Below, in pieces: positions 1 through 60,323 of a DNA stretch of 60,323 nt; the stretch's first letter is position 1, and each line of letters begins with the position of its first letter. Where the stretch lies: positions 1 to 60,323 of the forward strand of contig JAJCYI010000176.1 in assembly GCA_029263015.1 (NCBI GenBank). Reading direction: 5' to 3'. This stretch comes from Saprospiraceae bacterium (GTDB lineage: Bacteria > Bacteroidota > Bacteroidia > Chitinophagales > Saprospiraceae). The position numbers and the translations under genes are program-made. The notes under the pieces are model-generated. The model was not told the origin of the DNA. It was given only the letters and a program-made list of their open reading frames with translations, and ran no database searches.

Positions 1-4
1 GGGT

Positions 5-65
5 GGGGGGGGGGGGGGTTTATTTTTCACCGCTGGGGTGCGCTGACCCACCGAAAAATTAAACC
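5..65. repeat. 14-nt poly-G run and adjoining imperfect palindrome
   Basis: Positions 5-18 are an uninterrupted run of G. Positions 17-65 form an imperfect palindrome: GGTTTA-TTTTTC on the left and GAAAAATTAAACC on the right, around a GC-rich centre. It lies just past the stop codon of the minus-strand LamG gene and could be its terminator. Because it is at the window edge, the poly-G may be a sequencing or assembly artefact. Confidence 0.4.
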
Positions 66-94
66 GCGGCGACCCCCCACCTCAGCGTTTAAAC

Positions 95-1351
95 TCACCT
101 AATCACGGTAACACTCCCCGACAATAATTCCTCAACCCCCTCACAACGGTATTGAAGTTTATAAAGGAAAACACCTGGATTCACAGGCGTATTTTTATAC
201 GAGCCATCCCATTTCTCAAGCGGATCGGTCGTTGAGAAAACAATATTCCCCCAGCGGTCATAGATGTCAAATGCGAGTATTTCACCAGCAGAAAATGGAT
301 TGCTGATGCCGTAGCGGTCGTTGAGGTTGTCCCCATTTGGCGTGAAAGCAGTCGGCAGAAAAATGTCGCCACACTCAATTGAGGCAGGATCAACAACAAT
401 GATTCGGATAGAATCAGTCTGTGTGCAGATCGAGTCTTCCATCGTGAGAATATAAGTCGTGGATACGTCAGGGGTCATAATCGGTTCAGGAATATCTGGA
501 AAATCCACACCATTAACTGGAGACCAGGAGAATAGGTCGGCACAGGTTTCAGTCAACCTCATTTGGACAGAACTACCCAAAAAGACGGTGGTGTCTTTGG
601 TGTCGTCGAACCGGAGGCCTGTGGAAATGTTGTCGGGAAAAAAATAAAGATCTTCAATTTCGGTACGCGACAATGACTTGTTGTACAAGCGTATTTCGTC
701 AATGACTCCTCTAAAGTCCCCTTCCGTTGGGCAATCGCTACTTCCGATTGATATGACACTTGAGGCTTGGGAAACCGGCACCCGTTGGCCGTTGATGGTG
801 CTCGACCTTTTTAGTTCGACGCCGTTGTGGTACAAAATTGTTTCAGGCCCTTTGCGGACTACAGCGATGTGGTGCCAGCAGGAAAAGGGTAGGTTGGCAA
901 AAAGCGAACCTGTGACGGTAGCATTTTCAATCAACTCAACTGATAGCAGTCGAGTGCCACCTGGGATGTATTTTATAGAGAAGGAACTGTCTTGGTTGCA
1001 ACCATCCTGTTTGGAAAACAAAACCTGTGGCATGGAAGAAGTATTCGATTTTTCATTCGGTTTGAAATAAAAACTCAATGTAAAATCAATGGTAGTCAGC
1101 ACGTTTTGGATGCTTGGGCCGGTCAACCAAATGTAATCATCGCCCTCGCCATCAAAATAACGGCCATTGCCAGTTGCTCCGCAAACGCATTCCAGCGTGT
1201 CGCCTGGAAATATGACGACACCTGGGTCGCCGAACTCATCTTTTATTTCACAGATTGCATTATCCATGTTGATCCAGGTAACCAGGTTTTGGGCTGTCTG
1301 TGCCGATAGCGGTACTTGGATTGCTAAAAAAAGAAAAACGATATATCTCAT
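95..1351 (-). CDS. LamG-domain secreted protein with T9SS type B (gliding-associated) C-terminal domain
   Basis: Predicted cell-surface protein of 418 residues exported by the type IX system. Residues 1-18 are a Sec signal peptide ending in LSAQ. Residues about 60-236 form a LamG/concanavalin-like fold, with YFDGEGDDYIWL near the start and the typical closing IDEIRLYNKSLS at 217-228. Residues about 255-322 look like an Ig/PKD-like linker. Residues 327-418 are the type B sorting domain, seen as PTAFTPNGDNLND at 333-345, then IYDRWGNIVF, W-DG and PVNPGVFLYKL. Family knowledge says such domains send cargo through SprA with PorP/SprF helpers, both present in this window. LamG folds often bind carbohydrate or other ligands, but the ligand here is unknown. 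It stands alone on the minus strand, divergent from uvrC. Confidence 0.88.
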   Translation of the reverse strand: MRYIVFLFLAIQVPLSAQTAQNLVTWINMDNAICEIKDEFGDPGVVIFPGDTLECVCGATGNGRYFDGEGDDYIWLTGPSIQNVLTTIDFTLSFYFKPNEKSNTSSMPQVLFSKQDGCNQDSSFSIKYIPGGTRLLSVELIENATVTGSLFANLPFSCWHHIAVVRKGPETILYHNGVELKRSSTINGQRVPVSQASSVISIGSSDCPTEGDFRGVIDEIRLYNKSLSRTEIEDLYFFPDNISTGLRFDDTKDTTVFLGSSVQMRLTETCADLFSWSPVNGVDFPDIPEPIMTPDVSTTYILTMEDSICTQTDSIRIIVVDPASIECGDIFLPTAFTPNGDNLNDRYGISNPFSAGEILAFDIYDRWGNIVFSTTDPLEKWDGSYKNTPVNPGVFLYKLQYRCEGVEELLSGSVTVIR

Positions 1352-1369
1352 CTTGCTGGTAGGGAATAA

Positions 1370-1414
1370 GTAAAAAGTAAAAAGGACAAAGTAAAAAGGA
1401 CAAAGTAAAAAGTG
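1370..1414. repeat. 7-nt-period tandem repeat (GTAAAAA / GGACAAA)
   Basis: Units run GTAAAAA, GTAAAAA, GGACAAA, GTAAAAA, GGACAAA, GTAAAAA and then break. The 7-nt period is shared by other repeats in this window, such as GAGAATT inside rsmA and GATTAGT after tatC, ruvA and the giant adhesin. Confidence 0.75.
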
Positions 1415-1576
1415 GGGCGACGAAAATCAGCTGCTAACTTTCTATACTTGTACATTTTATTTTTTCCTCGTTACTGTGTTAAATTTAATGACCGCAAATG
1501 TAAACGGTAAATGGTGAATCAGTTCAAACAATTTTTAAATGCTCTAAACGATTTCCAGCATAGCTTATTTTAGATG

Positions 1577-1609
1577 TTGTAAAATGCCAGGCAACAATGA
1601 CTATTTTTG
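1577..1609 (+). promoter_or_regulatory. uvrC promoter (TTG-N22-TATTTTTG)
   Basis: TTG at 1577-1579 and TATTTTTG at 1602-1609 match the Bacteroidota -33/-7 pattern with a 22-nt spacer. Transcription would begin near 1615, which rules out the upstream TTG at 1607 as the uvrC start. Confidence 0.6.
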
Positions 1610-1610
1610 C

Positions 1611-1667
1611 ACGGTGGACGGCAGTTGGCAGCCCAAGCAGTATCGTTTGCCGTGAGCCGTCCACCGT
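1611..1667 (+). repeat. 12-bp inverted repeat in the uvrC leader
   Basis: ACGGTGGACGGC at 1611-1622 and its exact complement GCCGTCCACCGT at 1656-1667 would form a hairpin at the very 5' end of the predicted uvrC mRNA. The function is unknown; it may protect the 5' end or be an intergenic repeat. Confidence 0.65.
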
Positions 1668-1687
1668 TTATCGTCCGCCGTGAAAGA

Positions 1688-3493
1688 ATGACCAACAAAG
1701 ACTACCAACAACTCATGCCCAATTGGCCGAAAGAGCCTGGCGTTTACCGCTTTATCAATGCGGAGGATACTGTCTTATATGTTGGTAAGGCTAAAAACCT
1801 GAAAAACCGCCTCTCTTCCTATTTCGGTTCTACCAAAGGCATGGCCTTCAAAACGAGGGTGATGGTGAAACATGCCGTCCGGATCGAAATGACTATTGTG
1901 GAAACGGAGACCGATGCCCTGCTGCTCGAAAGTTCACTCATCAAACGCCTGCAACCGCCGTACAATGTGATGCTCAAGGACGGCAAGAGTTACAGTTATA
2001 TATGTATAAAAAATGAACGGTTTCCGAGGGTGTTCATTACAAGGCGGGTGGTTCGGGATGGCTCGGTTTACTTTGGGCCTTATACTTCGAGGGGGCGGGT
2101 GAAAACGATTTTGGATTTGATAAAATCGCTGTTTCCGCTGCGCACGTGTAATTATTTTTTATCAGAAGAAAACATTGCAAAAGGCAAGTTCAAGATCTGT
2201 CTGGAGTACCATATCAAAAACTGCGAAGCACCATGCGAGGGTCTTGAAACAGAAGAAAGTTACAATCAAAAGGTTGATCAGATCAAGAATATACTAAAAG
2301 GGAATTTTGGCTCGGTGAAAAAACATTTCCAGGAACTAATGGTCAAACATGCCGAAAACCTCGCTTTTGAAAAAGCCCAACAGATCAAGGATCGGCTCAC
2401 TGCATTTGAGGACTACCAGAGCAAAAGCACCGTGGTCAGCACGACCATCCGCGATGTAGATGTTTTCTCCATCGCCAGCGACGACAAGCATGCTTATGTG
2501 AACTACATCAAAGTGGTGAATGGAGCCATCATCAATGCTTATGTGCAGGAAATGGTAAAAAACCTCGATGACAACGAGCAGGATTTGTTGGCTTATGTCA
2601 TCCCAGAATTGCGTCAACGTTTCGATAGTATTGCTTCTGAAATCATCCTGCCGTTTCAGGTCGAAATGGCCGAAAAAGACGTGGTACAGACCATTCCTAA
2701 AATTGGCGATAAGAAGAGGCTGCTCGACCTGTCGGAGAAAAATGTAAAATTTTTCCTGCTCTTGAAAAAGAAAGAAGCCATCTCGAAAACCAATAAACAA
2801 ACTCCTGCCGAGCGCATCCTCCGCACCATGCAAAGCGACCTGAACATGGCGGAAGTGCCGCTCCACATCGAGTGTTTTGACAATTCGAACATGCAGGGCA
2901 GTTACCCAGTTTCCTCCTGTGTTGTTTTCAAAAATGCCAAACCCAGCAAAAAGGATTATCGACATTACAACATCAAGACCGTCGTTGGGCCTGATGATTT
3001 TGCTTCCATGGAGGAGGTCGTGTACCGCCGCTACCGCCGCCTGCTGCAGGAAGGCGAGCCGCTGCCACAGCTCATCATTATTGATGGGGGTAAAGGCCAG
3101 CTCAGCTCTGCCGTGAAAAGCCTGAAAATTCTTGGCATCCTCGAAAAAGTAACCATAGTGGGCATCGCCAAACGGCTGGAAGAGATATTTTTTCCCGGCG
3201 ATTCCGTACCTGTTTATATCAACAAAAAATCGGAAAGCCTCAAGGTCATCCAACAAGCCCGAAATGAGGCGCACCGTTTTGCCATCACCTTCCACCGTAA
3301 CAAACGCTCTCAGGATTTTACCAAAACAGAACTGGAAGACATCCCCGGCATCGGCGAAAAAACGGCGGCCAAGCTATTGAAGCATTTTGGCTCGGTAAAA
3401 AAACTGCGGGATGCGGAGAAGGAAGAAGTTGAAAAAGTGATCGGGAAAGCAGCGACGGGGAAGGTTTGGATTTATTTTGGAAAGGGGGAGTAG
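1688..3493 (+). CDS. uvrC: Excinuclease ABC subunit C
   Basis: Nucleotide-excision repair nuclease that joins the UvrB-DNA complex and cuts on both sides of a lesion. The 601-residue protein starts at ATG 1688 with MTNKDYQQL. The N-terminus is a GIY-YIG nuclease domain (PGVYRF, then LYVGKAKNLKNRL). The middle has the UvrB-contacting region, followed by the second, RNase H-like nuclease domain (HIECFDNSNMQGSYPVSS and IIIDGGKGQLSSA). The C-terminus has helix-hairpin-helix motifs (DIPGIGEKTAAKLLKHFGS). Length and domain order are normal. A TTG at 1607 in the same frame lies inside the promoter -7 element and would add 27 residues translated from repeat-like DNA, so it was not used. Downstream lie T9SS cargo genes unrelated to repair. 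Confidence 0.97.
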   Translation: MTNKDYQQLMPNWPKEPGVYRFINAEDTVLYVGKAKNLKNRLSSYFGSTKGMAFKTRVMVKHAVRIEMTIVETETDALLLESSLIKRLQPPYNVMLKDGKSYSYICIKNERFPRVFITRRVVRDGSVYFGPYTSRGRVKTILDLIKSLFPLRTCNYFLSEENIAKGKFKICLEYHIKNCEAPCEGLETEESYNQKVDQIKNILKGNFGSVKKHFQELMVKHAENLAFEKAQQIKDRLTAFEDYQSKSTVVSTTIRDVDVFSIASDDKHAYVNYIKVVNGAIINAYVQEMVKNLDDNEQDLLAYVIPELRQRFDSIASEIILPFQVEMAEKDVVQTIPKIGDKKRLLDLSEKNVKFFLLLKKKEAISKTNKQTPAERILRTMQSDLNMAEVPLHIECFDNSNMQGSYPVSSCVVFKNAKPSKKDYRHYNIKTVVGPDDFASMEEVVYRRYRRLLQEGEPLPQLIIIDGGKGQLSSAVKSLKILGILEKVTIVGIAKRLEEIFFPGDSVPVYINKKSESLKVIQQARNEAHRFAITFHRNKRSQDFTKTELEDIPGIGEKTAAKLLKHFGSVKKLRDAEKEEVEKVIGKAATGKVWIYFGKGE

Positions 3494-3513
3494 GGTGTTT
3501 TGCAAGGGAGCTT

Positions 3514-3543
3514 TTTGTGCCTTATTCTTTCTTCCTATCTTGG
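3514..3543 (+). promoter_or_regulatory. Probable promoter of first type A cargo gene
   Basis: TTTG at 3514-3517 and TATCTTGG at 3536-3543 (seven of eight matches to TAnnTTTG) are separated by 18 nt. Transcription would start about 60 nt before ATG 3608. Confidence 0.4.
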
Positions 3544-3607
3544 TTGCAATTATGTAAAAGCATGGCCATGATTTTTTAGAACTCAAAATCAATTCAAAAA
3601 ACCATTT

Positions 3608-5116
3608 ATGAAGTCCCTCATCATTGTAATATTCAGTTTTTCCGTACTCAGCGGTTTTTCCCAAAAAGAAGATAATATATGGTTAATGGGCGGGATATTT
3701 GGCCCAGACAGCCTAAAAGCCACGTCTGTTATAGAATTCACGGATGTTGATCCAGAGAAGAGCCTGAAGTACAAGTTCATCGGCTTTAGCGAGACCAACA
3801 CCAATATTTCCGATCCGGAAGGCAACCTGTTATTGTATTCGAACGGGGTAAACCTGTACAATTCGGAAGATGAAATAATAGAAAATGGAGAGGAATTCCA
3901 TCCTTCAACTACTTGGACATTGGGGTATCCTGCCATCCAAGGTGCGTTGATATTTCCCTATCCAAGTCATCCGAACCAGTTCTTCTTCACCTTGTGCGAT
4001 GAGGTATTCTTCCAGAACAATGGCTGGAACACGGTTGGTTGCAGTCCGTTGACCTATTCCATTATTGACCTGAACATAGGTCAGGGAATGGTAACTGAAA
4101 AGAAAACCGTGTTGACCACCGACACCCTGCAATTTGGCCAACTGTCGGGCATACAGCATGGCAACGGCCGGGACTGGTGGCTGGTCAGTGCCCCTACTAA
4201 CGATACCAACCGTTTCCATAAGTTCCTGGTCTCGCCAGAGGGTATTTCCCTGCACGACGTGCAGTACGTGGGCAAAACGTTCAACCCAGGCCTCGGACAG
4301 GTGGCCGTCTCGCCCGACGGGGAAATGATCGCCTATTACAATTGGTTCGGGATCATCGGACTGGACCTCAAGCTGAGCGTTGACCTGTACGATTTCGACC
4401 GCTGTTCGGGGCAGATGGGCAACCACCTCCAGATGGTCTTTGAAGATGACGGTGCCACGGGCGGCATCGCCTTTTCCCCAAATTCAAAGATATTATACGT
4501 GTCCGACCGCTTTGAGATATACCAGTTCGACCTGGAGGCATCGGACATCATGGCCTCCAGGACCGTCGTGGCGGTACAGGACGGCTTCCTCGACGAGGCG
4601 GGCCAGCCCTCCACCTTCTCCCTGATGAAACTGGCTCCCGACGGGAAGATTTATATAGCGGCCACCACGCTCGGTACCCGCTACATGCACGTGATCGAAC
4701 AGCCCGACTCCCTTGGCCTGGCCTGTGATGTGCAACAGCACAGTTTCCTGCTGCCCACCTTCAATTACCGCTCCTTGCCGCACCACCCCGTGTTCCGTCT
4801 TGGCACGATGGAGGGCAGCCCCTGTGACACCATCACTTCCACGGCCACTTCGGAAATAGGGGACGGTTTTTCATTCAAGGTTTTCCCCAACCCGACAAGC
4901 GGGACGTTTTCTGTGGAATACGAACTGCCTTTCGGCCAAAATACCGAGTGGGCCTTGTCCGATGCACTAGGTCGTGAAGTATGGAGGGAAACACTGCCTG
5001 TGGGTGCAAAAAGCCATAGTATTTCGCTGACAGGATTGAGAGAAGGCCTGTACCTGTACCAAGTTGTGTCAGGAGGGCAATGGCGGGCCGGTGGCAAGTT
5101 GTTGTTGCGTTATTGA
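3608..5116 (+). CDS. Secreted beta-propeller-like protein with T9SS type A sorting domain
   Basis: Predicted exported protein of 502 residues of unknown substrate. It begins with a signal peptide (MKSLIIVIFSFSVLSGFSQ). The body has repeated propeller-like blades: SPDGEMIAYYN, FSPNSKILYVSDR and LAPDGKIYIAA, each preceded by a strand-rich stretch, as in WD40/PD40 folds. The last 80 or so residues are a type A sorting domain, from FKVFPNPTSGTFSVEY through the GLREGLYLYQV motif to GGKLLLRY. Type A domains are cleaved after passage through the T9SS, and the protein is often tethered to A-LPS. It is the first of three cargo genes in the same direction between uvrC and rsmA. The central part uses more G/C than either end, so mosaic ancestry is possible. 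Confidence 0.85.
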   Translation: MKSLIIVIFSFSVLSGFSQKEDNIWLMGGIFGPDSLKATSVIEFTDVDPEKSLKYKFIGFSETNTNISDPEGNLLLYSNGVNLYNSEDEIIENGEEFHPSTTWTLGYPAIQGALIFPYPSHPNQFFFTLCDEVFFQNNGWNTVGCSPLTYSIIDLNIGQGMVTEKKTVLTTDTLQFGQLSGIQHGNGRDWWLVSAPTNDTNRFHKFLVSPEGISLHDVQYVGKTFNPGLGQVAVSPDGEMIAYYNWFGIIGLDLKLSVDLYDFDRCSGQMGNHLQMVFEDDGATGGIAFSPNSKILYVSDRFEIYQFDLEASDIMASRTVVAVQDGFLDEAGQPSTFSLMKLAPDGKIYIAATTLGTRYMHVIEQPDSLGLACDVQQHSFLLPTFNYRSLPHHPVFRLGTMEGSPCDTITSTATSEIGDGFSFKVFPNPTSGTFSVEYELPFGQNTEWALSDALGREVWRETLPVGAKSHSISLTGLREGLYLYQVVSGGQWRAGGKLLLRY

Positions 5117-5133
5117 TTTAAGAAAACAAAAAC

Positions 5134-5152
5134 CAAAGCTAAATAGGCTTTG
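5134..5152 (+). terminator. Weak terminator-like hairpin
   Basis: CAAAGC and GCTTTG form a 6-bp stem 18 nt after the stop codon, followed by a few T. It overlaps the -33 element proposed for the next gene, so either reading is weak. Confidence 0.35.
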
Positions 5153-5180
5153 TTTGAACCCAATCACCACAATATTTTCG
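5149..5180 (+). promoter_or_regulatory. Possible promoter of second cargo gene
   Basis: TTTG at 5149-5152 and TATTTTCG at 5173-5180 (seven of eight consensus bases) lie 20 nt apart. The transcript would begin only a few bases before ATG 5191, giving an almost leaderless mRNA. Confidence 0.35.
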
Positions 5181-5190
5181 AACTTATAAA

Positions 5191-6639
5191 ATGAAAAATA
5201 TTATCCACATCCATATATTTATTGCATTCCTATATCTCTTTTCTGCTTCAGTAGTTCAGGGCCAAAACTGGCAATGGGACGGGACGGGTCCGGGCAATGC
5301 AGCCGCTGCTAACATGAAAGGCTTCTATTATGATTCAGTGACCAACAATACGTTCATGGCCGGGTGGTTCAAATATTTTGACGGCATCATGGTCAACGGT
5401 CTTTGCAGGTATGATGGGGAAACGGTCCACCCTGTAGGGACGGGGGCGGACAACTGTGGCAACATTGGGTGTTCAAGTTCTGGGGTAGGTGCGATCCAAA
5501 GATATAATGGCAAAATGTACTTTGGTTTTGTGCACAATTCCTTTAGTGGATTGGAGGCCAACGGTATAGTTGCATGGGATGGTTTGTCATTTAGCCCTTT
5601 GGGGGAAGGCTTAAGGAATCTAAATGGCGACCCATGGGCCGGGGCGACAGAAATAGCTGTTTTTCAAGGCGATTTATATGCTTCTGGGCCTTTTGAACTT
5701 GCAGGAAGCGACACCACTTACAACATAGCCCGTTGGGACGGGGAACAATGGCATAAGGTGGGACACCCCTTTTACCACCCGCCACTACCCCCTCCCGGTC
5801 TTTGGGCACTCAAAGTTTTTGAGGGCAAGCTATATGTTGGGGGCAAATTTGCTGATACGCCGGGACATTACGTGAACGTGGCAAGGTACGACGGGGAAAC
5901 CTGGGAAACAGTCGGAGGGGGCATAAAGGGGGCATGGGGGAGTATTGATTTTTTTGAGGTATACAAAGGCGAGCTGTATATCTGCGGGCCTTTCCGGGAA
6001 ACGGAGGGCAACGCCGGCAACAAGATCATGAAGCTCGTCGGCGATGAATGGGTGGATGTCGGGGGGAGTGTGCCCAACCCTTTGTACAAGGTCCAGCACA
6101 TGACCGAGTTCGATGACAAGCTATATGCCGTGGGCATCTTCAACGAGGTGGGCAGCGACAACCTGCCTGCCAACAATATAGCTACTTGGGACGGTCAGCA
6201 ATGGTGCGGCCTGGGGAGCCAGTTCGACAACATTGTTACACGGGTCGGCTATTGGCAGGACAAGCTGTTTATCGCCGGCGGCTTTAAGACCATCGACAAT
6301 GATTCGATCAATGAATTTGCCGAATGGAAAGGCGGGGATTTTGTGGATACCTGTGGAATGGTTTTTACTTCAGCCGGAATGGAAATCAAGCCTGAAATTC
6401 AGATAAAGGTCTATCCCAATCCTGTTCAGGAACGAATAAACATTGTCTTTGGTGACTACTTTCCAAAAAACGCAAGTGTTTCGCTATATGATACCTTTGG
6501 CCAAATACACATGAAACAGAATTTGCAAACAGGCTGGAACATCCTGCACTTGGAAGGCCTGCAAGCAGGACTTTATTTCTATGAAATACGGGAAGGGGAT
6601 GTGCTGCTGAAAAGCGGGAAGCTGGTGAAGGTGGAGTGA
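5191..6639 (+). CDS. Secreted WDG-repeat protein with T9SS type A sorting domain
   Basis: Predicted surface or secreted protein of 482 residues. The signal peptide is residues 1-25, ending VVQGQ. The body carries about six repeats of the form [R/T]-[W/Y]-D-G-x-x-[W/V]-x-x-[V/L]-G, for example IARWDGEQWHKVG, VARYDGETWETVG and IATWDGQQWCGLG. These repeats are consistent with a Kelch-like beta-propeller. The C-terminal type A domain starts near IKVYPNPVQERINIVF and ends GLYFYEIREG-LLKSGKLVKVE. This sorting domain closely resembles that of the cargo gene at 8040 (both end LLKSGKLVKV), so the two are probably paralogous at least at the C-terminus. No catalytic motif was recognised; adhesion or polymer binding is a guess. 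Confidence 0.85.
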   Translation: MKNIIHIHIFIAFLYLFSASVVQGQNWQWDGTGPGNAAAANMKGFYYDSVTNNTFMAGWFKYFDGIMVNGLCRYDGETVHPVGTGADNCGNIGCSSSGVGAIQRYNGKMYFGFVHNSFSGLEANGIVAWDGLSFSPLGEGLRNLNGDPWAGATEIAVFQGDLYASGPFELAGSDTTYNIARWDGEQWHKVGHPFYHPPLPPPGLWALKVFEGKLYVGGKFADTPGHYVNVARYDGETWETVGGGIKGAWGSIDFFEVYKGELYICGPFRETEGNAGNKIMKLVGDEWVDVGGSVPNPLYKVQHMTEFDDKLYAVGIFNEVGSDNLPANNIATWDGQQWCGLGSQFDNIVTRVGYWQDKLFIAGGFKTIDNDSINEFAEWKGGDFVDTCGMVFTSAGMEIKPEIQIKVYPNPVQERINIVFGDYFPKNASVSLYDTFGQIHMKQNLQTGWNILHLEGLQAGLYFYEIREGDVLLKSGKLVKVE

Positions 6640-6768
6640 GGAAAAATGGCAAGGCAAACCTTTAGCTTGCCAAAACGAGGGAAACTAAAGACATCGCTGC
6701 AAACCCGAGTATTTCCCTTATGTTTAACCCCAAAACGGCGGTGATATTGAACTGATGACATTTCGGTC

Positions 6769-6801
6769 AGACCTGACAGGTTTGCCAAACCTGTCAGGTC
6801 T
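6769..6801. repeat. REP-like perfect palindrome, 15-bp arms
   Basis: AGACCTGACAGGTTT at 6769-6783, loop GCC, then the exact complement AAACCTGTCAGGTCT to 6801. It lies in the 249-bp gap after the second cargo gene. The T-run after it is short, so it looks more like a REP-type repeat than a dedicated terminator, although it could act as one. Confidence 0.7.
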
Positions 6802-6888
6802 TTCGCCTGGCAAACGATATGTAAGTATCAGTAAAAAAGTACCGCTACCCTGAAAACAATTCGCCGGACATTCAAAAACAATTCAACT

Positions 6889-7674
6889 ATGAAATCGATC
6901 TTTTATTCACTGTTGCTCTCAATAATACTTGCTGGGTGTTCCAATGGAGCGAAACAAGAACCTACCGAAACGGCCAATGTGAAAAATGAAGTCATTGTTT
7001 TGGGGATGATCCACAGTGGGCACCTGGAGCAGGAGGAATACGGTCTCGAAGTATTGACTACGCTGGTTCAAAAAATCGACCCGGACTTCATCTTGGCTGA
7101 AATCCCCCCAGACAGATTCCCAGCAGCTTTACAAGAATTTAATGAAAAAGACACGATCACCGAAGCGCGGGTAAAACGGTTCCCAGAATATGTAGACGTG
7201 ATTTTCCCATTGACAAAAACCATGGATTTTAAAATTATTCCCACTGCTGGATGGACAAAAGAAATGTCGGATGCGAGGAACAAAAAACTAAAAGAAATAA
7301 GCAAGGACAACACGAGGGCCAAGGAATGGGCGCAACTTACGGAGGCCACTGAAAAATCTGATTCCCTGATTAAAGCCACTGGTAGGGAGTTCGATCCTTT
7401 TTGGATTAATTCGGACGAATATGATCGCTTGGTGGAAATTGAACTGAGCGTTTATAATGAACTATTTAACGATGAGCTTGGGCTTGGCGGCTGGGACAAT
7501 ATTAACGAAGCCCATTTTGCCAATATCACCAAAGCGTTGGATGAAAATAAATTTCAAGGGAAAAGGATGTTGATTACTTATGGCGCAGGGCATAAGGGCT
7601 GGTTTTTGAAAAAACTAAAAATGCGGAATGACATTAAATTGTTGTCATTGTCGGAGGCTATTAAAGGGCATTAG
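6889..7674 (+). CDS. TIKI/TraB-superfamily-like lipoprotein
   Basis: Predicted lipoprotein of 261 residues with lipobox LAGC (Cys17), so anchored in an envelope membrane. The fold is suggested by the superfamily signature: a first G-x-x-H motif (GMIH, 39-42, with another His at 45), a conserved Glu at 71 in ILAEIPPDR, and a late G-x-x-H (GAGH, 232-235). TraB/PrgY, TIKI proteases, ChaN and erythromycin esterases share this pattern of paired GxxH motifs plus acidic residues binding a metal. The true activity here (peptidase, pheromone control, heme binding) cannot be told from sequence. Spacing to neighbours is large and no partner gene is evident. Its stop codon overlaps the stop of the decayed rsmA fragment on the other strand. 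Confidence 0.7.
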   Translation: MKSIFYSLLLSIILAGCSNGAKQEPTETANVKNEVIVLGMIHSGHLEQEEYGLEVLTTLVQKIDPDFILAEIPPDRFPAALQEFNEKDTITEARVKRFPEYVDVIFPLTKTMDFKIIPTAGWTKEMSDARNKKLKEISKDNTRAKEWAQLTEATEKSDSLIKATGREFDPFWINSDEYDRLVEIELSVYNELFNDELGLGGWDNINEAHFANITKALDENKFQGKRMLITYGAGHKGWFLKKLKMRNDIKLLSLSEAIKGH

Positions 7675-7780
7675 TTTCTTGCAATCTTTACCGTCAAGTC
7701 CACAAATTCCTCCACACTCAGCACTTCTGGGCGCTGCTTAAAAAATCATCTTGGAGCATTTTAGGATCACCAGTTGTGTC
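7671..7780 (-). pseudogene. Decayed copy of the rsmA 3' end
   Basis: Read on the minus strand, 7671-7739 encodes KQRPEVLSVEEFVDLT and then VKIARN-stop. This matches the C-terminus of the intact RsmA at 9580, KKRPEVLSVEEFVELT. Over about 60 aligned bases, 7 differ and one C is missing near 7739/7740, which breaks the frame. Further in, DPKMLQDDF parallels NDAEMLMNDDF before similarity fades near 7780. This is a boundary scar of a recombination or duplication at the rsmA 3' end, not a gene. Confidence 0.75.
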
Positions 7781-7816
7781 AAGTATATTCCACACAAAAT
7801 AAAACGATTGTCTTTT

Positions 7817-7906
7817 CAAGTTTAGCACCAGCGTAACTTGAAAGAAGAATACGGTGAGCTTGCGCCTGCGAACAGAATGTTGCAAGTTGCGCTGGCGCTA
7901 AACTTG
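7817..7906. repeat. Inverted pair of 24-bp repeats
   Basis: Positions 7817-7840 and 7883-7906 are inverted copies matching at 22 of 24 bases. Each half is itself partly palindromic (CAAGTT at one end, AACTTG at the other). The pair overlaps the start of the decayed sorting-domain fragment. Confidence 0.6.
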
Positions 7907-7987
7907 CAACAACGGGGAATCTATTTTGTCGAGACAAAAGGTGAAAATGGCTTTGTTCAATACAGCAAAGTTGTGATAAATCATTAA
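7826..7987 (+). pseudogene. Remnant of a T9SS type A sorting domain
   Basis: In one forward frame a short stretch reads NLQQRGIYFVETKGENGF and then VQYSKVVINH-stop (TAA 7985-7987). GIYFV followed by a short turn and a closing K-V-V-I strand is the typical end of a type A sorting domain. Upstream the frame meets TAG at 7823-7825 and there is no start or body, so only the tail of a lost cargo gene remains. The strong hairpin just after it is probably its old terminator. Confidence 0.6.
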
Positions 7988-7994
7988 CTTTGGT

Positions 7995-8036
7995 GACAAG
8001 GCATGGTGAATCCATGCCTTGTCATTTACTCTTTTT
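7995..8036 (+). terminator. Strong hairpin terminator before third cargo gene
   Basis: GACAAGGCATGG (7995-8006), loop TGAAT, and the exact complement CCATGCCTTGTC (8012-8023), followed by a T-rich stretch. It lies 8 nt after the stop of the decayed sorting-domain fragment and 17 nt before ATG 8040. TAACTTTG at 7985-7992 also matches a -7 element, so the hairpin might instead be the 5' end of the 8040 transcript. Confidence 0.65.
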
Positions 8037-8039
8037 ACA

Positions 8040-9548
8040 ATGAAGTTAAATTGTATTGGCTCTCTTCTTTTGATGTTGCTATTGAACACTTCTTCAATTG
8101 CCCAACCAGGCTTCAACATCGCCGACGACTTCGGTTACCCCAATAATGAACTGTACAAGATGGTCGTCCACAACGACACCATCTATGGAGTGGGGCTTGC
8201 CTACGACACCACGGCCAACTCCAAACAGGGGCTGCTCCTGGTCAAGTACGACACTTTGGGCAACCTCCTGAAGCACAATCTGGTGATGGATTCGTTTGGC
8301 GACCATTTGACCATGGACAAGCATTGGGGCAAAATGATCCCGACATCGGGCGGAGGGTTGGCGTTCAATGCAGCCCCTTTTTTCAGGAACAGTGCCATGC
8401 TCGTAAAAGTGAGCAACGATCTTGAAGTCGAATTCATAAAGGAATATGCAGATTCGAATCTGGCCAGTAATTTTCACTATAGGGTTATTGAAATAGACAG
8501 CGGATATGTCCTATATGGATTTGTTCAGGCCTCCACTCTTATACGCAGGCCGTTTATCAGAAGAGTGGACAAATCTGGAGAAATTGTTTGGGATAATTTA
8601 TATGGTAACCCAGAATTCTCAGGTAATATCTTGGATATTGAAATGCTGAATGACTCTGTCCTTGTTGCCGGAAGTGTACATAATATGATTTCTAATACAT
8701 CTGGCATAGGTCGAACCTCCCTGTATTTTGTCCACTTAGATGGCACATTGCTGGACGAATGGCACTCCGCCCCCGAGCCTTCCATCGGCTACCTGCGCAG
8801 GCTTGAACTGCTGGACGACGGAGGCATCCTGATATATGGCCTAGCCATCGTTGATGGTGTGAACAACATTGTCCAGTCGGCCTTCTCGAAGCTCGACCAG
8901 GACTTCAACGTCCTGTGGACCAAGAAATATGGGCGGATAAAGAGCCTTACCGCAGCAGTTATATTCAGGGAGATTGAACCTACCATTGACGGCAACTTCA
9001 TCGCTGCAGGGGAAAGTGCTATAGATTCAGGTAGCGGTCCGAGCTTGAGCACGGGCTGGCTGATGAAGTTTTCGCCCGAAGGTGACAGTATCTGGTCAAG
9101 ATATGATATGTCGGAATTCCCACCTCATTTTTTTAACACCCACGAGTTCGGGGGAGTCGGAGTGCTTTCAAGTGGCAGTATCATAGCCGGGGGCTCTGCT
9201 TCCGAAGGCCCGAACGAGCACATCTGGCTGGTCAAAGTGACCAACGATGGCTGTCTTGAGACTATAGACTGTGGCCTTGTGCCAACTTATGAGCCTGCCC
9301 CTGAAGTCGAAATCTCCGTCTTCCCCAACCCGTGCATAGATTATGTGAACATTGTTGTGGACGACTATTTGCCAAAGGATGCAAAGGTTTTGCTCTATAA
9401 TTCAGTTGGCCAATTATTGAAATATCAGCCTGTCACATCAGATTGGAACACGCTCAAAATGGATGGGCTGTCACCGGGTCTTTATTTTTATAAAATATGG
9501 GAAGGGGAGGCCCTACTAAAAAGTGGGAAACTCGTAAAAGTAAAGTAG
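8040..9548 (+). CDS. Secreted protein with T9SS type A sorting domain
   Basis: Predicted exported protein of 502 residues. ATG 8040 was chosen over TTG 8019 because it starts a good signal peptide (MKLNCIGSLLLMLLLNTSSIAQ), while the upstream start lies in the terminator hairpin. The body has repeated beta-strand blocks such as LLDDGGILIYG, IEPTIDGNFIAAG and VLSSGSIIAGGSA, resembling blades of a bacterial propeller. No catalytic motif was seen. The C-terminus is a type A sorting domain (ISVFPNPCIDYVNIVV to GLYFYKIWEG-LLKSGKLVKVK) close to that of the 5191 gene. It ends 31 bp before the convergent rsmA stop and lies between the decayed and intact rsmA 3' ends, so it may have arrived in the event that left the scar. 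Confidence 0.85.
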   Translation: MKLNCIGSLLLMLLLNTSSIAQPGFNIADDFGYPNNELYKMVVHNDTIYGVGLAYDTTANSKQGLLLVKYDTLGNLLKHNLVMDSFGDHLTMDKHWGKMIPTSGGGLAFNAAPFFRNSAMLVKVSNDLEVEFIKEYADSNLASNFHYRVIEIDSGYVLYGFVQASTLIRRPFIRRVDKSGEIVWDNLYGNPEFSGNILDIEMLNDSVLVAGSVHNMISNTSGIGRTSLYFVHLDGTLLDEWHSAPEPSIGYLRRLELLDDGGILIYGLAIVDGVNNIVQSAFSKLDQDFNVLWTKKYGRIKSLTAAVIFREIEPTIDGNFIAAGESAIDSGSGPSLSTGWLMKFSPEGDSIWSRYDMSEFPPHFFNTHEFGGVGVLSSGSIIAGGSASEGPNEHIWLVKVTNDGCLETIDCGLVPTYEPAPEVEISVFPNPCIDYVNIVVDDYLPKDAKVLLYNSVGQLLKYQPVTSDWNTLKMDGLSPGLYFYKIWEGEALLKSGKLVKVK

Positions 9549-9579
9549 CACGGCCTTTCCAGTCCGTGCAGGCGACGTC

Positions 9580-10374
9580 CTACTTTGTGTCACTCACCTT
9601 ATTCGTCAGTTCCACAAACTCCTCCACGCTCAGCACCTCTGGGCGTTTCTTGAAAAAATCATCATTCATCAACATTTCAGCATCGTTAAAAAATGGCTTC
9701 AAGGTATTCCGCAACATCTTCCGGCGCTGGCTGAAGGCCTGTTTTACTACTTTTTTAAACAACGTTTCGTCGCAGTCAAGTTGGCCTTCTTTTCTGGTCA
9801 GGCGGATCACGCCAGACTGTACTTTTGGAGGCGGGTTGAAATTTTCGTTGCCTACCGAAAAAAGGTATTCCCCAGCGTAAAATGCCTGGGTCAGCACACT
9901 GATGATTCCATAATCCTTTCCCCCTGGCGAGGCAGTAATTCGCTTGGCCATCTCTTTTTGGAACATGCCGACCATTTCAGGAATGCGCTCCCGGTGGTCG
10001 AGCATTTTGAAAACAATCTGTGAGGAAATGTTGTAAGGGAAATTTCCGATGATGGAAAACTGAGAATTGAGAATTGAGAATTGAGAATTGAAAAGCAGGT
10101 CGAGGTTCAATTTTAAAAAATCCCCGGAAATGACTTTTCCGTGCAGTTGGATGAAATGTTGGTGCAGGTTATCTACCATGTCCAGGTCAGCTTCCACTAC
10201 CTGTAGTTCGATGTTTTTTTCCAGTAAATATTTTGTCAAAAAACCTTGTCCGGGGCCTATTTCTAAGACAAAGGTTTTATCCCCATCAGTGCTCACAGTC
10301 AGCGCGTTGGCAATGCGGATGGCAATATCCTCGTTGGTCAAAAAATGCTGTCCGAATGATTTTTTGGCTCGCAT
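9580..10374 (-). CDS. rsmA: 16S rRNA (adenine-N6,N6)-dimethyltransferase RsmA/KsgA
   Basis: Dimethylates the paired adenines of the 3'-terminal 16S rRNA hairpin during small-subunit maturation; loss is known to give kasugamycin resistance. The 264-residue protein has the family start (KKSFGQHFLTNEDIAIRIA), the SAM-binding loop EIGPGQGFLTKYL at 38-50 and the catalytic motif NFPYNISS at 111-118. Directly before that motif, residues 96-109 read NSQFSILNSQFSII, encoded by four copies of a 7-nt repeat at 10062-10089. This segment is unlike typical RsmA and is probably a repeat insertion in a loop. Because 7 is not a multiple of 3, gain or loss of one unit would shift the frame. The stop faces the 8040 cargo gene, and the start region overlaps the divergent pdxA promoter. 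Confidence 0.95.
   Translation of the reverse strand: MRAKKSFGQHFLTNEDIAIRIANALTVSTDGDKTFVLEIGPGQGFLTKYLLEKNIELQVVEADLDMVDNLHQHFIQLHGKVISGDFLKLNLDLLFNSQFSILNSQFSIIGNFPYNISSQIVFKMLDHRERIPEMVGMFQKEMAKRITASPGGKDYGIISVLTQAFYAGEYLFSVGNENFNPPPKVQSGVIRLTRKEGQLDCDETLFKKVVKQAFSQRRKMLRNTLKPFFNDAEMLMNDDFFKKRPEVLSVEEFVELTNKVSDTK
10062..10089. repeat. Heptanucleotide repeat GAGAATT x4 inside rsmA
   Basis: Four exact tandem copies of GAGAATT (AATTCTC on the coding strand). They encode a 7-residue periodic peptide directly before the NFPY catalytic motif of RsmA. Confidence 0.9.
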
Positions 10375-10395
10375 GATTTAAAATCAGTATTTTTG
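10363..10395 (+). promoter_or_regulatory. pdxA promoter (TTTG-N21-TATTTTTG)
   Basis: TTTG 10363-10366 and TATTTTTG 10388-10395 match the Bacteroidota consensus with a 21-nt spacer. The -33 element lies inside the first codons of the divergent rsmA. The leader to GTG 10534 would be about 130 nt and consists largely of direct repeats. Confidence 0.55.
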
Positions 10396-10403
10396 GCGGC
10401 GCT

Positions 10404-10526
10404 TTTGAGTTTTTGAGTGATGGAGTAGTATCGTGAACTCACAAACTCACAAACTCAAGAACTCAGAAACTTAAACTCTCAAGAACTCAAGAACTCAAAA
10501 ACGCACTAACTCAAACTCTCAAAAAC
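10404..10526. repeat. Degenerate AACTCAAG-type direct repeats in the pdxA leader
   Basis: Many tandem variants of AACTCAC, AACTCAAG and AACTCAAA (period about 7-8) fill the space between rsmA and pdxA. On either strand they encode nothing convincing. Confidence 0.7.
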
Positions 10527-10533
10527 TTCCCCC

Positions 10534-11679
10534 GTGGATCAAACAAGAGATATAACAGAACCTGTAGATGTGCTTGCAAATATTGCCAAAAGTAGCAAAC
10601 CTGCTGTCAATAAGAACAAACCCGTTATCGGGATTTCCATTGGCGACATCAATGGTATTGGATTGGAGGTCATCCTCAAAGCACTGGATCACAAGCGTAT
10701 CGTGCATCTTTGCACCCCGGTTATTTATGCTTCGTCAAAAGTGGTTTCCTACCACAAAAATATTGTGGCGCTGAATGACCTGACGTTTTTGGGCCAGCGG
10801 AATGCCGAGCGGCTTTCCTATGACAAAGTCAACGTGGTCAATTGTTGGAATGACAGCGTGAACATCACCCTTGGCAAGCCAACAGACATGGGAGGCAAGT
10901 ATGCTCAAATGAGCCTTGAGGCTGCTACCCGTGATCTAAAGGCAGGCTTGATCGATGCATTGGTCACGGCTCCTATTCATAAAAAATCCATGCAATTAGC
11001 AGGGTTTGACCACATAGGCCACACAGAGTATTTGACCAAAGAATTTGGAGCGAAAGACAGCCTGATGCTATTGGCCAATGACAGTATTCGAGTTGGGTTA
11101 GTCACAGCTCATGTACCGTTGAAAGATGTGCCTGCGGCCGTCACAAAAGAGAGCATTGTCGGTAAGTTGAAACTGTTCAACAATGCTTTAAAAGTGGATT
11201 TTGGCCTTGAGCGCCCATCTATTGCCGTACTCGGCCTTAACCCCCACGCAGGAGAGGAAGGGATGATAGGCGAAGAGGAAGAAAAGGTCATCCGCCCAGC
11301 AGTAGCCGAAGCCAAAAAAGAAGGCAAGCTGATGGTTTTTGGTCCTTATGCCGCCGATGGCTTTTTCGGTTCGGGTCAATACAATAAATTTGATGGCGTC
11401 CTTGCCATGTACCATGATCAGGGACTGATTCCGTTCAAAGCATTGACATTCGGTAGCGGGGTAAATTTCACGGCTGGCCTTTCCTGTATTCGCACATCGC
11501 CCGACCATGGTACGGCTTTCGACATAGCCGGCAAGAATTCGGCCGATCCGTCCTCATTCTTACATGCCATGTTCATGGCCATTGACATTTACCGAAATAG
11601 GAAAGAATATCACGAGCTGAAAAAAAATGCAGTGAAGAAGGTGGTGATAGAAGAGGAAAAGGATGAAACGGAAGGGTGA
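10534..11679 (+). CDS. pdxA: 4-hydroxythreonine-4-phosphate dehydrogenase PdxA
   Basis: NAD-dependent oxidation of 4-phosphohydroxy-L-threonine in DXP-dependent vitamin B6 synthesis. The 381-residue protein shows the family start PVIGISIGDINGIGLEVILK, the substrate and metal region with TAPIHKKSM, GFDHIGHTEYL and the late motifs GLNPHAGEEGMIG, AMYHDQGLIPFK and RTSPDHGTAFDIAG. The histidines of the HTEYL and MYHDQ segments and of SPDHGTAFD are the expected metal ligands. GTG 10534 gives about 32 extra N-terminal residues before the conserved core; a GTG at 10570 is an alternative. Its partner pdxJ is not in the window. A strong convergent terminator follows. Confidence 0.96.
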   Translation: MDQTRDITEPVDVLANIAKSSKPAVNKNKPVIGISIGDINGIGLEVILKALDHKRIVHLCTPVIYASSKVVSYHKNIVALNDLTFLGQRNAERLSYDKVNVVNCWNDSVNITLGKPTDMGGKYAQMSLEAATRDLKAGLIDALVTAPIHKKSMQLAGFDHIGHTEYLTKEFGAKDSLMLLANDSIRVGLVTAHVPLKDVPAAVTKESIVGKLKLFNNALKVDFGLERPSIAVLGLNPHAGEEGMIGEEEEKVIRPAVAEAKKEGKLMVFGPYAADGFFGSGQYNKFDGVLAMYHDQGLIPFKALTFGSGVNFTAGLSCIRTSPDHGTAFDIAGKNSADPSSFLHAMFMAIDIYRNRKEYHELKKNAVKKVVIEEEKDETEG

Positions 11680-11701
11680 TTTTTATGCAGAAATAATAAT
11701 G

Positions 11702-11738
11702 AAAAATGCAGAATGACACACGTTCATTCTGCATTTTT
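11702..11738. terminator. Convergent terminator of pdxA and the small basic gene
   Basis: Perfect 15-bp stem (AAAAATGCAGAATGA / TCATTCTGCATTTTT) with a 7-nt loop and T-runs, between convergent genes. ATGCAGAATGA-type sequence recurs just outside it and supplies the last codons of the small gene. Confidence 0.8.
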
Positions 11739-11930
11739 TCATTCTGCATTCCTAAATTTTTTATCGTCCACGTTTTTATTTAGGAAATCGTTCAGCCGAT
11801 CAATGTCCAGGTTGATTTTGATCTCGCCAAATGTGTTGACTTTTACGTCCAGCCCTTGCAGGTCTTTGTGGACTTTGGGAGCTTGTTTGACGCTTGCCTG
11901 CCGACGAGACAGGGTTTTTGTTTTTGCCAC
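11739..11930 (-). CDS. Small basic conserved-looking protein, function unknown
   Basis: A 63-residue protein if translation starts at GTG 11930 (MAKTKTLSRRQASVKQ). The core KVHKDLQGLDVKVNTFGEI-KINLDIDRLNDFLNKNV looks like a genuine folded unit: an amphipathic strand pair followed by a helix. No named family was recognised. A longer frame from GTG 11993 (84 residues) adds TNNRQSTTNK, encoded by intergenic repeat DNA, so the shorter start is preferred. It begins 70 nt after the gltX stop on the same strand and could be co-transcribed with it. The last codons (RNAE-stop) lie in the terminator-linked repeat. The protein is likely real but its role is open. Confidence 0.6.
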   Translation of the reverse strand: MAKTKTLSRRQASVKQAPKVHKDLQGLDVKVNTFGEIKINLDIDRLNDFLNKNVDDKKFRNAE

Positions 11931-11999
11931 GATTTTGTTGGTTGTTGATTGCCGATTGTTTGTTGTTCTTTTTTTTCGGAAAACAACCAACACCAGCCA

Positions 12000-13535
12000 T
12001 CATATTTTATCAAAATAATCCATCGCCTTTTTCAGGCGGGCAACTGTCTCGGTCTTGCCGAGCAGTTCGATCATTCTGAACACATCGGGGCCTTTCATAG
12101 TTCCCGCTAGGGCGATACGCAGTAATGGGAAAATTTGTCCCATTTTCAGGTTATTTCCATTGATGAAGTTTTTGATAGCAGTTTCCAGGCTGTTGGCATT
12201 AAAATCAGCAGTACCGTTTATCAATTCCGATAATGCCTCAAACGACCGACGAATTTCAGGATTCCATCTTTTTGAAATGTTCTTATCGTCGTATTCGCGG
12301 ACACCTTCGAAAAAATAATTGCCTTCGCTGAGGAAATCATTTAGTAAAACGACCCGGTCTTTCATCAGGTCGCAATATGAAAGCAGAAACTCATCACTGA
12401 CTTCATATTCTTTTACATCAACTAATGGTCGGGTCATTTTAGCGAGTGTCGCTGCATCAGTAGCATGGACATATTGTTGGTTGTACCATTTGGCTTTGTC
12501 GTAATCAAAGCGGGCGCCGCTCTTGCTTATTTTTTCTATTGAAAATGTTTCGCAGAGTTCCTCCAATGAAAACATTTCCTGCTCTGTGCCAGGGTTCCAG
12601 CCGAGGAAGGCAAGGAAATTAATGGCTGCTTCTGGCAAAAAGCCAAACTCACGGAAACCCAAAAAACTGTCTTTTTCAGAGTCTGCCTTCCAAGCCAGTG
12701 GGAACACGGGCATATTGAATTTTGCTCCGTCCCGTTTGCTCAGTTTTCCATTTCCAAATGGTTTTAATATGAGGGGCAAATGCGCAAACTGTGGCATCGA
12801 ACCCTCCCATCCAAATGCTCGGTATAGCAAGATATGATGACCCGTACTCGGCAACCATTCCTCTCCGCGGATGACGTGTGTGATTTTCATTAAATGGTCA
12901 TCCACGATATTGGCAAGGTGGTAAGTTGGCATGCCGTCAGCCTTGAGCAGAACCTTGTCATCCAGTTCGTTGGTCTGAAAAGTCACTTCTTCGCGTACCA
13001 AATCAGTGAATGTAACAGCCTCATTTACAGGGATTTTGAGCCTGATCACAAACTTGTTTCCGTTGGTCGTCAGCTGTTCCACTTCGGTGTCAGAAAGTGT
13101 CAGGCTGTTCTTCATTTCATTGCGGGTCACATTGTCGTAACGGAAATTGTGATTGCCCTTGGCAGCCTCTTCTTTCCTTTTTGCATCTAATTCTTCAGGT
13201 GTATCGAAGGCATAATATGCCTTTCCATTTTCGATCAACTGCATGGCGTATTTCCCGTACATTTCTTTCCGCTCCGACTGGCGGTATGGGCCATATTCAC
13301 CGCCAATCCTTGGGCCTTCTTCTGGATCAAGGCCAAGCCATTTTAATGATTTAAGGATGTAATCTTCAGCACCGGCCACATAGCGTCCTTGGTCGGTATC
13401 TTCAATGCGGAGTATAAAAGTACCGCCTGTTTTTTTTGCAAATAAGTAATTGTAAAGAGCGGTGCGGACACCACCAATGTGTAATGGTCCGGTGGGGCTG
13501 GGCGCAAAACGAACCCGAATATTTGAATTTGGCAT
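12000..13535 (-). CDS. gltX: Glutamate-tRNA ligase
   Basis: Class I aminoacyl-tRNA synthetase charging tRNA-Glu in the cytoplasm. The 511-residue protein starts MPNSNIRVRFAPSPTGPLHIGG, where PLHIGG is the HIGH signature of the ATP site. The KMSKS-equivalent is KLSKRDGAKF in the middle of the protein. The Rossmann catalytic domain is followed by an alpha-helical anticodon-binding domain to the C-terminus (MDYFDKI). Length is normal for the Bacteroidota enzyme. A -7-like element (TACTTTTG on the minus strand, 13695-13702) lies upstream without a clear -33. The small basic gene follows in the same direction. Confidence 0.97.
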   Translation of the reverse strand: MPNSNIRVRFAPSPTGPLHIGGVRTALYNYLFAKKTGGTFILRIEDTDQGRYVAGAEDYILKSLKWLGLDPEEGPRIGGEYGPYRQSERKEMYGKYAMQLIENGKAYYAFDTPEELDAKRKEEAAKGNHNFRYDNVTRNEMKNSLTLSDTEVEQLTTNGNKFVIRLKIPVNEAVTFTDLVREEVTFQTNELDDKVLLKADGMPTYHLANIVDDHLMKITHVIRGEEWLPSTGHHILLYRAFGWEGSMPQFAHLPLILKPFGNGKLSKRDGAKFNMPVFPLAWKADSEKDSFLGFREFGFLPEAAINFLAFLGWNPGTEQEMFSLEELCETFSIEKISKSGARFDYDKAKWYNQQYVHATDAATLAKMTRPLVDVKEYEVSDEFLLSYCDLMKDRVVLLNDFLSEGNYFFEGVREYDDKNISKRWNPEIRRSFEALSELINGTADFNANSLETAIKNFINGNNLKMGQIFPLLRIALAGTMKGPDVFRMIELLGKTETVARLKKAMDYFDKI

Positions 13536-13853
13536 ATTGTTGTTGACGATTGGCGGCTGGCTGAACGAATTATTTATTCTTCATAACTTGTCCGCCACAC
13601 CTACTAGTTTATTTTTAGACAAAAGGCAGCTAATTGGTAAAGACTTACGTTTCATAACAAACGATTTACCTACCTAAAGCCCAATTTGGGAGCGCAAAAG
13701 TAAGTTTTCAGAAAGTTTATCCCTCCCTTTTCTCCCAATTCAAATTGAAGGAATTTTATTATTCCACACCCTTTTATTTTTGTCTTGATGAACGCATAGA
13801 GAATTCCCAATTGTTCTTGAACCGATTTAATAACATATCCAAAAAGTTGTACC
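13536..13853. other. Divergent intergenic region gltX / deacetylase
   Basis: No gene seen. It contains two -7-like elements pointing outward: 13695-13702 on the minus strand towards gltX and TATTTTTG 13775-13782 on the plus strand towards the deacetylase. Neither has a -33 element at the usual distance. Confidence 0.5.
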
Positions 13854-14504
13854 ATGTACCTTGTAAAAACGCCCCGCTTGATCCAAAACCTATTTCCAAA
13901 TTATACTTGGAAAATACCGACCAAAGAGAAAGTCTTGTACCTCACCTTTGATGACGGGCCAATAGCCGAAGTGACACCTTGGGTGCTCGACCAATTAGCC
14001 AAGTTCGGAGCTAAGGCAACCTTCTTTTGTGTGGGGGATAATATCCGAAAAAACAAAAGTGAGTTCCAACAGGTCTTAGATGCTGGGCACTCTGTTGGCA
14101 ACCATACATTTAACCATCTTAATGGATGGGGTTCTGAAAACATTCCTTATTTCCATAATGTGCGCCACTGCGCTAGGTTGGTAAACTCCGACCTGTTTCG
14201 CCCACCTTATGGGAGGCTGATGCCAAAGCAGTCTCAGTTTTTGCAACGGCATTACCGGATCGTCATGTGGGATGTATTGAGCGGCGATTTTGATAGTACA
14301 ATAACTAAAGAAGAGTGCCTTGAAAATGTACTGGACAATACAGGGATGGGTTCAATCGTCGTATTCCATGATAGCCTAAAGGCATGGAAAAAATTGCAGT
14401 TTGTCCTTCCAAAAATTTTGAAATACTATTCTGAAAAAGGCTACCGTTTTGAGGTGTTGGCCGAACAAGGCGTTGTGGCGGAACAGATGGCTTCGGTGGC
14501 GTGA
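13854..14504 (+). CDS. Polysaccharide deacetylase (NodB homology, CE4)
   Basis: Metal-dependent removal of N-acetyl groups from a polysaccharide such as peptidoglycan, chitin oligomer or biofilm polymer. The 216-residue protein has the complete CE4 motif set: TFDDGP with the catalytic and metal-binding Asp pair near residue 33, HTFNH (the H-x3-H metal site), RPPYG, WDVLSGDFD and VVFHDS with the late catalytic His. No signal peptide or lipobox is seen, as in many Bacteroidota members of this length, so it may act in the cytoplasm or leave by another route. It stands alone, divergent from gltX. The substrate cannot be deduced. Confidence 0.9.
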   Translation: MYLVKTPRLIQNLFPNYTWKIPTKEKVLYLTFDDGPIAEVTPWVLDQLAKFGAKATFFCVGDNIRKNKSEFQQVLDAGHSVGNHTFNHLNGWGSENIPYFHNVRHCARLVNSDLFRPPYGRLMPKQSQFLQRHYRIVMWDVLSGDFDSTITKEECLENVLDNTGMGSIVVFHDSLKAWKKLQFVLPKILKYYSEKGYRFEVLAEQGVVAEQMASVA

Positions 14505-14570
14505 ACGGATTATTCACCGCCAATCTAAAATCTTACTATAAGGGTCATTGCAAATCAGCGATGGCTCTTT

Positions 14571-15107
14571 TCATTTCATGTCCACTACTTCTCCTTCCGA
14601 TATCACCATCGGTATTTTGTTTTGTACCATTTTCCGTTTTGACCTGGTTAATTTTTTGAAAGAAATGCCAAAACGTTGTTGGGCTTCATCTTCCCATAGC
14701 TCATTGTATGCGGCCTTGAGTTCGTTGTACACAGTCAGGTAAACATTGTAAGTTGTGCTGCGGTCGTTTTGTAGCGAGATGATGGCTTGGTTGGGAGCGG
14801 CGGAGAGACTGAGTTTTCGGTCGGGATTCATGATGAATTCTTTGGCTTTCCCTTTAATATGTTCCACTCCTGTTCGCTCACCTCTCACCATGATCTCATC
14901 ATTGAAATTGATCTTAATACTGAAAATATTCCTACTATAGATAGGAAGCAGACTGGTGTCTTTCATCTCTGGCAATAGCACTCGGATGCCAGTTTCAACA
15001 TCGATGGTCGTGGTTACGAGAAAAAAAATCAAGAGCAAAAAGGCGATGTCTGCCATAGAACTGGCATTGACCTGGACGTCGGCCCTGCGTTTTGTAAAAG
15101 TGTGCAT
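14571..15107 (-). CDS. ExbD/TolR-family transport protein, solitary
   Basis: Proton-channel partner of ExbB/TolQ that energises TonB-dependent uptake or envelope maintenance. The 178-residue protein starts at ATG 15107 (MHTFTKRRADVQVNASSMAD). A single membrane helix runs from about 19 to 36 (ADIAFLLLIFFLVTTTID), with the essential proton-carrying Asp at 20, followed by a periplasmic domain with a longer middle than E. coli ExbD. A TTG at 15125 would add six residues and is less likely. No exbB, tonB or second exbD is near. In Bacteroidota exbD genes usually come as exbB-exbD-exbD, so this one is isolated. Confidence 0.88.
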   Translation of the reverse strand: MHTFTKRRADVQVNASSMADIAFLLLIFFLVTTTIDVETGIRVLLPEMKDTSLLPIYSRNIFSIKINFNDEIMVRGERTGVEHIKGKAKEFIMNPDRKLSLSAAPNQAIISLQNDRSTTYNVYLTVYNELKAAYNELWEDEAQQRFGISFKKLTRSKRKMVQNKIPMVISEGEVVDMK

Positions 15108-15338
15108 AGCTTTATATTTGGACAAGAAGTAGATATGCTCTGAGAGGGTGTCTCAATTCATATTTGTTAGCTTCCAATGGCTTTATGGATGCAGGAAAGT
15201 CAGCAAATCGGTGGGTCAAAAAGTATTTTTTTAAATGAAGTTTTTTTCTGTATAAATTTTTATGACATTTGCCCATTCCAACCGATTGAGAATCAAAAGT
15301 TGAATTAGGCTAAAATCAATAACCCTGACCATCAACCT

Positions 15339-16436
15339 ATGACCAGCATGCTCACCAAATACGCCCAGCTACTCGTTCATTATTGCGTCGATATCAAGGA
15401 AGGAGACCGCTTGTACATTTCCAGCACCACATTGGCCGAACCATTGGTAAGAGAGATTTGGCGGGAAGCCCTGCGGGCAGGTGCGATTGTAGAAGTTGAC
15501 TTAGCCTTTCGTGAAAAGAGCAATATCTTCCTGAAAGAAGCTGGTGAAAAACAACTGCAGCACATTTCTCCTTTATACGAAATGGCCATGCGGGAATTCG
15601 ATGCTTTTCTTAATATCATGGCCCCTTTCAACCTTCGGGAAGACCAGGCCGTTGATCCAGAAAAATCGCGCATCCGAAAAGAAGCGATCAAGCCAATCAG
15701 CAAAATGTATTTCAAACGAACCGCTACGCGGGAGTTGAAGCGGAACCTTTGCCAGTACCCAACCTTGGCCAACGCACAAGAGGCAGGAATGTCATTTGAG
15801 GACTACGAAAAATTTGTGTACAACGCCTGTCGCCTCTATGAAGACGATCCGGCAGCAGCTTGGTTGGAGGTGCGGCGTTCTCAGCAACACATCGTTGACC
15901 TGCTGAACGGCAAGCAGAAAATACAATACAAAGGGGATGGCATCGACATTACTTTCTCTACCATAGGACGGAAATGGATTAATTCAGACGGGCAGACGAA
16001 CATGCCTTCTGGCGAAGTTTATACCTCTCCCGTTGAAGACAGCGTGAACGGTACGATCCATTATACTTACCCAGTTGTGTATGCTGGGCATGCTGTGGAA
16101 GGGATAACCCTTTGGGTGAAAGATGGTTATATTGAAAAATGGGAGGCACGTCAGGGTAAAGAGCTGTTGGACAATGTATTCCAATTGCCGGGTGCACGCC
16201 GATTTGGGGAGGCTGCCATTGGAACAAACTATAAAATTAACCGTTTTACCAAAAACATTCTCTTCGATGAAAAAATCGGAGGTGCTGTTCATATGGCTAT
16301 TGGTCAATCCTACCTTCAAGCTGGAGGAAAAAACGAATCCTCCATTCATTGGGACATGATCGCCGACATGAAAAATGGCGGGGAGATTTATGCAGACGAC
16401 GAGAAAATTTATGACAGCGGAAAATTTATTTTTTAA
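15339..16436 (+). CDS. M29-family aminopeptidase
   Basis: Cytoplasmic metallo-aminopeptidase removing N-terminal residues from peptides (thermophilic aminopeptidase T / AmpS / PepS family). The 365-residue protein shows the family start (YAQLLVHYCVDIKEGDRLYI). The metal site includes the Glu of MPSGEVYTSP, the Glu of HAVEGITLWV, and the terminal block GGAVHMAIGQSYLQAGGKN-ESSIHWDMIADM, in which His and Asp residues bind the two metals. Length is slightly shorter than the usual 400-410 residues. MTSMLTKYAQ allows a second start three codons later. It is monocistronic, with no obvious partner. Confidence 0.9.
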   Translation: MTSMLTKYAQLLVHYCVDIKEGDRLYISSTTLAEPLVREIWREALRAGAIVEVDLAFREKSNIFLKEAGEKQLQHISPLYEMAMREFDAFLNIMAPFNLREDQAVDPEKSRIRKEAIKPISKMYFKRTATRELKRNLCQYPTLANAQEAGMSFEDYEKFVYNACRLYEDDPAAAWLEVRRSQQHIVDLLNGKQKIQYKGDGIDITFSTIGRKWINSDGQTNMPSGEVYTSPVEDSVNGTIHYTYPVVYAGHAVEGITLWVKDGYIEKWEARQGKELLDNVFQLPGARRFGEAAIGTNYKINRFTKNILFDEKIGGAVHMAIGQSYLQAGGKNESSIHWDMIADMKNGGEIYADDEKIYDSGKFIF

Positions 16437-16521
16437 GGGGTAAAGGGTTGGATATTAGGAAATAAACGGGCTTAAGGGAAATTTGTGATATAAAAAATAA
16501 CTCAAATGTTACCATTTTTTA

Positions 16522-16529
16522 TAAATTTG
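16522..16529 (+). promoter_or_regulatory. -7 element TAAATTTG
   Basis: Exact TAnnTTTG about 85 nt before GTG 16614. No -33 TTG was found at 17-23 nt, so promoter assignment is tentative. Confidence 0.35.
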
Positions 16530-16613
16530 GTGGCACTTTTGAAACCCAAATAATCCTAGTATTTAAACGAAAACCATTTTTCCCAAAACGACACTATACA
16601 ATAACAACAAGAC

Positions 16614-17408
16614 GTGGAGAACAACATTGCATTTTTGGAGTTGAAATACGGTAACATTTATGGCGGATTCCCAAACTTTTTTGCCATTGCCGAAGTATCC
16701 CTATTAGTATTTGAACAGCGTTCAAAAAAGATATTCATTGAAACCTGGGTTAACAAGGTAGATGTGGATTACGTGAGTGTATATTCAAAAACGAACGAAC
16801 TCGGGCACACTATTGGACGATTCAAAGAAGTCATTAACATGAGGTCAGGCCGACGCCGTCCTTTTATGGAAGAATTTAAGATTGACAAGCGGGCCCTCCA
16901 GTTTTCATTCAAGCAGCTGCGGCCAGTACACACCCGCGTAAAGCGCTTCATGCTTGATGCTCTTCGCAAATACCGCATCCAAACAATCATAACTTTTGAT
17001 GGCCGCAGGGACATTTTCCTTTGCGAACGTTCCGGTGTCCGTTTTGGTAAGACCCAGATCGTAGACCTCCAGAAAGAACTTAATAAAGAAACGGATTACC
17101 TGTTTTCATTGAATAAGCTTTCTGTGATTAGTGGGTACGACATGGATGGATCTTACTTACGGTCGAATAACGAAGAATATTGGTTGCACCCGATTGCTGC
17201 CAAACAACTTCATCCAGGCTCAGCAGCTTGGGATGCTTCGAGACTTCTCATGGTTCACAATGAATATTATGGGCACAAAACTGATTTTTTATTGCGTGCC
17301 CAACAGTTGCTAAATAAAATTCAGGAGACCAAACCACCTGAGCCAGAAAAAAGTGAAGAAGGAGTGGGCGATGCAGAGCCAGCAGCTGATACCAACGAAG
17401 AAGAATAA
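16614..17408 (+). CDS. Unrecognised protein, possible degenerate DEDD-exonuclease fold
   Basis: A 264-residue soluble protein starting at GTG 16614. The first 230 residues look like one alpha/beta domain; residues about 235-264 are an acidic low-complexity tail (PPEPEKSEEG...NEEE). The order of motifs suggests, without proving, a relative of DnaQ-type 3'-5' exonucleases: FLELKYGNIYGG at the start where the DxE motif would be, TFDGRRDIFLC where the second-Asp motif would be, and HPGSAAWDASRL where the third His/Asp motif would be. The first motif lacks the normal Asp, so the protein could be inactive or unrelated. No operon partner is seen; a strong terminator follows. The fold assignment is inference only. 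Confidence 0.6.
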   Translation: MENNIAFLELKYGNIYGGFPNFFAIAEVSLLVFEQRSKKIFIETWVNKVDVDYVSVYSKTNELGHTIGRFKEVINMRSGRRRPFMEEFKIDKRALQFSFKQLRPVHTRVKRFMLDALRKYRIQTIITFDGRRDIFLCERSGVRFGKTQIVDLQKELNKETDYLFSLNKLSVISGYDMDGSYLRSNNEEYWLHPIAAKQLHPGSAAWDASRLLMVHNEYYGHKTDFLLRAQQLLNKIQETKPPEPEKSEEGVGDAEPAADTNEEE

Positions 17409-17462
17409 TCATTAATTATAGAGGCAGGTGGGTTAGTTAATTCCTGTTCTGAAAACATAGAA

Positions 17463-17498
17463 GGCAGTGCTGATTAAATTCAGCACTGCCTTTTGTTA
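17463..17498 (+). terminator. Rho-independent terminator
   Basis: GGCAGTGCTGA (17463-17473), loop TTAAAT, exact complement TCAGCACTGCC (17480-17490), then TTTTGTTATT. It ends the 16614 transcript. Confidence 0.88.
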
Positions 17499-17518
17499 TT
17501 TCTGAAACCTTCCTCAAT

Positions 17519-17546
17519 AATATTTTTAAGTTTGCTTAAAAATATT
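17519..17546. promoter_or_regulatory. Palindromic operator overlapping the -7 element of the DtxR-family gene
   Basis: Perfect 12-bp arms AATATTTTTAAG (17519-17530) and CTTAAAAATATT (17535-17546) surround TTTG. TAAGTTTG at 17527-17534 is an exact TAnnTTTG -7 element placed in the middle of the palindrome. A dimeric metal regulator binding here would block RNA polymerase directly. Position and symmetry point to autoregulation by the gene at 17611; no exact family box was matched. Confidence 0.65.
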
Positions 17547-17610
17547 TTAATTTTACATTAATAGTTTCATCAACCTAATTTGGTGAAATCTAAATTACGT
17601 GAGAACCAAT

Positions 17611-18276
17611 ATGGAGTCACTTTCTCAAACAGAGGAGAATTACCTGAAAGCAATCTTCAAAATTTGCGAAAACGAAGATAAACCTGCAAACACCAATGCC
17701 ATTGCCAGTGAATTGCAAATGACGGCTGCTGCTATTTCGGATATGCTCAAACGATTGTCTTCCAAAGAATTGGTTCATTACAAAAGACACTACGGGGTTA
17801 CTCTCACGGAACATGGTAGCCAAATTGCCAAAACACTCATCAGAAAGCACCGTCTTTGGGAGGTGTTTCTTTGCGATGTGCTGAATTTTACATGGGATGA
17901 AGTGCATGAAATGGCAGAACAGTTAGAGCATGTTCAATCCAGTGAATTGATATTTAGATTAGATCGGTTTCTCGGCCGGCCAAAATTCGACCCGCATGGA
18001 GACCCCATTCCTGACGCTGATGGGAATTTTGAGATGAGGAAACAGATAGCACTTTCAGCGCTGCAAGAAAATGAGTCAGGTGTAGTAGTCGGAGTGGATG
18101 AACATTCATCGGCGTTCCTCCAGTATTTGGACCAAATGCATTTGGGGCTGGGTGTAAAGGTGAAGGTATTGGAAATATATAAATTTGATAACTCTCTCAA
18201 AATCAGCCTTGGAGCTGGGAAGGAACTCACCATTTCCAACAAGGTGAGCGAAAATTTATTGGTACAAAAAAAATGA
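17611..18276 (+). CDS. DtxR/MntR-family metal-dependent transcriptional regulator
   Basis: Metal-sensing repressor, probably of manganese, iron or zinc uptake. The 221-residue protein starts MESLSQTEENYLKAIF at ATG 17611, the normal N-terminus of the family; a GTG at 17599 would add four residues. Residues 1-65 form the winged helix (ASELQMTAAAISDMLKRL is the recognition region). Residues about 66-135 are the dimerisation and metal-binding domain (RKHRLWEVFLCDVL and EQLEHVQSSEL contain the usual His/Glu ligands). Residues about 145-220 resemble a FeoA/SH3-like C-terminal domain. It is followed by a metal-binding protein and an ABC ATPase, which fits control of metal transport. The upstream palindrome suggests autoregulation. 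Confidence 0.92.
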   Translation: MESLSQTEENYLKAIFKICENEDKPANTNAIASELQMTAAAISDMLKRLSSKELVHYKRHYGVTLTEHGSQIAKTLIRKHRLWEVFLCDVLNFTWDEVHEMAEQLEHVQSSELIFRLDRFLGRPKFDPHGDPIPDADGNFEMRKQIALSALQENESGVVVGVDEHSSAFLQYLDQMHLGLGVKVKVLEIYKFDNSLKISLGAGKELTISNKVSENLLVQKK

Positions 18277-18303
18277 TGGAGGAAATAGAAACCCCAATAA
18301 GTA

Positions 18304-18464
18304 AGTAAAAACGATTTAATAAGTTGTGCCATAATGCGATGGAATTTTTTGTTCTAAAGAATTCAAAAAATCGTTGCATAGCCGTAGCTACGAGACTGTT
18401 TTTTGAGTTTTTTAGAAGGAAAAAGAACAAGTATAATGGAACAAGTTATTGAATCGTTTTTACT
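18304..18464. mobile_element. 161-bp palindromic MITE-like element, copy A
   Basis: The ends AGTAAAAACGATTTAATAAG... (18304-18327) and their inverted copy (18441-18464) match at 22 of 24 bases. The interior is a long imperfect hairpin centred near GCATAGCCGTAGCTACG. No coding capacity. It fills nearly the whole gap between the regulator and the metal-binding protein gene. It resembles copy B at 46248 in length, layout and centre. Confidence 0.6.
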
Positions 18465-18486
18465 AAGGGTTAAAGAATAAAATAAA

Positions 18487-19467
18487 ATGAGAAAAACAAT
18501 ATTCGCTGCTGCTATCTGCCTGACATTCAATAGTTTGTTTGCTCAGGAGAAAAAACTTGTTCTTTCTACTGCTTCCATTTTTGCTAATATGGCTGAGAAC
18601 ATTGCAGGTGGTGAATTGGAAATAAAGACCATTGTTCCAATCGGTGGCGATCCACATATCTATGAACCAACTCCCGCCGATGCGCACCTTATTTTAAAAG
18701 CTGACCTCATTCTTAAGAACAGCCTGACCTTTGAGGGCTGGCTCGATGGTTTAATTGAAAATGCAGGAGGACAAGCGGAAGTAGTCACTATTACGGAAGG
18801 CGTGTCTGCCATCCGATCAGTCTATAAAGGGTCGTCGGATCCTCATGCATGGATGGCCGCCAACAACGGATTGATTTATATTGAAAATATCAAAAATGCC
18901 CTCGTCGAACTCAATCCCGACAATAGCGAAGTTTACGAATTCAATTATGGTGTTTATCGGCAACAATTGGAGGACATGGATGCATATATTTTTGAGCAGA
19001 TAAAAAAAATACCTGAACAGCGCCGCATTCTTATCACTTCACATGATGCTTTTCAATACTACGGCAAACGCTATGGCATAAAGCTAGAAGCAGTGATCGG
19101 CATTTCAACGGAAGCCCAGGCCCAAACATCTGATATAATACGATTGGGCAAAGTGATAAAAGAAAGTGGAGTGCCTGCTGTTTTTATCGAAACCACAGTT
19201 AATCCCAAACTGCTAAAACAGATTGCCAGCGACAACAACGTGGCCATTGGCGGCAGTCTTTATTCTGATTCTATCGGTGGAAAAGACAGCCCAGCTCCTA
19301 GTTATTTAGCTATGTTGAAATACAATACGGATGTCATTGTCAGTGCTTTAACTAGAGAAGTGGCTGAACTTGAAAACCCAAATGAAGGCAGTAGCTGGTG
19401 GCTTTGGAGCCTTCTTGCACTGATGTTAGTTGGTGGCTTTGTTGTTGTCTGGAAAAAAGTAAGTTAG
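18487..19467 (+). CDS. ABC metal-binding protein (ZnuA/TroA-like) with C-terminal membrane anchor
   Basis: Periplasmic solute-binding protein for a divalent metal (cluster A-I family). The 326-residue protein has a signal peptide (1-20, ending SLFAQ). Predicted ligands are His57 (GGDPHIYEP), His120 (SSDPHAWMA), His186 (ITSHDAFQYYG) and Asp261 (LYSDSIGG). This His-His-His-Asp set is as in TroA and ZnuA rather than the His-His-Glu-Asp set of manganese-specific PsaA. The His-rich loop of many ZnuA proteins is absent. Residues about 304-322 (WWLWSLLALMLVGGFVVVW) form a C-terminal membrane helix followed by KKVS, an unusual anchor for this family, which normally uses a lipobox or is free. The ATPase gene follows 67 bp downstream. 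Confidence 0.9.
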   Translation: MRKTIFAAAICLTFNSLFAQEKKLVLSTASIFANMAENIAGGELEIKTIVPIGGDPHIYEPTPADAHLILKADLILKNSLTFEGWLDGLIENAGGQAEVVTITEGVSAIRSVYKGSSDPHAWMAANNGLIYIENIKNALVELNPDNSEVYEFNYGVYRQQLEDMDAYIFEQIKKIPEQRRILITSHDAFQYYGKRYGIKLEAVIGISTEAQAQTSDIIRLGKVIKESGVPAVFIETTVNPKLLKQIASDNNVAIGGSLYSDSIGGKDSPAPSYLAMLKYNTDVIVSALTREVAELENPNEGSSWWLWSLLALMLVGGFVVVWKKVS

Positions 19468-19534
19468 ACGGTTTCTTGGTTTGGTGGTTTTCATTTGCAA
19501 GAACCAGGAACCAAGAACTAATAAACCACTGAAT

Positions 19535-20272
19535 ATGAACCCAATATCCATCACAGGCCTTTCGGTTTCTTATGACAATAAGATTGTTCTAACAAACATT
19601 TTCCTCGAATTGGAGAAGGGGCGGGTATATGGTGTTATTGGGCCGAACGGTGCAGGTAAGTCCACTTTGTTCAAAGCTATTCTAGGCCTTATCGACATGA
19701 ATGCTGGCAAAGTGCTTGTCAACGGTGAATCAATCAAAGAGCAACGTAAAAATGTGGTATATGTCCCGCAAAGGGATGAAGTGGATTGGCAGTTTCCAGC
19801 CACCGTGATGGACATCGTATTGATGGGGCGCTACCCACATATAAAACTCTTTCAAAGGATTGGAAAGAAAGACAGGGATGCCGCAATGGATGCCCTCCGC
19901 GAAATTGGCATCGAACACTTGAAAGATCGGCAGATTGGAGAGCTTTCCGGCGGGCAGCAACAACGGGTATTCCTTGCCCGTGCCCTTTGCCAAGGAGCTG
20001 ATATTTATCTCCTTGATGAGCCGTTTGTCGGCGTGGATATTACGACCGAAGAAAAAATTATTTCTATTTTAAAAAAACTTGCCTCAGAAGGTAAGACCCT
20101 TTTGGTAGTCCATCATGACCTGTCTTCGGTTAATGCGTATTTCGATAAAGTCGTTTTGTTAAATCAGCGCCTAATCGCTTTTGGCGACACGGAAACGACA
20201 TTTACCAAAGAAAATATTGCCAAAGCATATAGCGGGCAGTTGCCAATTCTGCAACAGACGGGGATGGTGTGA
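19535..20272 (+). CDS. ABC metal transporter ATP-binding protein
   Basis: Cytoplasmic ATPase of a zinc/manganese/iron importer (ZnuC/MntB/TroB type), 245 residues from ATG 19535. Walker A is GPNGAGKST, followed by the Q-loop region (VPQRDEVDWQFPATVMDIVLMGRY, typical of this family), the signature LSGGQQQRVFLARAL, Walker B IYLLDEPFVGVD and the switch His (VVHHDL). A longer start at 19481 would add residues unlike the family. The gene directly follows the binding protein. No membrane permease follows; a very strong terminator closes the unit, so the permease must lie elsewhere or has been lost. Confidence 0.95.
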   Translation: MNPISITGLSVSYDNKIVLTNIFLELEKGRVYGVIGPNGAGKSTLFKAILGLIDMNAGKVLVNGESIKEQRKNVVYVPQRDEVDWQFPATVMDIVLMGRYPHIKLFQRIGKKDRDAAMDALREIGIEHLKDRQIGELSGGQQQRVFLARALCQGADIYLLDEPFVGVDITTEEKIISILKKLASEGKTLLVVHHDLSSVNAYFDKVVLLNQRLIAFGDTETTFTKENIAKAYSGQLPILQQTGMV

Positions 20273-20533
20273 GTACATTTGGAGATGGCCTTGTTTAACG
20301 AACCCTATCAAAATGAAATCTGACCCTATCATTTTGATAGGGTTTTTCTTTTTAATCATTTGATTAAAAAATATATACGTGTATTAAAGTGCATTAAATC
20401 AGCGTCTTATAAAATAAAGGAAAAAAATGAAATTCTGGGGAACAGGTTTTGGCATAGATAGGATGTCACCGCAAATGAGCGGGGCTGTTAATCAAACCAA
20501 GTAATCTAAGTTATTAGTCTAAAGTCTCAAGAA
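20273..20533. other. Intergenic region after the metal ABC genes
   Basis: Contains the strong terminator at 20301-20350 and then AT-rich sequence without a convincing promoter, up to the small membrane peptide at 20534. Confidence 0.5.
20301..20350 (+). terminator. Rho-independent terminator of the metal ABC unit
   Basis: Perfect 16-bp stem AACCCTATCAAAATGA / TCATTTTGATAGGGTT with a 12-nt loop, followed by TTTCTTTTT. Confidence 0.9.
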
Positions 20534-20626
20534 ATGAAAGTAGCCCTTGTTTTTCTGACAATGTACCTCACCCTCCTGCTTTTGCTGGTGGTTGAGATCA
20601 TCAGGGAACGGAAAACCAAACCTTAA
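20534..20626 (+). CDS. Putative 30-residue single-pass membrane peptide
   Basis: ATG AAA GTA at 20534 opens a 30-codon frame: MKVALVFLTMYLTLLLLLVV then EIIRERKTKP-stop. It has one hydrophobic helix of about 20 residues, then a charged, mostly basic tail, a plausible small inner-membrane protein. It lies 64 bp before the sigma factor gene in the same direction, after the metal ABC terminator. No Shine-Dalgarno-like sequence is obvious, but that is common in Bacteroidota. It could regulate a membrane protein or be chance; conservation would decide. Confidence 0.45.
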   Translation: MKVALVFLTMYLTLLLLLVVEIIRERKTKP

Positions 20627-20690
20627 TAAACCAAGCCCCAAATACCAGTTTTTATTAACCGATTATTTTCCAAAACCTAACACCTCACTT

Positions 20691-21215
20691 ATGAGTACCA
20701 TTGAATTTAATTGCCATTTTGACAATCTACAGCGCAAACTTTTACCTTTTGCTTACAGACTGACCAACAACTTGGAGGACGCTAAAGACCTGATTCAGGA
20801 AACCGCTCTCCGTGCTTTCAACAACAAAGAAAAATTTGAGGTTGGAACAAACTTCCGGGCATGGGTCACGACGATCATGCGTAACACGTTCATCAACATT
20901 TACCGCAAAAAGAAAAACCGGGCGACTACTTCAGAACCTACCGATAGCTATGTTTTCGTGAACGAGGACAATGCTGTTGACAACCATGCCCATTCAAACA
21001 TTACCATGAAAGAACTACACAGCATCATGGGTGAATTGGATCTTATTTACCGTAAACCTTTTTTGCTGTTTTTTGAAGGCTATAAGTACGAGGAGATTGC
21101 TGAATCCATGGGATTGCCAATTGGTACTGTGAAAAGCCGGATTTTCTTTGCCAGGCAAAAATTGATGGAATCTATCAAATTCCAATATGCTTATGATACA
21201 ACAGTGGTGAACTGA
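20691..21215 (+). CDS. ECF-type RNA polymerase sigma factor
   Basis: Sigma-70 family factor with only regions 2 and 4, 174 residues from ATG 20691 (MSTIEFNCHFDNLQRKL). Region 2 spans about 15-85 (LTNNLEDAKDLIQETALRAF and NFRAWVTTIMRNTFINIYRKKKN, the core-binding and -10 recognition helices). Region 4 spans about 110-160 with the helix-turn-helix YKYEEIAESMGLPIGTVKSRIFFARQKL. No anti-sigma gene follows; the next gene is a membrane sensor kinase 83 bp away, so control may be transcriptional. Close relatives of this short type are widespread in Bacteroidota, with mostly unknown stimuli. Confidence 0.93.
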   Translation: MSTIEFNCHFDNLQRKLLPFAYRLTNNLEDAKDLIQETALRAFNNKEKFEVGTNFRAWVTTIMRNTFINIYRKKKNRATTSEPTDSYVFVNEDNAVDNHAHSNITMKELHSIMGELDLIYRKPFLLFFEGYKYEEIAESMGLPIGTVKSRIFFARQKLMESIKFQYAYDTTVVN

Positions 21216-21298
21216 GTTCGCCAATTTGCCCCTCGAATACCTTTTACTACGCATGGTGTACAGTGATTAAATAGGCGCCAGCTTCTTAGTTGTGCGCC

Positions 21299-23314
21299 AT
21301 GCGTTTTTTTACTTTTATGAAATTGCCGAACCTAAAACCTGTATTTGACAGTACATTGTCAAAAGCATCTGCTGCGTTTGACTGGATAGGTAATTTTGGA
21401 TTAAAAAAAAGTACTCCTCTTCCACCGTTATCCAACGGTCGGCAACCACTTAAAATAAGTAACTTAACGGCTTCGAAGATCATTAAATACCTTGAATCCT
21501 TGAAGCTAAAGGTCAAAATACGGATAGCACTTGTGGTGCTTTTTGCTGCCATCACCCTTTTGGGTATGCTGGGGGGCTATTATGTACAAAGGACATCCAA
21601 CGATTCCATCCTGATGATTCGGGATAATCACAATACGGTCAATTATGTGATGGAAATGTATAAGGCCATGAATGACATGGTGTACGCCATCACACTAGAA
21701 GGTTCCGCTGAATCGTATCGGAGGCAAGAAATGAGAAAAGCCGCTGATAATTTTGAAGCTTACCTTAATCTCCAATTGGATAAAGTCTCTGACAATGAGG
21801 AACAAGAATTGACTGTTAGGTTAAATGAAAATTATGAGTCTTTCCGTGATAAGATGCTGCATATGGATTTTACGAGCGAGGTGCCAGTCCCGGTTTACAT
21901 GAATATTATTCATATCCAAGGCCTCCTTCAGTCAGTGCATGAATTGAATGAAAGAATGATAGATCAGCGTATCAAGGAAGCGGGTGAAGTCGCGAACCGG
22001 GTAACCATGTACATGGTCATATTAGGGTTTTTCTTTTTTCTTTTTGCGCTATTTGCGATGTTTTATTTCCCTCATTACATTACGGAGCCTATCCAAAACA
22101 TGACCCAGAGTATCCAACAGATAGCTCAAAAAAATTACAACGAAAGGCTTAAAATAAACCATAGTGATGAGCTTGGCGACATGGCGAAGTCATTTAATAT
22201 AATGGCTACTAAACTTGAGGAATATGAGAATATCAATGTTTCTCAGATATTGACTGAAAAGAGGAGGACGGAAACAATAGTGAGCAGGATGAATGAGGCA
22301 ATCATTGGATTGGATAACAAAAAGTACATCCTATTTGCCAATAAGCCAGCCTTAAACCTTTTGAGCTTGAAAGAGCACGAACTAATTGGCAGGTTCGCAA
22401 CTACGCTGGCCAAAGAACATGCCTTGTTGGACAACCTTCTTAAAGAGATATTGCGGAATGAAGTGCATGAAAACATAACCATACCGGCCATTAGTATTGA
22501 TAAAAATGGGGAAAGGCAATATTTCAACAAAGATATAATGGTTGTGGATAGTTATGGGGAAGCTGAAAATTTGCCTGAAAATGTTGGCTTTGTGGTAATT
22601 CTGAAAAATGTAACAGAGCTGAAAGAGCAGGATCTTGCCAAAACAAATTTCATGGCTACGATGTCCCACGAGTTGAAAACACCCATTTCTGCCATTAACA
22701 TGAGCCTCAATTTGCTTGAAGATAAACGTATTGGTGACTTGAACGAAGAGCAAAAGGATCTTTCAAATACCATTCGGCAAAATTCTGCCCGCCTCTTGAA
22801 AATGGTCAATGAAATCCTTGACATATCCCGCATCGAATCAGGAAAATTACAACTGACCTTTGTGGAACTTCAACCAGATGAGGTGGTAGTCAAAGCATTG
22901 GACAATGTAAAAACCTTTATTGCGGAGAAGCACATTCAAGTACTGCAAAATATTGAGCATGAGTTGCCAAAAGTCCGCATGGATCTTCCCAAAACAACGG
23001 CTGTGCTTGTTAATTTCCTGACCAATGCCGTGCGGTACACACCTGATAATGAGACCATCGAAATCAACGTGGTGCACCATAATAGTGCGGTGGAATTCTA
23101 CGTAAAAGACAATGGGCCAGGCATTACCCCTGCTGAACAAAAGCGGCTTTTCCAACCTTATCGCAGAGCCAGTGGGGACAAAACAAAGGGAACTGGCCTT
23201 GGGCTGGCAATTTCAAAAGAATTTGTGGAAGCGCAGGGAGGCAGGATTTGGGTGGAAAGTGAAGTGGGCAAAGGCAGTAACTTTGGTTTTGCACTACCGG
23301 TCGTTGATGGTTAA
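21299..23314 (+). CDS. Membrane sensor histidine kinase (HAMP-PAS-HisKA-HATPase)
   Basis: Two-component sensor of 671 residues from ATG 21299 (a TTG three codons earlier and an ATG at 21317 are alternatives). Membrane helices lie at about 75-97 and 236-259, enclosing a helical periplasmic sensor of about 140 residues. A HAMP domain follows (about 260-311), then a PAS domain (320-445), the dimerisation/phosphoacceptor domain with His457 in MATMSHELKTPIS, and an ATPase domain with N-box FLTNAVRY, DNGPGI and GTGLGLAIS motifs near the C-terminus. The layout resembles KinB/NtrY-type sensors. No response regulator is adjacent, so it is an orphan kinase here. It directly follows the sigma factor gene. 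Confidence 0.95.
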   Translation: MRFFTFMKLPNLKPVFDSTLSKASAAFDWIGNFGLKKSTPLPPLSNGRQPLKISNLTASKIIKYLESLKLKVKIRIALVVLFAAITLLGMLGGYYVQRTSNDSILMIRDNHNTVNYVMEMYKAMNDMVYAITLEGSAESYRRQEMRKAADNFEAYLNLQLDKVSDNEEQELTVRLNENYESFRDKMLHMDFTSEVPVPVYMNIIHIQGLLQSVHELNERMIDQRIKEAGEVANRVTMYMVILGFFFFLFALFAMFYFPHYITEPIQNMTQSIQQIAQKNYNERLKINHSDELGDMAKSFNIMATKLEEYENINVSQILTEKRRTETIVSRMNEAIIGLDNKKYILFANKPALNLLSLKEHELIGRFATTLAKEHALLDNLLKEILRNEVHENITIPAISIDKNGERQYFNKDIMVVDSYGEAENLPENVGFVVILKNVTELKEQDLAKTNFMATMSHELKTPISAINMSLNLLEDKRIGDLNEEQKDLSNTIRQNSARLLKMVNEILDISRIESGKLQLTFVELQPDEVVVKALDNVKTFIAEKHIQVLQNIEHELPKVRMDLPKTTAVLVNFLTNAVRYTPDNETIEINVVHHNSAVEFYVKDNGPGITPAEQKRLFQPYRRASGDKTKGTGLGLAISKEFVEAQGGRIWVESEVGKGSNFGFALPVVDG

Positions 23315-23362
23315 ATGATTAGGGTCAAATCCTTGTTTTGTAATCCTTTTGACCATCAATGT

Positions 23363-23785
23363 TTAATGCGATGAATCAACTTCGATCCCTCCGAGCAGGA
23401 GCAAAGCGAGAAGACCTGCAAAGGCGATAATGATGCCTATGACAAGAAATAACACCCCAACCACCGGGATGACCAAACCCAAAAGAATAAAAAGCCCACC
23501 TACCAGCAAAACGATCAGACCAAGAAATCCAAGGTTAAAGCTTCCTTCGATTTTGCCCTTCCTTTTTAGGCGTTCCATCTTATTTTGCATTTTTTGTTGA
23601 AACTTGCCCATTTTATTTTTCCATCTTTTTTGTTTCCTTAGTTGCTTCTTGGAGGTAGGGGGCGTTGCTGTCTCTGTTAAAGAATGGATGGTTTCCGCAG
23701 CATTATTCGATGCTGCAAGAATCGGTGATAAAGGCTGGGAGATTATGAAAAAGAGTAGTGAGCTGATGAGTAGGATTTTATTCAT
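23363..23785 (-). CDS. Exported membrane protein of unknown function
   Basis: A 140-residue protein with a signal peptide (1-24, ending PILAA), a short Ser/Thr-rich stretch, a strongly basic, probably coiled region (about 45-82, KKQLRKQKRWKNKMGKFQ...) and two very hydrophobic helices (about 84-108 and 110-131) with a short acidic/His tail (GIEVDSSH). The glycine-rich hydrophobic pair resembles small Bacteroidota envelope proteins without known function. It converges with the sensor kinase; a short GGTCAAA/TTTGACC hairpin lies between them. No family was recognised. Confidence 0.7.
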   Translation of the reverse strand: MNKILLISSLLFFIISQPLSPILAASNNAAETIHSLTETATPPTSKKQLRKQKRWKNKMGKFQQKMQNKMERLKRKGKIEGSFNLGFLGLIVLLVGGLFILLGLVIPVVGVLFLVIGIIIAFAGLLALLLLGGIEVDSSH

Positions 23786-23984
23786 CTTTAAAAAAGGATT
23801 TTTAAAATTTAGGCAAACAGTTTATGCCGGGCGATTGGCAATACAAGAGCTTTTGGTAAGAAGATGAGAGAACAGAAGGATTACCCCTATTTCAATTTTA
23901 CTTTACTGAATCTCTTTGGTCTATCACTTGATAGCCGTTTCAAGCATTCTTATTTTAAGATGTTCTAACTATGGCTTCATTGCG

Positions 23985-23992
23985 TACATTTG
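23985..23992 (+). promoter_or_regulatory. -7 element TACATTTG upstream of tatC
   Basis: Exact TAnnTTTG about 72 nt before ATG 24064. Only a degenerate -33 (TTC) lies 19 nt upstream. Confidence 0.4.
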
Positions 23993-24063
23993 CCAGAATT
24001 AATTTGCGGTGGATTTGAATAGGAGAGAACGACTCATTCCTGACTGAAAACTGTGACCTAAAA

Positions 24064-24918
24064 ATGGCCCTCGATCAAGTAGATGTAGATAAAATGGATC
24101 AGCAAAACGGTAAGGAAAAAGAGATGTCTTTTTTCGACCATTTAGAGGAATTGCGTTGGCATATATTCCGGTCAGCGATAGCTATCTTGGTGTTTGGGAT
24201 TGCAGCTTTCCTCTTTAAGGAATTTGTTTTCAACACCATTATTTTCGGGCCAAAAGATAAAGATTTTGTGACCTACCATGTGCTTTGTAATATCTCAAAT
24301 ACACTGGGACTGGGCGATATTCTGTGTATGGGGCCACCCGATTTCGATTTTGTGACCCCTAATTTTGGCGAGCTTTTTTTAACGCATATCAAAGTATCGT
24401 TCATTGCTGGGCTGATCTGCTCAATTCCATTTTTATTCTGGGAAGTATGGCGTTTTGTAAAACCAGGTCTTTATGATGATGAAAAGAAGCTAACCCAGTT
24501 TGCAGTGGCCATTTGTTCTGCACTCTTCTTGTTGGGCGTGCTGTTTGGATACTTTGTGATTTCACCGTTTGCCATCACATTTTTGGCGGGATATGAATTG
24601 CCGGGCGTTGTTGCACAGCCATCGTTGAGTTCCTATATTAATTACATGGTCATGTTGACCTTGCCTGTTGGGCTGGTATTTGAATTGCCAGTTGCTGTTT
24701 ATGTTTTGACAAAATTAGGCTTGCTCACTTCTGCTTTCATGAAAACCTATCGAAAGCATGCATTTATTGTTATTGTCATTGTATCAAGTATCATAACCCC
24801 GCCAGATGTATTCAGCCAAATATTGATTTCTTTGCCTTTGATAGCTCTTTATGAGGTAGGTATAACGATAGCCAAACGAGTGGAGAAAAAAGAAACTGCC
24901 CTGGCAAAACGTGATTAG
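24064..24918 (+). CDS. tatC: Twin-arginine translocase subunit TatC
   Basis: Receptor subunit of the Tat pathway, which exports folded proteins with RR signal peptides across the inner membrane. The 284-residue protein carries the family start MSFFDHLEELRWHIFRS and six membrane helices, with the conserved FWEVWRFVKPGL(Y)DDEKK cytoplasmic/periplasmic junction and the PPDVFSQ motif before the last helix. The first periplasmic loop is longer than in E. coli TatC, which is usual for Bacteroidota. tatA is not nearby. The last codons and stop lie inside one arm of a GATTAGT repeat hairpin. Confidence 0.95.
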   Translation: MALDQVDVDKMDQQNGKEKEMSFFDHLEELRWHIFRSAIAILVFGIAAFLFKEFVFNTIIFGPKDKDFVTYHVLCNISNTLGLGDILCMGPPDFDFVTPNFGELFLTHIKVSFIAGLICSIPFLFWEVWRFVKPGLYDDEKKLTQFAVAICSALFLLGVLFGYFVISPFAITFLAGYELPGVVAQPSLSSYINYMVMLTLPVGLVFELPVAVYVLTKLGLLTSAFMKTYRKHAFIVIVIVSSIITPPDVFSQILISLPLIALYEVGITIAKRVEKKETALAKRD

Positions 24919-24958
24919 TGACTCAGCGTCCTGTCACTTATCGCCAGTCACTAATCAC
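24911..24958. repeat. GATTAGT-type hairpin at the tatC 3' end
   Basis: GTGATTAGTGACT (24911-24923) and its exact complement AGTCACTAATCAC (24946-24958). The tatC stop codon is within the left arm. The same sequence family follows ruvA and the giant adhesin gene. Confidence 0.75.
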
Positions 24959-24962
24959 TATT

Positions 24963-25430
24963 ATGCAACGCATTTCATCTAATACGACCTTGTTTCTGAA
25001 AATATTCATTCCGACTTTTTGGATTGTTTTTTTCGGGATTTTCACGTTGGCGGTAGTGCTTTCCAATGTGAAACAGTTTCCTCTATTTAATTTTATTTAT
25101 TTTAAAGTAGGGTTAGCCGCTTTTTTCTTGGGAGGATTGGCATTCCTGTATTTCACTTTCATACAACTTAAAAGGGTGGAACTGGATCGGGAGTTTGTTT
25201 ATGCTTCCAATTATTTTAAAACCTACCGCTACCCATACCAAAATGTTGAAAAAATTGTCGAGCGGGATATCTGGCTTTTTTATTTGGTAAAAATATATCT
25301 GAAAACACCGGGCAAGTTTGGCCAGCGGCTCACCTTTATTTTAGATGGAGCTATGTTGAAGGATTATTTGGATAAGAATCCAGAAGTGGCAGGGGTTTTC
25401 AATAATTTGAAAATAGAAGAAAGAAAATAA
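24963..25430 (+). CDS. Two-helix membrane protein, PH-like cytoplasmic domain, unknown function
   Basis: A 155-residue protein starting at ATG 24963 (MQRISSNTTLFLKIFIP); a GTG at 24918 would add residues encoded by the repeat hairpin and is rejected. Two membrane helices lie at about 12-36 and 46-66, followed by a beta-rich soluble part (FIQLKRVELDREFVYASN-YFKTYRYPYQNVEKI) that resembles bacterial PH-like domains. No enzyme motif is seen. It lies 44 bp after tatC in the same direction and may share its transcript, but no link to Tat export is evident from the sequence. Confidence 0.65.
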   Translation: MQRISSNTTLFLKIFIPTFWIVFFGIFTLAVVLSNVKQFPLFNFIYFKVGLAAFFLGGLAFLYFTFIQLKRVELDREFVYASNYFKTYRYPYQNVEKIVERDIWLFYLVKIYLKTPGKFGQRLTFILDGAMLKDYLDKNPEVAGVFNNLKIEERK

Positions 25431-25431
25431 A

Positions 25432-26808
25432 CTATCCTCCCAGCAATTCTGCCAGTTTAGCTTCAAGGGCTGGCCCTCTCAAGTTTCTTGCAATAATTTT
25501 CCCATCTCGATCGAGTAGCACAGTCGAGGGGATGGAGGTTACGCCGTAGAGCTTTGCAGCCTCATTTTTCCAACCTTTCAAATCAGAGACGTGGTGCCAC
25601 ATCAAGCCATCTTTTTCAATGGCTTGTAACCAACGGCCTTTTGTTTTATCTAGGCTAACACCAAGTACATCGAATCCTTTATCGTGGTATTTTTTATAAG
25701 CAGCAACAACATTTGGATTCTCTCGGCGGCAGGGGCCGCACCAGCTTGCCCAGAAGTCCACAAGTAAAACTTTTCCACGCAAAGAACTGAGTTTCAGAGG
25801 AGTACCGTCAGGTTTGTTCATGGCGAAATCCGGCGCTTCCACACCTGTCATAAAACTTGCAGACATTTTCAAAATTTGACCCAAGCGAGCAGCGGCGGCT
25901 GGCTCAGTATCTTTGTATTTTGCGATGTATAATTTTGCATAGTCTGCCACCAATGGGCTTTTCTTTTGCTGGAGACCCGAGATGAGTCCGCCGACAGCGA
26001 GCATATAAGTACGGGAATTTACAGGTATTTGCCGCAGAAGGCCATCGATATAGTTTTTTTGTAAACCTTGGGGGAGTCTCACGCTGGCAAGCGTTTGCAC
26101 CCATCCGCTGATGCCCTCAAATACCCACGGCATGTAATTGTAGTCAGGGTCAGCCCAGTCGGCCAGGTGGAAGTATTCTTTTGCGAAATATTCAATTTCT
26201 GACAAGTCAGCAGAGCCATGGTTTTGGTAGCTAAGGTAGGTGTTCAATCTCACGACTTTTGCTAAATATGGGCTTGTTTTTTCAAGCGAATCAATAAGAG
26301 CTAAGCGTTTGTTATCCAAATCCCTCAATTTTAGGATGGCCTGATTGGATGCGTCAATGTTGTCGGAGCGCTGCGAAGCTTGCATTTGTTGCATGAGCTG
26401 ACCAAATTCACTTTTGTATTTGTCCAATAAACTTTTAATGCCAGCATATTCCCTGTTCAAGTTTGATTTCGTCAATGATGCCGCTTGAAATTTGGTACAG
26501 GAGCCATTCAGTATTACTTCTTCTTCAGTCCCTAAAATAATAGGTTTGGTATTGTTGCCATCGAGCCCAACATAATAAAACCGTGGACTTGTTGCTGGCA
26601 TTTTAAATTGATAGGTCTCCGAATCCTCGGTTGGTGCTGAATTTATTTTTTTAAAAACAACCCCATTGAATTCGTAAATGTGGAGTTTGTCAATTTTATC
26701 GCAGGAATTGACTTTACAAGTAAGAGTGATTTCATCTATTTCATTTGGGGAATAAAATGAATAACTGAGCAATACGGCAGTTAGGAAGAATAAAGCAAGG
26801 GATTTCAT
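25432..26808 (-). CDS. TlpA-like thioredoxin-fold protein with DUF4369-like N-terminus
   Basis: Exported thiol-disulfide oxidoreductase of 458 residues. The signal peptide covers about 1-20. The N-terminal part (about 25-125) is strand-rich, as in DUF4369 domains common before Bacteroidota TlpA/ResA proteins; the middle is helical. The thioredoxin domain (about 315-458) has the redox motif WCGPC at 356-360 in DFWASWCGPCRREN and the cis-proline segment TSIPSTVLL. Family members reduce cytochrome c apoproteins or other envelope proteins; the partner here is unknown. It converges on the 24963 gene with almost no gap. A -7-like element TAGTTTTG (minus strand, 26919-26926) lies upstream. Confidence 0.92.
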   Translation of the reverse strand: MKSLALFFLTAVLLSYSFYSPNEIDEITLTCKVNSCDKIDKLHIYEFNGVVFKKINSAPTEDSETYQFKMPATSPRFYYVGLDGNNTKPIILGTEEEVILNGSCTKFQAASLTKSNLNREYAGIKSLLDKYKSEFGQLMQQMQASQRSDNIDASNQAILKLRDLDNKRLALIDSLEKTSPYLAKVVRLNTYLSYQNHGSADLSEIEYFAKEYFHLADWADPDYNYMPWVFEGISGWVQTLASVRLPQGLQKNYIDGLLRQIPVNSRTYMLAVGGLISGLQQKKSPLVADYAKLYIAKYKDTEPAAAARLGQILKMSASFMTGVEAPDFAMNKPDGTPLKLSSLRGKVLLVDFWASWCGPCRRENPNVVAAYKKYHDKGFDVLGVSLDKTKGRWLQAIEKDGLMWHHVSDLKGWKNEAAKLYGVTSIPSTVLLDRDGKIIARNLRGPALEAKLAELLGG

Positions 26809-26852
26809 GAACCTAAGTTTTGTAAAAATGAAAATTTGTAGAAGTGTTTACG

Positions 26853-26898
26853 AAGCAGTCTGTTCTAATAAGCGCTGGTTATTTATGCCAGACTGCTT
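26853..26898. terminator. Hairpin between the ABC ATPase and TlpA-like genes
   Basis: AAGCAGTCTG (26853-26862) pairs exactly with CAGACTGCTT (26889-26898) around a 26-nt loop. It may end the upstream minus-strand ATPase transcript; there is no good T-run. Confidence 0.35.
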
Positions 26899-27013
26899 AT
26901 ACTGGCAAAAAACATACGCAAAACTACAAAGGAAAGGTTAATCGTTGAATAGCTGGGTGGTTAAATGGTTCTTAAAGTCTTTCATCCGAATTCCTTATAG
27001 CCGTTCAATCATT

Positions 27014-27673
27014 TTAGGTAACCGCTTTTCCACCTTTCAACTTTAAAATACGTTGGGTTTTGCCTGCCAGTTCGAGGTCGTGGGTGACAAGCACCAAAGT
27101 TGTGCCTTGTTCTTTGTTCAGTTCAAAGAGGAGTTGCTCAACGAGTGCCCCGGTATCGACATCAAGGTTGCCGGTAGGTTCATCAGCGAACAGGATTTTT
27201 GGTCGGTTGGAAAAAGCCCTGGCAAGCGACACCCGCTGTTGTTCGCCGCCCGAAAGCTGGGCAGGGTAGTGGTCGTGGCGGTCGGCGAGACCAACCCGTT
27301 CGAGGAGTTTCATGGCATTTTCGGCAGCTCCTTTTTCCCCTTTCAACTCCATGGGCACCATCACATTTTCCAATGCTGTAAGGGTAGGGATGAGTTGGAA
27401 ATTTTGAAAAATAAAGCCTACGTGTTCATTACGGACCCCTGCCCGTTCATCCTCATCTAGGTTTTCCAGGTTGATGTCGTTCAGCGTAACCGAGCCCTCG
27501 CTTGCCCGATCGAGGCCAGCACACAGTCCCAGCAAAGTTGTCTTGCCGCTGCCCGACGGACCGACGATAGAGATTGTATCGCCAGGGCCAATATCGAAAC
27601 TCACACCATCGAGCACGGTGAGGGATTTGTTGCCGGAGGCGTATGTTTTTGTCAGGTTGTTTACTTGAAGCAT
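27014..27673 (-). CDS. ABC transporter ATP-binding protein, LolD/YbbA type
   Basis: Cytoplasmic ATPase of 219 residues belonging to the LolD/MacB/YbbA branch. It has Walker A GPSGSGKTT, Q-loop FQNFQLIPTLTALENVMVPME (the NVM-PL-type stretch of this branch), signature LSGGEQQRVSLARA, Walker B ILFADEPTGNLD and switch His (LVTHDLEL). Partners of this branch are FtsX-like permeases acting in lipoprotein release, efflux or envelope assembly. None is adjacent in the window, so function cannot be narrowed. It lies downstream of a Uma2 gene, separated by a strong terminator, and is probably transcribed alone. Confidence 0.92.
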   Translation of the reverse strand: MLQVNNLTKTYASGNKSLTVLDGVSFDIGPGDTISIVGPSGSGKTTLLGLCAGLDRASEGSVTLNDINLENLDEDERAGVRNEHVGFIFQNFQLIPTLTALENVMVPMELKGEKGAAENAMKLLERVGLADRHDHYPAQLSGGEQQRVSLARAFSNRPKILFADEPTGNLDVDTGALVEQLLFELNKEQGTTLVLVTHDLELAGKTQRILKLKGGKAVT

Positions 27674-27773
27674 TTTTATAGACTTGGTTTTGAAAGAAAA
27701 TGAAACGTGTAGAAAGAAAATTGGTTGAAGGTTTCAGATGAACAAGCTGATTTTCCTGATGAATAATTTTTAA

Positions 27774-27809
27774 CAAAAACGGCTGGACAAACTTGTAGTT
27801 GTCCAGCCG
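27774..27809 (-). terminator. Rho-independent terminator of the Uma2 gene
   Basis: Perfect 11-bp stem CGGCTGGACAA / TTGTCCAGCCG (27780-27809) with an 8-nt loop, followed on the minus strand by TTTTTG. Confidence 0.88.
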
Positions 27810-27831
27810 AAAGAAGCATTTTGTTTTATGC

Positions 27832-28473
27832 CTATTTCAGTTTGAACTCGTCAAGATTCAGTTCAAATCCTGGCAGGACATTTTCACCAGAAAGACGATT
27901 CCCTTCAAACCCACTCATCACTTCCACATCTTGTCCTTGCCGGTAAATATATACCTGTTCTTTGTACGGGTCGATCAACCAACCTAATTGGACACCATTT
28001 TTCATCCAGGACGAGGTCATCTTCTTTTGAAGTTTGGTAAGTCGATCACTGCTTGATCTTACCTCAGCAATAAAATCAGGTGTCAAAGCAACAAAGTTTT
28101 CATCATCTTCTGGGGGTGAAGTGGCTGCTTTTTCGGCAGAAATCCAAGCTGCATCAGGAGATTTAATGGAGCCATCTGGCAGGTCAAAGCCAGTTGATGA
28201 ACTATACAATTCGCCTGCTTTTGTCTGGTAATTCCACATAAAGAGAAATCCATGAAGATTGGATTCACGTTTTCCGGTTCCTTTTTTAACGGGGGACATG
28301 ACGGTGATTTTTCCGGTTGGTTCCCTTTCAATTCTTAATTCGGGGAAACGCTCAGAAAGTAGAATGAATTCTGCTTTGTTTAGTGCTCGTTCACTATTGA
28401 GTGTGCCGATAGCAAGCACCAAATCCTGAAAGGAAAGCGATTTTTTTTCCAATATTTCTAATCCGTTTCGCAT
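27832..28473 (-). CDS. Uma2-family (DUF820) putative restriction-like endonuclease
   Basis: A 213-residue member of the Uma2 family, which has the PD-(D/E)xK nuclease fold. Recognisable elements are RIEREPTGKITVMSPV (N-terminal sheet), SPDAAWISAEK and PDFIAEVRSSSDRLTKLQKKM, with the D...E-x-(R/K) arrangement of the nuclease core, and the WLIDPYKEQVYIYRQG block that follows. The family is abundant in cyanobacteria and Bacteroidota and may derive from mobile elements; a target site is not known. It is a single gene with its own terminator and no methylase partner, so it is not a standard restriction-modification pair. Confidence 0.88.
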   Translation of the reverse strand: MRNGLEILEKKSLSFQDLVLAIGTLNSERALNKAEFILLSERFPELRIEREPTGKITVMSPVKKGTGKRESNLHGFLFMWNYQTKAGELYSSSTGFDLPDGSIKSPDAAWISAEKAATSPPEDDENFVALTPDFIAEVRSSSDRLTKLQKKMTSSWMKNGVQLGWLIDPYKEQVYIYRQGQDVEVMSGFEGNRLSGENVLPGFELNLDEFKLK

Positions 28474-28559
28474 TTCAAGCAGATTGTTTTGGTAAAAATA
28501 AGTTTCTCAGCCCTTAATTCAAAACAGGGGTAATTCAGTAAGAAGCTGTCTATGATTTT

Positions 28560-28690
28560 GGTTTGAGGCTGAAAAGATGGATTTTTTGTCCTGTTTGTTT
28601 GAAATTTATAGAACTTAGCTGGGCTATGGGCGAAAAACTTTAAGCGGACAGGGCGGGAAAGGCGCTAAATGTAAACTCTAAGAATTCTTG
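28560..28690. repeat. Imperfect palindrome, possible diverged third copy of the 160-bp element
   Basis: The gap between asnS and the Uma2 gene holds TTTTTTGTCCTGTTTG facing GCGGACAGGGCGGGAAA. The centre, read on the minus strand, contains CATAGCCCAGCTA, close to CATAGCCGTAGCTA in copy A. Overall similarity is weak. Confidence 0.3.
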
Positions 28691-28758
28691 TACAATAAAA
28701 ATGGCTGAACAGTCCTAAAAAACCATTCAACCATTTCGATCATATAACCATTCCGCAC

Positions 28759-30633
28759 TCAAAATTCCGCTGTCCCCGTCGCCCTAGGAAAGGCAATTAC
28801 GTCTCTGATATTACTGATACCCGTGATAAACTGCACCATCCGCTCAAAGCCAAGCCCGAAGCCCGAGTGCGGGCATCCGCCGAACTTGCGCAGTTCCAAG
28901 TACCACCAGAGTTCTTCTTCTGGAATGCCCTGTGCTTTCACCCGTTCGAGCAATACGCTGTGGCGTTCTTCCCGCTGCGACCCACCGATCACTTCGCCAA
29001 TGAATGGGAACAAAATGTCCATAGCCGCGACGGTTTCTTTGCCAGGCTCGGTATCATCGTTTTCACGCATGTAAAATGCTTTGAAAGCTTTTGGGTAGTC
29101 TCGGACAACCACCGGTTTTTTGAAATGCTTCTCCACAAGGTAGCGTTCATGTTCCGCCTGGAGGTCTTTCCCCCATTCGACAGGAAATTCAAATCTGCCT
29201 TTTTTGTATGGTTTTGAATTTTGCAGAATACGAACTGCGTCGGTATAGGTGATGCGCTCAAAATCATTTTTGATGACAAATCGGAGCATCTCTATGAGGC
29301 TCATTGGGCGTCGAAGTTCCTGCTTCATATTCTTCTCGGCCTGTTTGATGCGTTCATCAAGGAAGGCAAGATCATCTGGATAATTATCGAGAATGTAGTT
29401 GATGAGGTATTTTACAAAATCCTCAGCAAGATCCATGTTGTCAAAAATATCGAAAAAAGCAACTTCTGGCTCAATCATCCAAAACTCTGCGAGGTGTCGT
29501 GGCGTATTGGAATTTTCTGCCCTAAAGGTCGGCCCAAAAGTATATATTTTGCCCAAAGCCAACGCAGCAATTTCACCTTGTAACTGACCGGAAACAGTTA
29601 GGTTGGTTGACTTGCCAAAGAAGTCTTTACTGAAGTCTAATTCAGATTCCGAGGAAAGCTGATTGTAATTATTAACCGGCCTAATGTTATAAAACGTCAA
29701 TTTCAAGGATGGGAACAATTTCTCTTTATACTGATACCATAGCCCAAATCTTCTATAATCTTTTTTCAACTGTACAACTTGCCTAAGTTTTTGAGACAAA
29801 TTATCTTTCAAGAAGGTTTTATTACTATTTCCAATTGTGAAGATTTTTGGTCTAACTATGACATATACTTCCCTTACCAAGTTGTTTATCTTAGAAATAT
29901 CAGGATGATCTAAAAGTTCTTTTATTTCTGATGGCCGGGCCTTTACAAGCTTTTCAAGAGTCAATCCTTCAATAGTCTTTTTAAGAAAACTATTAATTTT
30001 CCTTAAATGCAATTGATCTGAATTGTTAATAGCTTTTTCAATCTCTTGATAAAAATTGTCAGCCCATTCATCAAGTTTTGTATTTTTTAAAGGAGGGTTG
30101 ATAATATCTATAGTAGTTACTCTAAACATCTCGCCAGCCCCTTCTGCATCGCTGCCAGCGATAATGGGCGTGTGCATGTAATAGTAACCTTTGTCGTTGA
30201 AATATTTATGCACAGCAAAAGCTATGGCATGGCGGATGCGGAAAACAGCACTGAAAGTATTTGTCCTCATGCGGAAATGCGCTTTTTCCCGCAAGTATTC
30301 CAGTGTCATGCGTTTTGGTTGGAGGGGATATTCCTCGGGGCTGCATTCGCCCAGTAGTTCAATTTTTTCAGCCACTACTTCAACGGTCTGTCCGGCACCC
30401 TGTGATTCTATTAATTGGCCTGTAATGGCGATGCAGGAATGGAAGCTTATTTTTTTCAAAAGCTCTTCGTCAAATTTTTCAAAATCAACCACGCACTGGA
30501 GGTTGTTGAAACAAGAACCATCGTTGAGGGAAATGAAGCGGTTGGAGCGGAATGCCCGCACCCAGCCTTTTATCAAAACCTGTGTTCCTATTTGCGGGGA
30601 TTGTAAAATATCGGTTATTTCTGTTCTTTTCAT
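28759..30633 (-). CDS. asnS: Asparagine-tRNA ligase with a 150-residue insertion
   Basis: Class II synthetase charging tRNA-Asn, 624 residues where about 460-480 is usual. The N-terminal OB-fold anticodon domain spans about 1-105. The catalytic core has [20 protein letters not shown]-type motif 1 region (156-172), motif 2 [20 protein letters not shown] (366-385) and motif 3 [12 protein letters not shown] near the C-terminus, so the enzyme looks intact. Between [11 protein letters not shown] and [18 protein letters not shown], residues about 182-331 (bases 29641-30090) are an extra domain: mostly helical, rich in Lys, Asn and Leu, encoded by visibly more AT-rich DNA, with no recognised homologue. 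Normal enzymes have about 10 residues here. It is not an intein by its junctions. A role in tRNA or partner binding is speculation. Confidence 0.95.
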
Positions 30634-30811
30634 AATTGTAAAATGAATGGATGAAAGAAGGATGAAATGAGAAAATGTCCCACCCTGTTGAAAAATAAGC
30701 GGCGAAATTAAGGGATTGTCCGGGAAGTTTTAAATCCAGCAATTTAGAATTAGAGTAACGGGAGAAGAAAAATAACGTTCCGAAATTTTAGGTGAAAACG
30801 AGGGACGTATT

Positions 30812-31216
30812 TCACACCAAAAACCTTGCACTCACTTCTGGCGTTGGCACCATGCACTCTTTCTTTTTGCCAAACCATTTATACCTGTTTTTAGCGATGA
30901 AATCATACACGGCATCGCGGACAGGTCGGGGAACAAATGTGAGGATGCGGAGGTATCGCCACCAGCCACCAAGATGCTTAAAGGTTTGCATGGCAGCGTC
31001 TGATTTGGTGTAAACATTTCCATCGCAGATCAGGATGACAGAACTCATGTTTTTCGGAACAAAATGATGTATGTTGAGGTATTGCTGGCCGATGTCAGAC
31101 TGGATTGGTGCGAATTTGAAAACACTTTTTTTATCTAGCTTAATAATGGTGTTGATGGTGTTGTTGCAGAAGTTGCAGACGCCGTCGAAAAGAACGACAG
31201 GGTAGCTGCTATGCAT
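30812..31216 (-). CDS. DCC-family (DUF393) thiol-disulfide oxidoreductase
   Basis: A 134-residue protein of the DCC family, thioredoxin-like proteins named for the motif D-x-x-C-x-x-C, here LFDGVCNFCN near the N-terminus. Later conserved parts (FAPIQSDIGQQYL, KSDAAMQTFKHLGGWWRYLR and the RDAVYDFIAKNRYKWFGKK tail) match the family. The start at ATG 31216 overlaps the stop of the upstream NadR-like gene by a few bases (ATGCATAG), suggesting translational coupling. Starts at 31225 and 31255 are possible. The physiological substrate is unknown. Confidence 0.88.
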   Translation of the reverse strand: MHSSYPVVLFDGVCNFCNNTINTIIKLDKKSVFKFAPIQSDIGQQYLNIHHFVPKNMSSVILICDGNVYTKSDAAMQTFKHLGGWWRYLRILTFVPRPVRDAVYDFIAKNRYKWFGKKKECMVPTPEVSARFLV

Positions 31217-31751
31217 GATAGGCATGCGCTTGAGGATGGATGAGTGATTGGACATGGTGGATGGCTATTTGTAATCTCTGCTCGTTCAACCCGCTGACTT
31301 CTACAAAGTTAGTGTTTTGTTGCGTTAATTCCTGATGATAAAGTTTAAATATTTTATTCCGGTCATTAGGGGATTCCCGCTGCGGGTCAGATTGCCAGGG
31401 TATGTCGGGATGACAGAGTAGATAAAGGTCGTGCTTTTTTATATTTAGTTGTTCCAAAATCCACGGATGGCATTGACCGTATTTGTAGTCCGACCATATT
31501 TTTATCACTTCCAGACTAGTGTCCAAAAACACTAACCCGCCTGTTTTGTTTACCATTTCATTTTCCTGTCTAAGCTGCCCTTCAGCTATTTTTAAAAGAT
31601 CGTTTTCTAGGTATGGTCTATCGAGATTATCAATATAAGCGCGGGCAAATTCAGGTATCCATTCCGCGTTGAAATGACTGGCCAACTGAGTGGTCAAGGT
31701 AGTTTTGCCAGAAGATTCTGGGCCAGTAAGGACGATGGTTGTCGTTCGCAT
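31209..31751 (-). CDS. NadR-like ATP-binding kinase domain protein
   Basis: A 180-residue P-loop protein of the NadR/AAA_28 type. Walker A is TGPESSGKTTLT at the N-terminus, followed by the E-x-A-R motif (WIPEFARAYID) and the Walker B-like VFLDTSLEVIKIW that characterise the ribosylnicotinamide kinase part of NadR. In NadR this domain phosphorylates nicotinamide riboside to NMN. The nucleotidyltransferase and repressor domains are absent, so NAD salvage is likely but not certain. It overlaps the DCC-family gene and starts just after the murF-alr terminator. Confidence 0.85.
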   Translation of the reverse strand: MRTTTIVLTGPESSGKTTLTTQLASHFNAEWIPEFARAYIDNLDRPYLENDLLKIAEGQLRQENEMVNKTGGLVFLDTSLEVIKIWSDYKYGQCHPWILEQLNIKKHDLYLLCHPDIPWQSDPQRESPNDRNKIFKLYHQELTQQNTNFVEVSGLNEQRLQIAIHHVQSLIHPQAHAYHA

Positions 31752-31762
31752 GTTCTATCTAG

Positions 31763-31799
31763 TTTTAAAAGCAACGCTTTTCTAAAAAGCGTTGCTTTT
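31763..31799 (-). terminator. Terminator of murF-alr
   Basis: Perfect 15-bp stem AAAAGCAACGCTTTT / AAAAGCGTTGCTTTT with a 3-nt loop, between murF-alr and the next minus-strand gene. Confidence 0.8.
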
Positions 31800-31815
31800 G
31801 GCATCTGGTCTAAAA

Positions 31816-34332
31816 TCACTCCTGTATATACACCCGTTTCACCCGTCCAGAAATAGAAGTGAAGATTTCATAAGGAATCGTGTCCAGACAATTGGCAAGT
31901 TCCTGCACGGGCAATTCATGGCCTTTTGAATCTTTACCAAAAATAATAGCTTCATCGCCTTCCTGAACATCGGGGATGTGGGTGATATCTGCCATGGCCA
32001 TGTCCATACAGACATTGCCTATCAAGGGGGCTTTATTGCCATTTATCAATATTGAAAAATTACCGTTGCCAGCTTTTCTGGACAGTCCATCTGCATAGCC
32101 GATGCTGAGTGTGGCAATCCTCATCGGCTGGGTAGCAACTCCCTGCCGGGAATAACCGACGGTATGCCCCCCAGGGATATTCTTTACTTGTGAAACAGTT
32201 GCTTTGAGCGTATTCACGGTCTGCAATTTTTCCTGTACTTCCCCGCTTCCATCAATGCCATATAACCCAATACCCAATCGCACCATTTCCATTTGGTGCT
32301 CAGGAAAACGGACGATGCCGCTAGAGTTGAGGATGTGCCTGTTGGGTCGATAGCCCAATCTGTCGGCAAGCATGGCGTACATTTTTTGGAAACGGGTTAT
32401 TTGTTGGTTGGTGAAACCATCGTGGCTTTTGTCGTCGCTGGCGGCGAGGTGGGAAAGGATTGATTTGGTGATTAGTGATTGCCGATTGGTAATTAATACT
32501 TCCAACAGCTGATCCAGGTCATCTTCATTAAAGCCCAAACGGTGCATTCCTGTATCTAATTTTATGTGGAATGGAGCTTTATTTCCTGCTGAATTGGACA
32601 GAACAAACTGGTTGAATTTTTTTAACAATTTAAAACTGTAAATCTCTGGTTCAAGCTGGTACCGGATCAGCGAATCGAAAGTAGCTTCCTCTGGGTTGAG
32701 TACCAAAATGGGGAGTTGGATTCCTGCTTTACGAAGCTCGACGCCCTCGTCGGCATAGGCGACAGCAAGATAGTCAACATGCTGGAATTCAAGCAGTTTG
32801 GCTATTTCTATGCTGCCGCTGCCATAGGCGCTGGCTTTGACCATTACCATCAACTTGGTGCCTGGAAGCAGGTGGCTTTGGTAAATGCGGAGGTTGTTCA
32901 GGAGGGCAGTGAGGTTTACTTCCAAAACCGTCTGGTGGACTTTTCGGGAAAGGCGGTCGGCTATTTTTTCAAATCCAAATCGTCTGGCTCCTTTTAGTAA
33001 AATGGTTTCATTTTGAAAAGTTTCCAATTGCACGTTTTCTAAAAAAGAAGCCGTGGTTTCATAAATTTTTTTATTAAAATCAATAGGCAGTAGTTGCTCC
33101 AGGGTTTTTATTTCACTGCCGATTCCAATCAGGCGGTTAATTTTTTTTGCCAAAATCAATTTGGCGAGGGCCGAATACAATTGCTCACCAGTTTGGCCAG
33201 ATTGCAAAATATCGGACAGAATAAGCGTGCGGCGTTCTGTTTTGCTTTGCTGCACCAAAAAATTGAGCGCAATGATCAGTGAAGTAAGGTCGGAATTATA
33301 GCTGTCGTTAATGACCACACAGCCATTGTTGCCAGCCTTCAGTTCCAACCGAAGTGCAACAGGTTCGAGTTTTGCCATTCTTTCCGCAATGGTCTGGTGG
33401 TCATAACCGAGGTGCAGCATCAACACCCAACAGTGAATCGCATTCTCAATGGAGGCATCGTCAGTGAAAGGGATGGTGATTGGTGAATTATGATTGTTGA
33501 TTGTTGATTGGAGGACAATGGTGGTACTGGTTGCCGAGCGGATTGTTTTTTTGACCTGAAAATTTGCAGGCTTGCCTTTTGCCGACCATTTTATGAGTTG
33601 GGTTGAATTCTCCATTCTCCACTCTCCCCTCTCAATTTCCCTTTCCACCATTTCATCATCACAACAATAAATAAGGGTTTTTACATTTTGAAAGAGTTTA
33701 AGTTTTTCCCTCAGTTTGGCAATTTTGTTGGGAAACCCCTCGCTGTGCGCTGCGCCAAGTGTGGTGAAAATGCCAATATGGGGATCAAGAATAGGAGCCA
33801 GTTTTTTCATTTCATCCATCTTGGAAATGCCAGCTTCAAAAATGCCGAGGGTGTGTTCTTTGTTAATTTGTAAAATGGAAAGCGGCACACCTGTTTGTGA
33901 ATTGTAACTTTTAGGGCTTCTGACAATATGGTAATCTTCATGCAGCAATTGGAAAAGCCATTCTTTTATAATGGTTTTGCCATTGCTACCTGCGATGCCG
34001 AAGGTGGGTAGCTGAAATTGATGTCGGTGCCAAATGGCCAATCGTTGCAGCGCTTCGTATGTGTTTTCCACCAAGATAAAATTGGCGGAAGGGAAAGCAT
34101 TTGTTTTTATTTTTTTGGAAACCAAAAAATGGCGGATGCCGCTGTTGTAGAGTTCCGGCAAAAACTCGTGCCCATCAAACCGCCTTCCTTGCAGGGCGAT
34201 GAACAAAGAACTGGCTGGAAAAATGACCTGTCGGCTATCGAGCAACAGGTGCTCAATGATCCCTTCTTCAATGTTCTCTTTGAGGAATTGTCCTGACGTT
34301 ATTTCAGCAATTTGATGGATGGTGTATCGCAT
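31816..34332 (-). CDS. Bifunctional UDP-MurNAc-tripeptide:D-Ala-D-Ala ligase / alanine racemase
   Basis: Fusion of MurF, which adds D-Ala-D-Ala to the peptidoglycan precursor, and Alr, which makes D-alanine; the fusion is typical of Bacteroidota. The 838-residue protein (ATG 34332, MRYTIHQIAEITSG) has the Mur ligase P-loop GIAGSNGKTIIKEW, HSEGFPNKI and the VINDSYNSDLTS motif. The racemase half has the PLP lysine in VMVKASAYGSGS and the late catalytic Tyr segment HTVGYSRQGV. Three peptide stretches are encoded by intergenic-type repeats: IERGEWRMENS (33603-33640), STINNHNSPIT (33475-33510) and ITNRQSLIT (32468-32495). All keep frame and lie in probable loops. It diverges from the methyltransferase gene. 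Confidence 0.95.
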   Translation of the reverse strand: MRYTIHQIAEITSGQFLKENIEEGIIEHLLLDSRQVIFPASSLFIALQGRRFDGHEFLPELYNSGIRHFLVSKKIKTNAFPSANFILVENTYEALQRLAIWHRHQFQLPTFGIAGSNGKTIIKEWLFQLLHEDYHIVRSPKSYNSQTGVPLSILQINKEHTLGIFEAGISKMDEMKKLAPILDPHIGIFTTLGAAHSEGFPNKIAKLREKLKLFQNVKTLIYCCDDEMVEREIERGEWRMENSTQLIKWSAKGKPANFQVKKTIRSATSTTIVLQSTINNHNSPITIPFTDDASIENAIHCWVLMLHLGYDHQTIAERMAKLEPVALRLELKAGNNGCVVINDSYNSDLTSLIIALNFLVQQSKTERRTLILSDILQSGQTGEQLYSALAKLILAKKINRLIGIGSEIKTLEQLLPIDFNKKIYETTASFLENVQLETFQNETILLKGARRFGFEKIADRLSRKVHQTVLEVNLTALLNNLRIYQSHLLPGTKLMVMVKASAYGSGSIEIAKLLEFQHVDYLAVAYADEGVELRKAGIQLPILVLNPEEATFDSLIRYQLEPEIYSFKLLKKFNQFVLSNSAGNKAPFHIKLDTGMHRLGFNEDDLDQLLEVLITNRQSLITKSILSHLAASDDKSHDGFTNQQITRFQKMYAMLADRLGYRPNRHILNSSGIVRFPEHQMEMVRLGIGLYGIDGSGEVQEKLQTVNTLKATVSQVKNIPGGHTVGYSRQGVATQPMRIATLSIGYADGLSRKAGNGNFSILINGNKAPLIGNVCMDMAMADITHIPDVQEGDEAIIFGKDSKGHELPVQELANCLDTIPYEIFTSISGRVKRVYIQE
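32468..32495. repeat. GATTAGT-type repeat inside murF-alr
   Basis: GTGATTAGTGATTGCCGATTGG-like DNA encodes ITNRQSLIT in the racemase half. The NRQS peptide also appears in the 5' extension of the 11739 gene and, as YRQSLIT, in the repeat before 24963. Confidence 0.55.
33475..33640. repeat. Two further repeat-like stretches inside murF-alr
   Basis: 33475-33510 resembles GATTGTTGATTGTTGATTG-type intergenic DNA. 33603-33640 is a run of GGAGAAT/GGAGAGT heptamers read on the minus strand. Both are in frame in the ligase half. Confidence 0.5.
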
Positions 34333-34464
34333 GTATTGAGTAATGGTCGGCCACAAATTTCTGTTTTTTATGTGAAACTGTTCCCTGGAAACATATCGGC
34401 CATTTGGTTACTACACAGGATTATTGAAATGTGTACTTTCGCAGCGATTTCCAAAACCATCTGT

Positions 34465-35367
34465 ATGAAACAATTTCTATCGAAGGTTATTGTGGATCCT
34501 GTTGACCAGGGCAAACTGGAGCTGAAAAAAGGCTGGCTGGAGGGAATGGGGTCTGGACGGAAGTACAAGTTGTGGGAAGGAATCCCGATTTTGTTGGCTA
34601 AGGGGAAAAATCTACCACCTCCGAGCATCCATTTAGATAAGGGGTTTGATTATGCAACACACTATCAAAAAGATGCGGAGGTTTTTGATTATTTCAAAAC
34701 AAATGAAGACGGTGCGACTTTGCATGAAAACAGGCGCTTGCATGAGGCGATCATCAACGAGGTAGGGGAAAAGGTTTCTTTGATTCTCGATGTAGGTTGT
34801 GGCAATGCCTGGGTGTCCAAGCATTTTTGTAAAAAAGGTGTCCAAGTGATTTCGATGGATATCTCGACTGCCAATCCAAAAAAAGCCTTGCAACAAAACC
34901 CATCAGAAAACCATGCGGGACTGGTTGCTGATGCCTATTATTTGCCGATAAGCGATAATACCATTGAGTGCATCATCGCCTCAGAAATAATGGAACACGT
35001 GCCAGATCCGAAGTGGTTTATCCGAAGGTTATTGGCAGCCATTTCATCTGGCGGGACACTACTAGTCACAACCCCGTATAATGAAAAATTAAGGCATCAT
35101 CTCTGTATCCATTGTAATTGCCCAACACCAGAAAATGCTCATTTGCATTCATTTGATGAAAACAATATTTGGCAGTATTTGCCGCAAGAAGGGACTGTTG
35201 TTAGTATTAAAAAATTCAGCAATTTGTTGTTGAACAAGGTCAAGTCATTCAAGTTGTTGCAGTATTTGCCATTTAAGGTTTGGTGGTTGATTGACGCATT
35301 GGCGAACAAATTGATCAAGAAAGAAACCAGGTTAATGATCAAAATTCAAAAATCAGAAAAGGAATGA
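34465..35367 (+). CDS. Class I SAM-dependent methyltransferase
   Basis: A 300-residue protein from ATG 34465 (MKQFLSKVIVDPVDQG). An upstream in-frame start at 34312 would run into murF-alr and is rejected. The N-terminal part (KKGWLEGMGSGRKYKLWEGIPIL) looks like a Trm112-type module, which often precedes methyltransferase domains. The Rossmann core has motif I LILDVGCGNAWVSKHF, an acidic motif (SMDIST), VADAYYLPISDNTIEC and motif IV IIASEIMEHVPDP. The substrate is unknown; ubiquinone/menaquinone-type or sugar methylation is possible. Its stop overlaps the ruvA start (ATGA), so the two are translationally coupled. Confidence 0.88.
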   Translation: MKQFLSKVIVDPVDQGKLELKKGWLEGMGSGRKYKLWEGIPILLAKGKNLPPPSIHLDKGFDYATHYQKDAEVFDYFKTNEDGATLHENRRLHEAIINEVGEKVSLILDVGCGNAWVSKHFCKKGVQVISMDISTANPKKALQQNPSENHAGLVADAYYLPISDNTIECIIASEIMEHVPDPKWFIRRLLAAISSGGTLLVTTPYNEKLRHHLCIHCNCPTPENAHLHSFDENNIWQYLPQEGTVVSIKKFSNLLLNKVKSFKLLQYLPFKVWWLIDALANKLIKKETRLMIKIQKSEKE

Positions 35368-35954
35368 TTACCTATGTCAAAGGGCTTATCGCTTTTAAAT
35401 CGCCAACTTATGTGGTTGTAGAGGCTGGGGGAATTGGCTACAAAATCCACGTCAGCTTGAACACCTATACCAGGATCGAAAAGCTGGAACATGTCAAGGT
35501 ACTTACCTATTTCCATGTTAAAGAAGATTCCCAAACACTTTATGGGTTTGCGGATGAGGAGGAGCGCAACCTTTTTGTGCATTTGATCTCTGTTTCTGGG
35601 GTGGGGCCTTCTACTGCCCAAGTGGTGCTTTCCACGTTGATGCCCGATGAACTTCGGGCTGCTATTATTTCAGAAAACGAGGCTTTGCTCAGAAAAGTAA
35701 AAGGGATCGGCAATAAGACCGCCAAGCAGATTATCCTTGACCTGAAAAACAAATTAATAAAATCGGGCGGCGACCTGACCATTCCCGTTGCTCCGGCAAA
35801 CAATACGATGCGGGAGGAAGCGTTATCTGCCCTGTTGTCTTTACAGGTCAACAAAATTCAGGCGCAAAAGGCGCTGAACAAAATTTTGCAGGAGAACCCG
35901 ACCATCGCTAGTGTGGAAGATTTGATTCGCTTGGCTTTGAAACAGTTGACTTAG
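35364..35954 (+). CDS. ruvA: Holliday junction helicase subunit RuvA
   Basis: Binds four-way junctions as a tetramer and loads the RuvB motor for branch migration in recombination. The 196-residue protein has the N-terminal OB fold (MITYVKGLIAFKSPTYVVVEAGGIGYKI), two helix-hairpin-helix motifs (VSGVGPSTAQVVLS and VKGIGNKTAKQIILDLKNK) and the short C-terminal RuvB-binding domain (MREEALSALLSLQVNKIQAQKALNKI). Length is normal. It overlaps the methyltransferase by 4 nt. ruvB is not in the window. Its stop lies in the left arm of a GATTAGT-type inverted repeat. Confidence 0.97.
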   Translation: MITYVKGLIAFKSPTYVVVEAGGIGYKIHVSLNTYTRIEKLEHVKVLTYFHVKEDSQTLYGFADEEERNLFVHLISVSGVGPSTAQVVLSTLMPDELRAAIISENEALLRKVKGIGNKTAKQIILDLKNKLIKSGGDLTIPVAPANNTMREEALSALLSLQVNKIQAQKALNKILQENPTIASVEDLIRLALKQLT

Positions 35955-36023
35955 TGAATAGTGCTTAGTAAGCAGTTGGCAGTAGTGGTGCACTTTGCTA
36001 AGGCGTTAGTCACTAATCACTAA
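35951..36023. repeat. GATTAGT-type inverted repeat after ruvA
   Basis: TTAGTGAATAGTG (35951-35963) and CACTAATCACTAA (36011-36023) pair at 12 of 13 bases. The ruvA stop codon is inside the left arm. Confidence 0.6.
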
Positions 36024-36345
36024 CTGTTAAAGTTCAGGGTCACAAAAAATCAAACTGGCATCCTGCGTTTTTGAGACATTATCAATGCGGACGAATTATA
36101 GATATGACAATATTTTACGAAAAACATAGAACTTGTTTAGCGTTTTCTCAACCATTCCTATTCCCTTTCGTAAAGGATTCTTTTCTGAGGTAATGTGCGT
36201 GGCACTTTGCCCATTTGTTCTGCATTAAAATTGGTATTAGTTATTGGTTACTTGGTATTTGTACATACAGGTTTGTTAGAATATGCCCTTCAATATCTCA
36301 TACCGAATGCCCAATATCCAATAGAAGGTTTTACCCAACAGTATT
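35955..36345. other. Intergenic region upstream of sprA
   Basis: Apart from the repeat at its left end, no gene and no consensus promoter was found; the sprA promoter must lie here or be atypical. Confidence 0.5.
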
Positions 36346-39300
36346 ATGAAGAAGAGACTTTTACTTGCCGGTCGTATCTCGGTGTTTTTATTGATTGTTT
36401 TGAACGTCCAATTAATCGGGAGTTCGAATATGCCAGAAAGCCCTTTTGCACCTGAATACGTACAGGCCACCCATGAATTTGTGAAACCGTCAATCGAGGA
36501 AGGTTTATATGCACAATTGGCGACCTCTCCACAAGATACACTTCCCCTTGAAGACAGGCACGATGACTTCCTGAACAATGGCAATCAGAATCCATTTGAT
36601 TTGCAGGATCCTGCGGCAGTTGAACAAACGGTGGAATTCGATCCTGAGACGGGTAATTACATCATCACTGAGACGATTGGTAGTGATTATTTCAGGCCTC
36701 CTAGTTTCATGACTTTCCAGGAGTATTTGGATTATCAGGCAGCGGAGCAAGAACGGGAGTATTTCAGTGCGCTTTCAGGTTCAAGCACAGGGAGAGGGAC
36801 TTCAGGTCGGCTCGACCCCTTGGTGAAAATTGACATAAAAGAGCAGATGGTAGAGCGGTTGTTCGGGGGGACGGAAGTTGACATCAAGCCCCAAGGAAAT
36901 ATCGATCTGACATTTGGTGTTGAATTCAACAATACGCAAAACCCAACGCTTCCACAGCGCCAGCAGCGGCAGGGAGGATTTGATTTTGACATGGCCATCC
37001 AGATGAACGTGGAAGGTTCGATTGGTGAAAAACTGAGACTCAGCACCAACTATAATACCCAAGCGACATTCGACTTCGACAACACCATGAAGCTCGATTA
37101 TAACACCGAAACTTTTGGGGAAGACGACATCATCAAGAAAATTGAAGCAGGTAACGTCAGCTTGCCTTTGCGGGGCACGCTCATACAAGGCAGCCAAAGT
37201 TTGTTTGGCATAAAAACCGAATTACAGTTTGGCCGCTTGTTGCTCAACATCGTTGCCTCGCAACAAAAGTCCGAGCGGGAATCCATTACCCTCGAAGGGG
37301 GCAGCAAATTTCAAGAGTTTGAAGTAAAGGCAGATGAATACGATGAAAACCGTCACTTCTTCCTGACCCATTACAACCGCAACAATTTTGAAGAATCGAT
37401 GGAGGAACTGCCACTCATCAAGTCACTTTTTGACATTACCAATATACAGGTTTGGGTGACGGACACGCGTAATTCAACTGAAAATATCAGGGACATTGTC
37501 GCTGTTTCCGATTTGGCAGAGACCACCCGTTTTACGAATCCCGCGCAACAAGCATTACCAGTTCCCCCAGCCAAAGATATAGAAGGGGAAGCATTGCCCC
37601 ATAATGATGCGAACGGCCTTTACGACCAGATTTTTGTCGACCCAAAATCGAAAGAAGTGAACAGGGTGGTGAATGTTTTACGCGGGTTGGGTTTGCAACA
37701 GGGCCGCGATTTTGAAAAAGTAACGGCCCGCCAATTGGCTCCCACTGAATTCACCTATCACCCCAATCTTGGTTATGTATCGTTGAATGTCAACATTCAG
37801 CCTGATCAGGTGGTGGGTGTCGCTTTTGAATATGCATACCAGGATGAGGTTTACCAAGTAGGCCAAATAGCAGAAGACCAGGAACGTGCCACCGACTCCG
37901 TGACACAAAATGTACTTTTTGTAAAAATGCTGAAAAGTACCATCCAGCCGATTGACTTGCCAACCTGGGATTTGATGATGAAAAACATCTACAATGTAGG
38001 TGCTTATAATGTGTCGAACGAGGATTTTGAATTGGGCATTTATTATGAAGACCCAGGAGAAGGGATCAAACAGTTCATGCCAGCCGAGGGTATTTCTGAA
38101 AAACCCCTGTTGCGTGTTTTCAACCTCGACCAATTGAACGTGCAACTGGATCCGCAGCCCGATGGGGTATTTGATTTTGTGGAAGGGCTGACGATCAATA
38201 CCCGAAACGGACGTATCATGTTCCCTGTATTAGAGCCTTTTGGAAGTGCACTTGCGAGCCAATTGACGCCACAGGATTCTGCCAAGTTTGTCTATTCCCA
38301 ACTTTATTCTATGACACTTTTTAATGCAAGGGAATTCCAAGAGTTTAATAGGTTTTCCATAAAAGGTAGTTATAAATCGAGTATTACCTCTGAAATTTCT
38401 TTGGGGGCTTTTAATATACCGCCAGGTTCAGTGAGGGTCTATTCTGGGGGTACGCTTTTGAAAGAAGGCCAAGATTATGAAGTGGATTATCAGATTGGAA
38501 GGGTAAGGATCGTGAATGATATTTACCTGAATTCGGGCGCACCAATCAAAGTTGAATTTGAAGACAACTCCCTTTTTGGTTTCCAGACCAAAACGATGCT
38601 GGGGGTAAGGGCTGATTATTTAGTCAATAAAAACCTGACGGTAGGTGCGACATACCTGCATTTATTTGAAAGACCCTATACCCAGAAAGTGAATATTGGG
38701 GACGACCCTATCAATAATCGTATTTATGGTTTTGATGTAAATTATAGCAACGATGCTCCGTGGCTTACACGTTTGGTGGATAAGATTCCGCTTATTTCGA
38801 CAAAAGAAATGTCCACCATACAGTTTACTGCCGAAACGGCTGCCCTAAGACCTGGCCATGCACGTGCCATCAATGAGGACTCGGCTGGCGATGATAGTGA
38901 AAAAGGCGGGATCGTTTATGTGGATGATTTTGAAGGAGCGGTTTCAGAAATCCCCCTGACAAGTCCTTTTGCTGGGGTAAATGGCTGGATGATGTCAAGT
39001 GTGCCGCGCGACGACCAGAATGCGACAAACCCTATGTTCCCAGAATCCTTTCTGAACGATACAACCTTAGCTGGCGTAAATCGGGCGCACCTGAGTTGGT
39101 ACAGCATCGACCAAGGTATAGATGGTGCGAATAACAACCCTTATAGCGTAGTTATCAACCGCACGGAAATATCCCCCAACTTTACCCAAAACAATGGTCT
39201 TGGTGCATCTTTTTTACGGTCACTTGATTTGTCTTACGATCCTACTCGCAGAGGCCCGTATAGTTACGACCCGCCAGATGGTACGCAATTTTCTGCTGGT

Positions 39301-42300
39301 TTGAATTCGGACGCGTCGCTAAAAGACCCCGAATCCCGCTGGGCCGGTATGATGCGCCAGATGACCACCAATGACTTCCAGTCGTCTAATATCGAATTCC
39401 TTGAATTTTGGATGATGAGTCCCTATATGGATACCACGGGCGCCAATGCCGGAAATAATGATGCAATTGACGGCGGTATGAATGGAGAATTAATTATCAA
39501 CTTTGGTAATATCTCCGAGGACATCATGCCCGATTCGAGGAAGTTTTTTGAAAATGGGCTTCCTGGGCCAAATACCCAAGGACTAAGGGCAACGGAGACA
39601 GGTTGGGGACGCATTCCTTTGAACCCTCAGATTACCAACAATTTTGATACAAATGAACAAAACCGCGAGACTCAGGACGTTGGGTTGGATGGTATGGACG
39701 ATGCGGACGAACAAACAAAGTTTGCTTATTACCTTGACGAATTGACAGGTCGTGTAACTCCAGCAAAAGAGGCTGAGATTAGGAACGACCCTTCCAACGA
39801 TAACTTTAGGCACCCCAGGGATTATCCTCAAGGGACGTCTATTTCCGCTAGGTATGATCGCTATTTTGGTTTGGAAGGGAATACACCGATCAACCAAGGT
39901 GAAAGCTTAACGCGTTCGGCAACTACAGTTCCAGATGGTGAAGACCTCGATGGAGATCGTACTGTGAATGAGACCGAGAGCTATTTTGAATACTCTGTTC
40001 CCATCAATTTTGACCCAAGCCAAGCTGGCGGGCGGGGCATGGATCTTGACGAGAATCCTTTTATTACTGAACAAAGGATCAGTGAAACTACCAACCGCGT
40101 ATATTACCGTTTCCGTGTACCGCTGAACTTGCTTGAATCCGATCCCAACTTTAGAAGGGTTGGAGGTATCCGCGATTTTCGTTCTATCCGTTTTATGCGG
40201 ATGTACCTAAAAGGATTTGAAAAACCGGTACAATTGCGTTTCGCCACTTTGGAATTGGTGCGCAGCCAATGGAGGCGCTACTCTCGACAATTAGCTGATG
40301 AGCCTTGTTTTGGTTTTGGTCTCGAGGATCTTGATGATACTTCATTTGATATCAATGCGGTAAACATTGAGGAGAACATCGAAAGGGTACCTTTTGGTTA
40401 TACACTTCCTCCAGGCATCAGCAGGGAGCAGGCGCTTGGTGTCAACTTGAGTGCTTTGCAAAACGAGCAGGCGCTTTCCGTGCGGGTTTGTGACCTTGAT
40501 GATGGTGACGCCAGGGGCATTTTCAAGAATGTAGAACTTGACCTCAGGGTGCTCAAGAAAATGAAAATGTTCCTCCATGCCGAAAACGCGAAAAATTGCA
40601 GCATTGGCAGTGATGATTTGAAACATGGCGACTTGAACATTTTCATCCGTTTGGGAAGTGATGTGAACAGCAATTTTTATGAATATGAAATACCGATCAC
40701 CATTTCCGATGAAGATTCAGGTATTGCTTATAACGATGAAGCGTATGCGAGGGTAGTTTGGCCTGACTCCAATGACGTTTCCATAGATTTTGAACTGTTG
40801 AAAGCGATGAAGGAAGAGCGGAACAAAGCTAATGATGCATCGATTGGAAAACTTTTTACTGCTATACAGACCATAGACCCAGATCGCTCTGATGCTATTT
40901 TAAGGATCAAAGGGAACCCAAACCTCGGATTGATAAAAACCGTGATGGTTGGGGTCCGTAATCCAATAAAAGGTGGAGATTGTGATCCCAATGACACCAA
41001 GAGCATTGAAATATGGATCAACGAATTGCGGGCATTTGGCCTCGATGAACGGGGAGGGGTAGCAGGTATTGCCAGGCTCGATCTACAACTTGCAGACTTT
41101 GGTTCATTGACCCTATCTGGACAAGCAAGCAGCATTGGTTTTGGAGCGCTCGATCAAAAATTGGCAGATAGAGCCAAGGAGCGGAAGGTGCAGTATGATG
41201 TGGCGGGTACATTTGAATTGTCCAAATTCCTTCCCGAGTCGGCAGGGATCAATTTACCGTTTTATTTTCAATACTCTAAAGAAGCCAGTACGCCACAGTT
41301 CGACCCATACGATCTTGATATTGAACTGGATGATAAGCTCAAAGACGATGATTTAACACGGGAGGAAAAAAAGGAACTCAAAGACCGGGCACAAACGGTC
41401 AAGACGATCAAGAGCTACAACTTTACCAATGTTCGGAAGCAACGCGCTCGAAATGACAAGCCGCCGATGCCGTGGGATATTTCCAACTTCAGCGCCACTT
41501 ATGCGTTTGACGAAACTTCCAAGCACGATCCAATTGTGGAAAAAGATGTGCTGACCAGAAGGCGGGGCGCACTTGATTATAATTTTTCAAGACAGGTCAC
41601 TTATATTGAACCTTTGAAAAATACGATCAAGAGCAAACATCTGAAGTTCATTAAAAACCTGAACTTCAACCCGTTGCCAAATTCTTTTGCTTTCAGTACC
41701 GATTTGGATCGCAGGTTTAATGTGACAAAATACCGTTTTGCTGGTGATAACCCTGAGTTCAATACCTATTACAATAAGCAATTTCTTTGGGGAAGGACTT
41801 ACGATTTGCAGTGGGACTTGACAAGGAACCTAAAATTCCAGTTCAATGCCGACAATAGCGCGGTTATTGATGAGCCGGATGAGATCAAGATGTTGAAACG
41901 CAACTTGTTGGATCCCTCCGATCCAATGTATATTGCCGACGTTCGGCAGCACCGCCGCGATTCGATCTGGAGCGGACTCAAAGATTTTGGACGTAACAAA
42001 CATTATCAGCACAGTATCAATGCGACCTATAAAGTTCCTTTGAATGATTTTCCATTTCTTGATTGGGTAAGTGTCAAAGCGAGCTACAAGGCCAGCTATT
42101 CTTGGGATGCGGCGAGCCAAACACCATCTGCCATTTCTCAGGGAAACATCATTACCAACACGCAATCCCGCCAGATCAACGGAGACCTTAATTTTGACAA
42201 ACTGTACAATTATTTTCCTTATCTGAAAAAAGTAAACTCAAAACCTAGGAGGGGACGAAGCGGTAACAACCGCAACAGTCGAAGTAGCACCGGTGGGCGC

Positions 42301-44034
42301 AATTCGAAAGGCGGCAAAGGTGGCATTTCTCAACTTGGAAAAGACGACAAGGGAGGGGATGCGCCGAGCAGTGACAGCAAGAAAGACAAAAAGTCAAGGC
42401 GGAAAGACAAAAAAAGAGGCGATAGCAAAGATGTTGCTGGTTCAGACAAAAAAGGTAATAAAGGAAAAACTGGCAAATCGAACAAAGACGACAAAAAAGA
42501 CAGGGATCCCAGCAAGATAGAACGGATTCTCATCCGTCCTTTGCTGGCGGTGCGGAAAGCACGCCTGAACTATCAGGAGGATTTTGGAACAACCGTCCCT
42601 GGCTTTTTGCCTAAGAGCGAGTTGTTTGGACAGCAGGATTTTAATGCACCGGGCTGGGGTTTTGTTGCTGGCTTACAGCCCAATATCAAACAAAAGGATT
42701 ATTATACCGACAAAGATTGGTTGTACGCTAATTACGAATGGATTTCGGGAGACGTATTGCTCAACAGGAAAATAACGCAGGACTATTCTCAGAAAATGGA
42801 CGGCAAGCTGACTATCGAACCTTTCCGGGATTTTAGGATAGATGTGGAAGCCAGTAGGACGAAACAAGAAAACCATGAGGAGAAGTTCTCCCGCCTTAAC
42901 ATTGCCGATCCAAACCAGCCAGACCTCCGTTTTCAGGAAGACATGGCACACCAGGTACCGGTTGATTTTGGTACTTTCCAGGTTTCTTATATTCGTGGTA
43001 TCAATACGCTTTTTGAAAAAGACCTACTTGGATTGTTTGAACAGTTTTCTTCAAACAGGGTAATCGTTGCCAATCGCTTGAGTACTGATCCCCCTGGTAG
43101 TCACGATGAAGAAAACAATGCCTCGGACGGTTTCCCCAAAGGATATGGCCGAACTCATCCTGATGTATTGCTGCCTGCTTTTTTTGCTGCATATACCGGC
43201 CAGGATGTCAATTCGATTGAGATCAGGGATGATTATTTGACCACCGTACTCAATAAGACATTGCCACAACCTAATTGGCGGTTGACTTATAATGGTCTGG
43301 CAAAACTTCCCCCTTTCCAAGATTATTTCCAGAGCATCAGTGTCAGTCATGGCTACAAGGGCACCATGTCAGTGAGCAATTACAGAACCAACACTAATTT
43401 TGATGTGGATGATCCGTTTTTCTTGGAGGAGGATATTGGAAAGAATGCCAATCTGAATTATTATTCCCGATTCCGGATTCCAGATGTGCAAATGCAAGAA
43501 CAATTCAGCCCACTTATTGGATTTGATGTCAGGTTGAAGAATGAGATGTCGTTCAAAGCAGAATATTCAAATACCCGAACCCTGGCTTTGGATGTGAGGA
43601 ATACAAGGTTGGATGAAACAGTTGGAACTGACATTACCGTTGGTTTTGGATATAAGATAAAAGAGTTTGAGCTTGGTTTTCTTGCTTCCAAAAAGAAGAA
43701 AAAGAATAATGCAAAAAAAGATGATAAGAAACCTGGTTCACAAGGTGGCCGAACCGGACGGAGGAGCGCCAATGACCCTGGTACGCTCGACATTTCTTTC
43801 GATTTCTCCATTAGGGATGATGAAACAAACCAGTACGATTTATTTACGGGCACTCAGCAACCAACTAGAGGAACCAGAAGCGTTAGCATCCTTCCGCAGG
43901 CGACTTATCAGTTGAATACACAGTTGTCGCTTCGTTTCTTTTTCGATTACCGCCACCAAGAGCCTAAAACGACCCAAGGGTTTCCAACCACCAATATCAG
44001 GAGTGGAGTGACGGTTCGTTTCTCGCTTGAATAA
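36346..44034 (+). CDS. sprA: SprA, outer-membrane translocon of the type IX secretion system
   Basis: SprA (Sov in Porphyromonas) is the very large beta-barrel through which T9SS cargo crosses the outer membrane and is needed for gliding. The 2562-residue protein has a signal sequence at the N-terminus and many SprA-typical blocks: KVDIKPQGNIDLTFGVEFNN-like early region, MNVEGSIGEKLRLSTNYNTQATFDF, GNVSLPLRGTLIQGSQSLFG, VYVDDFEGA and the C-terminal barrel ending GVTVRFSLE. Two highly charged insertions stand out: residues about 1966-2058 (Lys/Asp/Gly/Ser-rich, bases about 42240-42520) and about 2448-2478 (Lys-rich). Both are probably disordered loops. It is somewhat longer than the Flavobacterium protein. 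A strong terminator follows. Confidence 0.97.
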   Translation: MKKRLLLAGRISVFLLIVLNVQLIGSSNMPESPFAPEYVQATHEFVKPSIEEGLYAQLATSPQDTLPLEDRHDDFLNNGNQNPFDLQDPAAVEQTVEFDPETGNYIITETIGSDYFRPPSFMTFQEYLDYQAAEQEREYFSALSGSSTGRGTSGRLDPLVKIDIKEQMVERLFGGTEVDIKPQGNIDLTFGVEFNNTQNPTLPQRQQRQGGFDFDMAIQMNVEGSIGEKLRLSTNYNTQATFDFDNTMKLDYNTETFGEDDIIKKIEAGNVSLPLRGTLIQGSQSLFGIKTELQFGRLLLNIVASQQKSERESITLEGGSKFQEFEVKADEYDENRHFFLTHYNRNNFEESMEELPLIKSLFDITNIQVWVTDTRNSTENIRDIVAVSDLAETTRFTNPAQQALPVPPAKDIEGEALPHNDANGLYDQIFVDPKSKEVNRVVNVLRGLGLQQGRDFEKVTARQLAPTEFTYHPNLGYVSLNVNIQPDQVVGVAFEYAYQDEVYQVGQIAEDQERATDSVTQNVLFVKMLKSTIQPIDLPTWDLMMKNIYNVGAYNVSNEDFELGIYYEDPGEGIKQFMPAEGISEKPLLRVFNLDQLNVQLDPQPDGVFDFVEGLTINTRNGRIMFPVLEPFGSALASQLTPQDSAKFVYSQLYSMTLFNAREFQEFNRFSIKGSYKSSITSEISLGAFNIPPGSVRVYSGGTLLKEGQDYEVDYQIGRVRIVNDIYLNSGAPIKVEFEDNSLFGFQTKTMLGVRADYLVNKNLTVGATYLHLFERPYTQKVNIGDDPINNRIYGFDVNYSNDAPWLTRLVDKIPLISTKEMSTIQFTAETAALRPGHARAINEDSAGDDSEKGGIVYVDDFEGAVSEIPLTSPFAGVNGWMMSSVPRDDQNATNPMFPESFLNDTTLAGVNRAHLSWYSIDQGIDGANNNPYSVVINRTEISPNFTQNNGLGASFLRSLDLSYDPTRRGPYSYDPPDGTQFSAGLNSDASLKDPESRWAGMMRQMTTNDFQSSNIEFLEFWMMSPYMDTTGANAGNNDAIDGGMNGELIINFGNISEDIMPDSRKFFENGLPGPNTQGLRATETGWGRIPLNPQITNNFDTNEQNRETQDVGLDGMDDADEQTKFAYYLDELTGRVTPAKEAEIRNDPSNDNFRHPRDYPQGTSISARYDRYFGLEGNTPINQGESLTRSATTVPDGEDLDGDRTVNETESYFEYSVPINFDPSQAGGRGMDLDENPFITEQRISETTNRVYYRFRVPLNLLESDPNFRRVGGIRDFRSIRFMRMYLKGFEKPVQLRFATLELVRSQWRRYSRQLADEPCFGFGLEDLDDTSFDINAVNIEENIERVPFGYTLPPGISREQALGVNLSALQNEQALSVRVCDLDDGDARGIFKNVELDLRVLKKMKMFLHAENAKNCSIGSDDLKHGDLNIFIRLGSDVNSNFYEYEIPITISDEDSGIAYNDEAYARVVWPDSNDVSIDFELLKAMKEERNKANDASIGKLFTAIQTIDPDRSDAILRIKGNPNLGLIKTVMVGVRNPIKGGDCDPNDTKSIEIWINELRAFGLDERGGVAGIARLDLQLADFGSLTLSGQASSIGFGALDQKLADRAKERKVQYDVAGTFELSKFLPESAGINLPFYFQYSKEASTPQFDPYDLDIELDDKLKDDDLTREEKKELKDRAQTVKTIKSYNFTNVRKQRARNDKPPMPWDISNFSATYAFDETSKHDPIVEKDVLTRRRGALDYNFSRQVTYIEPLKNTIKSKHLKFIKNLNFNPLPNSFAFSTDLDRRFNVTKYRFAGDNPEFNTYYNKQFLWGRTYDLQWDLTRNLKFQFNADNSAVIDEPDEIKMLKRNLLDPSDPMYIADVRQHRRDSIWSGLKDFGRNKHYQHSINATYKVPLNDFPFLDWVSVKASYKASYSWDAASQTPSAISQGNIITNTQSRQINGDLNFDKLYNYFPYLKKVNSKPRRGRSGNNRNSRSSTGGRNSKGGKGGISQLGKDDKGGDAPSSDSKKDKKSRRKDKKRGDSKDVAGSDKKGNKGKTGKSNKDDKKDRDPSKIERILIRPLLAVRKARLNYQEDFGTTVPGFLPKSELFGQQDFNAPGWGFVAGLQPNIKQKDYYTDKDWLYANYEWISGDVLLNRKITQDYSQKMDGKLTIEPFRDFRIDVEASRTKQENHEEKFSRLNIADPNQPDLRFQEDMAHQVPVDFGTFQVSYIRGINTLFEKDLLGLFEQFSSNRVIVANRLSTDPPGSHDEENNASDGFPKGYGRTHPDVLLPAFFAAYTGQDVNSIEIRDDYLTTVLNKTLPQPNWRLTYNGLAKLPPFQDYFQSISVSHGYKGTMSVSNYRTNTNFDVDDPFFLEEDIGKNANLNYYSRFRIPDVQMQEQFSPLIGFDVRLKNEMSFKAEYSNTRTLALDVRNTRLDETVGTDITVGFGYKIKEFELGFLASKKKKKNNAKKDDKKPGSQGGRTGRRSANDPGTLDISFDFSIRDDETNQYDLFTGTQQPTRGTRSVSILPQATYQLNTQLSLRFFFDYRHQEPKTTQGFPTTNIRSGVTVRFSLE

Positions 44035-44069
44035 AATGGGTAGGTTATTTGTTACCTACTCCCTAGCAT

Positions 44070-44103
44070 AAAAAGCCCCAGTGGATTTCCGCTGGGGCTT
44101 TTT
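44070..44103 (+). terminator. sprA terminator
   Basis: Perfect 12-bp stem AAAAAGCCCCAG / CTGGGGCTTTTT with a 10-nt loop. A GTG in the moeA frame at 44081 lies in this hairpin, which argues against that start. Confidence 0.9.
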
Positions 44104-44115
44104 CATTTCTGTGCC

Positions 44116-44123
44116 TACATTTG
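44116..44123 (+). promoter_or_regulatory. -7 element TACATTTG upstream of moeA
   Basis: Exact TAnnTTTG 75 nt before ATG 44198. No -33 TTG at the usual distance. Confidence 0.4.
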
Positions 44124-44197
44124 CGCAGAATAACCAGCGGTGTCGAGGCATGATAAATTTTAATAATTTGCCATGTTTCAGCTCCCATTCCAAATCC

Positions 44198-45391
44198 ATG
44201 ACCACAGTAGAACAAGCCACCAAAATCATCTTATCCCACACCTATTCCTTTGGAGAAGAATCAGTCCCTCTCAGTCAGGCAACGGGCCGTATCCTTCAGG
44301 AGGAATTGGCTGCGGACCGCGATTTTCCTCCTTTTAACCGGGTATCGATGGATGGTATTTCCATTGTTTACGAGCATTTTGAAGATGGTCAACGATCTTT
44401 TAAAATAGAAGGATTGCAGGCTGCCGGTACTCCAATAATGACTTTGCAGAACCCTCAAAACTGTATGGAAGTGATGACCGGTTCTGTTTTGCCAAATGGT
44501 ACGGATACTGTGATCCGATATGAAGATTTGGAAATAATAGGTGACATCGCAACTATCCAGATCAAAGATATAAGAGAGTTTCAGAATATCCACAGACAGG
44601 GGTTGGATCGCCGAGCGGGAGATGTGATCGTGCGAAAAGGTACGGAAATTTCCCCAGCGGAGATTGGCGTAGCAGCTTCGGTGGGCAAGGCACAATTAAA
44701 GGTGAGCAAAATGCCAAAGATAGTGGTCATTTCCACTGGCGATGAATTGGTGGCTGTAACCGAAAAGCCACTCGCACACCAGATCAGAAAATCGAATGTC
44801 CATAACTTAGCTTCAGCAGTTTCCCAGTGGGGCATCACCTCGAATTTGTTGCACCTGCCAGATGAAAAAGAGGCTATTCGAGAAATATTGACTGTGGCAT
44901 TGACCCAATATGATGCGCTGCTTTTGAGTGGGGGCGTTTCGGCTGGCAAACTGGATTTTGTGCCGGAGGTGTTGGAGGAATTGCAAGTGGAGAAATTATT
45001 TCACAAAGTGACCCAACGACCTGGAAAACCTTTTTGGTTTGGTAAAGCTGGTCAGACGATGGTCTTTGCTTTTCCTGGAAATCCGGTATCTTCCTTCATG
45101 TGCTTGAATCGCTTTTTTCAACCTTGGTTACGAGCCTGTTTGGAGCTGAAACCTTTTAATTATCAATTTGCTGTACTGGCAAAGGATTTCACCTTCAAAC
45201 CCGATCTCACTTATTTTTTACAGGTAAAAATAAGTTGTGAAGAAAGTGGAAAGTTAGTCGCCCGCCCGCTCGAGGGAAAAGGGTCGGGGGACTTGGCCAA
45301 TTTGGTTGAGAGTAATGCTTTTATGGAGCTGCCAAAAGGCAGGAGCGAGTTTAAAGCCGGGGAGGTATTTCCAGTGATATTTTATCGGTAA
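44198..45391 (+). CDS. moeA: Molybdopterin molybdenumtransferase MoeA
   Basis: Inserts molybdate into adenylylated molybdopterin in the last step of cofactor synthesis. The 397-residue protein from ATG 44198 (MTTVEQATKIILSHTYS) has the family blocks RILQEELAADRDFPPFNRVSMDG, EVMTGSVLPNGTDTVIRYE, VVISTGDELV, LLLSGGVSAGKLDFVP and FAFPGNPVSSFM. The usual SMDGYA and GGVSVGDYD motifs are slightly altered (SMDGISI, GGVSAGKLD). An ATG at 44150 is an alternative start. No other molybdenum-cofactor gene is near. A very long convergent hairpin separates it from lspA. Confidence 0.93.
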   Translation: MTTVEQATKIILSHTYSFGEESVPLSQATGRILQEELAADRDFPPFNRVSMDGISIVYEHFEDGQRSFKIEGLQAAGTPIMTLQNPQNCMEVMTGSVLPNGTDTVIRYEDLEIIGDIATIQIKDIREFQNIHRQGLDRRAGDVIVRKGTEISPAEIGVAASVGKAQLKVSKMPKIVVISTGDELVAVTEKPLAHQIRKSNVHNLASAVSQWGITSNLLHLPDEKEAIREILTVALTQYDALLLSGGVSAGKLDFVPEVLEELQVEKLFHKVTQRPGKPFWFGKAGQTMVFAFPGNPVSSFMCLNRFFQPWLRACLELKPFNYQFAVLAKDFTFKPDLTYFLQVKISCEESGKLVARPLEGKGSGDLANLVESNAFMELPKGRSEFKAGEVFPVIFYR

Positions 45392-45420
45392 AATTGGAGA
45401 CTATTTAAACTTGACTACTT

Positions 45421-45470
45421 AATTTTTCCAAAAGGATGGGAATTCAATTCCCATCCTTTTGGAAAAATTA
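45421..45470. terminator. 24-bp perfect hairpin, bidirectional terminator of moeA and lspA
   Basis: Arms 45421-45444 and 45446-45469 are exact complements around one central C (the inner bases act as loop). The core includes GGATGGGAATT / AATTCCCATCC, with A- and T-runs at the outer ends. The lspA stop codon (45468-45470) overlaps the right end. Confidence 0.9.
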
Positions 45471-46184
45471 TGGCTGGGCACTTTCATCTTCCACTCCCAA
45501 CGTACTTGAGCCTTCCGCCAATTCTTCCTTTTCATTTTTATCGTCTTCATTCTCTTCCGGCCCACTAAAAAAATCACGGTGAAAGAGCAGCAAACTTATT
45601 ACACCAACAGTAATGGATGCATCTGCCACATTGAACACAGGCTGAAAAAAGAGGAAAGTCTCTCCGCCCCATACTGGGAACCATTCTGGGAAAGTACCTG
45701 AGAACATAGGAAAATAGAACATGTCCACGACCTTGCCATATAGAAAACCTGCATAACCGCCCCCTTCTGGGAAAAGTGTGGCCACCTCCAATGAATGAAA
45801 AGATGAATTTGAAAATAGGAGGCCGTAAAACGCACTATCGAGAATGTTGCCGATAGCGCCAGCAAGGATAAGCCCAAAACATGCCACCAGTCCAAAAGAG
45901 ACTTTGGCCTTGATAAGTAATTTTAAATAATAAAGTAGAAACCCGACTGCGGCAATGCGGAAGAGACTCAGCACCAATTTGCCGTAATTGCCTGGGAGTT
46001 CGATGCCAAAGGCCATGCCTTCGTTTTCGACAAAATGGATTCTTGCCCAAGAGGTTGTCCACCAGCCCCAATCATCGAAAGAGTCTTCGTTGAGGGACAT
46101 ATTGGTTTTGATCCAGATTTTAAGGGCCTGGTCAATGATGAGAACTCCGAATATGATTAGGGCAACTTTTACTTTAGGCTTCAA
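45468..46184 (-). CDS. lspA: Lipoprotein signal peptidase LspA
   Basis: Inner-membrane aspartyl peptidase that cleaves diacylglyceryl-prolipoproteins before the lipobox Cys. The 238-residue protein has four membrane helices and both catalytic aspartates: Asp116 in GAIGNILDS and Asp188 in FNVADASIT. The N-terminal IIDQALKIWIKTNM and the FVENEGMAFG motif match the family. The large periplasmic insertion between the aspartates and the acidic C-terminal tail (about 205-238, rich in Glu/Asp) are longer than in E. coli but common in Bacteroidota. A lipoprotein substrate candidate in this window is the 6889 product. The 160-bp element copy B lies just upstream. Confidence 0.95.
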   Translation of the reverse strand: MKPKVKVALIIFGVLIIDQALKIWIKTNMSLNEDSFDDWGWWTTSWARIHFVENEGMAFGIELPGNYGKLVLSLFRIAAVGFLLYYLKLLIKAKVSFGLVACFGLILAGAIGNILDSAFYGLLFSNSSFHSLEVATLFPEGGGYAGFLYGKVVDMFYFPMFSGTFPEWFPVWGGETFLFFQPVFNVADASITVGVISLLLFHRDFFSGPEENEDDKNEKEELAEGSSTLGVEDESAQP

Positions 46185-46247
46185 AATGTTGTATTTTGTT
46201 GTATTTCAATTTTCAAAGCCGCAAAGTTCAATTAGTTTGAGCATTTT

Positions 46248-46407
46248 AGGAACGGTCAAATAATAAATTCACGATTTTAGGGTGAATTATTTTTTTCTCT
46301 GACAAGGCAAAAAACGCAGGCATAGCAGCAATACGGCAAGTATTTTTAACGACGTCAGAGGAGAAAAGAATCAGCAGAAAACGGCAAGTTATTATTTGAC
46401 CGTTCCT
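46248..46407. mobile_element. 160-bp palindromic MITE-like element, copy B
   Basis: Perfect 19-bp terminal inverted repeats AGGAACGGTCAAATAATAA (46248-46266) and TTATTATTTGACCGTTCCT (46389-46407). The interior has CTCTGAC facing GTCAGAG and a centre GCATAGCAGCAATACGG, similar to copy A at 18304. No reading frame. Confidence 0.65.
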
Positions 46408-46414
46408 GAAAAAC

Positions 46415-46448
46415 AAAAAAGTGATTGTAAGGGTACAATCACTTTTTT
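46415..46448. terminator. Strong bidirectional terminator without an adjacent gene
   Basis: 15-bp stem AAAAAAGTGATTGTA / TACAATCACTTTTTT, loop AGGG, with T-rich tails on both strands. No coding gene ends near it; it would end the candidate minus-strand RNA. Confidence 0.85.
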
Positions 46449-46616
46449 AAATAAACTCCTATTTTCGGAGCGGAATGCATTGTCTTATTAAATAACCCTA
46501 ATTTACTAGGGTGTTATTGGTTATACATTCCTTAGTATCAGTAAGTTAGTCTGTAAGATAATAGTATCAGCAAGTGGGTTTTAAGTGTCCAAGGGTAAGT
46601 GCTTCGCAGAAAGGAT
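46415..46616 (-). ncRNA. Candidate small structured RNA of about 200 nt
   Basis: A promoter (46620-46649, minus strand) and a strong terminator (46415-46448) enclose about 200 nt without a reading frame. The RNA could fold into a long hairpin in which GGAATGTAT (46531-46523) pairs with ATGCATTCC (46480-46472). Inside this AATAACACCCTA pairs with TAGGGTTATT, leaving a large internal bubble. Direct repeats TAGTATCAG(T/C)AAGT, as read on the plus strand (46533-46546 and 46562-46575), mark the 5' part. A 6S-like role is possible but only inferred. Confidence 0.5.
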
Positions 46617-46619
46617 GAG

Positions 46620-46649
46620 CAAATATAATCCTTATGATTAATAATCAAA
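46620..46649 (-). promoter_or_regulatory. Promoter of candidate small RNA (TTTG-N18-TATATTTG)
   Basis: On the minus strand TTTG (46649-46646) and TATATTTG (46627-46620) match the Bacteroidota -33/-7 consensus with an 18-nt spacer. Transcription would begin near 46614 towards lower coordinates. Confidence 0.55.
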
Positions 46650-46785
46650 AATTCAATATCAAAAGTTTATCAATTTGATTAAAGTAAATTCATTTTTTTG
46701 AACCACAGGGAACACAGGGCTAAACCGTAATAAATACTTCTTATGTGCCTTTTGTGGTTCAAATTTAAGGCTGATATTCAATGCA

Positions 46786-47847
46786 CTACCTGCTCTCATC
46801 CATTTTTGCATATACCCACAGGAGCATTTTTTTGGCTTTTTGATTACCAGGCTCCAAATCCATAACAGTGTGGAGGTCGTTCACCGCTGCTTGATATTGA
46901 GTTATTTGCGTTTTGGCTTCACTTTTCAAAAGATAACATTCTATGCAAGTATGATCAAGGTCGAGGGCGATATCGAAACTTTCGATTGCAGCTTCATGCT
47001 TACCCATTTCCATTTCCAATTCCCCCAGGACAAAATAGACTTCAGGCGCTTTGGGGTCGAGGCGTATGGCTGCTTTTACATCGGAAAGGGCCGCTGTAAA
47101 ATTATTGGCCAAGATTCTACATTTGGATCGCGCAAGCAACGTGCGGGTACTGGAACGTACCGACAGCGCCATTTGGAAATCAGTATCCGAATTTTGTATT
47201 TCGCCTAAATAAAAATGGCAAATGGCTCGGTTGGTCAGTGCGTCAATATTTTCAGTATCATTTTCAATAACGCGGTTCAAAAATCGAAGTGCATAGGAGT
47301 GTTTTCCCAGTTCCATCAGGGCAGCTGCTTTCCCAAGACAGGCCTGTGGGTGACCGGGATCATTGTATAAAATTTCATCGAAATCAGGCAAAGCAAACTT
47401 GGGCTTCCCAACAGCAATATAACTGATGGCCCTGGCCAGTCTGAGTTCGTCAGTCGGTTGGTTATCAATGGCAAAATTGAAAGAGAGGATGGCCTGTGGG
47501 TATGCTCCACGGTGATAAAGTGCCAGGCCGTACAGGCCATAAGCTTTTTCGAACATCGGGTTGATGGCCAGTAGTTTTTCAAGGTGCAGCTCTGTTTCCA
47601 GGTAATCGTTCATCTGAAAATAAACCAAAGCCAAATGGTACCAAGCGGCCTCTAACCGAGGTGATTCATCCAGTGTCGTACGCAGCAATGCAGCAGCTTC
47701 AGGCCAGTTAGCATTATTGTATTGTTGTTCAGCCATCTGAAATGTACTGGCCTGTGGTTGGTGCGCGACTCCGCTTATTTGAGAGAAAGTAAGATTGGTG
47801 AAAATCAGGATAAACAGTATCGCCCATCCGGTATATAAGAACCTCAT
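46786..47847 (-). CDS. Exported tetratricopeptide-repeat protein
   Basis: A 353-residue protein from ATG 47847 (MRFLYTGWAILFILIFTN, signal peptide to about residue 23); ATG 47883 would add 12 residues. The rest is a continuous array of roughly nine TPR units, with the typical 34-residue spacing and W-L-G-Y-A-F-A-P pattern, for example AAWYHLALVYFQMNDYLETE, AYGLYGLALYHRGAYPQAIL and VYFVLGELEMEMGKHEAAI. TPR arrays are protein-binding scaffolds. Bacteroidota use many in envelope and T9SS-linked complexes, but no specific partner is indicated here. It diverges from the glucosaminidase gene. Confidence 0.88.
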   Translation of the reverse strand: MRFLYTGWAILFILIFTNLTFSQISGVAHQPQASTFQMAEQQYNNANWPEAAALLRTTLDESPRLEAAWYHLALVYFQMNDYLETELHLEKLLAINPMFEKAYGLYGLALYHRGAYPQAILSFNFAIDNQPTDELRLARAISYIAVGKPKFALPDFDEILYNDPGHPQACLGKAAALMELGKHSYALRFLNRVIENDTENIDALTNRAICHFYLGEIQNSDTDFQMALSVRSSTRTLLARSKCRILANNFTAALSDVKAAIRLDPKAPEVYFVLGELEMEMGKHEAAIESFDIALDLDHTCIECYLLKSEAKTQITQYQAAVNDLHTVMDLEPGNQKAKKMLLWVYAKMDESR

Positions 47848-48203
47848 AGTACTCCTGTTTTTGTGTAGTTGTGTAAATTTCAATTATATTGGTGAGCAGC
47901 AATTGTTTTGCCAAAAAAATCATTAAAACTATTGATAATCAGATTGGTACATGTTTGCGTAAAGATGATTTAAGGTACGTATAATGTTGTGTGTTATCCT
48001 TAAAATACTGATAATTGATTGTTTACAGTTTTTCATTTTTTTTAATATAAAAATATTAAAGATATAAAAGATGGTATTCTTCTTGCATTTATATATTTTG
48101 AAATAATTCACTACATTACTTTGAGGCAAGAAATTGTTGCAGTTATAACTTTGGAGGCGAAGTTTGCAACAATAGACTTATTAACATTTTAAAATCCCTG
48201 GAC
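47848..48203. other. AT-rich divergent intergenic region
   Basis: No gene seen. It contains the promoter of the glucosaminidase gene at 48120-48153; no clear promoter was found for the TPR gene. Confidence 0.5.
48120..48153 (+). promoter_or_regulatory. Promoter of the glucosaminidase gene (TTTG-N22-TAACTTTG)
   Basis: TTTG 48120-48123 and TAACTTTG 48146-48153 fit the consensus with a 22-nt spacer. The leader to ATG 48204 is about 45 nt. Confidence 0.6.
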
Positions 48204-49007
48204 ATGAGACTACTACACCTAGTGGCTGGCGCTATGCTTTTAGCATGTACCGCAACAGCCAACATCATTACTGAAGATGACAAGCAAAATTTTATTGACA
48301 AATATGCTGCTGTTGCAATTACGGAAATGAAGTTTTCCGGGATTCCTGCAAGTATAACCTTGGCACAGGCAATTCTTGAATCGAGTTGGGGCCGGGGCAG
48401 TGTGGCAGAAGATGGCAACAATTACTTCTGCATCAAGTGCTTCAATGGCTGGGACGGGCCGACAGTTAAAGCTAAGGACGATGAGCCTGGTTTGTCCTGT
48501 TTCAGAAAATACAGTTCAGCGTGGCAGTCATTCCGTGACCATTCCAATTTTCTGAAAGAGAGTAATCGTTACCAACCATTATTTGAATTAGAAAAAACGG
48601 ATTTCCGTGCCTGGGCAAAAGGTTTGAGAGAATATGGATACGCTACCGACAATGCCTATGGTAACAAACTCATTGGCTTGATTGAAGAGTATGGACTTTG
48701 GGTTTACGATTATGCGATCCCGGTTCAACATTTCAATGTGATTGAGTCGCCCGAAATGGAACAAAAAATTGAAGTGGAACAGGTAGAGGATTTGCCATAT
48801 GAGCCTGTACCAATTCCTGTTTGGGAGGGACAAAGCAAACCAGCAGAAACGGCACTTGATGTACCAATGTACCATATAATAGAAGAAGGGCCAGCTGAAA
48901 GTAGCATAGAACAACGGATTCAAAACCCAATGAAACCAAACGGCATCAGGAAAATGAAAATCAGACCGATTGTCCCGCAACCAACGTTGAGATTGCAGTG
49001 GGAGTAG
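48204..49007 (+). CDS. Exported glucosaminidase (GH73 / mannosyl-glycoprotein endo-beta-N-acetylglucosaminidase domain)
   Basis: Peptidoglycan hydrolase cutting beside N-acetylglucosamine. The 267-residue protein has a signal peptide (1-19, MRLLHLVAGAMLLACTATA). The GH73 domain (about 25-180) shows GIPASITLAQAILESSWGRG with catalytic Glu59, NYFCIKCFNGWDGPTVKAKDDE, FRKYSSAWQSFRDHSNFL and YATDNAYGNKLIGLIEEYGLW, the classic C-terminal block of flagellar-type muramidases. Residues about 185-267 form a Pro/Glu-rich, probably disordered tail; the LysM repeats often present in such proteins are absent. It is followed by the giant adhesin gene after a long gap and is probably monocistronic. Confidence 0.93.
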   Translation: MRLLHLVAGAMLLACTATANIITEDDKQNFIDKYAAVAITEMKFSGIPASITLAQAILESSWGRGSVAEDGNNYFCIKCFNGWDGPTVKAKDDEPGLSCFRKYSSAWQSFRDHSNFLKESNRYQPLFELEKTDFRAWAKGLREYGYATDNAYGNKLIGLIEEYGLWVYDYAIPVQHFNVIESPEMEQKIEVEQVEDLPYEPVPIPVWEGQSKPAETALDVPMYHIIEEGPAESSIEQRIQNPMKPNGIRKMKIRPIVPQPTLRLQWE

Positions 49008-49628
49008 TTTAGTTAATAGGGGTCAGGAGTCAGGTGGAAATCGAAAAAATGAATCTGTTTTTTCAAAAAGATATTGACGCTCTTTTTACTTGCAGCTATC
49101 TGACCCTTGACCCTTAAAACCTAAGCCCTCACACAAAACAGTGGGTTAGCGAACAAATCAGGGTCAAGCTACATTTAGAAATAAAAATAGCAAATTAATT
49201 TTTTGATTATTGAAAATCAGTGATTTATAAATTTAATTAAAAAAATTTATCCCTTTTACGAATAAAACTTATTATTTTGCACCCGATTTCGAGCCTGGCT
49301 GAAAAACAGCAGGCTCAAGTTGTTTCAAACATCCCATGAACACTTGTCCTATGAAGCCGATTAATAGTACCTTTCAACCTATTCACCTACTTTCGTTAGG
49401 TATCTGGGAACCTACGTGTCTCAATTCTCAAACTACACTACCAACACCTATAATTCCTGTCCATTCTAAAATGGATCTTAAAATCTAACCTATTTCTGGT
49501 TCAAAACAATTGGCATTCCTACGGACAAACCTTCATGACACTAATGGAAACTACATTGAGACTTGCCTGAGGTCGTTTCAGTGAAGTATTCCGCACAAAC
49601 TATTAATCCGGTATATAAATTAAAAGGT
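49008..49628. other. 621-bp region upstream of the giant adhesin
   Basis: No gene seen. It contains a weak inverted repeat (GGGGTCAGGAGTCAGG near 49020 facing CTGACCCTTGACCC near 49100), an AT-rich block and a hairpin at 49291-49316. A -7-like TTATTTTG at 49272-49279 lacks a -33; if used, it would give a leader of over 300 nt. Confidence 0.5.
49291..49316 (+). promoter_or_regulatory. Hairpin in the putative long leader of the adhesin gene
   Basis: GAGCCTGGCTG, loop AAAAA, CAGC-AGGCTC (one bulge). It could be a terminator, attenuator or 5'-protecting hairpin; no T-run follows. Confidence 0.35.
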
Positions 49629-52600
49629 ATGACAAACCGATTACACTTACCTTGGCAATTGCGATTGTTATTGATTGCTTGCCTTTTCCCTTGGACTTCA
49701 AATCTTATTGCCCAGTGCGAATGTGGGATGCCCATCAATAATGGGACGACCCAGGTCTGTTCGGGCGATCTTTTCACGCTGACCTATTCAGGGCCTGATA
49801 CTATATATGTAGGCTCGGATTGTATGGGGGTATTATCCACGGGTATATCATCCTCCGTTTCATTTATGCCAGCACCGGCTACTACCGTTCAGACTATTTC
49901 TGGCGGCTTTAGTGAAGGTGATGATGTGCCTGGCGGCACGGTGGTCACTTATCAGTACATCGTTTCTGATAATGTTACTGAGGACACTCTTTGTTTTTTG
50001 ATCGAATTTGTGGACACGATCCCTCCTGCGTTTAACACCACCATTTCCAATGCATCGGTGGATTGTGGCGTCGCCAATTTTACCCAATGGTGGGAAGATC
50101 AGGTCGATTCATTGACGCTCCACAGTACAGACAATTGCGGTATTAGTACCATTAACCACAGCCAAGCGGACACGCTGATGGACAACTGTGGTGTTTTTGT
50201 TGACACATTTTTTGTGGTGGATGATTTTGGGAATACCACATTTACCGTTGCTGAGTATTCAATCAGCGATAGTGAAGCACCTGTATTTACCAGTTTGCCA
50301 GCTAATGAGTCTTTGAGTTGTGAAGATGCCATTCCCCTAGTGGGCATCGTGAGTGCAACAGACAATTGCGCGGCTATTATCACACCTATCTTTTTGAGTG
50401 AAACAACTATCCCGATTGGAGTTGGTGACTGCGCCAACTATAAATATGAAATTCATCGGACTTGGCGAGTGACCGATGGATGTGGAAATATTATTGACTC
50501 AACACAAATTATTTCGGTTGATGATGTTACCCCGCCTACTTTCGATGTGCCGGCCGATACAGTGATTGCCTGCAACACATCGACAGATACAATGGCAACT
50601 GGCAACATTGGCAACGTACTGGATAACTGTACCGCAAACCTGACAGTTACCATGAGCCAGACCACAGTTGGCGGTACTTGTGTGCAGGAAATGATGATTA
50701 CCCGAACCTGGCAAGTGACTGATGCATGTGGTAACAGCCTAGCTAAATCGCAGACCATTTCGGTAGTCGATACCGTTGCACCTGTGGCGGTTTTTCCAGC
50801 GGATATTACTGTTGATTGTTTTGACTCCACCGATGACAGTGCAACGGGACTCCCTACTTCAGTGAGCGATAATTGTCATCCCAATCCGACGACCATGAAA
50901 CAAAGCGACGTCATTACGGCAGGGCCATGCGACCACACTTTTACGGTGGAGCGTACCTGGACGGTGACTGATGCTTGTGGAAATGAAATTTCCGATATAC
51001 AGATAATAACAGTACAAGACACGATCGCCCCAATCATCGGAAATGAAGCGGTCAACCAGACTGTGACTTGTGACGTCGATATTGCTGCGGCATTCAATAA
51101 TTGGATAAACATGCACGGGGCTGGAACAGCTACCGACAATTGTGTCGCTCCAGCTGATAGCCTTGAGTGGAATGCCTATGTTGCTGGAACAACCGACATC
51201 GCTGCATTGCCAGGACCGGATTGTGTCAATCCAACACCTGGAATTTTCACAACAGTTACGGTTGATTTTGTAGTAAGTGATAAATGTGATAATAAGGACA
51301 CTACTACGGCCATTTTCACAGTGGCAGATAATGATCCCCCAGTGATAATTAATTGTCCTGCGGATGTGACCGTCGATACTGATCCCGGGCAGTGTGAATC
51401 CATTCAGACTTTGTTGCTGCCGGTGGTGATGGAAAACTGTGGCAATACCACTTTGCCAGTTAACCTTTCTATTTCGCAGACCCCGACCATTCCTTTTGGT
51501 TCCGATCCTGTCGAAACGCCAATTGATGACTTGGTTTACCATTTCAATGTAAATGGGCCGCCTTATTCTGCGGTCAGCCCAGCAACATTGACGATTATTT
51601 TGGAAGCGTTGGATGCGGAAGCTCCAACCGAATATCTGAAAGTTTTTGGAGAGGACGGCTCCCTGCTCGGCAATGTCGCCAACACGGCGGGCCAATGTGG
51701 CGACACCCTTTCTACTTTTTCCATCCCAGCTAGTACAGTGGATGCTTGGGCATTCGATGGTGTATTGACCATCACAGTGAAACCTAATATTCCAGCAAGC
51801 TTGCCAGGCCGGTTTTCGGTAAACCCTATTTGCCCAAATAATTTGGTAACGGCAGAATTGTCGTACAGTGCAAATTTCCCAGCTGGGCTTGGATTTGAAT
51901 ATAGCATTAATGGCGGTACAAGAAATGCCGTTTTACCCTTGGCACCGTTCGATGAAGTGTTTGGCCAAGGTATCAATATAGTGGATTATTTCTTTCTGGA
52001 TTGTGCGGGCAATGAAGCAACCTGCAATTTTGAATTAACCATAGAAGACAATGAATTGCCAATTATTACTTGTCCATCAGACCAAACGATAAACCTTGAT
52101 GTGGGCAATTGTCAAAAAGAAGTGATCGTACCATTGTTTACCAATGTGACAGACAACTGTGGCGTGACAACCCCGTCCATCCAAACCCAACCTGCGGATT
52201 CACTGTTGAGCCTCATCGGTTTTTCCTTTAACCCCAACTTAGGTGATTTTGTGGCTGATGACAAAACGTTTACATTCAGTGGCTTGCAAGGAAATGCGAC
52301 CCCTGGTGGCGTGAAATTGATTATTGAAATACAAGCTGATGTTGATTCGGTCGGGGAGTATTTTCAAATATTTGTCAACGGGGTTTTTCTTGGCACAACT
52401 TCCAACAGCCAAGGGTATGTTATCGCTGGTGACTGCAACACGCCAAGCACTGCTACATTTACCATTCCAGCAACCATATTCAATGATTGGACTGGGGCAG
52501 GCGACATCATCGTGGAGGCAATCTCATTTATGAGTTTCCCTATTCCACCTGCGGGACCAACTTGGGGCATCAACCCTTGTGACCCTGGGCAGGTGACGAG

Positions 52601-55600
52601 CGATGGCGATACAGATGGGAGTTATATCATGGCCACGTTCAGCTACGAGAGTGTGACGCCGACGTTTTCGGCGACGGGTGCAAACACGGTTGACCCGATA
52701 GCCCTGACCCCTCCGCTCGAGGCTGATACCCTGTTGCTGAATCAGGGGACGACAACGTTTACCTACAGTGTGACCGATCTCGCTGGAAATACTGGGGAAT
52801 GTAATTTTGATATTGAAATATTGGATGTTGAGCCACCACTTGCATTGTGTGGGCCAGCATTTGTTGACATCAACCCATCTGGTTTTGATGTGGATACTGT
52901 TTTTGCAAATGAAATCGACCTGGGAAGCATGGACAATTGTACCATCGCTTCCATGACGGTTACGCCAAATGTGTTCAGTTGTGAAAATCAGGGCACGGAG
53001 CCAGTGGTTTTGACGGTAACGGATGCTGCGGGCAATGTTTCTACTTGCAATACCTTCGTAAATGTCACGACCCAAAAACCTGTTCCAACTGCACAGAGCG
53101 ATTGTGGGAACACCTTTATGCAATTGTTTGCCAACCCTCCTGCCTCCTCGGCGGGGAACAATGTGATTTACAATTATACTTGGATCAACCCATCGGGCAT
53201 ACCCTTTTCTTTTGTGCAAGACCCGATCATTCAAGATGCCAACATAAGCGATATAGGATTTTATACTGTCATAATAGAAGGAGTGACTTTCTGTGAATCC
53301 ATGTCGTCCGTGCAAGTTACTTGCGACTTGTTGCCGTTACAGAAACCAGTGTTGCAAGTGGGAGGTACCAGTGTTTGCGCAAGCGAAACGATAGAACTCA
53401 GCACTGCCGCTGTTTGTGGGGCTACTGTAAAATATAATTGGTACACTGGGCCATTTCCAGGTGTACTGATGAGCGCAACGACCCAGCCTAATTATTCCAT
53501 GTTGCCGCCCTCTTCTGGCAATTTCAGTTTTTATGTGATTGTCGAAAGGAATGGCTGCGAGTCAGAAGTTTCAGAAGAAATAGGTGTGCAGGTGAATGCT
53601 GCGCCAACCGCAACTGCTGCGCAGGGCAACATACTCATTTGCGAAGGCGAAGAAGTCGTGTTGAATTCGATCAATGTCCCACAGGGTGCTACTTGTCATT
53701 GGATAGGGCCATGTGGCTATGAGTCGTTTGTTTGTAGTCCTGCACCTATCAATAGCGTGAATGCGTGTAACAGCGGAACGTACCAATTGGTGGTGACCAG
53801 CAATGGCTGCCCATCTGTTCCAGATACTGTTTTTGTGAATGTGATTGCGCTTCCGCAAATGCCTTTTGTGTCTAATACAACCTCGGCCAATAATCCGGCA
53901 TGCCACGGTGAGTCCATTACCTTGATCGCCACACCTGTCTTTGGTGCAGTTGCTTATGAATGGACAACGCCAATGTTTACCACGCTAACCTCTCCAGTTA
54001 ATGTGCTGACGGTACAAAACTCTGATATCAGCAAAGATGCAGGGCTGTGGACAGTGAAAGTGATCGGCAATCCATGTGAGTCGTTGGTGTCAGCACCGAC
54101 AACTGTTTACATTGAACCATTGCCTGAAGCTGTTTCCTCAGCCATCACACCAACGGAAGCCTGTGAAGGACAAGACGTGCAGCTCTCAGCTTCTTCGGCC
54201 ACACCAAATGTGACATACAATTGGATTTATCCAAATGGACAGAGCAGTGCTCAACCAAATCCTGTTTTGAATAATGTATCTGCTGTTGATATTGGCACAT
54301 ACACACTGACTGTTACTACTCAATTTGGTTGTACAGTAGAAGGATTGGTTGATTTGAATATTTTGGACCGGGTAGATATTACTGGAATAAGCAGTGATGT
54401 CCCTCCATGCGCATCTGGCCCTGTGACCGTGGATTTGTTGGCCACTTTGTTCCCAATTGATGGAGGTAATTATGAATATCTGTGGACTGGCCCAGGCGGG
54501 TTTTCTTCCACCAATCCATCAGCGACTATCCCTGGGGGTACCTCCGATGACAACGGGCCATATACCTTGGTTGTCACCAATGCGGAAGGGTGTAGTTCTT
54601 TACCAGCAACCGTAGATGTAGAAATACCTGAGATATTGGCTACTCCGGGCGCACCGGTATTGAGTGTTTCTAACCCACATTGTGTAGGGGATGCTGTTAC
54701 TTTGACAACGACTCCTTTCGGTGGCTCGAATGCTACTTATTTCTGGATTTTGCCAAATAATACAACCTCAACCTCCAGTCCGACCTTAGTACTCAATGAT
54801 GTTGAATTGGACGATGCAGGCAATTATTATGTACACTATCAGGTCGATGGTTGTTTGTCTGCGGTCTCTGGCGGAATGATGTTGGCAGTGAATCCGATAC
54901 CATTGATTTCGCCAAGTTCCAATTCACCCGTTTGCGAAGGCGACATCATCGAATTGGATATTGATTGCTCCGCAGGAGCATCTTATGAATGGTTTGGACC
55001 TGGGTCGTTTGGTTCTGCTGCTTGCAATCCAATCATTGTTAGTGCTGACCCGACCTTGCACACTGGAACATATAGTGTTCGTAAACAAGTAGATGGGTGC
55101 TGGTCGGAAGTGAATACTTTTAATATAGAGGTAAAAGAAAAACCAGAGATGCCAACGGCACTCAATGCTGGACCTTTCTGCGCCGATACAGAAGACGTAA
55201 TTCTCTCTGTGTCAAATAATTCAGCCACACCGGGAGCTGTTTATACTTGGTACGATATAAATAATGTGCCACTCAACAACGGAACACCTGCCCTCAATTT
55301 TGCTGTGCCGAATGCCAGTGCTATGGGCGACAATTCTTTTCCGTTTTATGTGATTGCAAGTTTGGATGGTTGTGAATCCACACCATCGTTCACCACAGAA
55401 GTTACCATCAACACCATTCCTGCAAACATTGCGGAAGCGGGGCAGGACATTGAAGCTTGCCAGGGTGACGATATATTCTTGCAAGGTACAACGCCCTCCG
55501 TCGGTACAGGCTGGTGGACATCGGTAGCGAGCAATCCTCCGGGAGTCACTATTTTCAATCCCGATCAGGCAGGTTCTGAGATAGAAGGAATGATCCCTAC

Positions 55601-56738
55601 TGAAACCTATATTTTCCAATGGACTTTGTCCAACGGTGCATGCGAGAATTTTTCTACAGATGAAATGACTGTATTCGTGAACATGCTCGAAGAGGCCGAT
55701 GCCGGAGATGCGATCACGGTTTGCCATGCTAATACGGTGACGCTGGTTGCTAATACGCCTGTGTCGAACATAGGTCAATGGTCGCAACCATTGTCTCAGG
55801 AAATGCTGGGGGTTTTCATCAATACGCCAGACAATCCGAACACAATTATTACAGGCCTTGTGCCTGGAAATAACTACGTTTTTACCTGGACCATCGATGG
55901 AGGTTGCGGTTCTTCAGAAGATGCAATATTGGTGACGGTAACCAATGAAAATGCTTTTGCCGGTATTGATTACGAAGATTGTGGTGACGGTTCGACAATA
56001 TTGGATGCGATTGCTCCCTTGAGTGAAAATGGAATGTGGACAAGTCCCGACCTGAACATCATCTTTGCCACACCAACTGATCCGCTGTCCGTTGCAGAGG
56101 GACTTCAGATTGGGGAAAACATTCTCGTCTGGACCATTGATGATGGTGATTGCGGGATTTTCTCAGTGGATTCGGTTATTGTCGATTATCAATTTGCACC
56201 AATCGGTGTGGACGATGCAGCCAGTGTTCCTTTTGCTGGTGCAACCGCACTCAATGTAACCGACAATGATGACATACCCGGTTTCTATACTTTGAACATT
56301 TTAGAACTTCCTTCAAACGGAGAGGCAGAACTGGATGAAGATGGTGAAATAATCTACCAGGCTGATGTCAATTTTGTGGGCGAAGATATAGTCATTTATG
56401 AAATATGCATGGAAGGTTGTGTGTGTACCACCGCAACAGTCAGTTTCAATGTAGGCGAAAATGCAGAATGTATGGCACCTTCGATCATTACGCCAAACGG
56501 CGATGGCATGAACGATGCTTTTGTCATTCCTTGTTTTGCGCAAGCAGATCGTTTTCCAGTAAATGTGGTGAGTATTTACAACCAGTGGGGAGATGAAGTT
56601 TACCATGCTGAGCCTTATCAAAATGATTGGTACGGAACATTTAATGGAGAAGAACTTCCTGCGGGCACTTATTTCTATCTCATTGATTTGGGCAGTGGCG
56701 ATAAGCCAATGTCTGGCTATCTCATTATTCAAAGATAA
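49629..56738 (+). CDS. Giant multidomain adhesin with T9SS type B C-terminal domain
   Basis: Predicted surface protein of 2369 residues from ATG 49629 (MTNRLHLPWQLRLLLIACLF, signal peptide to about 29). The first third has tandem HYR-like repeats with matching cores such as TWRVTDGCGN, TWQVTDACGN and TWTVTDACGN, each followed by I-D/V-D-T-x-x-P-P. The rest has many Ig/PKD-like repeats beginning with V-C-x-G/E, for example ACEGQDVQLSAS and VCEGDIIELDI. The end is a type B sorting domain: PSIITPNGDGMNDAFVIP, IYNQWGDEVYHA and LPAGTYFYLIDLG. Such proteins (compare SprB) are moved or tethered on the surface and act in adhesion or gliding. The PorP/SprF gene directly downstream is its likely export partner. 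Confidence 0.92.
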   Translation: MTNRLHLPWQLRLLLIACLFPWTSNLIAQCECGMPINNGTTQVCSGDLFTLTYSGPDTIYVGSDCMGVLSTGISSSVSFMPAPATTVQTISGGFSEGDDVPGGTVVTYQYIVSDNVTEDTLCFLIEFVDTIPPAFNTTISNASVDCGVANFTQWWEDQVDSLTLHSTDNCGISTINHSQADTLMDNCGVFVDTFFVVDDFGNTTFTVAEYSISDSEAPVFTSLPANESLSCEDAIPLVGIVSATDNCAAIITPIFLSETTIPIGVGDCANYKYEIHRTWRVTDGCGNIIDSTQIISVDDVTPPTFDVPADTVIACNTSTDTMATGNIGNVLDNCTANLTVTMSQTTVGGTCVQEMMITRTWQVTDACGNSLAKSQTISVVDTVAPVAVFPADITVDCFDSTDDSATGLPTSVSDNCHPNPTTMKQSDVITAGPCDHTFTVERTWTVTDACGNEISDIQIITVQDTIAPIIGNEAVNQTVTCDVDIAAAFNNWINMHGAGTATDNCVAPADSLEWNAYVAGTTDIAALPGPDCVNPTPGIFTTVTVDFVVSDKCDNKDTTTAIFTVADNDPPVIINCPADVTVDTDPGQCESIQTLLLPVVMENCGNTTLPVNLSISQTPTIPFGSDPVETPIDDLVYHFNVNGPPYSAVSPATLTIILEALDAEAPTEYLKVFGEDGSLLGNVANTAGQCGDTLSTFSIPASTVDAWAFDGVLTITVKPNIPASLPGRFSVNPICPNNLVTAELSYSANFPAGLGFEYSINGGTRNAVLPLAPFDEVFGQGINIVDYFFLDCAGNEATCNFELTIEDNELPIITCPSDQTINLDVGNCQKEVIVPLFTNVTDNCGVTTPSIQTQPADSLLSLIGFSFNPNLGDFVADDKTFTFSGLQGNATPGGVKLIIEIQADVDSVGEYFQIFVNGVFLGTTSNSQGYVIAGDCNTPSTATFTIPATIFNDWTGAGDIIVEAISFMSFPIPPAGPTWGINPCDPGQVTSDGDTDGSYIMATFSYESVTPTFSATGANTVDPIALTPPLEADTLLLNQGTTTFTYSVTDLAGNTGECNFDIEILDVEPPLALCGPAFVDINPSGFDVDTVFANEIDLGSMDNCTIASMTVTPNVFSCENQGTEPVVLTVTDAAGNVSTCNTFVNVTTQKPVPTAQSDCGNTFMQLFANPPASSAGNNVIYNYTWINPSGIPFSFVQDPIIQDANISDIGFYTVIIEGVTFCESMSSVQVTCDLLPLQKPVLQVGGTSVCASETIELSTAAVCGATVKYNWYTGPFPGVLMSATTQPNYSMLPPSSGNFSFYVIVERNGCESEVSEEIGVQVNAAPTATAAQGNILICEGEEVVLNSINVPQGATCHWIGPCGYESFVCSPAPINSVNACNSGTYQLVVTSNGCPSVPDTVFVNVIALPQMPFVSNTTSANNPACHGESITLIATPVFGAVAYEWTTPMFTTLTSPVNVLTVQNSDISKDAGLWTVKVIGNPCESLVSAPTTVYIEPLPEAVSSAITPTEACEGQDVQLSASSATPNVTYNWIYPNGQSSAQPNPVLNNVSAVDIGTYTLTVTTQFGCTVEGLVDLNILDRVDITGISSDVPPCASGPVTVDLLATLFPIDGGNYEYLWTGPGGFSSTNPSATIPGGTSDDNGPYTLVVTNAEGCSSLPATVDVEIPEILATPGAPVLSVSNPHCVGDAVTLTTTPFGGSNATYFWILPNNTTSTSSPTLVLNDVELDDAGNYYVHYQVDGCLSAVSGGMMLAVNPIPLISPSSNSPVCEGDIIELDIDCSAGASYEWFGPGSFGSAACNPIIVSADPTLHTGTYSVRKQVDGCWSEVNTFNIEVKEKPEMPTALNAGPFCADTEDVILSVSNNSATPGAVYTWYDINNVPLNNGTPALNFAVPNASAMGDNSFPFYVIASLDGCESTPSFTTEVTINTIPANIAEAGQDIEACQGDDIFLQGTTPSVGTGWWTSVASNPPGVTIFNPDQAGSEIEGMIPTETYIFQWTLSNGACENFSTDEMTVFVNMLEEADAGDAITVCHANTVTLVANTPVSNIGQWSQPLSQEMLGVFINTPDNPNTIITGLVPGNNYVFTWTIDGGCGSSEDAILVTVTNENAFAGIDYEDCGDGSTILDAIAPLSENGMWTSPDLNIIFATPTDPLSVAEGLQIGENILVWTIDDGDCGIFSVDSVIVDYQFAPIGVDDAASVPFAGATALNVTDNDDIPGFYTLNILELPSNGEAELDEDGEIIYQADVNFVGEDIVIYEICMEGCVCTTATVSFNVGENAECMAPSIITPNGDGMNDAFVIPCFAQADRFPVNVVSIYNQWGDEVYHAEPYQNDWYGTFNGEELPAGTYFYLIDLGSGDKPMSGYLIIQR

Positions 56739-56741
56739 ACT

Positions 56742-56795
56742 AGTGATTAGTTGATTAGTGATTAGTAACGACCGCCAACGACTAATCACTAATCC
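56742..56795. repeat. GATTAGT-type hairpin after the adhesin gene
   Basis: GATTAGTGATTAGT (56753-56766) and its exact complement ACTAATCACTAATC (56781-56794), with further GATTAGT units outside. It begins 4 nt after the stop codon, between the adhesin and PorP/SprF genes. Confidence 0.8.
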
Positions 56796-56821
56796 ACTAA
56801 TCCACTAAGAACTAACATAAA

Positions 56822-57778
56822 ATGAAAAATATAATCCATATCATATTCTTTGTGCTGTTTTTGACCCCATTTGCTTGCGAAGCCCAGCAACAACCGCACA
56901 ATACGCAGTTCATGTATTACAAACTTGGCTACAATCCTGGATTTGCAGGTAGTCAGGAATCTCCCTGTGTTTCTTTGATCGTCAGGGAACAATGGCTGGG
57001 ACTTGAGGGTGCGCCCTCCACACAAGCACTGACATTTAACATGCCGCTGATGAACCAGCGGGTAGGCATTGGTGCTAACCTGAGGCGGTTTTCTATAGGC
57101 ATCACGACTGTTTACGACGTTGATGCTGTGTATTCATATCGTGTACGACTGGGACAGGGCATGTTGGGCATTGGCGTACAGGGTACTTTGCGCTCGTTGA
57201 GCAATGACTTTAATGAGACAATTGCGATTCAGTCAAAGCCAGGAGACCTAACGATACCTGATAATAATGAGAATAAATTCATGTTCAATTTTGGGGCAGG
57301 GCTTTATTATAATTCTGATCGTTTTTACCTCGGAGTGAGTACGCCTCGCTTATTGGAGAACAGCATTGATTTTAACTCAAATGACAATATCGTTTCCCGT
57401 GAGGTGCAACATGTTTACCTGATGACGGGATATACGGCGACATTGAGCGAGGGTCTGAGCATCCGGCCCCAAGTAATGTTCAAATATGCTGAGAACGCAC
57501 CAGTGGACGCCGATGTCAATGTGAATTTTATGATTCAGGACAAATTTATTGCAGGAATGACATACCGCTTGGGTGGCAATAAAGTGAACGGAAAAGGCGA
57601 GTCTTTGGATTTGCTTTTTGGAGCGCAAATAACAGAAAACCTAATGTTTGGGTTTTCCTATGATTTCACCCTGTCAGATATCCAGGATCATACTGACGGC
57701 AGTGTGGAAGTGTCGCTTCATTATTGCATGGGCAGGAGGAGTTCGAGCAGCGAATTTGAGAACCCGAGGTTCTTTTAG
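56822..57778 (+). CDS. PorP/SprF-family T9SS outer-membrane protein
   Basis: A 318-residue outer-membrane beta-barrel of the PorP/SprF family. It has a signal peptide (about 1-21) and the family start QQPHNTQFMYYKLGYNPGFAGSQES, followed by strand-rich barrel segments (VGIGANLRRFSIGITTVYDVDAVYSYRV, FNFGAGLYYNSDRFYLGVSTPRLLE) and a C-terminal strand near FGFSYDFTLSDI. Known SprF proteins are each paired with one type B cargo and needed for its secretion or surface attachment. Its position 83 bp after the type B adhesin fits this. The OmpA-family gene follows. Confidence 0.94.
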   Translation: MKNIIHIIFFVLFLTPFACEAQQQPHNTQFMYYKLGYNPGFAGSQESPCVSLIVREQWLGLEGAPSTQALTFNMPLMNQRVGIGANLRRFSIGITTVYDVDAVYSYRVRLGQGMLGIGVQGTLRSLSNDFNETIAIQSKPGDLTIPDNNENKFMFNFGAGLYYNSDRFYLGVSTPRLLENSIDFNSNDNIVSREVQHVYLMTGYTATLSEGLSIRPQVMFKYAENAPVDADVNVNFMIQDKFIAGMTYRLGGNKVNGKGESLDLLFGAQITENLMFGFSYDFTLSDIQDHTDGSVEVSLHYCMGRRSSSSEFENPRFF

Positions 57779-58075
57779 GGGGCTTGCCGAGAGCCGATAG
57801 TGACTATAGGCATGTTTTGGCCGTCTATTGTTCTGAAGTTGTTTTTTGTAGAAAGGATATTTAAAAACCTGTTTCCAAATTGCAGTTTAGCGTTTTGTTG
57901 TTGATCATTTCGTCCAACCTGTAGCTTGGCAAAAGGTCTTGCATGATTTTGGCATTCATTTTTTACAATAAATCACGCTGATCCTTTGTTAGTGAAATAG
58001 GTAAATAAAATTCAGAATTTTGCTGATTCTGATTTAGTCCAGATAAACCGAAACATATTCTAATACCAACTTGCC

Positions 58076-60124
58076 ATGAAATACATTTTGTTCCTCTTCG
58101 GCATTTTTGCGATGCCAATCCTGTTGGCAGGCCAGCAGCAAAGCTCCAAATCAAAAAGCTCGGATAAACTTTATGAGAAAGGTGGCATCAAGCGTGAGGT
58201 CTCGATGGAAAGTGCGCTGGGGGTCAACTCTGGCAATGACGAGTTCTCGCCTGCTTTTTACCAAAATGGTGTCGTCTATGTTTCCTATCACAAAAACGGA
58301 CCGATTGATCCCAATACCGGCAAGCCATTTTTTGAATTATTTTTTGCTGAAACGGATGCGATGGGATTGCCTCAAAAACCCCGTGAATTTTCGTTGCAGA
58401 TCAACTCCCAATTCCATGAAGGACCAGTGTCGTTCAGCCGGGACGGAGACCTGCTTTATTTTACCCGCAACAATCTCGAAGGTGGTATCCCTAAAACCAA
58501 CTCACGCGATAAAGTTACCCTGAAAATATATGAAGCCCGCAGAGGCAAGTACGATTGGCAAGATATCAAGTCTTTGCCTTTCAACAGTGTGGAGTACAAC
58601 TCTGTACATCCAAGCCTGTCGGTAGATGGCTTCCAATTGTTTTTTGCTTCCAATATGCCCGGGGGCTATGGTGGTTACGACCTTTATTATGTGGAACGGA
58701 AAACCAGTGGATGGTCACAGCCAGTAAATCTTGGCTCATCTGTCAATTCATCAGGGAATGAGCTGTTCCCATTTATCCATGAGAGCGGCCTATTGTTTTA
58801 TTCTTCTAATGGCTTGGGTGGAAAAGGAGGGTTGGATCTTTTTATGGTAAATGTGGAAGGAGATGATTTTGGGATTCCGGAAAACCTTGATACACCTTAT
58901 AATTCCGATAAGGATGATTTAGGTTTCATCTTAAATGAAGATGCGACCAAAGGTTATCTTTCTTCAGCTCGGAAAGGGGGTGTTGGTGGTGACGATATTT
59001 ATATGTTCGAGGCGAATGGTGAGCCGATTATCGAAATGAAAAAAGTCATCCTGAATACCATGGTGATTGCATACGACGAGCAAACTGGCGAACGCTTGAC
59101 CGATGCCGGGGTAAGGGTTTTGCAGCGCACAGAAGATGGTTTTGTAGATGGCGATGATGTTTATGATGTTGAAATGATCCCATCGGAAAGTGGGGAGCTG
59201 TTGATGAAACTGGTGCGGAAAGATGCCGATGCAATGAAAGAACCTTCCATTTACACCAACATCAGTGGCGAGGCTGTATTCAACATGATCCAAGATCGTA
59301 GTTATGTGGTATTGGTGAGCAAAGGTGGCTATCAAAGTGGCGAGGTGATGCATTCCACCGACGGACAATTTGGCCCTCAAACGATCCGTGTGCCTTTGCG
59401 TACCAAGAACTGTGCTTCATTGAGTGGGCTTGTAAGCGCCAATGGTTACAAAAATGGGGTGCCAAATGCAGCAGTCAGAATAGTTAACCTGAGTACAGGC
59501 ACACAGGAAGAACTCCGGTCCAATACTGATGGCCAATTCGATTATTGCCTCCCGATTGGTTATGAATACAGTATTTCTGCAACCAAAGATGGTTATGAGG
59601 AAGGTAGTGCAAACTTATCGACGGCAGCTGGATATTCGCAAAACATGGACGTGACCGTTCGCCTTCATCCAATAGCTGAGGGTATCCTGACAGAACCGAT
59701 CAGGGAAGGGAGTATCATTGTTTTGGAAAATATTTATTACGATTTTGACAAATTTTTTATTCGTAAAGGAGCTGCTCAAGAACTGGATGCCCTTGCCCAG
59801 TTGATGAAAAAATACCCAAGTATGGAAGTGCAATTGGTTGCCCATACCGATTCGCAGGGCGACGATGATTACAACCTCGACCTGTCTGTGAAGCGTGCCG
59901 ACTCTGCCCGTCGTTACCTTATCCAAAAAGGCATTGAAGCCCATCGGGTCGAAGCATTTGGCTACGGTGAACAGGACGTTAGGAATCACTGTGGCAATGG
60001 TGTTGATTGCTCAGATCAGGAACATCAGTTTAACCGCCGTACCGAAGTGAAGGTTATCCGTATTGATGAGCCGGTACAGGTGGAATACGATGAAGGAAAT
60101 CCGTTGGATAGAGGGAAGGAATAA
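58076..60124 (+). CDS. OmpA-family protein with PD40 propeller and carboxypeptidase-regulatory-like domain
   Basis: Predicted periplasmic/outer-membrane protein of 682 residues. The signal peptide ends near LLAGQQ. The N-terminal half is a PD40/WD40-like propeller, seen in FSRDGDLLYFTRNN, LSVDGFQLFFASNMPGGYGGYDLYYVER and ESGLLFYSSNGLGGKGGLDLFMV. A beta-sandwich of the carboxypeptidase-regulatory type follows at about 440-530. The OmpA C-terminal domain (about 555-670) has NIYYDFDKFFIRKGAAQELD and the peptidoglycan-binding LVAHTDSQGDDDYNLDLSVKRADSARRYL. This architecture matches PorE-like T9SS accessory proteins, which anchor PorP-family complexes to the cell wall. With the two upstream genes it forms an adhesin-export-anchor module. 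Confidence 0.92.
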   Translation: MKYILFLFGIFAMPILLAGQQQSSKSKSSDKLYEKGGIKREVSMESALGVNSGNDEFSPAFYQNGVVYVSYHKNGPIDPNTGKPFFELFFAETDAMGLPQKPREFSLQINSQFHEGPVSFSRDGDLLYFTRNNLEGGIPKTNSRDKVTLKIYEARRGKYDWQDIKSLPFNSVEYNSVHPSLSVDGFQLFFASNMPGGYGGYDLYYVERKTSGWSQPVNLGSSVNSSGNELFPFIHESGLLFYSSNGLGGKGGLDLFMVNVEGDDFGIPENLDTPYNSDKDDLGFILNEDATKGYLSSARKGGVGGDDIYMFEANGEPIIEMKKVILNTMVIAYDEQTGERLTDAGVRVLQRTEDGFVDGDDVYDVEMIPSESGELLMKLVRKDADAMKEPSIYTNISGEAVFNMIQDRSYVVLVSKGGYQSGEVMHSTDGQFGPQTIRVPLRTKNCASLSGLVSANGYKNGVPNAAVRIVNLSTGTQEELRSNTDGQFDYCLPIGYEYSISATKDGYEEGSANLSTAAGYSQNMDVTVRLHPIAEGILTEPIREGSIIVLENIYYDFDKFFIRKGAAQELDALAQLMKKYPSMEVQLVAHTDSQGDDDYNLDLSVKRADSARRYLIQKGIEAHRVEAFGYGEQDVRNHCGNGVDCSDQEHQFNRRTEVKVIRIDEPVQVEYDEGNPLDRGKE

Positions 60125-60165
60125 TGTAGGCCGAATCTGGAGATTCACTCTACATTATTTTTTTT
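60120..60165 (+). terminator. Terminator overlapping the OmpA-family stop codon
   Basis: AATAATGTAG (60120-60129) pairs with CTACATTATT (60150-60159), with an inner GAATCT/AGATTC stem, followed by a run of T. The stop codon TAA (60122-60124) is in the left arm. Confidence 0.88.
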
Positions 60166-60323
60166 GTAAAATAAGCAAGTGTAAACATGAGTCATCCCAT
60201 AAGTAAGGTGTTTACGTAACGGAATCAAACCACCCCCTTTGGTCGAAGAGTTGTTCAAAAAACAAAGCGAGCAGGGCCATGGAGATGGCCGACCTCAAAC
60301 GGTAAACCGGTATGGCCGCAAGG
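60166..60323. other. Right window end
   Basis: No complete gene or clear element; the sequence is cut by the window edge. Confidence 0.4.

Follow-up and report, generated by a model that had tools for sequence, protein, structure and literature searches.

A transcription unit left by a TraR/DksA-family gene in a Saprospiraceae bacterium and its possible retention as a decoy for a genus-specific small RNA

Results

A promoter and a terminator between the TPR-repeat gene and lspA

The window (the whole stretch of DNA analysed, 60,323 nt of contig JAJCYI010000176.1 of a Saprospiraceae bacterium) carries on its minus strand, between a TPR-repeat gene and lspA, a promoter that is followed after ~170 nt by an intrinsic terminator (Table 1). 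The genome of the window is termed G000, the other 13 genomes of the genus are G001-G013, and G014 belongs to a neighbouring genus; dksL is a name coined here for the lspA-linked gene of the TraR/DksA family. A preliminary description of this DNA had reported the promoter-terminator pair as having no gene, which is borne out: both signals were located, the list of open reading frames (≥60 aa) has no entry overlapping 46415-46649 on either strand, and the three forward frames of 46617-46412 hold short fragments at most and no peptide candidate. The leftover RNA would be ~205 nt long, and its counterpart in the sister genome G010 ~335 nt.

Table 1. Coordinates of the unit, its neighbours and the candidate sRNA locus of the same genome
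Feature	Position	Strand	Basis or remark
Promoter, TTTG-N18-TATATTTG	46649-46620	minus	homologue of dksL promoters in the genus
Conserved 5' block of the transcript, CCTTTCTGCGAAGCACTTACCCTTGGACA	46614-46586	minus	identity of G000 and G010
Repeat copy 1, ACTTGCTGATACTAT	46575-46561	minus	second, weaker possible sRNA site with one G-U pair
Repeat copy 2, CTAACTTACTGATACTA	46549-46533	minus	remnant of the dksL translation start; 17 nt exactly complementary to the putative sRNA seed
Decayed first dksL codons	46533-46514	minus	blastn against intact dksL starts
Imperfect hairpin	46531-46472	minus	predicted fold; without a match in the sister genome G010
Intrinsic terminator of the former dksL unit (34 nt, 16 pairs)	46448-46415	minus	homologues in relatives
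Repeated element with inverted ends GGAACGGTCAAATAATAA / TTATTATTTGACCGTTCC, outside the RNA	46411-46244		many partial copies in the same genome
lspA, downstream neighbour	45468-46184	minus	named by sequence and position
TPR-repeat gene, upstream neighbour	46786-47883	minus	name from the preliminary description
Candidate sRNA locus, G000	C132, about 370-670	plus	reversed motif, promoter-like box, terminator-like hairpin

The 14-nt direct repeat described near the 5' end is real and proved to be the informative feature of the element: ACTTGCTGATACTA(T) at 46575-46561 and ACTTACTGATACTA inside 46549-46533 are identical at 13 of 14 positions. The long bubbled hairpin that had been proposed is the predicted minimum-energy fold of the element, but without the terminator the stability of the fold (-26.9 kcal/mol, z -1.33; 19 of 200 shuffles at least as stable) is about that of chance, and the hairpin at 46472-46531 gave no same-strand blastn match with G010 better than E 2.9. 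Including the terminator, z was -4.23 and none of 200 shuffles was as stable. We therefore regard the promoter, the terminator, the repeat and the absence of a reading frame as solid, but not the structured body. By eye, a further small hairpin may form at 46613-46602 (CUUU-CUGC-GAAG); the predicted fold does not contain it.

Matches to 46200-46790 in its own genome numbered 45, of which 43 lie on the flanking repeats and two are the region itself; at that sensitivity, with 40 of 234 candidates scored, the RNA part is single-copy. The element at 46244-46411, between the terminator and lspA, has long partial copies of 78-82% identity and shorter ones of up to 93%. A short dyad repeat, GAACCACAGGGAACACAGGG...TTTTGTGGTTC, lies at 46699-46761 and has partial copies in several other contigs.

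Relation of the unit to dksL

A TraR/DksA-family ORF of ~125 aa is found at the lspA-TPR place in 12 of the 13 other genomes of the genus. TPR, dksL and lspA are on a single contig in 7/13 (G001, G004, G007, G008, G009, G012, and G013), dksL adjoins lspA only in four (G002, G003, G005, and G011), and in G006 it adjoins the TPR gene only, at a contig break. Both dksL proteins tested (L101 and L102) passed the cut-off of PF01258 and did not reach the NCBIfam DksA cut-offs; no PF01258 ORF is present at the window locus.

Intact dksL units have a TAnnTTTG-type promoter (TTTG-N18-TACATTTG in G012, spacing read by eye) and a start region that agrees with ACTTACTGATACTATG at 12-16 of 16 positions, and 10 of the 12 end in a AGTGATTG...CAATCACT terminator with a T run, those of G003 and G005 being different. 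The window unit has a promoter of the dksL type, the start region in the form ACTTACTGATACTAAG, and the terminator. By blastn it matched the dksL start of G005 over 34 nt (82%, E 1.4e-4), running into codons 1-6, and that of G012 over 30 nt (80%, E 0.02); the position of the start codon, 46533-46531, reads AAG. Homologous terminators were found in 11/13 genus relatives. The terminator alignment has 12 rows (10 intact units, G000, and G010; G003 and G005 were left out), 10 of them picked by a pattern that fixes part of the stem, with G001 and G006 added. In these rows, selected in part by that stem pattern, 98.5% of 132 stem cells are paired and 4 of 11 pairs are changed on both sides, whereas sliding the partner by 1-3 columns gave 20.6-70.5% pairing. 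Because the dksL promoter, start region and terminator are all present, we concluded that the unit without a gene is a dksL unit minus its coding sequence; the element is almost certainly, as judged by homology, a transcription unit whose TraR/DksA-family gene was lost.

No dksL copy was found elsewhere in G000 or G010 (G010 is 94% complete). Each of the two genomes has one DksA-family hit, and both hits fall outside the lspA-linked clade (13 rows, support 100/100), on which ground relocation of the lost gene was rejected. In this tree the row G008_C11 is very long and its placement is unsure.

Conservation between G000 and its sister G010

In the lspA tree G000 and G010 are sisters (100/99). 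G010 has the promoter and leader behind its TPR gene, with no ORF there and with lspA on another contig; TATATTTG of the promoter is kept (the -33 box is TTTA), as are the 5' end, the start-region sequence and a terminator. At fourfold sites of lspA and nrdJ the two genomes are identical at 81/239, i.e. saturated. The promoter and 5' end are identical at 77/98 positions (blastn 98 nt, 78.6%, E 8e-20), and the pairing site described below at 16/16 (blastn E 4.5e-4; P 3e-8 at the fourfold-site rate, for a site chosen after the fact). Over 46619-46586 the identity is 29/34 (P 9e-10 at the same rate). On the same strand, blastn gave nothing below E 0.2 except this 98-nt block and the 16-nt site, which lie in the same order; opposite-strand matches of 14 nt (E 0.006) and 54 columns (E 0.019) look like low-complexity chance. 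A 27-position pattern from the 5' block (≤3 mismatches) was matched in 2/298 genomes, G000 and G010. A direct DNA search matched 44 of 148 genomes, the own genome included, at E≤0.1, and of these we accepted G010 alone (E 2e-10) as homologous. The conservation anticipated in the preliminary description thus holds for the promoter, and also for the 5' end and the terminator, but not for the long stem.

By parsimony, a single loss of dksL on the shared G000/G010 stem would be the simplest history, with two genomes to judge by. A shared loss would mean that selection outlasted the protein; two separate losses would let selection on the old mRNA explain the conservation.

A candidate sRNA gene of the genus

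A search for ACTTACTGATACTATG covered 20 genomes, among them 13 of the genus. Beyond the dksL sites, a second place in reversed orientation is present once in each of 12/13 genus genomes and reads, on the strand of the putative sRNA gene, ..GTCTATAGTATCAGTAAGTTAGATAGGCTCCTG.. followed by a hairpin and T run. A 30-nt stretch of this locus was found with 0 mismatches in 12/396 genomes, all of the genus (12/14 genus genomes, 0/382 others). Since the G005 locus is a variant that lacks one base, the sRNA appears to be present in 13/14 genus genomes; searches with the motif and with the 30-nt stretch did not find it in G003. All 12 aligned loci end in a terminator-like hairpin plus T run, and a TAnnTT box is kept in 12/12 (by eye); in G000 the promoter reads TTTG-N20-TACCTTCG (by eye), and the locus lies upstream of an ORF which, from its resemblance, we take to be a dihydrolipoyl dehydrogenase. 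Six of the loci were run against Rfam, and none matched at E≤1. The reversed-motif locus has the look of an sRNA gene whose seed is nearly invariant and whose transcript would be ~300 nt long. Folding predicts partial pairing of this seed, with a mean unpaired probability of 0.39 in G000 and 0.31-0.75 over the 12 loci.

An ATG frame of 11 codons (MRNIKSGFLLP-like) is found near the sRNA 5' end in 5/12 genomes (G001, G004, G006, G009, and G011) and is absent from the other seven loci, G000 and G010 among them. We do not take the peptide as a common product of the locus, and in those five genomes it may be made. By eye, the 5' part of the sRNA, TTCCGTGAAACAT, is similar to the conserved block at the 5' end of the dksL leader (TTTCTGTGAAACAC in G010; 46614-46602 in the window), which would make it a short element common to both.

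Predicted pairing of the window RNA with the sRNA

Copy 2 of the repeat is predicted to form an exact duplex of 17 nt with the seed (-27.5 kcal/mol), a value reached by 0/1000 whole-element shuffles. The copy 1 duplex (-20.4 kcal/mol) is weak alone, because 18/1000 such shuffles reach it. The predicted mean unpaired probability is 0.84 for copy 2 and 0.64 for copy 1. G010 has one clear site only (-24.0 kcal/mol, 0/300). Shuffling both sRNA flanks gave 0.143 for copy 2 and 0.207 for copy 1, i.e. no clear pairing beyond the core. The window RNA has what a sponge would need in the way of a conserved site, a 17-nt complement of the putative sRNA that is 16/16 in G010, and it may be expressed from the promoter, which is conserved, as is the terminator.

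The motif in nrdJ, dnaA and other leaders

Across the 14 genus genomes the 12-mer TTACTGATACTA occurs 44 times, and a reversed control pattern 5 times. By context, 13 places are in the sRNA gene, 7 at the dksL place (counting the window and G010), 11 in the nrdJ leader (G001, G003-G009, G011-G013), 6 in the dnaA leader (G001, G002, G004, G006, G007, and G013), two (G003 and G005) in a frame that we take to be like ribosomal protein L27, and five are single (G001 C55, G008 C16, G010 C110, and G011 C88 and C215). At dksL, nrdJ and dnaA every occurrence lies on the mRNA strand. The names NrdJ and DnaA come from NCBIfam matches of partial proteins, which stayed below the whole-protein cut-offs; the G002 nrdJ match comprises residues 251-455 only, and its leader is not covered. 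No dnaA was seen by eye in the first 16 kb of G000 C132, and the dnaA leaders of G000 and G010 were not located.

Duplex strength was compared with that of shuffled leaders. At the dksL place 14/14 genus rows were at ≤7/300 (11 at 0), for dnaA 6/6 rows were at 0/300, and for nrdJ 9/11 rows were at 0/300, with G003 at 1/300 and a weaker G000 at 7/300. The dksL leader of the outgroup G014 gave 147/300, no pairing signal. The rows of G003, G013 and G014 were scored with a consensus seed, and the nrdJ leaders of G007 and G011 are outside that set. Because the motif itself had served to find part of these rows, the shuffles confirm the strength of pairing and are not an unbiased discovery. When the core was held and the sRNA flanks were shuffled, 16/33 rows were at ≤0.05 (dksL 6/14, nrdJ 5/13, dnaA 5/6; the rows are related) and 17/33 above; chance would give ~1.7/33 for independent rows, which these are not. 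The nrdJ leaders of G007 and G011 were unremarkable here (0.557 and 0.580). Without amounting to proof, the flank-shuffle result favours RNA pairing over a DNA operator.

In the nrdJ leaders L251 (G005) and L247 (G003) the motif stands just before a GC-rich hairpin and T run, ~120 nt before the start. This hairpin is a possible attenuator switched by the sRNA.

Discussion

Proposed role of the leftover RNA

The homology to dksL units, the loss of the coding sequence, the conserved site and its complementarity to the seed lead us to the following proposal. In the ancestor, dksL mRNA would have been transcribed from the window promoter, and the genus-wide sRNA could have paired with its translation start, as it would still cover the dksL start codon in the relatives. 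Pairing of an sRNA over a start codon usually blocks translation. On the G000/G010 stem the coding sequence would then have been lost while the promoter, 5' end, sRNA site and terminator stayed. The leftover RNA may act as a decoy that binds the sRNA at one strong and one weaker site, lowers the amount of free sRNA, and so relieves other targets, nrdJ and probably, or perhaps, dnaA. A decoy is the simplest role, because the RNA has sRNA sites and nothing to translate. We infer that both RNAs are made, that they pair, and that the effect has this direction. The case for a sponge function of the leftover RNA we regard as evenly poised, and the account as a whole, a unit that lost dksL and was retained as an sRNA decoy, is on balance the best explanation. 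Somewhat more doubtful, though plausible, is a fuller version in which the unit is a counterpart of pseudogene decoys: a promoter-leader-terminator shell under selection, its site doubled in one species, that serves as a dedicated sponge for an sRNA linking dnaA, nrdJ and a DksA-family regulator.

The main rival is a functionless relic, in which the dksL coding sequence was lost, the rest has not yet decayed, and the RNA, if made, does nothing. The coding sequence is plainly lost and a repeated element adjoins the unit, as this reading would have it, yet the 5' block and the pairing site were kept while fourfold sites became saturated (81/239), the sequence between them has no same-strand match below E 0.2, and two separate, fairly late losses would be required; we consider such a relic unlikely, while giving it serious weight. 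The good conservation of the 5' block (29/34), which lies outside the pairing site, would also fit a stand-alone regulatory RNA with mRNA or protein partners of its own, for which the sRNA pairing would be its own control. This is improbable, as besides the promoter, the 5' block and the terminator only the sRNA site stands out as conserved.

Less probable still is a role of the motif as a DNA operator, or as a cis element of the leader read by a protein, with the complement in the sRNA gene being a reversed copy. The motif does recur upstream of several replication-related genes, in G003 and G005 it directly precedes the terminator-like hairpin of the nrdJ leader, and the 17/33 target rows above 0.05 have no clear pairing beyond the core. 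An operator does not, however, account well for a motif that keeps to the transcribed strand in dksL, dnaA and nrdJ leaders and that in the sRNA gene is antisense, beside the terminator and >200 nt from the promoter; 16/33 rows were at ≤0.05 with the sRNA flanks shuffled, and the nrdJ site of G010, where the motif is partly lost, still pairs (-26.5 kcal/mol, 0/300). The preliminary description had suggested a new small RNA, possibly 6S-like, i.e. one that binds RNA polymerase. A short non-coding transcript is still the best guess, but its resemblance to 6S RNA (RF00013, RF01685) went no further than the length of ~200 nt and the predicted bubbled hairpin, which was not found in G010 and is about as stable as chance (z -1.33 without the terminator), and its parts are homologous to a DksA-family mRNA, a different origin. 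Rfam found no family at the gathering score over the window and 10 matches at E≤10 in 46300-46800, none of a 6S family. RF00013 and RF01685 had no match in the whole genome either, a blank that is little informative because RF00013 passed its cut-off in 4/14 control genomes and RF01685 in 0/14. A 6S-like RNA was rejected, and we give it next to no credence. Set against these readings, a retained decoy is the explanation that we carry forward.

Comparison with known systems

We compared the proposed decoy with published systems. In Escherichia coli, ChiZ and the chbBC spacer, both derived from target mRNAs, sponge the sRNA ChiX (PMC7815308). The likeness is that the 5' leader of a target mRNA, with its pairing site, is present as a separate short sponge RNA; ChiZ, however, arises from a living gene by premature termination and is experimentally proven (PMC7815308), whereas in the window unit the coding part is gone, the leader would be a unit of its own, and the sponge is proposed here from sequence. 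EcpR1 of Sinorhizobium meliloti is a conserved sRNA that represses dnaA and pairs with dnaA and another cell-cycle mRNA (PMC4414408). It is similar in that several mRNAs including dnaA would be reached through one conserved stretch; it belongs to a distant clade, no homology is claimed, and the sRNA of the window genus has further matches in nrdJ and a DksA-family mRNA, with a sponge proposed for it. Rfp18, an sRNA of the Bacteroidota member Flavobacterium psychrophilum, is likewise predicted to reach several mRNAs through a single pairing region, but its predicted targets, metalloproteases and an adhesin, are different (PMC9723704). Bacillus subtilis has an active antisense RNA that overlaps the dnaA leader (PMC12112137). 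What would set the window case apart from ChiZ/chbBC, EcpR1 and the B. subtilis antisense RNA is the disappearance of the target gene. Among the open-access papers listed for such decoys, no title or abstract opening names a bacterial sponge from a gene without its coding sequence.

If the proposal is true, it describes a birth route for regulatory RNAs, in which the protein is lost and the binding site is kept. The apparent sRNA regulon, with one seed matching dnaA, nrdJ and a DksA-family mRNA and with six loci lacking an Rfam match, may connect replication with dNTP supply and a stringent-type regulator. Conserved TTATCCACA / TGTGGAAAA repeats that resemble DnaA boxes lie upstream of the nrdJ leader (L236, L240, L255, L257, and others), so that DnaA may also act on nrdJ. 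In L286 (G010 C110), a lone TTACTGATACTA at reverse-strand position 2418, behind an ORF, stands directly before a terminator-like hairpin, and this motif is a possible further sRNA site in G010.
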